Source: a virus. Taken from it: DNA of 26,413 nucleotides. Positions 1-26,413 of the stretch are shown here, piece after piece. The first letter of the stretch is position 1, and the number at the start of each line of letters is the position of its first letter. The notes below the pieces were generated by a model. The model was given only the letters and a program-made list of their open reading frames with translations, was not told the origin of the DNA and searched no databases. The stretch spans positions 1 to 26,413 of IMG/VR virus record IMGVR_UViG_3300006101_000054; one strand, written 5' to 3'. Position numbers and translations under genes: made by a program.

Positions 1-101
1 TTACTAGGTGCGGTAATCACACAATAACTGAACGACATTATTCAGAATATTGCGGCAAAGGATGTACAAAACAAAAAGTAGAAAGGATTGAGAATGACTA
101 A
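1..101 (+). CDS. C-terminal end of an unidentified small protein (partial)
   Basis: An open frame enters from the left edge (codons start at base 3) and ends with TAA at 99-101. The 32 visible residues include one early Cys (RCGN) and a later CGKGC cluster followed by a Lys/Arg-rich tail, which could be the end of a small zinc-binding protein. The ribosome binding site and ATG of the next gene lie inside this frame, giving an 8-base overlap. That is the same close packing as the rest of this + strand operon and is the main reason to believe it is coding. The protein is too short to assign, and chance openness is possible. Confidence 0.45.
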   Translation, partial: TRCGNHTITERHYSEYCGKGCTKQKVERIEND

Positions 102-441
102 AGAAGAGCCTGTGGCATATTTCAATCCGCAAAAAGGCGGTTTTTATTGGGCAAAGCCAACAACAGTTGCCGCACCAATCACAGTTGATGTTGAGCCATT
201 GCCTCTCTACACTCACCCCAAAGGGTGCGATGAATGTGGGGTTGGTGGTGGTTATGCGTTGTATTGTGTCGGTTGCTATGAAAAGTTTTTTGGTACTAAA
301 GAATGGGTAGAGTTGACTGATTATGAAATCAAAGGTGTTCTAGGGTTAAGTGAATCTTGGGTTGGTGAAGATTGTAGTATTCCAGACATGATTGGATTTG
401 CTAAAGCAATAGAAGATAAGTTAAAGGATAAGAACACATGA
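94..441 (+). CDS. Small phage protein with CxxC pairs (hypothetical)
   Basis: This 115-residue protein of unknown function has an N-terminal stretch (EPVAYFNPQKGGFYWAKP ... PLYTHP) that resembles short leader-like segments often seen in phages of Burkholderiales. Two Cys pairs, CDEC near residue 46 and CVGC near residue 60, could bind one zinc. The C-terminal part (LTDYEIKGVLG ... FAKAIEDKLKDKN) resembles the short C-terminal segment of many small early phage proteins. I chose ATG 94 over the TTG at 88 because AAAGGA at 82-87 sits 6 bases before ATG 94 and would abut the TTG. The gene overlaps the next one by ATGA. The family resemblance is from memory; the function is unknown. Confidence 0.8.
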   Translation: MTKEEPVAYFNPQKGGFYWAKPTTVAAPITVDVEPLPLYTHPKGCDECGVGGGYALYCVGCYEKFFGTKEWVELTDYEIKGVLGLSESWVGEDCSIPDMIGFAKAIEDKLKDKNT

Positions 442-701
442 ACAAACATGAAGCACTAGAAACAATACAAACGTTTTTAGATAAGAGCAGCTACCATAAA
501 TGGAAAGAAATACAAGAGTCTATAGATTATTTAAAGGATAAGACATTAGATCAATCTCCTAGGTGGAAACCCTATCGTAATCTAACAGATAGAGAAACAG
601 TTCAGATATGGGTAGATATGCACTCACCTCTAAATAAACCAGAGTTTGAAAGACATTTGTTATTTATACAAGATAAACTTAAGGAGAAAAACATTGAATG
701 A
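438..701 (+). CDS. Small hypothetical phage protein
   Basis: This 87-residue charged protein with no Cys and no membrane segment is probably cytoplasmic and helical. Its C-terminal segment (LTDRETVQIW ... FERHLLFIQDKLKEKN) looks like a diverged copy of the end of the preceding protein: both have LTD plus an acidic helix and end in DKLK-(D/E)-KN. The start ATG overlaps the preceding stop as ATGA, which implies translational coupling. The end of the gene contains the AAGGAG ribosome binding site of the next small membrane gene. I do not recognise a function; it is likely an early or accessory host-takeover type gene by position. Confidence 0.75.
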   Translation: MNKHEALETIQTFLDKSSYHKWKEIQESIDYLKDKTLDQSPRWKPYRNLTDRETVQIWVDMHSPLNKPEFERHLLFIQDKLKEKNIE

Positions 702-804
702 AATCCTAGACTTATTGTTACTAGTAGCAGTTTTATTTACAGCTGCTATATGGATTACAGCGGTATTTTGTTTTATTATTTATAGCATAGGAAAATCAGA
801 ATGA
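694..804 (+). CDS. Tiny single-pass membrane peptide, TTG start
   Basis: This is a 36-residue peptide whose reading frame begins with TTG at 694. A perfect AAGGAG lies at 681-686, 7 bases upstream, so the TTG is a credible start; the overlapping ATG at 698 frame closes after two codons. Residues 4-31 form one long hydrophobic stretch (ILDLLLLVAVLFTAAIWITA ...) followed by a short charged tail ending in GKSE. It overlaps the previous gene by 8 bases and shares ATGA with the next gene (801-804), so it fills what would otherwise be a 100-base hole in a tightly packed operon. Function is unknown: an inner-membrane peptide, perhaps acting on the host envelope. Confidence 0.7.
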   Translation: MNEILDLLLLVAVLFTAAIWITAVFCFIIYSIGKSE

Positions 805-1052
805 AAGCATTCCCAAGCACACAGCCTTTATATAGTCCTGAAAAAGGAGCAGTAGTAGGTAGACAAAAGAATGGTGGTATGGATCTGAGAGATTGGTTTG
901 CAGGTCTTGCTTTAAACTCTATGTACACAAAGTATTGTGAACAAGCTCAAATGCACGGTTGGGATGATAATTGGAAAAACCTTGTAGCTAAAGACTGTTA
1001 CACAATAGCCGATGCAATGATGGAAGCTAAAAATGCCAAGACCAAAAAGTGA
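801..1052 (+). CDS. Small phage protein with MDLRDWFAG motif (hypothetical)
   Basis: This 83-residue soluble protein contains the central motif GGMDLRDWFAGLALN followed by a helical segment and a C-terminal YTIADAMMEAKN. This pattern is familiar from many small early phage proteins of proteobacterial phages, where no biochemical role is established to my knowledge. The start ATG overlaps the preceding TGA as ATGA. The last 20 bases overlap the next gene, whose start lies inside this coding region. The family call rests on recognition of the motif, not on a search. Confidence 0.8.
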   Translation: MKAFPSTQPLYSPEKGAVVGRQKNGGMDLRDWFAGLALNSMYTKYCEQAQMHGWDDNWKNLVAKDCYTIADAMMEAKNAKTKK

Positions 1053-1239
1053 TCTAACAGGTAGCAAAACCTATGGTATACGTCTTACTCTAAAACAAAG
1101 AGAAATGTTTCAAGACATAGGGGGTATTGATTGGTTAAGAAATTACCTTGACAGACAAATTAGATCAGAGGAGATACAACTAGGTATTTACCCTGATCCT
1201 GATAAAGTACCCACTAAAAAATTAATAAATAGATTTTAA
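1033..1239 (+). CDS. Small basic phage protein, MPRPKSDLTG family (hypothetical)
   Basis: This 68-residue protein has the N-terminus MPRPKSDLTGSKTYGIRLTLKQREMF, a central GGIDWLRNYLD and a charged tail. The (K/R)PKSDLTG...VRLT...GG..WLR pattern is common in small proteins of Burkholderiales phages; the 'RLT' strand followed by a helix recalls ribbon-helix-helix DNA-binding proteins, but I cannot confirm that fold. It overlaps the preceding gene by 20 bases. Its TAA stop (1237-1239) overlaps the stop of the convergent endolysin gene, so it is the last gene of this + strand operon. Confidence 0.75.
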   Translation: MPRPKSDLTGSKTYGIRLTLKQREMFQDIGGIDWLRNYLDRQIRSEEIQLGIYPDPDKVPTKKLINRF

Positions 1240-1655
1240 ACTATGGTAGCACCACTTTTTAATTGGGCTATGGTTAAACCGTTGGTATATTGAAAGTGAG
1301 CTAACTCTTTAAAGTGAATCCATTTGCCTGCCCACTCTAACCCACATTCAGACCCAATTAAACCTATTTGTTCCCAAACTGGGTGTGACCCATCCCAATC
1401 AGGTTTTCCGTTTACCAATGGAACAACATCCACAGCACAACGCCAATTGTGATAAGAATCACCAGGTCCAGCATTTGTGACAATTTTTCCTTCTGTGGTC
1501 CTTCCTTGAGCATAGAGAGCTGCTTGGCTTTCCATGTCTCTATACGTACTAGTAACAAGTATATCAATGCCTTTATCTTTACAAGACTGAATAAACTTTT
1601 CAACTCTTGTTTTAACTTCTGGAAGTAGTTCATTTAAATCTCTTGAGTTAATCAT
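1236..1655 (-). CDS. Endolysin, peptidase M15 (L-Ala-D-Glu / D-Ala-D-Ala peptidase type)
   Basis: This 139-residue protein is a single-domain peptidoglycan peptidase of the M15C/VanY-like kind, predicted to cleave the peptide stems of murein at lysis. Seen motifs are STYRDMESQAALYAQGR (residues 36-52), the zinc-ligand block SYHNWRCAVD (67-76; H69 and D76 the likely ligands) and ELAHFQY (117-123; E117 catalytic base, H120 third ligand). The usual Gly of the SxHxxGxAxD signature is R72 here. There is no signal peptide, so export depends on the holin just upstream, with which it shares ATGA. It is the terminal gene of the late operon. A frame nested inside it is discussed separately. Confidence 0.93.
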   Translation of the reverse strand: MINSRDLNELLPEVKTRVEKFIQSCKDKGIDILVTSTYRDMESQAALYAQGRTTEGKIVTNAGPGDSYHNWRCAVDVVPLVNGKPDWDGSHPVWEQIGLIGSECGLEWAGKWIHFKELAHFQYTNGLTIAQLKSGATIV

Positions 1656-2152
1656 TTTAATACCACTGGTGTTGATTGATGTAAAAGTTCGTCTTTCTTT
1701 TGACTACCTGCTGAAGAACCAAAATAAAAAGCAACTACGCCTGTCCAAGCAGTACCAAGTGAACCTAGCATAATATCAATTTGAGGCGTATGTTGTACCT
1801 GACCATACATTAATCCAAAAAGTATACCAAAGAAACCTCCTGTAATTCCTATGGCTAAGATAGGTGGTATCCAAGACTGAGTTGCTATTTGCATTGTTCT
1901 TGCAGAGCTTCTATCTTGTACAGCTAGTTGTTCAAAGTCTAGGTTAAGTTCTTGTGCTTTAGCTTTTAGAGCTATCTCAGCTTGTTGTACGGATGCTATT
2001 TGATCGGCAGTAAGTTTACCATCATCAAGCATCTTCTTAGCATCATCTTGAGATACACCTATTACTTTAGAAATTGCTTCGTATGCTAGACCACCAAAGG
2101 GTCCTGCAATAGCAGTGGCAATAGTAGGAGCAATTTGTGATAACCAATTCAT
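1652..2152 (-). CDS. Holin, 3TM GTA/phage type
   Basis: This 166-residue protein has an N-terminal amphipathic Ala/Gly-rich segment (residues 5-30), a charged helical middle (about 35-88) and two strong hydrophobic segments near residues 93-116 (SWIPPILAIGITGGFFGILF) and 126-146. This is the architecture of the 'holin of 3TMs' family (PF11351 by recognition), which forms inner-membrane pores that release the endolysin. It shares ATGA overlaps on both sides: with the frameshift extension upstream and with the endolysin downstream, and an AAGGA ribosome binding site precedes the start. Position directly before an M15 endolysin supports the role. Confidence 0.88.
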   Translation of the reverse strand: MNWLSQIAPTIATAIAGPFGGLAYEAISKVIGVSQDDAKKMLDDGKLTADQIASVQQAEIALKAKAQELNLDFEQLAVQDRSSARTMQIATQSWIPPILAIGITGGFFGILFGLMYGQVQHTPQIDIMLGSLGTAWTGVVAFYFGSSAGSQKKDELLHQSTPVVLK

Positions 2153-2412
2153 AATATATCCTTACAGTATTTAGGAACAAAACCAGTTTCTTTAAATATT
2201 TGAAAACATTCTAACGTTTTTGTGTCGCTATAAAAGCGTTTTCTAAACTCAAACTCTATCTCATGTTCGTATTTGTCTGCTTTATACATACGATCTATTT
2301 GAAACATTAACCCAACAATAACAAAGGTGACCACCAAAACTGCAATACAGATTGCAATTCTAATATTCCACCTCTCCATCCGTTCGTGATTTTTTCTTTT
2401 GTCAGCAACTTC
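2149..2412 (-). CDS. -1 frame extension of the upstream gene: transmembrane segment and tail
   Basis: This frame has 87 codons after the slippery site, beginning EVADKRKNHER and followed by a hydrophobic stretch (IRIAICIAVLVVTFVIVGLM) and a charged tail with two Cys. An internal ATG at 2379 would give a 76-residue protein, but no ribosome binding site precedes it. The basic KRKNHER just before the membrane segment continues naturally from the coiled coil encoded upstream. The frame ends in an ATGA overlap with the holin. All this suggests the segment is normally made as the C-terminal part of a 217-residue fusion through a -1 shift at 2412-2418. A homopolymer error in the assembly would give the same picture. 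Confidence 0.65.
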   Translation of the reverse strand, partial: EVADKRKNHERMERWNIRIAICIAVLVVTFVIVGLMFQIDRMYKADKYEHEIEFEFRKRFYSDTKTLECFQIFKETGFVPKYCKDIL

Positions 2413-2801
2413 TTTTTTTTTAATAGTTCATCTTGTATCTTTTGTTCTTTTTTTAGTTTCTCACGTTCTTTTTCAAACTCAGTCCATACAGCACCTAATT
2501 CTGGAGGAGATTGATATACAAGTAACTCCCTAAGTTCTGCTTCTGCTTGTTCTAATTGTTTTCGTCTAAGAACATTCTCAAGAGCTATTGCTTGTAAAGA
2601 TTTACCTTTTGGTGGATTTTTCTTTGTTTTTTCATCTTGTTTAATAGCTTGTTCTTGATGGTCAAAAAATGATCCGAGCGAAGTACTAAGTTCACGTGTT
2701 ATTTCAATAACTTCAGAACCTGTGCTTTTAGCATCTTTGTATAAGGCTATGCCTTGTTTAACAGCAGAAAGAGCAGCTAAAGCAAGAGTAAATGGTTCCA
2801 T
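2307..2801 (-). CDS. Coiled-coil phage protein, frame-0 product upstream of the holin
   Basis: In frame 0 this gives 164 residues. Residues 1-45 are mildly hydrophobic and helical (MEPFTLALAALSAVKQGIAL ...), and residues 60-131 form a long Lys/Glu/Gln-rich predicted coiled coil containing NPPKGKSLQAIALENVLRRK. Proteins of this type are frequent in podovirus late operons next to the holin, and from memory they usually end in a membrane helix. Here the frame-0 tail (after K131) is instead Trp/Leu-rich and ends abruptly (WWSPLLLLG), while the expected membrane helix is in the -1 frame. AGGGA lies 6 bases before the ATG. Function unknown; a lysis or morphogenesis accessory role is possible. Confidence 0.75.
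   Translation of the reverse strand: MEPFTLALAALSAVKQGIALYKDAKSTGSEVIEITRELSTSLGSFFDHQEQAIKQDEKTKKNPPKGKSLQAIALENVLRRKQLEQAEAELRELLVYQSPPELGAVWTEFEKEREKLKKEQKIQDELLKKKKLLTKEKITNGWRGGILELQSVLQFWWSPLLLLG
2412..2421 (-). other. Candidate programmed -1 frameshift site (A_AAA_AAG)
   Basis: A run of nine A on the - strand followed by G is read in frame 0 as TTA AAA AAA AAG. This creates the heptamer A_AAA_AAG at 2418-2412, the same slippery sequence used by E. coli dnaX. A -1 slip joins residues 1-130 of the upstream frame to the membrane-segment frame. I see no strong downstream stem-loop close by (only GCAAT-CTGT-ATTGC some 55-60 bases on) and no clear internal Shine-Dalgarno. Confidence 0.5.
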
Positions 2802-2803
2802 TT

Positions 2804-4150
2804 TTATCCCTGTAGTAGGATATTATTAGGTGTGTATTGGGTCATTACCCAATTTGTACCATTAGAAACTAAAGTACACCTATCTCCTGCAATTGCATTA
2901 AGAATAGCAGTTGATGCTGATCCACCTGCAATAGGAATTACATTTGAAGAAGCAGATACAACAGTAAAAGCTTGGTAGTTTTGTATGTTTAATACTCTAC
3001 CCGAATAACTAGAAGCAGTTGGTAGCGTAAGTGTACAAGTACCAGCATAGTTGTTAATCACCCACAAATCAGTTGTACTAAGACTATAGGTGCTTGTAGT
3101 CACAGTTGTAGGAGCAGCTATAGCTTGGGCACCAAGAGAAGTTAATGCTCCAGAAGCTGTTGTAGATCCAGTACCACCATAAGCTATTCCAATAGTTCCT
3201 ACGTCTCCTGAACCTAACAACGTGTTACCAGTAACAGTTTTAATGTTAGTTCCACTAACAAGAGTTGCTTGATATTGACTAAGAGTTGGTATATCAGTGC
3301 TAACTAAAGCTCTAAATGTAGGTGTAGTTGCTGATCCACTAGCAGGACCTGCAAACAATGTGTTAGGAGATTCAGTTGTTAAACTAATTGAAAATGAACC
3401 AGTTGTTGTAATTGTAGATGGGCTTACAGATAAAATAGATGGGACTGTCATTCCTACGCTCGTAACCGTACCAGTTCCGTAAGGTAAAGCAGGTATGTCA
3501 GCAGTAACCAATGCCCTAAATGTAGGAAAAGAACCAACACCGCTAGATGGACCAGCAAATATTGAATTAACAGCTTGAGTTGTTAGTGTTCCAGTTAGTG
3601 TTCCTGTAGTAGTAACTGGTGAATTAGTTACATTAAAAACTGAAGAGGGTAATGCAAGTCCAACACTTGTAACTGTTCCAGTAGTACCAGTAGAAGCGTT
3701 AATTGTTACAGTACCAGTGCCTCCAGTTGGAGATATAGTTATATTGGTACCAGCAACAATTTTATTGACAACAGTAGTCCAAGTGGGTGTACTTCCTGAA
3801 TTAGAAGTAAGCACTTGACCTGTAGTACCTACAGCAGTAAAAGCGTAAGCACCACCATTGCCATAAGCTACGGCACCAGCAGAAGGTACAGCAAAACCAT
3901 TAGTTCCACCATACGCTATTTTTAAAGGAGAACTTAACTTTAAACTTGTAAAGTTACCTGTTGATGGAGTAGTAGAACCTATAGCCGTATTGTCTATAGT
4001 ACCACCTGTTATAGTAACTCCATTAGAATTTTGACTAGCTAAAGAACCATATACTTTATTACTAAGCTTTTGAAACCAATCTCTCCAGGGGTAATTCTCC
4101 CCTATAGGATTCTGTGGAATCGGAATGTTTGAATTAGGATTAGTAGCCAT
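2804..4150 (-). CDS. Tail fibre protein with repeated GTVTSVG modules
   Basis: This 448-residue protein is Ser/Thr/Gly-rich with almost no charged residues after the N-terminus, as is typical of trimeric phage fibres. The N-terminal 35 residues (PWRDWFQKLSNKVYG) probably attach it to the tail. The shaft carries AYGGT motifs near residues 79-84 and 323-328 and two tandem modules (about 158-226 and 227-292). The C-terminal 90 residues (STYSLSTTDLWVINNYAG ... CTLVSNGTNWVMTQY) match a small beta-rich end domain common in phage fibres. It follows the ATP-grasp gene by 5 bases with no obvious ribosome binding site. It is a second receptor-binding candidate besides the spike at 16-18 kb. Confidence 0.85.
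   Translation of the reverse strand: MATNPNSNIPIPQNPIGENYPWRDWFQKLSNKVYGSLASQNSNGVTITGGTIDNTAIGSTTPSTGNFTSLKLSSPLKIAYGGTNGFAVPSAGAVAYGNGGAYAFTAVGTTGQVLTSNSGSTPTWTTVVNKIVAGTNITISPTGGTGTVTINASTGTTGTVTSVGLALPSSVFNVTNSPVTTTGTLTGTLTTQAVNSIFAGPSSGVGSFPTFRALVTADIPALPYGTGTVTSVGMTVPSILSVSPSTITTTGSFSISLTTESPNTLFAGPASGSATTPTFRALVSTDIPTLSQYQATLVSGTNIKTVTGNTLLGSGDVGTIGIAYGGTGSTTASGALTSLGAQAIAAPTTVTTSTYSLSTTDLWVINNYAGTCTLTLPTASSYSGRVLNIQNYQAFTVVSASSNVIPIAGGSASTAILNAIAGDRCTLVSNGTNWVMTQYTPNNILLQG
3275..3679 (-). repeat. Tandem protein repeat in tail fibre (two units of about 68 residues)
   Basis: Two consecutive units begin GTVTSVG(L/M), pass through TTTG(T/S)(L/F), LTT and (S/T)(I/L)FAGP(S/A)SG, and end PTFRALV(T/S)(A/T)DIP. 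The second unit is diverged at the DNA level, so this is an old duplication. Such units form beta-rich shaft segments in fibres. Confidence 0.8.
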
Positions 4151-4155
4151 AGTAA

Positions 4156-5487
4156 TTACTTATATTTAATGTCTTTACAATAGCCATTCTTTTGAAGTAG
4201 TGGAAGCATTTCTTCTAATTTTTCTCCTATATCATCTCTAACCATAGGAGAGTTAATCATACATATTTTTTTCTTAAAAGTATCATAAGCATCACATTTG
4301 GCATCATAAACAGTTTTGCCTGTACCAGAGACAGTCATTACATAACTACCAGCCGTAACTATACAAGGCTCTGTGTTTCTACCATCTTTACCTGGTCCAA
4401 AACCCATCTTAACTTCTGACAAATGGATGTTACTAGTAGCATCTTCCATTGTTAAATCAAAGATAGGGTAGCCTGTATTTTCTTTCTTTTTAACGTTGTT
4501 GTAAGGGTAGTCAGGTTGAGATACAACAATACCACAAGCAATGCTATCTTTAACTTTAAGGGTGTCTTTACCATCTAAAGAGTCAAGCATCCAACCAATA
4601 GGACAGCCTGTATGTAGAGCTTGTTGGATCTGGAATAGAGGCCATCCAGGACGAGTAGTAAACTCTAGGGGCCAGGGATTACCCTTATCATCAATGATAC
4701 AGTTAACGTCTATATAACCGCTGTAACCTATACCATGTAAAAAACCTTCTAAAGGTAATAAAACTTTTTCAGCTAACAAACTCTTCTGGGTATATCTCAT
4801 CACAGTACCTTGCTCACCAGTAGCAGGACCATGATCCCCAGACATTAGCTTCTTAAACTCCCAATTCTCAAGTATGTGTTTAGAGAATCCACCTAAACCA
4901 AACCATCCACCAACAGCCATCTCACAGCCTTTGTGGAACTCTTGTAGAACAAACTCACCATCGTAAGCATTGCTCTTCTTCCATTTGTTAAGCATAAAGA
5001 CCATATCACGCCAGTCTTTAGAACAATAGCTAAGAGCTTTATCTCCATCACCAACAGGTTTAGATACATAACGTTTGTTTTTATTAGCAAGTACAAGTGC
5101 TATAGCATCATCATACTTCTTAAACTTTTGCATAGGAATAGTAGCAATACCAGCTCTTTCAAATATAGCTGACCCGTATTCTCTATCTTGTTCCCATCTA
5201 GCACCTTCTACATTGCAGCCATAAATGGGGTATCCTTTACGTCTATAAGGTTCTATACGTTGTATATACCTGCTGTTATCAGTAACAAATATAAGATCAG
5301 CCCAGTCCATACTGGGTTCCCAATCAGGTACTTTCTTAAAACAATCCATACCATCACCGTTTTCACAGCGAGTACCATCAAAGTTGTTACGCATATACAC
5401 ACGTACATCGTGTCCGTAAGCAGCAGACTTGATAGCCAAGTCCATAGCAAATCCACAATCAAATTGGTCAATGATTAGAAGTTTCAT
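4156..5487 (-). CDS. PurD-like ATP-grasp ligase
   Basis: This 443-residue protein matches the whole layout of phosphoribosylamine-glycine ligase (E. coli PurD is about 430 residues). It has an N-terminal Rossmann-like start (MKLLIIDQFDCGFAMDLA) and an ATP-grasp core at about residues 100-290. The core contains RYVSKPVGDGDK (ATP-binding lysine K143), VLQEFHKGCEMAVGGW, and the metal site WPLEFTTRPGWP where PurD has LEFN.RFGDPE. The C-terminal domain has TAGSYVMTVSGTGKTVYDA and RDDIGEKL, as in PurD. The PurD glycine-rich N-terminal loop is not conserved, so the substrate may differ. Its place between an ejection protein and a fibre suggests a virion-linked or late metabolic role rather than ordinary purine synthesis, but that is inference. 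Confidence 0.82.
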   Translation of the reverse strand: MKLLIIDQFDCGFAMDLAIKSAAYGHDVRVYMRNNFDGTRCENGDGMDCFKKVPDWEPSMDWADLIFVTDNSRYIQRIEPYRRKGYPIYGCNVEGARWEQDREYGSAIFERAGIATIPMQKFKKYDDAIALVLANKNKRYVSKPVGDGDKALSYCSKDWRDMVFMLNKWKKSNAYDGEFVLQEFHKGCEMAVGGWFGLGGFSKHILENWEFKKLMSGDHGPATGEQGTVMRYTQKSLLAEKVLLPLEGFLHGIGYSGYIDVNCIIDDKGNPWPLEFTTRPGWPLFQIQQALHTGCPIGWMLDSLDGKDTLKVKDSIACGIVVSQPDYPYNNVKKKENTGYPIFDLTMEDATSNIHLSEVKMGFGPGKDGRNTEPCIVTAGSYVMTVSGTGKTVYDAKCDAYDTFKKKICMINSPMVRDDIGEKLEEMLPLLQKNGYCKDIKYK

Positions 5488-5489
5488 AA

Positions 5490-8400
5490 TTATTTACTTT
5501 GTTCGAGTTTTTCTCTACGTTTATCTAACCGTTCTTTTTCTTTGTCGTGTTTAGGAGTCCACTCCATACGACCAGCTTTAATTTCTTTGTCTCTATAGTT
5601 CCAAGCTTGTTCTTTAGTAGCAAGTTCACGTTCAGCACGTTGAGCTTTTCTAGTATCAGCATCAGCACCATAAATAGGAAATCCTGCTGTTCCTAGTAAC
5701 GCACGTTTAACACCTTCTCCTTCAGGAGCACTACTAGCAGCTTGTACTTGGAAAGGAGCCATACCTTTAGCAACAGCACCCAACCTACTCAAAGCACTTC
5801 TATCAACAAGTTTAGGAGCATTAGGACTAGCATACTCTAAACCACCTATACCAACAATAGCAGCTTTAGGTAAAAACCCTAGCTTGTTAGAAAGAGTTTT
5901 ATCTGGATCAGCAAGCCAATGATAAGGTTCCATAGCGTGTTTCATAGCTTGCATAGAAGTACCATCTGGAAACTCTATACGAGTAGGATCTTTGTTCTCC
6001 CATATAGGTCTATTAGCTGTCATCATATTAATAGCATTTAACAAAGTAAAGTATGTTAATGCTGTTTTAAACTGATACAACCTAGCATAGTCTCCTTTAG
6101 TTGTAGGAACTGCTAAACCTTTAATGCCTTCTACTGGATGCCACGTACTTGGGTTAAGATCTTTGGGTAGAGCAGAACTAAAAGCACGTACAGTAGATAT
6201 AGTCCAGTCTGGAGCAAACAAAGCTATTTGAAGTGCTCTACGACCTTCAGGGCTATAAGCAGCAAGAGCAACACGTTTACCAAATTCTGTTCTAGAATCT
6301 AATGCAGCTTGATACCAATTAAGACCACCACCAGCTTCATTTAAAAACTTAGCTATTTCTTTACGACTTACTGCTTCATCAAAAGGTTTACCCTCTTTAG
6401 AAGCTTGCATACGTGCCCTATCTAAATAAGCTTCAGCAGTTGATAACTTAATGCCTGTGTGTAAATAATCCCAAGTGTATTTATCAAAGTATCCTAAAGT
6501 ATACTTCTCAACAATACTAAGAGACTTCTCTAATACCCTAGTCTTAGGTCCAAACTTACCAATTAAAGTATCAGCAAATTTACCTGTAGCCGTAAGTATT
6601 CCTTGAGTCACATCTTCTGGTACACCCAATTGAAGACCATCTTCTCTAATCCACTTGTCAACACTAGAACCAACACCACCTTTTTTAAATTCATCTACAG
6701 CTTTACTAATAGCAGACAGTTGTATATCTTTACCAGTAAAAGCTTTAGCTCCTTTTTCTACCAAAGGAAGAACAATAGATTCTTTAATGGGTGACCAAAT
6801 AGGTATGTTAGCACTAGACTGGACTTCCATCAAAGACTTAGCGTGAAAGAAAGAACCAATAACGTTCATTCGTTTAACAAACTGAGAGATAGAACCAAAT
6901 GCTTTCATCAAGTCTCCAGGACCTGAATCAAATACAAATCTTAAGTGTGGTTCTAAATCTGGATGAATAGCGTATCCAGCTAATTCAGAGTTGTCCATTA
7001 CTTTCCAACCATATGGTAGTGGCTCATCTTTGGTAATAGGTTTAATTAAAGACTCACCATTCTCATTTCTAACCTGTTTAATGTTTTCAATAAGATTTTT
7101 ATTCTCAATAGCTTTTTCTACTGAGAGTGCGTAGTCTTTATAAATCTCTGCTAAGTTGTTTGACTTAAGTTTAAAGCGATAATCTTTGCCGTTATCAGCT
7201 AACCATTTGTTAATACCGTTAAGATGGATAGTTAAATCTTCACGAGTCTTAAGTCTACGTTGTTCACCGTACTTAGTTGTAGTCTTAGTACCTCCTTCTG
7301 ATGCAACTTCACCATAACCAAAAGCATCTTTTAAGAACTGTTCTAAAGCTCCAGGTGGAGCAGCACCCTCTGTAACTACATTACGAGCTACATAGTCTTC
7401 ATGCCAACCATTGATAACACCTTTTTCTAAAGCACGTTTACCTAAGTCATCCATTAGCTCTCTAAACTTATTAGCTACTTCTTTAGCTTTACCAACTAAA
7501 GTTTCACCTTTGTCTATGTCAAAACTAAGTTTCTCTAGGTCAACATCTTTACCAGCCATCTCTTTAAGATCACTGGTGTTGTTATGTACGATACGCTCAT
7601 TGGCTTCTTTGGAGTTTAAGTTTGTACCAACAAACTTTTCTACTTCTCCAACAGCATTACCCCAAGTCTTTTTATATTCTTGGTAACCCTCAAAGAATTT
7701 AACAGCCTCTACTTCACCATGTTTTTCGTAAATCTCTTGAGCTATTTCATTAAACTCTTCTTCGTCTTTAATGTCTCTAGGAGATGTTTTAGTGCGATCT
7801 ATAGGAGCTTCTTCTTTAGGAGCAGTTGTTTCAGTAGCTTTAGGTGGCTCACCAGTTGATCCAGTAGCAGCTTTACGTTCGTCTAATGCCTTAAGAGCCG
7901 CTTTATTAATTTGGTCTTCATAGCCGCCTTTAGTCTGTCCTTCTTTAATAGGAGTCTTAACATGTTCAGCCTCGTGTTGAATAACAAAGTCAACCCACTC
8001 TTGTGGTGTTTTAAATGTATTTGCAGGTAAAGGTTCTACACCTTCTACTTTAGGAGTAGTCCAAGGTTTATCTTCAAATTGTTGATACAAATGATCTACA
8101 TCAACAGATATTTCTATTGGGTTGCCATTAGCATCTCGTTTAGTTGTAGCACCAACTCTAGATCCATCAGGACGAGTTTTATCTAACCCACGAGTAATAG
8201 GCACACCATTAATTTCTTCAGGTATAGATACAAGCTCAAAACGTTTATCACCAGCAGCTCTTAAATCACCACTGTGTAGACCTTCTCCCATTACAGTAGG
8301 CTTTTGATCTTTAGCTATTTGACCAGCACTAGTAGCTCTGTTCCAAGCTTCTTTACGATCAAGAAAATTACCCTGCTCATCTACAAACCCTTGGTCATGG

Positions 8401-9293
8401 GTATCTTTAGTAGACGCTTTAATAGATTCTGGATGTTTAGGGCCTAGACGAGTAATCTCACCAGTAGCTTTATCTTTAATAGCTGTTTCAACAAGAGGTA
8501 TAGTAGAGTCTTTTTGTTTCTTAGTCTTTTCTAAACCAGCAACAAACTCTTCTTTAGATATACCTGGTGGGGGATTAACGTTACTAGTAACATCGGGTTT
8601 CTTACCTGCACTCATATCAATAGGAGCAGCAGCTTGACCTAATAGACGTTCACCTAATTTAGTAGGTTTAGTAACCGTCCCAGTGGCAGCATCAACAGTC
8701 ATAGCTACAGGATCAAATGGATCACCACCTTGTATGGCACGTTGAGTAGCACCCACAACAGTCATTATTCCAGCACCTGTTGCACCTTGTGAAATACTAC
8801 TAGGTAGACCAGGACGCATTAAAGGATTAAATGCCCCACCTGCAACTTGACCAGTAAGAGATGCGTAAGGATATTCTTTTTGTTGTTGTTCTCTAATGCC
8901 AGAAATGTTAGTACCAAACATTTGGTCAACAAAACTTTCTGTTACTTTTATAGCACCACTAGCAAGAATACCTCCACCAATACCTCCTAAAAGTGCTCCA
9001 GCAGGTTTAGATAGTGGTCCTAATATAGGAGCAACAGGAGGCATAAGAGCAGCACCCCCTCTAGCTCCAAGTAGTACACCAGGTGTAGCAGCAATAGACT
9101 CAGCAGCAGAAGCACCAAAAGCTCCTAAAGCATTTACAGTAGGAGTAGCTTTACCTGGTTCCATACCAGGTCTAGGATATACACCAAATGCAGCTTTAGT
9201 TTCTACAGGAGTAGTCTTGACCTCATCAGGATCTACAAAACCACCTTTAGTAGTAGAAGTTGGTTTAACCTCATCGGGGTCAATGAAAGCCAT
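5490..9293 (-). CDS. Large internal virion (ejection) protein with HExxH motif
   Basis: This is a 1267-residue protein, the largest in the window. The N-terminus carries two copies of F(I/V)DPDEVK, then a Gly/Ala-rich hydrophobic region (about 45-125) that could insert in membranes. A short domain around residues 425-470 has H440-E441-x-x-H444 followed by GGYE at 456-459, a plausible zinc metallopeptidase site. The rest is largely helical and charged. The C-terminal third (RMQASKEGKPFDEAVS, SPEGRRALQIALFAPDWT) recalls long virion proteins that are ejected with DNA and 'large polyvalent' phage proteins. It overlaps the upstream gene as TAATG and has AAAGG before the ATG. Role: probably forms part of the DNA translocation channel or digests murein on entry; this is inference from size and context. 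Confidence 0.75.
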   Translation of the reverse strand: MAFIDPDEVKPTSTTKGGFVDPDEVKTTPVETKAAFGVYPRPGMEPGKATPTVNALGAFGASAAESIAATPGVLLGARGGAALMPPVAPILGPLSKPAGALLGGIGGGILASGAIKVTESFVDQMFGTNISGIREQQQKEYPYASLTGQVAGGAFNPLMRPGLPSSISQGATGAGIMTVVGATQRAIQGGDPFDPVAMTVDAATGTVTKPTKLGERLLGQAAAPIDMSAGKKPDVTSNVNPPPGISKEEFVAGLEKTKKQKDSTIPLVETAIKDKATGEITRLGPKHPESIKASTKDTHDQGFVDEQGNFLDRKEAWNRATSAGQIAKDQKPTVMGEGLHSGDLRAAGDKRFELVSIPEEINGVPITRGLDKTRPDGSRVGATTKRDANGNPIEISVDVDHLYQQFEDKPWTTPKVEGVEPLPANTFKTPQEWVDFVIQHEAEHVKTPIKEGQTKGGYEDQINKAALKALDERKAATGSTGEPPKATETTAPKEEAPIDRTKTSPRDIKDEEEFNEIAQEIYEKHGEVEAVKFFEGYQEYKKTWGNAVGEVEKFVGTNLNSKEANERIVHNNTSDLKEMAGKDVDLEKLSFDIDKGETLVGKAKEVANKFRELMDDLGKRALEKGVINGWHEDYVARNVVTEGAAPPGALEQFLKDAFGYGEVASEGGTKTTTKYGEQRRLKTREDLTIHLNGINKWLADNGKDYRFKLKSNNLAEIYKDYALSVEKAIENKNLIENIKQVRNENGESLIKPITKDEPLPYGWKVMDNSELAGYAIHPDLEPHLRFVFDSGPGDLMKAFGSISQFVKRMNVIGSFFHAKSLMEVQSSANIPIWSPIKESIVLPLVEKGAKAFTGKDIQLSAISKAVDEFKKGGVGSSVDKWIREDGLQLGVPEDVTQGILTATGKFADTLIGKFGPKTRVLEKSLSIVEKYTLGYFDKYTWDYLHTGIKLSTAEAYLDRARMQASKEGKPFDEAVSRKEIAKFLNEAGGGLNWYQAALDSRTEFGKRVALAAYSPEGRRALQIALFAPDWTISTVRAFSSALPKDLNPSTWHPVEGIKGLAVPTTKGDYARLYQFKTALTYFTLLNAINMMTANRPIWENKDPTRIEFPDGTSMQAMKHAMEPYHWLADPDKTLSNKLGFLPKAAIVGIGGLEYASPNAPKLVDRSALSRLGAVAKGMAPFQVQAASSAPEGEGVKRALLGTAGFPIYGADADTRKAQRAERELATKEQAWNYRDKEIKAGRMEWTPKHDKEKERLDKRREKLEQSK

Positions 9294-10969
9294 TATAATT
9301 TACCTTTCTTTTTACCCTCTGCAATAATGTCTGCTTCTGACATACCTGGGTTAGCAGCCTTAGCTCTATCAACCCAAGATTGTTGTTCAGAAGTTAATTT
9401 GTTACTAGTAGCTTTTGATCCTTTGTTCCACTCTTTTAAACTAGTGTCATCCCATTCTTTAAACGGAGACTTACCTACACTAATTAATTTGTCAGCATGA
9501 GTTTTAGCCTTATTAAAAATAGAATCTGGAATGTCTTTTACATTAGGCTCTGTCTTTAAAAAGTCTATTTCTTTTTGTGTTAGACCAGGAACAAATGTAG
9601 GTATGTCTACTTCTTTACCATTTATTTCAGTACCAATAGAATACTCACTCATGTCTTTTCCACTGTTACTTTTTTGTTTACCTAACCATCCAGGACCTTT
9701 TGTAGAACCATCTGGTCTTTTCCAATCTGGTTTAACATTACCTTTACTATCTAAGTAAGGTTTAGAAGTAGATTCAGTTGGTGTAGTAGTTTTATCAGGT
9801 GTAGGTTTACCTTTCTTGGCTTCTGCTTCTTCAACACTAGTTCCACCACCAAATAGTTCTACATTATGTTTAAGTTTATCAACAACATATTTTTTTTCTT
9901 TAAAAGAATCAGGAGAGCTTACAGCAATATCAAGTTGTCTTTGAGCAACTTTTAATTGGTAGTCGTTATAGTCTTTAACCGCTGCTCTATAGTTGTTATC
10001 AAGTTTAATTTGATCCATAGAACCTGTAGGACCTTTTTGCCTAGCAGCATTGGCATTGTCCATGATAGTTTTTAGATTAAGTGTTATCCTTGGATTCTCT
10101 ACTTTATCTAATCTAAGATTAACATCATTCCAACTCTTCTCTGTTAAACGTCCTTCTGCACGGGTATCTTTACCTTCTTCTTCAAGTTTTTTACGAACAA
10201 ATGCAGCACTTTCTTTAGAAGATTCTCTAGCATCAGCATGTTCTTCACCAATTATTTTTGCTCTAATTTTTCCATCAACATTAATGTTAGCAACATCTTT
10301 TTTATTTTGACCAGTTTGTTCTAACTTATCTTCTTGCATTGCTGCAAGTTGATTAGTAAGCCTCTTACTAGTAATCATCATTAAGTTCTTAGTAACATCT
10401 ATTTTTTGTTCAGGAGTAAATTTATCCCAGTTGGCTTTACCAACTTCTTTAATTAAAACATCTTGTTGTTCTTTAGGAAGGTTCTCAAGAGTAGCACCTT
10501 GTTCTAAGTTGTAATGAGCTTTAGATACTTCTTGAGCATCTAATATATTTTGTTTTTCTTGGTTTGTTAATTTAGCAGCATTAGCTTTGTCAACTTCACT
10601 GGTAAGTTCAAAAGCTTTTTCTGTATCACCTGCTTTAAATAAAGCAACTTGAGTCATTTTAAGAATAGCTGAATTATCTTGTTTGTTTACAGCGTCTTGA
10701 AATTCAGGTGTTTTATAAAGATCTAAAAGAGTAGCTTTAGACTTTTCACTAGCTTTAATATTAGCATCAGAAACTAAATTAGCAAGATTAGTTTTAGCAG
10801 CATTAGCTTGTTCTTGTTGTATTTGAACCTGTTGTCTTTGCAGAGTATTTTGTTGCTCTTGCATTTTATTGGCTTCAACTTGTTGCACATTAGGTGCAGC
10901 AGCCATATTCTGCTGTAACTGTAACGCAGCTTGACTACCAACAGCAACATCGGACATTAAGTAAGCCAT
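9293..10969 (-). CDS. Internal virion protein, Gln-rich coiled coil
   Basis: This 558-residue protein begins with a Gln/Asn/Ala-rich helical region (residues 14-60), followed by long charged helical segments and a flexible Thr/Ser/Pro/Lys linker near 395-410. The last 110 residues hold a compact segment (VDIPTFVPGLTQKEIDFL) and a final short helix unit (SWVDRAKAANPGMSEADI) that looks like a small binding module. Composition and position between the Gly-rich 221-residue protein and the 1267-residue protein fit the middle member of a podovirus ejection-protein trio, like P22 gp20 or T7 gp15 in place but not in recognisable sequence. AGGA precedes the ATG. Confidence 0.65.
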   Translation of the reverse strand: MAYLMSDVAVGSQAALQLQQNMAAAPNVQQVEANKMQEQQNTLQRQQVQIQQEQANAAKTNLANLVSDANIKASEKSKATLLDLYKTPEFQDAVNKQDNSAILKMTQVALFKAGDTEKAFELTSEVDKANAAKLTNQEKQNILDAQEVSKAHYNLEQGATLENLPKEQQDVLIKEVGKANWDKFTPEQKIDVTKNLMMITSKRLTNQLAAMQEDKLEQTGQNKKDVANINVDGKIRAKIIGEEHADARESSKESAAFVRKKLEEEGKDTRAEGRLTEKSWNDVNLRLDKVENPRITLNLKTIMDNANAARQKGPTGSMDQIKLDNNYRAAVKDYNDYQLKVAQRQLDIAVSSPDSFKEKKYVVDKLKHNVELFGGGTSVEEAEAKKGKPTPDKTTTPTESTSKPYLDSKGNVKPDWKRPDGSTKGPGWLGKQKSNSGKDMSEYSIGTEINGKEVDIPTFVPGLTQKEIDFLKTEPNVKDIPDSIFNKAKTHADKLISVGKSPFKEWDDTSLKEWNKGSKATSNKLTSEQQSWVDRAKAANPGMSEADIIAEGKKKGKL

Positions 10970-10981
10970 AATTTATTCCTA

Positions 10982-11647
10982 TTAAGGACCAACATAGTTT
11001 GAGCCAGTACCCATACCACTAGTATCACCTAAACCACTACCATAGGTATAAGTACCACCTTGTGTTTGATACCCAGGAGTAGACATAGCTGATGTATTTG
11101 CTCCACCACCAAATTGACCAGATAATCCAGATAATCCAGTAGAAACTGCTCCAAGACCTTGCATAATAGCTTGTTGTTGAGCATTTTGTTGTGTTGCACC
11201 TAGTTGAGCAGCAGCAGCGGGATTAAATCCAGCTCCAGCTCCACCAGACAATTGACTTAAATAATTATTCATAAATCCTGAATAACCTTGTTGTGCTACA
11301 CCTTGTAGAGCTTGAGCTTCATTGCCAGAGTACAACATACCTGTACCAGCAGCAGCTCTTTGAGAAGCTTGTTCAGCAGGAGCAACAACACCTGTTTGAA
11401 ATTGAGTAAATCCAGGCATAGCTTGGGGATTAGCAGATTGACCTGGCTGTAAATACCCAGCATACATTTGAGCTAGTTGAGCTTGGTACGGAGCCATAGG
11501 ATTAGCTGCATTTGTAGCTGCAGTACCTGCTTTTGAACCTCCACCAATTCCCAAAGCATTAGTTATGCTACCACCAGTAAGCGCATTAACACCAGCAGCT
11601 ACAGTTACACCAGCAGCAAGACCAGTTAAAGTTATTCCAGCAGACAT
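10982..11647 (-). CDS. Gly/Ala/Gln-rich internal virion protein
   Basis: This 221-residue low-complexity protein has a hydrophobic Ala/Gly N-terminus (ITLTGLAAGVTVAAGVNALT), a Gln/Ala-rich helical middle (residues 55-170) and a Gly/Ser/Thr/Tyr tail. The start is ATG 11647 rather than the in-frame ATG at 11665, because AAAGGAGA lies 7 bases upstream of 11647 and the earlier ATG overlaps that site. The 5' end overlaps the cupin-SET gene by 16 bases. Its place after gp4/gp10-like genes and before two long helical proteins suggests the smallest ejected protein (as P22 gp7 is small), or a pilot protein. Sequence alone does not prove this. Confidence 0.65.
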   Translation of the reverse strand: MSAGITLTGLAAGVTVAAGVNALTGGSITNALGIGGGSKAGTAATNAANPMAPYQAQLAQMYAGYLQPGQSANPQAMPGFTQFQTGVVAPAEQASQRAAAGTGMLYSGNEAQALQGVAQQGYSGFMNNYLSQLSGGAGAGFNPAAAAQLGATQQNAQQQAIMQGLGAVSTGLSGLSGQFGGGANTSAMSTPGYQTQGGTYTYGSGLGDTSGMGTGSNYVGP

Positions 11648-12528
11648 GTTTTGTCTCCTTTCCAAATATTGTTTAATTTCATAACTTGTCTATAGTCAAC
11701 AGTTATTTCTTCACCTAAATCACCACCCACCATACCACCTATATCTCGTAATGTTACTAAGAACATGTCATTAAAACCCGTTAAAATAGCTTTTGCATTA
11801 GGACGCTTAGAATGATTAACAAGATAACCAGCAGGAGTTCTTAACCCTCCAAGCCTCATAGGAGCAATAACACTATCTTGTTTTATTAAAGCAGTAGAAA
11901 ACATTCCTTTACCTTGTATTGGTGAATTACCAGAACAAATGCTATAACTACCATCTGGAAAAGGAATGCAATCTTTTCTATATTTAGATGCTAACTCTAT
12001 GTCTTCTAAAGTCCAACCAGATTCTTGAACCATCAATAAAAAGTCTTCTCGATCTTCTTGGTATAAAGAATACTCTTTACTTAACTTTTCTTGTTGATGT
12101 TCTTTAAGAATATCTGGGGATATAAATAATATTGACTCTAAGTATTCTACATCAGTACTATTAGTAACATAGATATTTTGCCACACAACATCTTCTAATG
12201 TAAAGCCTACTTTGCTACCTGCTTTAGCTACAAACATATGTGGAGCTGTTAAAGTCTGTATAGAACCGTTTCCATCTATAACGTTAATGCTACCCTTAAG
12301 CAAAACATTCATATGCTCAGAGACATGTTCTTGACCTACTATGAGAGTATTTTTAGGATAGTGTGCTTCCCTAATATACAGCCCTCCACCAAATCTATGA
12401 ACAATAGAATTTTCAATTTGTTCTTCTTTTAACAATACTTTAGCTAAAGCTAATTTACTTTCTGAAGTACTTAGGTTAAACCCTTCTTTATTAGCTACAG
12501 AATTAATGGCTTCTACTATTTGATTCAT
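11632..12528 (-). CDS. Cupin-SET domain fusion protein
   Basis: In this 298-residue protein, residues about 43-125 form a cupin-like beta barrel: LIVGQEHVSEHMNVLLKG with H68, E71 and H72 as likely metal ligands, then TAPHMFVAKAGSKVGF. Residues about 195-281 carry the SET signatures in order: SPIQGKGMFS (start of SET), VNHSKRPNA at 237-245 (matching NHSxxPN), and GEEITVDYR at 272-280 (matching GEEhTxDY with catalytic Tyr). SET domains transfer methyl groups from S-adenosylmethionine to protein lysines; catalysis here is inferred. Between the domains is a charged helical linker. AAGAGG precedes the ATG. It lies between the connector and ejection genes, so a virion protein is a plausible substrate. 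Confidence 0.8.
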   Translation of the reverse strand: MNQIVEAINSVANKEGFNLSTSESKLALAKVLLKEEQIENSIVHRFGGGLYIREAHYPKNTLIVGQEHVSEHMNVLLKGSINVIDGNGSIQTLTAPHMFVAKAGSKVGFTLEDVVWQNIYVTNSTDVEYLESILFISPDILKEHQQEKLSKEYSLYQEDREDFLLMVQESGWTLEDIELASKYRKDCIPFPDGSYSICSGNSPIQGKGMFSTALIKQDSVIAPMRLGGLRTPAGYLVNHSKRPNAKAILTGFNDMFLVTLRDIGGMVGGDLGEEITVDYRQVMKLNNIWKGDKTCLLE

Positions 12529-12530
12529 AA

Positions 12531-14378
12531 CTACCTCTTGTATTGAGTACCGCTACCAACAGATTGTTCTTGGTCCATTTCACCAAGTCTAAAATCAATC
12601 TCAGCAGCATCTAACCTAAGAGGAACATTGTCATAGCATAAAAACTGCCAAGACCTACGTCTGTCAGCTCCACTAAGGTATACCTGTGCTCTAGGAGCAT
12701 TAAGATTAACAACCCTAGGAGTAGAGTAACTAGCGTAGTCATTACCAGAATGACTGATGTACATGTTACCAGCTACCTTATCCCCAACAATTTCTAAACG
12801 ACCATAGAATTTACGTTTGGTAGTACCGTTGTCTCTAATGTCTGTAACAGACCTACAATAAATAGGTTGACCATTATCTTGGTAAACATTAGTATTAAAG
12901 TAGTACAAATTACCATTAGTGCTGTCTAAACAGTAGGGCGTATTATTAGCATCTGCATAAAATGTAGGTACAAAATAGTTTTCAGATGAACCGTTGTAAG
13001 AAGTCCAGGTGTACCACATCTTTTCATCTAAATCATAAACTAAAGTTTTATTGGTGTTATATAGCGTTAGTATATAAAAGGTATGACCATTTATCTTATA
13101 CACATAAGCAGATACGTGTGTTAATGAATCGGCTTCTAAGTGCCTATCTATATGGCTAGTAGATACCTTAATAGGAGATACCCCATCCATAAGGTACACA
13201 GACTTACCATAAGTTTTTGTAGTAGCTACCCATATAACTGTGTTACTAGTAGAAACAAGACTGTCTCCATTAGCACAACCTATTTCCATAGTATAGCTAG
13301 GAGCTACAGTAAGGGGTGAACCAACAGCATTACCAACATCATAAAAAAACTGGGTAGTTGAAGAACCGTAAGCTATAAGGTAGTTCAAATGTTTAGCAAT
13401 ACTAACTAATGTGTCTCCTGTTTGTTCAAAGCTTAAAAAGCTAAGAGCATTCCATTGAGTTGGGTCACCAACGTTGCAGTTGTATATACGGTTGTTAGTT
13501 GTACCAACAAATACGTATTGATCTAAAAACACAGCACCAGATACAAAAGGACCCACAGGGAATGAGTTAAGAGCAGGAGTTAACACTGCTCCAGAACCTA
13601 AATCTTGAAAGGTAATAGTACCTGATACAGTAGCTGTGTTTGGAATGTTTAAAGTTATTGTTGTTCCATTGATGCTAGTAACCATAGCATTGGGTGCTAT
13701 GCCTGTACCACTAGCAAACATACCTGTGTATATACCACTAGCACTAGATACAGACACAGTATAAAAGCCAGTAGTACCAGAACCAGTAGGAGTTTGTGTA
13801 GCAGGTAAATTAATTGTACAAGTAGGAGCACTAGAGTATCCACTGCCAGGATTGGTAATGGTTACAGTAGTTATATTTCCCGATACAACTGTAGCAGTAG
13901 CAGCAACACTACCAGAAGAAAAGCTAAGAGTAATACCTGTACTATAGTTTAAACCAGGGTTGTCAATGCTAATAGCTACAACAGTTGTGTTATTAATAGT
14001 ATTTAAGGTTCCTGATTTGTTTAGTAAATAACCATTAACTTTATTATGAAAAAACAAATAGTTATTAAGAAATGTATTTACAAAATAACTTTGGCTTGTA
14101 GATGCAGACGTTGATCCTAAAGTAGTAACAGCGTAGCTACTAGGATTAATTTGATAAACAGTGTTATTAATAACAGACACTAAATTACCGTTGTAAGCAG
14201 TTAAACCTTGTGCTGTTCCACTAGCAATTGTAGTAGCTTTAGTCAGCCCAGGTCTTTTAACAAAGTCTCTTTTACCATTGCTACTATCAAAGAAAACGTT
14301 AGCACAATACGCATCAGATGCAAAAGATCCTGTACGACTATCTATTGGTTGTGTAAGTGCTATTCTTTCGGTTGCCAT
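12531..14378 (-). CDS. Tail hub / packaged-DNA stabilisation protein, P22 gp10-like
   Basis: This 615-residue protein begins with ALTQPIDSRTGSFASDAYCAN and KRDFVKRPGL, a start typical of the P22 gp10 family that closes the portal and joins the tail. A beta-propeller-like region follows (TAYNGNLVSVINNTVYQI, FLDQYVFVGTTNNRIYNC, LIAYGSSTTQFFYD). The end (GRLEIVGDKVAGNMYISHSG and LDAAEIDFRLGEM) also fits the family. Residues about 135-262 look like an inserted Ser/Thr-rich module with NPGSGYSSAPTCTI. At 615 residues it is longer than the P22 protein (about 470), consistent with that insert. No strong ribosome binding site is seen; translation probably couples to the upstream gene ending 1 base before. 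Confidence 0.85.
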   Translation of the reverse strand: MATERIALTQPIDSRTGSFASDAYCANVFFDSSNGKRDFVKRPGLTKATTIASGTAQGLTAYNGNLVSVINNTVYQINPSSYAVTTLGSTSASTSQSYFVNTFLNNYLFFHNKVNGYLLNKSGTLNTINNTTVVAISIDNPGLNYSTGITLSFSSGSVAATATVVSGNITTVTITNPGSGYSSAPTCTINLPATQTPTGSGTTGFYTVSVSSASGIYTGMFASGTGIAPNAMVTSINGTTITLNIPNTATVSGTITFQDLGSGAVLTPALNSFPVGPFVSGAVFLDQYVFVGTTNNRIYNCNVGDPTQWNALSFLSFEQTGDTLVSIAKHLNYLIAYGSSTTQFFYDVGNAVGSPLTVAPSYTMEIGCANGDSLVSTSNTVIWVATTKTYGKSVYLMDGVSPIKVSTSHIDRHLEADSLTHVSAYVYKINGHTFYILTLYNTNKTLVYDLDEKMWYTWTSYNGSSENYFVPTFYADANNTPYCLDSTNGNLYYFNTNVYQDNGQPIYCRSVTDIRDNGTTKRKFYGRLEIVGDKVAGNMYISHSGNDYASYSTPRVVNLNAPRAQVYLSGADRRRSWQFLCYDNVPLRLDAAEIDFRLGEMDQEQSVGSGTQYKR

Positions 14379-14379
14379 A

Positions 14380-15156
14380 TTAACGTCCGTAAGAGTTTGG
14401 ATTAGTAGATCTAAAGTCAGGCATAAAGAACGTGCTAGAAGCCTCTACATCCCAATCAGAGAGCTTTTCTCTATACACCAATGCTCTTGCTGCTATCTCT
14501 TGTCTAGAGTTAACTGGGACACCATATTGCATAGCCAACTCATCAGCTAATCCCCATACTAAAGTGTTTTGCCATTCAATAGGAAAGTCAGGAGTATCGG
14601 TAGAAGTACCAGTACCTAAAGTAATATCATTCAAAGGCATTTGAGCTACAACGTGTAACTGAATGTTTGTTTGAGAATTAAGATCTGGTGTTAAGTACAC
14701 ATACAAGATACCATTGTTTTCTCTAGGATCATAAAACAAAGTGTTAGCTGTACCAGTAGAAAACTTAGAACCTAACATGTTGTACTCTTGTTTAGAAACA
14801 ATAAGTACAGGTGTATCTATGTTAGGAGTTACTTGTATATTACGGTAGAACCCTTGGATAATCTTAAGTGGTTTGTCAGTAATAGCTACAGTAGGATTTA
14901 AAGAGTCATACATCAAAGTAGATGTAGATCCACCTAGTATGTAAGATGTTTGACCAGATGTAGTGGGAATAATAAGTTCAGTTATTTTCCACAGCTTTAA
15001 TCCATCTACACTCATTTGTTTAATTAGTAGGTTAAGAGACATTAAAGCATTGTTATATGTATTGGTATCAGGAGTATCACCAATTTCAAGCACACCTAAT
15101 CTACCTAGTGCTAAGGAAATAATTTGACTGCTATTAATACTGTAAGTAGAACTCAT
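14380..15156 (-). CDS. Head-to-tail connector / tail accessory factor, P22 gp4-like
   Basis: This 258-residue protein has an N-terminal helical part with SQIISLALGRLGVLEIGDTPD and NNALMSLNLLIKQMSVDGL, the usual start of the P22 gp4 tail accessory family that binds below the portal. Beta-rich segments follow (VLIVSKQEYNMLGSKFSTG), then a C-terminal helix rich in family features (PIEWQNTLVWGLADELAMQYGVP). P22 gp4 is about 166 residues, so this is a longer relative of the type common in aquatic podoviruses. AGGA lies 7 bases before the ATG. It is directly upstream of the gp10-like gene, as in P22-like gene order. Confidence 0.83.
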   Translation of the reverse strand: MSSTYSINSSQIISLALGRLGVLEIGDTPDTNTYNNALMSLNLLIKQMSVDGLKLWKITELIIPTTSGQTSYILGGSTSTLMYDSLNPTVAITDKPLKIIQGFYRNIQVTPNIDTPVLIVSKQEYNMLGSKFSTGTANTLFYDPRENNGILYVYLTPDLNSQTNIQLHVVAQMPLNDITLGTGTSTDTPDFPIEWQNTLVWGLADELAMQYGVPVNSRQEIAARALVYREKLSDWDVEASSTFFMPDFRSTNPNSYGR

Positions 15157-15159
15157 AGT

Positions 15160-15618
15160 TTATCCTGGTTGGGGGTATTCAAACTCATAAAATGAGTTGT
15201 TTAAAACTGTCGGTTCAAACAACGTAGTAGCTTGATCTGCTCTTGAACAATTAGCTGCACCCATATCTGCTAATCCAGAAGATGATGTTGGTGTACACAC
15301 ATATGGTGCAGGACGATAACCATTGTCATAGTTAGCCATTGCACAATCTGCAACACCGTAATCAGCTAATCCATTGATAGTAACTAGTGTACAAAATCCA
15401 CCAATAAACTGATCTGATTGTTCTGATCTAACCCAAGGTGGAGCTTGAATGTCAGCTACACCATGTACAAAATCTTGAGGTTGTCTAGGTTCCCAATCCC
15501 CAGGACAGACCATAAGACCATCCCAACGTAACCGAAGCTCACTCTCTTTATATTTACGACCACACTGGTCACAGATGACTAACCAGCCACCATTATCCCA
15601 ACGTGATTTGTAAGACAT
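15160..15618 (-). CDS. Conserved phage protein with N-terminal zinc-ribbon-like motif
   Basis: In this 152-residue protein, residues 10-50 hold VICDQCGRKYKESELRLRWDGLMVC followed by WEPRQPQDFVHG, a segment I recognise from many podovirus and siphovirus structural operons (CDxCGxKYKxSELR...GLMVC...WEPRHPQDF). Three Cys are present (CxxC plus one); the fourth position reads PGDW, so the metal site may use Asp or be incomplete. The C-terminal half has two diverged copies of GLAD-x-G-x-A-x-C. AGGA precedes the ATG. Its place before the gp4-like gene suggests a minor virion or assembly protein; function unknown. Confidence 0.75.
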   Translation of the reverse strand: MSYKSRWDNGGWLVICDQCGRKYKESELRLRWDGLMVCPGDWEPRQPQDFVHGVADIQAPPWVRSEQSDQFIGGFCTLVTINGLADYGVADCAMANYDNGYRPAPYVCTPTSSSGLADMGAANCSRADQATTLFEPTVLNNSFYEFEYPQPG

Positions 15619-15638
15619 GTTTTGTTCCTAGTAACAAG

Positions 15639-15872
15639 TTATTTATCCTGTTTACCATCTAACTTATCAAATATTTTACCTAACATAGATTTGATGTCGT
15701 GCATGTCACTGCGATAATCATTTCTATCTACGTAAGTCTTTGGTAAGTCTTCTCTAAGTTTAGCTAAATCTGTTTTAAGTTCTTTAACAGCCGTCCACAA
15801 CTCCCTAGCAAACCAGCCTATTACGGTACAGCTTATTCCAAGAACAGTGTCAATAAGTTGTTGTGTTTCCAC
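15639..15872 (-). CDS. Small membrane/coiled-coil protein, possible holin-like partner (GTG start)
   Basis: This 77-residue protein starts at GTG 15872, 1 base after the TAA of the preceding gene. Residues 9-28 form a short hydrophobic helix (TVLGISCTVIGWFARELW), followed by a charged coiled-coil region with LREDLPKTYVDRNDYRSDMH and IKSMLGKIFDKLD. This small protein type is widespread in phages; N-terminal membrane helix plus cytoplasmic coil is compatible with a holin-like or lysis accessory role, but it lies 13 kb from the main lysis genes. No ribosome binding site is clear, so coupling is likely. Function is not established. Confidence 0.75.
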   Translation of the reverse strand: METQQLIDTVLGISCTVIGWFARELWTAVKELKTDLAKLREDLPKTYVDRNDYRSDMHDIKSMLGKIFDKLDGKQDK

Positions 15873-15873
15873 T

Positions 15874-16143
15874 TTATTTTAACACTTTAAAATTATTAAC
15901 AATAATTTCAACGTAGGCTAAATCAAGCATAACCATTACCCAATCTTCTTTAATAAAGTAAAAAACAATTGCACAAATAAAAGTTTTAGATATAACAAAA
16001 CTTGCTTTTAAACCAATTTCAGAAAATAACCAAGCCATTATTGGGTTAGATTCATGACCAACATTTGTAGTCAATGCTTTCCAAGTTGTATAAATGTCTG
16101 CACATTGCAACAAACAAAAAATAATAAAAAGATTAACTAACAT
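15874..16143 (-). CDS. Small integral membrane protein, DUF5658-like
   Basis: This 89-residue protein has three predicted membrane helices, near residues 2-19, 46-65 and 68-84. The pattern ADIYTTWKALTTNVGHESNPIM (D16, T19-T20, E31, N33-P34), written here across its two halves, is the hallmark of the DUF5658 family, whose function is unknown to me. A strong AGGAG lies 6 bases before the ATG. It sits just after the spike gene and is followed at once by a second small membrane protein. A pore-forming or superinfection role can be imagined, but nothing in the sequence proves it. Confidence 0.75.
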   Translation of the reverse strand: MLVNLFIIFCLLQCADIYTTWKALTTNVGHESNPIMAWLFSEIGLKASFVISKTFICAIVFYFIKEDWVMVMLDLAYVEIIVNNFKVLK

Positions 16144-16158
16144 AAATACTCCTGAATT

Positions 16159-17667
16159 TTAAATTCTTATGTAATTCCATTGAAACACTGTTGCTCCTCC
16201 AGCACTATTAGTTAATTGAACATTTAAATCTGAACCAGTTGAACTAAATGTTGCCTCATTAGAAACAATATTTACAACACTTACATAAGAAGTGCCAACA
16301 ACTGCCAAACCCATTGCTCTGATAACACCTGCAGCTTGACTGTATTGATTGGCAAAAAATAAATATGTTGCTGGTATTGCTGGTAATGTAATTAAACTAA
16401 CTGTTGCTCCATTTGCAATATTAGAAGAATTGCCATTTTTTAGTTCAAGATAATTAACATTTCCACCACTATTGTCCCAGTAAAACGGACCTGATTGACA
16501 TTGTGCATAAGAAGTAGCAGTAGCATAACCACCAAAATCACAACCTGTTATTTGAACATTTAAAGAACTATTGGTAACACTCACTCCATAACGCACAGAC
16601 GTAGAGGTATTTGAAACCCTAACCCCTGATACAAGCACTTCATTAGCACCATTAATATTAATTCCATCATAAGTATTAGATGAATTTGTGCCTGTGTTAT
16701 ATACATGAGAACCAACAATATTTACTCTAGTTCCTCTTACATCTATTCCATTACCATAACAATTAAAATATTCACCACCAATAATTTGAATAGCATCTGC
16801 TGAACTGCTTATAAAAAAGTTATATCCAGTTCCCCTATTACTTGCCCAACAATCTACAAATTTAAGACCAGTTCCAGCAAGAATGTTATATCCATTAACA
16901 GCACATGAATCAGTAATGATTTGACTAAAAAAGCCATAATTTGGAACACCATCACTGTTATTTATAAACGCTACACCAGTATTTGCTGATAAAGTATTTG
17001 ATATTTTGCTTACATATATTCCAGAACAATTACCAACAAAAGCCAAATTGTTTCCATTTCCACCACTACCACTACCAGCAAAATAACAGTTTGTAATGGT
17101 TGTGTCTATACAAACACCACTTGAACTTTGAAAAACAACACCATCTAAAGTGTTATTTACAGCAGTTACCCTTTCTAAATAACATTGATTTGTATTAGTT
17201 CCATTAAAACCATTTTTAAAAGCATTTATATTTAAATCAGTAAAATATGTTTCATTTCCACCAGTTAAAGCAATACCACTAGCTGTGCTAGATGTTGTAC
17301 AAACCATGTACATTTTTTCAACAAACAAAGCTCCTGAACCAGTAATAGTAAAACCATTTGCACTTGCAGAAGTTTGCTTTATAACAGTTGTATCTCTGCT
17401 TTGCCCATAAATTATTTGACCAGATGTTGTAATAGCTATTGCAGAGGAAATGTAATAAGCCCCAGCAGGGAAAAAAACATTTAAATTGGTGTTTATTGCA
17501 TTTTGTACAGCAGTTGTAACATCTGTACTTCCACCAGAAGTAATTGAATCTATCTGTGCAGATGTCATAAAATCCCAAACACTAACAGTTTCTTTTAGCT
17601 TATAGCTAATAAACTTGTTTTGAGCATTTGAAATTTGTTGCTGAAATTGTGGTATTAATGTAGTCAT
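16159..17667 (-). CDS. Tailspike, pectate-lyase-like right-handed beta helix
   Basis: This 502-residue protein has a short N-terminal helix (residues 5-25), then KETVSVWDFMTSAQIDSIT and TAVQNAINTNLNVFFPAGAYYI, the typical entry to a pectate_lyase_3-type beta helix. Residues about 80-400 are Asn/Gly/Thr-rich with regularly spaced short strands (for example GIALTGGNETYFTDLNI and YDGININGANEVLVSGV), as in parallel beta-helix spikes that bind or cleave surface polysaccharide. The last 96 residues are homologous to the end of the 328-residue protein encoded at 18006-18992. No catalytic residues can be assigned by eye. Likely role: host recognition and possibly depolymerase. Confidence 0.85.
   Translation of the reverse strand: MTTLIPQFQQQISNAQNKFISYKLKETVSVWDFMTSAQIDSITSGGSTDVTTAVQNAINTNLNVFFPAGAYYISSAIAITTSGQIIYGQSRDTTVIKQTSASANGFTITGSGALFVEKMYMVCTTSSTASGIALTGGNETYFTDLNINAFKNGFNGTNTNQCYLERVTAVNNTLDGVVFQSSSGVCIDTTITNCYFAGSGSGGNGNNLAFVGNCSGIYVSKISNTLSANTGVAFINNSDGVPNYGFFSQIITDSCAVNGYNILAGTGLKFVDCWASNRGTGYNFFISSSADAIQIIGGEYFNCYGNGIDVRGTRVNIVGSHVYNTGTNSSNTYDGININGANEVLVSGVRVSNTSTSVRYGVSVTNSSLNVQITGCDFGGYATATSYAQCQSGPFYWDNSGGNVNYLELKNGNSSNIANGATVSLITLPAIPATYLFFANQYSQAAGVIRAMGLAVVGTSYVSVVNIVSNEATFSSTGSDLNVQLTNSAGGATVFQWNYIRI
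16162..16449 (-). repeat. Shared C-terminal fibre/spike module, copy in the tailspike
   Basis: This segment encodes residues 407-502 of the spike. It is collinear with 18009-18296: IANGAT, LP, YL, IRA, GTS, AT, then NV(D/Q)LTN(T/S)AGG, F-x-W-x-YI are shared in the same order over 96 residues each. It is a paralogous protein module rather than an exact DNA repeat. Confidence 0.8.
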
Positions 17668-17670
17668 TTT

Positions 17671-17997
17671 TTAACTCTTAGGAAATTTTGTTTTAACTGC
17701 TAAACAATCATTTATATATTTTTGTATTTGTGTTTGATCGTTTTTAACAATGCCATCAAGATAGTCAGTAATTGGTGGATATGCTTGTTGACGCAAAATT
17801 GAATAAGGTGTATTAAGCTCTGGATATGTTCCATTTATTGTAATTTGAGCCATTTCATCAATTTGAGATTCATTTGTAACACCAATAATAAATGTTTTTG
17901 TAACAATATTTTCTTTGTTATCATTAATTTCAGTTACATCATATGAAATTTCATATGTGCTATCATTGATTTTTTTAGTTTGGTATTGAGTAGTCAT
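17671..17997 (-). CDS. Putative tail-fibre-associated protein with YPP...LDGIVK motif
   Basis: This 108-residue protein has an N-terminal half that is beta-rich and polar (TYEISYDVTEINDNKEN). The C-terminal half (LRQQAYPPITDYLDGIVKND ... AVKTKFPKS) resembles the R..YP...D.LDA..K...AVK.KYPK segment seen in many phage tail and tail-fibre-assembly proteins. It lies between the fibre-like and spike genes, 3 bases upstream of the spike start, so a role in spike or fibre assembly or attachment is likely. No clear ribosome binding site is seen. An 18-base perfect palindrome lies within the gene. Confidence 0.65.
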   Translation of the reverse strand: MTTQYQTKKINDSTYEISYDVTEINDNKENIVTKTFIIGVTNESQIDEMAQITINGTYPELNTPYSILRQQAYPPITDYLDGIVKNDQTQIQKYINDCLAVKTKFPKS

Positions 17998-18005
17998 TTT
18001 GAATT

Positions 18006-18992
18006 TTATGAAGATAATTTAATATAAGCCCAACGAAAAGTAGCAGATCCACCAGCAGTATTTGTTAAATCAACATTAAAACCAGTTCCTTGAACCAAAG
18101 TTGCACCACCCACGGCAAACAATGATGAAAGACCATTGCTACTAGTGCCTTGCATCACAATGGCAGAAGCTCTAATACCACCATTTCCAGCACTATCTTG
18201 TCTTGCTGTTACTAAGTATGAACCAGAGGAAGGCAACACAAATAAAGTTGCAGTTGCTCCGTTTGCAATAGAACCACTTACTCCTTCTAATGTTTGAACT
18301 TTTGTTGCGCTTACAATACCCGTAGTTGCAAAATTAGTTCCATCAAATGTTAACCCAGAACTAGTTGCTAAAGCACTTGCACTAGACGCATATAATATTC
18401 CATTTGCTGTAAATGGGGTTGAACCACTTAGTCCTGTACCACCATAAGCAGTTCCTATTTTTGTTCCTGTCCAAGAAACACTTCCAGAAATTGAAGCTGT
18501 GTTATTAAAACTTAGTGTAGCAGTACCCCAAGATGCAGAAGAAGGAACAAAAGAATGAACATCCCAGGTTCCATTAGTTGTGCTATTGTTTAACAAAACA
18601 ACTTGAGCATCACCACCAGCTTGTAACGATAAAATAGAAGTTGATCCATCGTGAGCATTAATTTGAACAGAAGAAACTGTAAGATTATTATTAAAATAAT
18701 ACGTATCTCCAACTGACAAAGTTGTTGCATCAGGCAAATTAAACTGTTGAGATGTTGTTGTTCCATTAACTATTTGATATTGAGTTGAACTAACTGTTAA
18801 ATTAATTGGTGTAGCCGATGCTGTTGTAGTTGTTACAGATGGAATAAAATTGTTTGCATAAACATTTCTACCTGCTGTTAAATTAGCAACAGTAACATTA
18901 CTAGTAACACCACTTTGGTTAAGAGGAACAACTTCAGTACCTGTAAGAGGTGTTGATGCTGCTGGTAATGCAGATATTTTTGTATCAGACAT
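18006..18992 (-). CDS. Fibre-like structural protein
   Basis: This 328-residue protein begins MSDTKISALPAASTPLTGTE-VVPL, a very common beginning of short phage fibre or spike proteins. Then come Thr/Ser-rich beta segments, a TAYGGTGLSGSTPFTANGI motif shared in style with the fibre at 2.8-4.2 kb, and a C-terminal 96-residue module shared with the tailspike. GGAG lies 6 bases upstream of the ATG. It is presumably a trimeric fibre or capsid-fibre that uses the same tip domain as the spike. There is no enzymatic domain. Confidence 0.78.
   Translation of the reverse strand: MSDTKISALPAASTPLTGTEVVPLNQSGVTSNVTVANLTAGRNVYANNFIPSVTTTTASATPINLTVSSTQYQIVNGTTTSQQFNLPDATTLSVGDTYYFNNNLTVSSVQINAHDGSTSILSLQAGGDAQVVLLNNSTTNGTWDVHSFVPSSASWGTATLSFNNTASISGSVSWTGTKIGTAYGGTGLSGSTPFTANGILYASSASALATSSGLTFDGTNFATTGIVSATKVQTLEGVSGSIANGATATLFVLPSSGSYLVTARQDSAGNGGIRASAIVMQGTSSNGLSSLFAVGGATLVQGTGFNVDLTNTAGGSATFRWAYIKLSS
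18009..18296 (-). repeat. Shared C-terminal fibre/spike module, copy in the fibre-like protein
   Basis: This segment encodes residues 233-328 of the fibre-like protein, the partner of 16162-16449. The strongest conserved blocks are IANGAT near the start and LTNTAGG with F-x-W-x-YIK at the end. Confidence 0.8.
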
Positions 18993-19022
18993 TTATTTCT
19001 CCAAAAACATTAAAATTTAAAA

Positions 19023-19325
19023 TCATGTTGAAGCTCCAATATTTAAAAATTCAATTACATCATTTACATTTAATGGAGATACAAACTGAATACTATTTGA
19101 ACTTAACTCGGTGTAATTTACTGAACCTATTTGTTTAATTCCATTTACAAATACAAACAATCTAAAAGATCCCATAACATACGAAGGTGTTGTATATATT
19201 TGTTGAGTAGAACTACTAACTATAACTACAGATTGAAAAATTTGTCCACCATAAACAGCATTGTTAATACCGTTTAACCAAGACGATGTTATAACTGTAC
19301 CGCTTTGAAAATTAGTTGAACTCAT
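19023..19325 (-). CDS. Small fibre-adaptor-like protein
   Basis: This 100-residue protein has an N-terminal part (FQSGTVITSSWLNGINNAVYG) that matches a motif (GTVVT..WLN.VN.AVY) found near the beginning of many phage tail-fibre proteins. The C-terminal part (FRLFVFVNGIKQIGSVNYTE ... VNDVIEF) matches another small fibre module. The two are encoded here as a free-standing short gene rather than at the head of a long fibre, so it may act as an adaptor joining fibre or spike to the tail. No strong ribosome binding site is seen. It ends 30 bases before the fibre-like gene. Confidence 0.7.
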   Translation of the reverse strand: MSSTNFQSGTVITSSWLNGINNAVYGGQIFQSVVIVSSSTQQIYTTPSYVMGSFRLFVFVNGIKQIGSVNYTELSSNSIQFVSPLNVNDVIEFLNIGAST

Positions 19326-19327
19326 GT

Positions 19328-19510
19328 TTATAATTCCAATTTATAATTAGTTTCTTGTAATAAGAATCCACCAGTTTCATTTAACAAATACGAATAAATT
19401 TCTGGTTCAATAATGGCCCCATAAATGTTATCAGTAACACCATATCGGTTTATGTAGTCAGGACGAGCTGGTACGTAAGACCCATATAGACTATTAGGTG
19501 TAGTGCTCAT
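19328..19510 (-). CDS. Small hypothetical protein
   Basis: This 60-residue Tyr-rich protein (nine Tyr) with the central sequence RPDYINRYGVTDNIYGAIIEP has no membrane segment and no known motif. Its ATG overlaps the preceding stop as TAATG, which supports coupled translation. It lies 2 bases before the fibre-adaptor-like gene and is probably a small tail or fibre-associated protein. I do not recognise its family. Confidence 0.6.
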   Translation of the reverse strand: MSTTPNSLYGSYVPARPDYINRYGVTDNIYGAIIEPEIYSYLLNETGGFLLQETNYKLEL

Positions 19511-19872
19511 TACACACCCATTATGGCTTGTACAATAGCACCAGTTCCAGATAAAGCTGTTACGTTAACTCGTACCCAACGCCAAGGAGCAATGGTTGTA
19601 AAACCATCTGTAGCTGTTGTTGTGCCAGATAAAGTAATTGTTCCCATAGTAATCCAGTTACTATTGGTTCCATTGGCAGTTGCATCTTCATTAGTTACTT
19701 GAACATTTATTGTTGCAGATACAGTTCCTGTACCAGTAATAATTCCTTGAAAAGAACCGTAAGGACTTTCTTTATAGATAGGTGAAGAAGCACCTGTTGC
19801 TGTAGTTGAATTAACACCACTAAACGCAAAGTAGCGAGGTTGCTCACCACTCTTAATAAATACATCAGACAT
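19510..19872 (-). CDS. Small beta-rich structural protein
   Basis: This 120-residue protein has the sequence pattern of a compact beta sandwich: alternating strands such as YGSFQGIITGTGTVSATI and WITMGTITLSG, and the closing APWRWVRVNVTALSGTGA. Similar small proteins are frequent in podovirus structural operons after the capsid gene, and may decorate the head or bind fibres. GGGAG precedes the ATG by 6 bases. The stop overlaps the next start as TAATG. Function is inferred from context only. Confidence 0.7.
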   Translation of the reverse strand: MSDVFIKSGEQPRYFAFSGVNSTTATGASSPIYKESPYGSFQGIITGTGTVSATINVQVTNEDATANGTNSNWITMGTITLSGTTTATDGFTTIAPWRWVRVNVTALSGTGAIVQAIMGV

Positions 19873-19873
19873 T

Positions 19874-20251
19874 TTAAACTCCCATTTTGCTTACATCTAG
19901 CACAATGAAAAATGATCCCGTACCTTTAAATACCATATCAATTTCGTGACCAATTAAACCACTAACCCATCCTAAATCAATTTTACTTCTACCTTCTAAT
20001 GGTAAAACATAGGGTTGATTACGATAGGTTACTAATACTCTAAGACCAGTTTCAATCATAAAAACTGTTGCATCTAATCTAATATTAGTTGGATTACCTG
20101 CTAACTTGTTGATATTTATAATATCAAATACAGAATCATTCTCGTTAACAATAGTACCAGTTACTAAGTAGACAGTATTTTTGCCTCCATCACTAACGAT
20201 GGAAACATTAATACTGTCTTGAGTAGCTTCGTGTACTAACTTAGTGTGCAT
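19874..20251 (-). CDS. Small beta-rich structural protein
   Basis: This 125-residue protein reads from ATG 20251, which begins 1 base after the upstream TAA. An in-frame ATG at 20308 would extend it by 19 hydrophobic residues resembling a signal peptide. That stretch overlaps the 3' end of the upstream gene by 56 bases and is best explained as a shadow frame, so I reject the longer start. The protein contains strand-rich sequence such as NTVYLVTGTIVNEND and LRVLVTYRNQPYVLPLEG. It is likely a virion component by position; the family is not recognised. Confidence 0.65.
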   Translation of the reverse strand: MHTKLVHEATQDSINVSIVSDGGKNTVYLVTGTIVNENDSVFDIININKLAGNPTNIRLDATVFMIETGLRVLVTYRNQPYVLPLEGRSKIDLGWVSGLIGHEIDMVFKGTGSFFIVLDVSKMGV

Positions 20252-20252
20252 A

Positions 20253-21371
20253 TTAATTGTACTCAGAACCACATTGGATACTATCAACAAACATAATGTT
20301 GGTAGCATTAGTATTTAATGCGTAACCAGCAGCAGCGTTAAGAGCAACCATAGGCATGATGTTATCAAAAGCACCTGCATAAGGAAGGATAGGAGAAATA
20401 GAAGAGGTCATAGAAGCATTGGTAACAGCAAAAGAATTACCAGAAGTTGCAGTGCCTCCAGCAGCTAATGCAGTAGTACCATCTTGTCCAATAGACAAAA
20501 CTTGTTTACCGTTAACACCAAAGAAGAAACGACCTTTACCGTCATACCAGAAAGACAGATCAAGCCAATGGTTAACTTCGTTTGTAAATGTTGTATAACC
20601 TGTTCCACCAATGTGTGTGATGTAAGGAGCATACAAAGAACTGCTTTGTGTTTGGCAATACAGTTGAGCATAAGGACTGCTTCCGTTAGCACCAGTAGCA
20701 CGAACTAAAGGAGCTTGTGCGTAACCAGAACCTGCTGTACCAACAGCAATACTTGTGTACTTGTTAGAGCTACCAGCAGTAGTTAATGTACCAACTGTAG
20801 AACTGGTGTCTCCATAAATACCACTTGGTTTAGCTAAATCAGCTACGTTATTAATAGTGGTAGTAACAGTAGATCCTGTTAAACCAGTGTTCTTAATAAC
20901 AAGTTTAAGAGCTGTACTACCAGCAGATTTTTCTAAATAAACACCATTGGCAATGGTACCAGTAGTATCAGATACATCAAACAAACCATAACGAGATACA
21001 GTAGTGCTGTCTGATAAGAAAGTAGAGTTGTGTGCTACTTGAACATTAAACCACATTTGATTACCAGGAATCAATTGTAGTGCTTGACCAACAGAATTAT
21101 TACCATTAAAAGCAATTGCGGCTTTACCACCAGATGCAGTAGTTACAGCAAGAGAAACAATACCTGCATTAAAACCAGTAAGACCTGTACCAGCACTAAT
21201 AGTGGCAGTTGTATTAGTTACTGTGTAAAAACCAGCAACATAAGGATTCATTTCAGAAGTGATTACACTTGACTGAGTTGGGTTTGGAACATTGGGAAAA
21301 GTAGCAAGAACGCTGTTAGTCTTACTGACATAAGTACTAATACCAGCGGGGAAACGGGTTGGATTTGCCAT
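20253..21371 (-). CDS. Structural protein, possible head fibre or decoration protein
   Basis: This 372-residue protein starts MANPTRFPAGISTYVSKTNS. The (T)RFP.G(V/I)(S/T) beginning is one I associate with conserved proteins following the capsid gene in aquatic podoviruses. It is rich in Thr/Ser/Ala/Gly, with beta-strand periodicity and a lectin-like stretch (HWLDLSFWYDGKGRFFFGVN). Near residue 215 is AGSGYAQAP, a motif also present in the insert of the gp10-like protein. AAAGGAG lies upstream of the ATG. It is the first gene after the GNRA hairpin. The exact role is unknown. Confidence 0.68.
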   Translation of the reverse strand: MANPTRFPAGISTYVSKTNSVLATFPNVPNPTQSSVITSEMNPYVAGFYTVTNTTATISAGTGLTGFNAGIVSLAVTTASGGKAAIAFNGNNSVGQALQLIPGNQMWFNVQVAHNSTFLSDSTTVSRYGLFDVSDTTGTIANGVYLEKSAGSTALKLVIKNTGLTGSTVTTTINNVADLAKPSGIYGDTSSTVGTLTTAGSSNKYTSIAVGTAGSGYAQAPLVRATGANGSSPYAQLYCQTQSSSLYAPYITHIGGTGYTTFTNEVNHWLDLSFWYDGKGRFFFGVNGKQVLSIGQDGTTALAAGGTATSGNSFAVTNASMTSSISPILPYAGAFDNIMPMVALNAAAGYALNTNATNIMFVDSIQCGSEYN

Positions 21372-21404
21372 TTAAAAACTCCTTTGACGTTGTTTAGAAT
21401 AACA

Positions 21405-21424
21405 ACGCTGTATTTCTACAGCGT
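21405..21424 (-). other. Intergenic hairpin with GAAA tetraloop
   Basis: On the - strand the bases form a perfect 8-base-pair stem, ACGCTGTA and TACAGCGT, closed by a GAAA (GNRA-type) loop. It lies 33 bases before the ATG of the 372-residue structural gene and 28 bases after the basic peptide gene. The following sequence TGTTATTC is only weakly T-rich, so it may be an RNA-stabilising or processing hairpin, or a leaky terminator. Confidence 0.65.
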
Positions 21425-21452
21425 CATTGGATGAATGTATTCTACACTAAGA

Positions 21453-21611
21453 TTACATTTTCTTTTTCATCATTTTCTTTTTTGCTGCTGGTTTCATTGT
21501 AGAAGCCATCTTTTTTGCAGCAGCCATTTTCTTTACAGAACCTTCACCAGCTTGTTTGGTCATGCTTGGTTCAGGACGCTTACCCTTCATTTTAGACATT
21601 TCATAAGCCAT
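21453..21611 (-). CDS. 52-residue Lys/Met-rich basic peptide
   Basis: This small gene lies between the capsid terminator and the GNRA hairpin. The 52 residues include 15 Lys, 1 Arg, 10 Met and only 3 acidic residues; the last 28 are almost entirely Lys, Met and Ala, ending in KKKMMKKKM. TGGAG lies 7 bases before the ATG. Such composition resembles histone-like or DNA-condensing peptides, and very small basic peptides near capsid genes are known in other phages. Possible roles are packing of DNA in the head or contact with capsid inner surface; both are inference. The codon pattern (regular AAA/AAG, no stop until the end) and clean ribosome binding site support a real gene. Confidence 0.75.
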   Translation of the reverse strand: MAYEMSKMKGKRPEPSMTKQAGEGSVKKMAAAKKMASTMKPAAKKKMMKKKM

Positions 21612-21630
21612 TTTATAAACTCCATTAAAT

Positions 21631-21655
21631 TAAAGAAACCCCCCAGTAAAGGGGG
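21631..21655 (-). terminator. Rho-independent terminator after the major capsid gene
   Basis: On the - strand CCCCC, loop TTTACT and GGGGG form a GC-only stem, followed at once by G and TTTCTTTAATTT. It starts about 20 bases after the capsid stop codon. Strong transcription ends or is thinned here, as after the capsid gene of T7-like phages, so that genes further downstream are made in lower amounts. Confidence 0.85.
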
Positions 21656-21675
21656 ATTAAAGTTACTAATAACAA

Positions 21676-22596
21676 TCAAGGACCGTTAACGCCCCATACT
21701 GCACGAGGATCAGACCATCCAAAAGAATAACGCTCATAGCCTTTGGCTTTAACGTTCATCGTATCAAAATCATTATCTTGATCAAATGTAATGGCATGAC
21801 GCTCGTAGTACTTCATACCAGTTCCACCAGGAATAGTGTTACGGATAAACCAAGCGTGTGGGCTTGTGAAGTAATGGTTTACTTTGAATCCACCAGGCAA
21901 GTAGTTACCAGACTTAATGACGTTAATGTCATTGTTGGCATTACCTGTTTGGTAGCTAGAGTGAAGAATACGTTGAGCATTAAACACTTCTTGACGAGCA
22001 ATGTGAAGATCTTTAGGTTGAATAGCAACTAACAAACCACGGTCGTTTTGTAAACCCATGATTGCAATTACTGCATCTTCTAAAGCTGCTTCAGACAAGT
22101 CAACGTCAACAGTAGGCTTGTTAGCAAACGTACCACCAGTAGTATTTGGGTGAGCTGTAGAGCACAAAGGTACTCCATCACCACCTAAATAAGTACTGTT
22201 AAAAGCACGGTTGTAAACGTTAGCTCCAACGTTTTCTTTAGTTTGTCTAAAAGACATAGCTAAAGCAGCAGCACGTTTCTTAGATACTTGCTCATACAAG
22301 TTGTCGTCCATTTCTTCTTTAGTCACTATGTAACCCATTGCGTAAGCAACGTGTGTATAGCGAGTAATAAAGCCTTGGATTTCAGAGTCGTATTGAACTC
22401 CAGCACCTTGTTCTTTTACAGGAACAAGACCGAAGCCAGTTAACTCAACATCTTCCTCATAGTTTTGATTGGATGTGTCTTTATCAAAAAGAGCTGTGTA
22501 CTCTTCTGGATGCTCATTGTAGGTTTGACCCCACCAAGCTTTGACACCAGGCCATAGTGCTTTGGGATGGGAACCTGTGGTAATTACACCTGCCAT
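21676..22596 (-). CDS. Major capsid protein, HK97-fold type
   Basis: This 306-residue protein forms the head shell. Recognised features are the N-terminal PGVKAWWGQTYNEHPEEYTALF, the E-loop-like region rich in charged residues (YDSEIQGFITRYTHVAYAMGY), the domain with QTKENVGANVYNRAF and LCSTAHP, and the C-terminal part with YLPGGFKVNHYFTSPHAWFI and FGWSDPRAVWG. These resemble the Mu gpT-type group of HK97-fold capsids. AGGAG lies 7 bases before the ATG. The terminator directly after the gene, and the scaffold and decoration genes before it, support the call. Confidence 0.93.
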   Translation of the reverse strand: MAGVITTGSHPKALWPGVKAWWGQTYNEHPEEYTALFDKDTSNQNYEEDVELTGFGLVPVKEQGAGVQYDSEIQGFITRYTHVAYAMGYIVTKEEMDDNLYEQVSKKRAAALAMSFRQTKENVGANVYNRAFNSTYLGGDGVPLCSTAHPNTTGGTFANKPTVDVDLSEAALEDAVIAIMGLQNDRGLLVAIQPKDLHIARQEVFNAQRILHSSYQTGNANNDINVIKSGNYLPGGFKVNHYFTSPHAWFIRNTIPGGTGMKYYERHAITFDQDNDFDTMNVKAKGYERYSFGWSDPRAVWGVNGP

Positions 22597-22623
22597 TTTA
22601 TTTCTCCTATTTAATTAATTAGA

Positions 22624-23241
22624 TTAAGCTGTACCTTGGGCTTGCTTAAAGAATGCTTTGTTTAGAACAATATTTACTTTAGCATAAGAACCAGCGGCAT
22701 TATCTGAACGTTGAGCAAATCCAATAACTGTGAATGGTAATCCTAAAGAACCACTTGTACCCAATGCGGTAACAGTAGAAGCTTTAAGAGTCAAACTAGA
22801 TTGGGGTGAAGACTGTGACAAAGAGTCAGCAGCAGTGTAGTTACCACCAGCATTTTTAAATACGTCTGCTAAAGCATAAGTATCAGCTTGGATTTCATAC
22901 ACAACATTAGGATCTGTCACTACGTAAACATAGCGAAGACCAGCAGATTGTGGAATATAAAGTTTACCAAGGTCAATGTCAACACCTTGTAAACTAACAC
23001 CAGGATCAGCAGGACGAATAGAAACAATAACACCAAGAGGCTCAGTGCTATCAGCGGTCATTTTAGTAATGTAAGCAACACCGTTTGTATCAGAACCACC
23101 AGCGTATGTTACTAGGTCACCAATAGCGTAGGTGTTAGTAGCATCGTTAGCAATTGCAAACAATTGGCCTTGCTCGTTGAATGGTGCGCCAGTTACAGTT
23201 CCAACTGGAGACAGACCACGAGGGCGGGAAACGTTAGCCAT
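22624..23241 (-). CDS. Putative capsid decoration / stabilising protein
   Basis: This 205-residue protein starts MANVSRPRGLSPVGTVTGAPF, a familiar start (MAN...RP.G..PV) of the small structural proteins encoded next to the capsid gene in many phages. It continues with a beta-rich domain (FAIANDATNTYAIGDLVTYA, PLGVIVSIRPADPG) and ends in INIVLNK-like strands. It has no Cys and lacks enzymatic motifs. A strong AAAGGAG precedes the ATG. It is likely bound to the outside of the capsid, but this is inferred from place and resemblance. Confidence 0.8.
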   Translation of the reverse strand: MANVSRPRGLSPVGTVTGAPFNEQGQLFAIANDATNTYAIGDLVTYAGGSDTNGVAYITKMTADSTEPLGVIVSIRPADPGVSLQGVDIDLGKLYIPQSAGLRYVYVVTDPNVVYEIQADTYALADVFKNAGGNYTAADSLSQSSPQSSLTLKASTVTALGTSGSLGLPFTVIGFAQRSDNAAGSYAKVNIVLNKAFFKQAQGTA

Positions 23242-23257
23242 TTAAGACTCCTTTAAA

Positions 23258-23773
23258 TTAATTGTTAAGTTTTATTCCACCTGTAGGTACATAGAATGCT
23301 GGATTTTCTCCAGTAATCTTACCTCTACGAATAGAAGAATCAATCGTATTATTTTTAGCTTGAAGTTCGGCTTGATCTTCCTCATACCATTCTTGCCTAA
23401 TCTTCATGAGGTATCCGTATTGTTCTGAGCCTTCAGCACGAGGATTTACAAGATACCTAATTCTTTCTCCGAGGTCACCATTACGGCTAACTACGTTTTC
23501 ACTCACACCACCTACTTCGGTAGGGGTTACAAATTCATATCCATTATCTAGTGCTTCTTGAATTCTACCTCCTACGTCTGTAAAGACATGTAAGTGGTAT
23601 CCTTCAATTTGTTGTCTAACACTTATCTTGGCTTCTGTGCCATTAAAAGTGTTGCGTCTTTTACGAGTTTTACCATCTGTAGCAGGAGTAGGAGCTTCTA
23701 TTGCTGCTTTTCTTTCTTCCAACTTCTCTACTAGACGATCACGTTTTTCAAACTCATTTAGTGCTCTTGGCAT
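23258..23773 (-). CDS. Head-associated hypothetical protein
   Basis: This 171-residue protein has a charged helical N-terminus (FEKRDRLVEKLEERKAAIE), a central alpha/beta part (ISVRQQIEGYHLHVFTDVGG) with GYEFVTPTEVGG, and a C-terminal helix (YLMKIRQEWYEEDQAELQA). Proteins of this type occur between scaffold and decoration genes in aquatic podoviruses; no function is known to me. AAAGGAA lies 8 bases before the ATG. It is likely a minor head or assembly protein. Confidence 0.72.
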   Translation of the reverse strand: MPRALNEFEKRDRLVEKLEERKAAIEAPTPATDGKTRKRRNTFNGTEAKISVRQQIEGYHLHVFTDVGGRIQEALDNGYEFVTPTEVGGVSENVVSRNGDLGERIRYLVNPRAEGSEQYGYLMKIRQEWYEEDQAELQAKNNTIDSSIRRGKITGENPAFYVPTGGIKLNN

Positions 23774-23802
23774 ATCTATTTCCTTTCTAAGTTTACTTTA
23801 AA

Positions 23803-24636
23803 TTAAGACCAATCAAAATCAGCTACATACTGTTCACGGGTCATAAGTTTTTGTTTTACAAACCGATCACAAGCTGCTTTTGCTTCAGCAGGAAGATTAT
23901 CATACGATTGAGCATTACTGCCGCTTGTGCGACTTTGCCTACCCGATCCAGACTCTACTCTGCTGCTAGGACTTTTCTTTGTACCAAACTTATTAGGAAA
24001 CTCTTCTGCTAACACTTCATCAAGCTTGTCTAAAAAAGGTTGTCCTTTAAGACTTGGAAACTCTAGTCGAATGCTTTCACCTAATCCGTTTGCAATAGTT
24101 GTCATTCTTTTATCTTCACCAAACCACTTGTTACTGTCTAACCAAGTTTGTAACTCAGGTTCAATAGTAGGTGTAGGTGGAGCTACAGGAACTCTATCTG
24201 CATCTTTAACGGCTTGTTTAGCTTCTACTAGTTCTTCCTTAGCTTGATCTAAGGCATCATCTAGAGCGTTAACTTTCTTTCCATCCCCATCACTAATAGC
24301 TTGGGCACGGCTTTCTTTAATTTCTTCAATGCGTCTCTCGTAATCTTGAGCTTTGCGTTCAAAAGCTTCTTTTTGAAACTTCTTAAACTCTTCCGCTGCT
24401 AGTTTAAATTCTTGTAGTTGTTGTTTAGTGCTCTGTAAATCTTTTACAAGGTTTTCGTTGTTCTTTCTAAGAATAGGAAGAATCTCACGACCTCTCTTTA
24501 CAAACACATCTGCATCAACCCAATCAGCTTCATTACCACGAAAACGTTCTTTTGGAACCCATCCTTGGGATTCAGCCTCATGAAAAATTTCTGCGGCTAG
24601 TTCATTGTTACTAGTAACATTTGCATCATCGCTCAT
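23803..24636 (-). CDS. Capsid scaffolding protein
   Basis: This 277-residue, very charged protein has a long coiled-coil middle (residues about 60-145: KFQKEAFERKAQDYERRIEE and DALDQAKEELVEAKQAV), a flexible Ser/Gly/Pro linker near 220-245 and a C-terminal helical end (CDRFVKQKLMTREQYV). That arrangement, with the capsid-binding end at the C-terminus, is standard for podovirus scaffolds. AGGAG precedes the ATG. It is located between portal-side genes and the capsid gene, as expected. The N-terminal part has SQGWVPKERFRGNEADWVDADVF, a segment shared with many phage scaffolds. Confidence 0.9.
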   Translation of the reverse strand: MSDDANVTSNNELAAEIFHEAESQGWVPKERFRGNEADWVDADVFVKRGREILPILRKNNENLVKDLQSTKQQLQEFKLAAEEFKKFQKEAFERKAQDYERRIEEIKESRAQAISDGDGKKVNALDDALDQAKEELVEAKQAVKDADRVPVAPPTPTIEPELQTWLDSNKWFGEDKRMTTIANGLGESIRLEFPSLKGQPFLDKLDEVLAEEFPNKFGTKKSPSSRVESGSGRQSRTSGSNAQSYDNLPAEAKAACDRFVKQKLMTREQYVADFDWS

Positions 24637-24667
24637 ATCTTACTCCTATCTTTGTTTAAGTGTCAAC

Positions 24668-25015
24668 TTAAGTTTTAGCTAAATAAGGATCTACCAAGTC
24701 TACATCAGCATCCAAGGTTCCCGTAATGTCTTTATCGTTAATCATACGGTAATTGTTTCCGTCTTTGCCTAAATACAACAGTCCAGCGTATTTAGCAAAT
24801 ATAATCTTATCCCCAACTTTACACCAAGGTGCAGGTTCATCGGCATAACATTGGTCACCCATTGCTATAACAATACCAGTTGTATTGCCCATTTGTTCTC
24901 GTGCTTCAGTAGTCTCAGTAGTTAAAATAATTCCACCTTTGGATACTTTTTTAACTTCCTGGGGCTTTACAAGAACTCGCCAACCTACGGGATTAATTCC
25001 AGAATCATTGCTCAT
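24668..25015 (-). CDS. groES-like: GroES-type co-chaperonin (Cpn10)
   Basis: This 115-residue protein is close to the usual size of about 95-110. It begins GWRVLVKPQEVKKVSKGGIIL: the first strand followed by the mobile loop with G27-G28-I29-I30-L31, the tripeptide that binds GroEL. It continues with GIVIAMGDQC, KVGDKIIFAKYAGLL and YRMINDKDITGTLD, which match the Cpn10 barrel. Phages such as T4 (gp31) supply their own co-chaperonin so the host GroEL can fold their capsid protein; the same is inferred here from the place just before scaffold and capsid. GAGAGG precedes the ATG. It overlaps the preceding gene by 11 bases. Confidence 0.92.
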   Translation of the reverse strand: MSNDSGINPVGWRVLVKPQEVKKVSKGGIILTTETTEAREQMGNTTGIVIAMGDQCYADEPAPWCKVGDKIIFAKYAGLLYLGKDGNNYRMINDKDITGTLDADVDLVDPYLAKT

Positions 25016-25241
25016 TTATAACCTCTCTAGTTTCTTTTGACTCGTATAAATCTTCATACTCTATATTAAGGATAATTGCGATTGCTCGGCATCTACCTTT
25101 AACTTCCTCTTGGTCGTCATAAGAATTGTTAACCAATCCTTCTTTCATCATTTCCCTATCGTTAGCTAACATCTTCATCAGACGTTTAGTAACTGGGTGT
25201 TGTTTCCACTCTTCAAAATTACCTGGGCTTACTGCTTCCAT
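25005..25241 (-). CDS. Small conserved protein after the portal
   Basis: This 78-residue acidic, helical protein contains FEEWKQHPVTKRLMKMLANDREMMKEGLV and a C-terminal segment ending in YEDLYESKETREVINEQ. The W(K)xHPxT(K)xLMKxLxNDREExKEGL pattern is familiar from small proteins located next to portal genes in podoviruses. It has an AAGGAG ribosome binding site, and the end overlaps the GroES gene. Its role is unknown; perhaps it assists portal or packaging. Confidence 0.75.
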   Translation of the reverse strand: MEAVSPGNFEEWKQHPVTKRLMKMLANDREMMKEGLVNNSYDDQEEVKGRCRAIAIILNIEYEDLYESKETREVINEQ

Positions 25242-25264
25242 TTTCTCTCCTTACTAAAAAACTC

Positions 25265-26413
25265 TTACTGAGGTAATTGAGGCATCTCCTGTTGTTGAGG
25301 CTGTCCCATACCTTGTTGACCACCCATAAGATTACTTACCATGTCATCTCCAGGGGAATCTTTACCATGCTTCATCATAGTGTCGTACACACTATTCATT
25401 GTGCTTATTGCAGTTAACAAACCTTCTCTACGTTCTCTTTGTAAACCAATTTGCATATTAATTTCTTGTATACGCATTTTCTCACCCTCAGTAGCAATGC
25501 CAATCTTAATAGCCTCTGCTTCTGCTTGTAGTTTTTGAATCTGAGCTTGGTTAAGTTCTGCTTCAGACATAAGTTTAAGCAAAGCCATTTTCATTTCTAA
25601 TTGGTCAGAAGCTTGTTTAGCCTGTATCTTAAGCTGTTCAATTTGTAACTTAGGGTTAACTGGTGGGGGTACAGCATTAGGTCCTTTAGGATCTGGCAAT
25701 ACCTTTTCAATATTTGTAATTTTCATAGCTCTTAAGAATGTACGTTCTACTTCATAACGGTTATACAAACCAGGAGTAGCAGCCACTCTTGAAGCTATAC
25801 CCATAGCTTGATTTAATCTTTGTGTATCAGATGTAATACTTGGGTCAGCAGTTGGGCACACATCTGTTACAGGACCCTCATAATCACCAGTTAAAATAAT
25901 ACCTGCATTTGTGGCATTAGATACGTAGTGTGTGTTTTCAGAAATAAAGATTTGGTTAAGTCTGTATAACTTACGAAACTCTTGTTTAAGACTACGATGA
26001 GTACGTTTAAAGATACCGTTAAATATCTTCATACCTTGTTCAGCCATAGTACGAGTAGTTTCAGCAGGAGTATTTTGACCAGGGTTTTGACCTGTCATAA
26101 CGTCTACAGCACCACCAATACGCTCCCCGTAATTAATCAAAAGATTAAGAAGGGTAAACATAACTTGAGAAGGTTCACGTACTGGTAAAGGAACAATACC
26201 TTTTCTTAAATCATCTCCAGTGGTATCTACGTGTTTCCATTCCATTGGATTAAAACTATAGTTACCACCACGGAGTTTAATACCACGACTTAAGAATCCA
26301 CCAGCAGTGTTAGCCAAAGTACCAGCATCAATAAGCTGGTTCATAATGGTGTTGATTGATTCGTTAAGTGGTCCAAGCAACACACCAAAACCTAAGTCAT
26401 AGAAACCACCATC
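25265..26413 (-). CDS. Portal protein, C-terminal part (cut by the window edge)
   Basis: The reading frame is open to the right edge: 382 residues beginning DGGFYDLGFGVLLGPLNESI are visible and the N-terminal half lies outside the window. The GTG at 26383 is an internal codon, not a start. Recognised blocks include GVLLGPLNESINTIMNQLID, GDDLRKGIVPLPVREPS and MTGQNPGQNTPAET, typical of the portal family found in many podoviruses. The last 110 residues form a long Gln/Lys/Glu-rich coil and a Gln/Met/Pro tail, matching the barrel and crown end. The portal is the dodecameric ring through which DNA is packaged. Confidence 0.92.
   Translation of the reverse strand, partial: DGGFYDLGFGVLLGPLNESINTIMNQLIDAGTLANTAGGFLSRGIKLRGGNYSFNPMEWKHVDTTGDDLRKGIVPLPVREPSQVMFTLLNLLINYGERIGGAVDVMTGQNPGQNTPAETTRTMAEQGMKIFNGIFKRTHRSLKQEFRKLYRLNQIFISENTHYVSNATNAGIILTGDYEGPVTDVCPTADPSITSDTQRLNQAMGIASRVAATPGLYNRYEVERTFLRAMKITNIEKVLPDPKGPNAVPPPVNPKLQIEQLKIQAKQASDQLEMKMALLKLMSEAELNQAQIQKLQAEAEAIKIGIATEGEKMRIQEINMQIGLQRERREGLLTAISTMNSVYDTMMKHGKDSPGDDMVSNLMGGQQGMGQPQQQEMPQLPQ

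Follow-up and report, generated by a model that had tools for sequence, protein, structure and literature searches.

Among described enzymes, the closest to the protein considered here are the SET lysine methyltransferases vSET (PBCV-1 A612L) and those of the MLL type, with which it has in common the SET fold, the GxG and NHxxPN motifs and the catalytic Tyr. The alpha-amine of the Rubisco small subunit is methylated by a SET-type enzyme, and Met1 before Ser is normally removed. It has been described that in SET enzymes an amine reaches SAM by way of a narrow channel, with a conserved Asn holding it and a Tyr assisting, and that Rubisco is one of their substrates (PMC9539859). N-terminal methylation of Ser, Ala and Met termini is known, including that of the Rubisco small subunit, so that alpha-N-methylation of proteins is not without precedent (PMC11450134), but the Rubisco system is that of the plant plastid and shows no sequence link to the phage protein.

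With respect to genome position, the comparable genes are gene 14 of P22 (DUF2824) and gene 13 of T7 (PF11090), which occupy the same slot directly before the ejection proteins and whose products may look GNAT-like. To our knowledge, the preparation of envelope-crossing proteins by short-tailed phages is poorly understood, P22 gene 14 and T7 gene 13 are without a clear mechanism, and a virion maturation step of the SET/alpha-amine kind belongs to no known class. The same cupin is found in the same slot in Vibrio, Thalassomonas and Shewanella phages as a cupin-only protein annotated 'short tail fiber' or 'tail fiber adhesin' (phrog_12032, phrog_24280); unlike the protein described below, these have no SET module, and residue 3 of the accompanying gp7 is bulky. 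The same protein at full length is represented by phrog_34170 (P26218 gp30, PH1 gp49), listed with function unknown. No paper describing it was found in the open-access literature searched, and the genome paper of P26218 makes no mention of its homologue as a methyltransferase.

The window, a stretch of 26,413 nucleotides of viral DNA, carries on its minus strand at 11632–12528 a gene for a protein of 298 aa plus stop that joins a cupin-like jelly roll to a SET module. The coordinates given for it in the original prediction were correct, and all the motifs quoted there are present: H68/E71/H72, QGKGMFS (205–211), NHSKRPN (238–244) and GEEITVDY (272–279). The protein matched phrog_34170 with an E value of 1.3e-68, residues 26–285 aligning with positions 21–281 of the 296 in the profile, and its first half was also matched by two cupin-only phage families (PHROGs). 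In phage records, full-length homologues were found in Rhodoferax phage P26218, Pseudoalteromonas phage PH1 and uncultured podoviruses, one of the last annotated 'pbcV-1 histone H3-lys 27 methyltransferase structure'; most remaining matches covered the cupin half only. Eighty loci with the gene were collected from IMG/VR and about 10 more from a genome collection, some on prophage-like contigs. A role in defence or counter-defence was rejected, as there was no credible PADLOC match.

The neighbouring genes, all on the minus strand, are those of a morphogenesis operon. Upstream lie a gp4-like adaptor of 258 aa (14380–15156), assigned by position and synteny with a match to phrog_12985 (E 1.8e-23) and a weak one to phrog_637 Ad3 (E 0.35), and a gp10-like head-closure (Hc3) protein of 615 aa (12531–14378; phrog_578, E 8.7e-44), beside whose stop codon an AGAGG ribosome-binding site for the cupin-SET gene was read at 12534–12538. 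Downstream follow a gp7-like DNA-ejection protein of 221 aa that starts MSAGIT (10982–11647; the slot of the P26218 DNA-ejection gene, phrog_598) and, by position and synteny, a gp20-like ejection protein of 558 aa (9293–10969) and a gp16-like large ejection protein of 1267 aa (5490–9293). The gp7-like start was reassigned from the TTG at 11665 to the ATG at 11647 on the basis of the Shine–Dalgarno sequence and homologues, the TTG of the open reading frame list being probably wrong. From this ATG the gene shares 16 bases with the cupin-SET gene and has its AAGGAG ribosome-binding site (11655–11660) a few bases upstream, inside the cupin-SET coding sequence. The predicted placement between the head-closure protein and the ejection proteins was thereby borne out, as was co-translation with the ejection genes, the gp7-like gene being overlapping and translationally coupled. 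The order gp10-like, cupin(-SET), gp7-like, gp20-like, gp16-like was kept across loci, except that some have a small extra gene ahead of the cupin.

The cupin-SET gene thus takes the slot that belongs to gene 14 of P22 and to gene 13 of T7, and we regard it as encoding an assembly factor in a short-tailed phage of the P22-like/T7-like kind. In the T7-like Sphaerotilus phage SnaP-R1, too, a cupin follows tail tubular B and directly precedes a protein of the T7 gp14 family. Homology of the cupin-SET protein to P22 gp14 (DUF2824) was rejected, none being detectable (hhalign probability 0.1). The pre-ejection gene of Pseudomonas phage PAE2 (L214:1968–2375) encodes a non-cupin protein that by eye looks P22 gp14-like. 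Elsewhere on the minus strand of the window, a Cpn10/GroES-like co-chaperonin (24668–25015; PF00166, E 4e-14) adjoins the portal gene, a VanY/M15 peptidase that is a probable endolysin lies at 1236–1655, and the ejection operon ends in a PurD-like ATP-grasp protein (4156–5487; TIGR00877, E 5e-15, far under the cut-off), which is 86–87% identical in L017 and L036 and far exceeds the conservation of the adjacent ejection proteins.

The C-terminal half almost certainly adopts a SET fold, as judged from the predicted structure and sequence profiles. The Pfam SET score of the window protein was 21.6 bits against a cut-off of 22.4 (E 3e-4); among homologues PH1 (34.3) and MW202744 (27.0) scored above the cut-off and P26218 (16.2) below it. 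A profile of 48 homologues matched the MLL1 SET domain with E 1e-5, in an alignment that took in the GxG half as well as the NHS...DY half, and the AlphaFold model built with the same number of homologues had a pLDDT of 92 and a pTM of 0.88. The SET part of the model (190–280), the NH...Y knot region included, superposed on MLL1 with Z 7.7 and 1.9 A over 79 aa and on vSET with Z 6.9 and 1.9 A over 80 aa; Z values of this size are moderate, and they are trusted because the sequence profiles independently match the same SET proteins. The core SET pattern occurred in none of 100,000 shuffles of the protein. A single-sequence AlphaFold prediction for L097, from the second SET lineage, reached a pLDDT of 31, and the fold evidence accordingly refers to the window's lineage only.

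Within the compact SET core (residues 193–285; 11674–11952, minus strand) the motif residues are G206xG208, R230, N238-H239, P243-N244 and Y279. Among 95 SET-bearing homologues, reaching down to about 28% identity, G208, R230, N238, E274, T276 and Y279 were invariant and H239 was kept in 94. The sole exception at H239 was L103, which has Gln, giving NQS for NHS. The claim of a complete SET motif set was therefore upheld by fold, motifs and homologue conservation together; loss of the fold, which was to count against enzymatic methylation, was not seen at model level, where SET is retained without SET-I, nor was the loss of Asn-His or Tyr among homologues that was looked for.

The absence of the SET-I sub-domain follows from the spacing between GxG and NH (G208–N238), which is 29 residues in all 95 homologues versus about 64 in MLL1 by profile alignment, some 35 residues shorter. 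SET-I is a usual insert of variable length in SET domains rather than a required motif. Compared with vSET and MLL, the protein also has no post-SET zinc cysteines, is fused to a cupin, lies in a bacteriophage assembly operon and probably has a substrate other than a histone-like lysine. A helical pre-SET segment (residues 139–181, with D159, R160 and D162; 11986–12114, minus strand), seen in the AlphaFold model and the homologue alignment, is confined to SET-bearing proteins, being missing from 19 of 19 cupin-only rows, and may stand in place of SET-I.

The invariant catalytic residues and the predicted fold make it very likely that the SET module is an active SAM-dependent methyltransferase, though one that might be weak or inactive because SET-I, the usual lining of the substrate groove, is absent. 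The dispensability of the SET half in many phages, together with the missing SET-I, would also suit a decayed or purely structural remnant; against this, dN/dS values of about 0.14 for the SET core and 0.065 for the cupin, rough because dS is near saturation, indicate purifying selection on both halves, and with the invariant catalytic residues they render a remnant highly improbable.

The cupin half proved different from what had been proposed. Residues 37–123 of the AlphaFold model (12160–12420, minus strand) match PDB cupins, so the jelly-roll fold is present, and H68, E71 and H72 are in place, but they do not form a conserved metal site. Over 95 homologues, H68 was His in 52 and E71 was Glu in 70, and position 107, where the motif-2 His would stand, was Val, Ala, Met or Ile. 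A cupin that binds metal or acts as a metal or ligand sensor was rejected on this variation of the ligands. The slot protein has the jelly roll as its conserved core, in a role that is probably structural. Cupin-only homologues are 140–190 aa long; a scan with one of them, P0003, as query found no loci.

In many phages the same slot is filled by a cupin-only protein, and comparison of the loci identified the SET half as a removable module that has been gained and lost among phages. The cupin tree of the first sample required at least three changes of SET state; that of the larger sample had at least five on supported branches and seven on the best tree. The cupins of L097 (with SET) and L099 (without) are 92% identical and their flanks are homologous. 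In L179 (247–1158) cupin and SET are separate tandem open reading frames before gp7, and a stand-alone SET of the same subfamily with neither a cupin nor an adjacent gp7 was found at L111:8025–8582, in a prophage-like remnant of a Rhodocyclales genome.

The presence of the SET module was accompanied by a particular start of the gp7-like protein. In the first sample all gp7-like proteins from SET-bearing loci, and none from other loci, began with M-S-[G/A/S]. Across the pooled loci (n=189) a Met-Ser-Gly/Ala/Ser start was found in 126 of 126 loci with SET and 0 of 63 without, residue 3 in the latter being mostly Trp, Val or Phe. A few contigs enter these totals twice. In the non-redundant loci, where this does not occur, Ser2 with a small residue 3 was found in 60/60 and 0/29, and unique gp7 starts gave 28/28 and 0/16. 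A second IMG/VR scan relied on a gp7 pattern that left residue 3 open and fixed or limited residues 1–2 and most of 4–10, so the fair comparison is that of residue 3 and of residues beyond 10. In its 80 loci, residue 3 was Gly (20) or Ala (14) with SET and Val (21), Trp (20), Phe (4) or Leu (1) with the cupin-only protein. A scan with gp7 of Vibrio phage 234P9 as query found no loci. In the sequences compared, SET modules and gp7 proteins with a small residue following Ser2 therefore coincided without exception. Fisher p-values for such counts ignore phylogeny; on supported branches of the cupin tree, five of five independent switches were concordant (sign test p 0.0625, a value limited by the small number of independent SET switches).

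The separation was localized. Residue 3 carried 0.99 of the 0.99 bit of mutual information with the SET label, residues after 10 carried at most about 0.3 bit, and the next ejection gene showed no comparable separation (at most 0.28 bit), on which ground a general N-terminal difference between phage groups was rejected. Overlapping reading frames were likewise rejected as the cause. A frame effect is real for overlaps of 10–22 bases, in which ...CQE* reads as MSGI in the other frame and ...CQ* as MSV, but the separation holds where codon 3 lies beyond the upstream gene (39/39 with SET, 0/21 without). In reference phages the corresponding starts are MCW (T7 gp14) and MLY (P22 gp7), and three more distant cupin-less ejection proteins start MSL, MGS and MCG, so a small residue 3 alone is not confined to SET phages.

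This association might reflect no more than linkage, with the SET module and the initial gp7 codons forming one recombination cassette and the enzyme being an active lysine methyltransferase with another virion or assembly substrate. The genes overlap or abut, which puts the start of gp7 only tens of bases from SET codons; the gp7 of L089 (with SET) and of Shewanella phage X14 (without) are 84% identical, with differences mostly in the first 10 residues as after a crossover; and only five independent switches are supported. Two points favour selection over mere linkage: within SET-bearing loci there have been about 15 switches of residue 3 among Gly, Ala and Ser but none to Val, which a single base change would reach, or to another bulky residue, and residue 3 alone fully separates the classes while residues after 10 hardly do. 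The gp7 of L179 also still begins MSA, although SET is a separate reading frame there. Linkage of this kind is somewhat unlikely on balance.

The covariation of SET with residue 3 therefore suggests that the enzyme acts at the start of gp7, and a functional coupling of the SET module to the gp7 N-terminus is likely on these comparisons. As a reading of the whole, we assign a probability of roughly 45% to an assembly factor whose SET module acts on the gp7-like ejection protein encoded by the overlapping next gene, by alpha-N-methylation. The chemistry would be methylation of the Ser2 alpha-amine once Met1 has been removed. The narrow SET tunnel takes an amine, and next to the N-terminus it would have room for a small residue but not for Trp, Val or Phe. 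Speculatively, the mark might shield the N-terminus of gp7 or give it a charge; gp7 has to be packed into the head and later to cross the cell envelope.

Alpha-N-methylation is itself a tentative choice of chemistry. The alpha-amine is a better candidate than lysine because gp7 has 0–1 Lys in the window's near relatives; with none universal, gp7 lysines were rejected as the substrate. The gp7-like protein of the window (10982–11647) has one Lys and one Arg in 221 aa, and those of L007, L008 and L051 have no Lys. Of the methylation of virion proteins suggested by the original prediction, the virion target is favoured by the SET fold with its invariant catalytic residues, its fusion to the cupin, and the position of the gene among virion genes and its co-translation with them, while lysine as the methylated residue is doubtful. 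The fuller statement, that a phage SET enzyme methylates the alpha-amine of its own ejection protein gp7 and that residue 3 has evolved in step with whether the phage encodes that enzyme, is somewhat more doubtful than the chemistry.

Binding without catalysis would also suffice for the covariation with gp7, the SET module then serving in head assembly to bind or chaperone the gp7 N-terminus. Its lack of SET-I and the annotation of the slot proteins P22 gp14 and T7 gp13 as morphogenesis or scaffold factors are consistent with this, but Asn238, Tyr279 and GxG, which binding alone would not need, are invariant or nearly so in the 95 homologues, and such a role is rather unlikely. Our order of preference is therefore alpha-N-methylation of gp7, then linkage with another lysine target, then a non-catalytic chaperone. 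Methylation of a host protein during infection, such as the ribosomal protein or chaperone first put forward, is decidedly unlikely. SET enzymes modify many proteins (PMC9539859; general knowledge) and the stand-alone relative L111 lies in a prophage-like remnant of a bacterial genome, but the gene belongs to the late morphogenesis operon, is fused to the slot protein and covaries with an ejection protein, and no host link was found.

The cupin-SET protein appears to carry a familiar enzyme fold into a new setting, and it has a candidate substrate. The invariant catalytic residues and the covariation of a single residue allow both the candidate substrate and the site to be named, which makes the question testable. 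If the proposed reading is true, protein methylation would join the steps of phage assembly, carried out by an unusually small SET enzyme.
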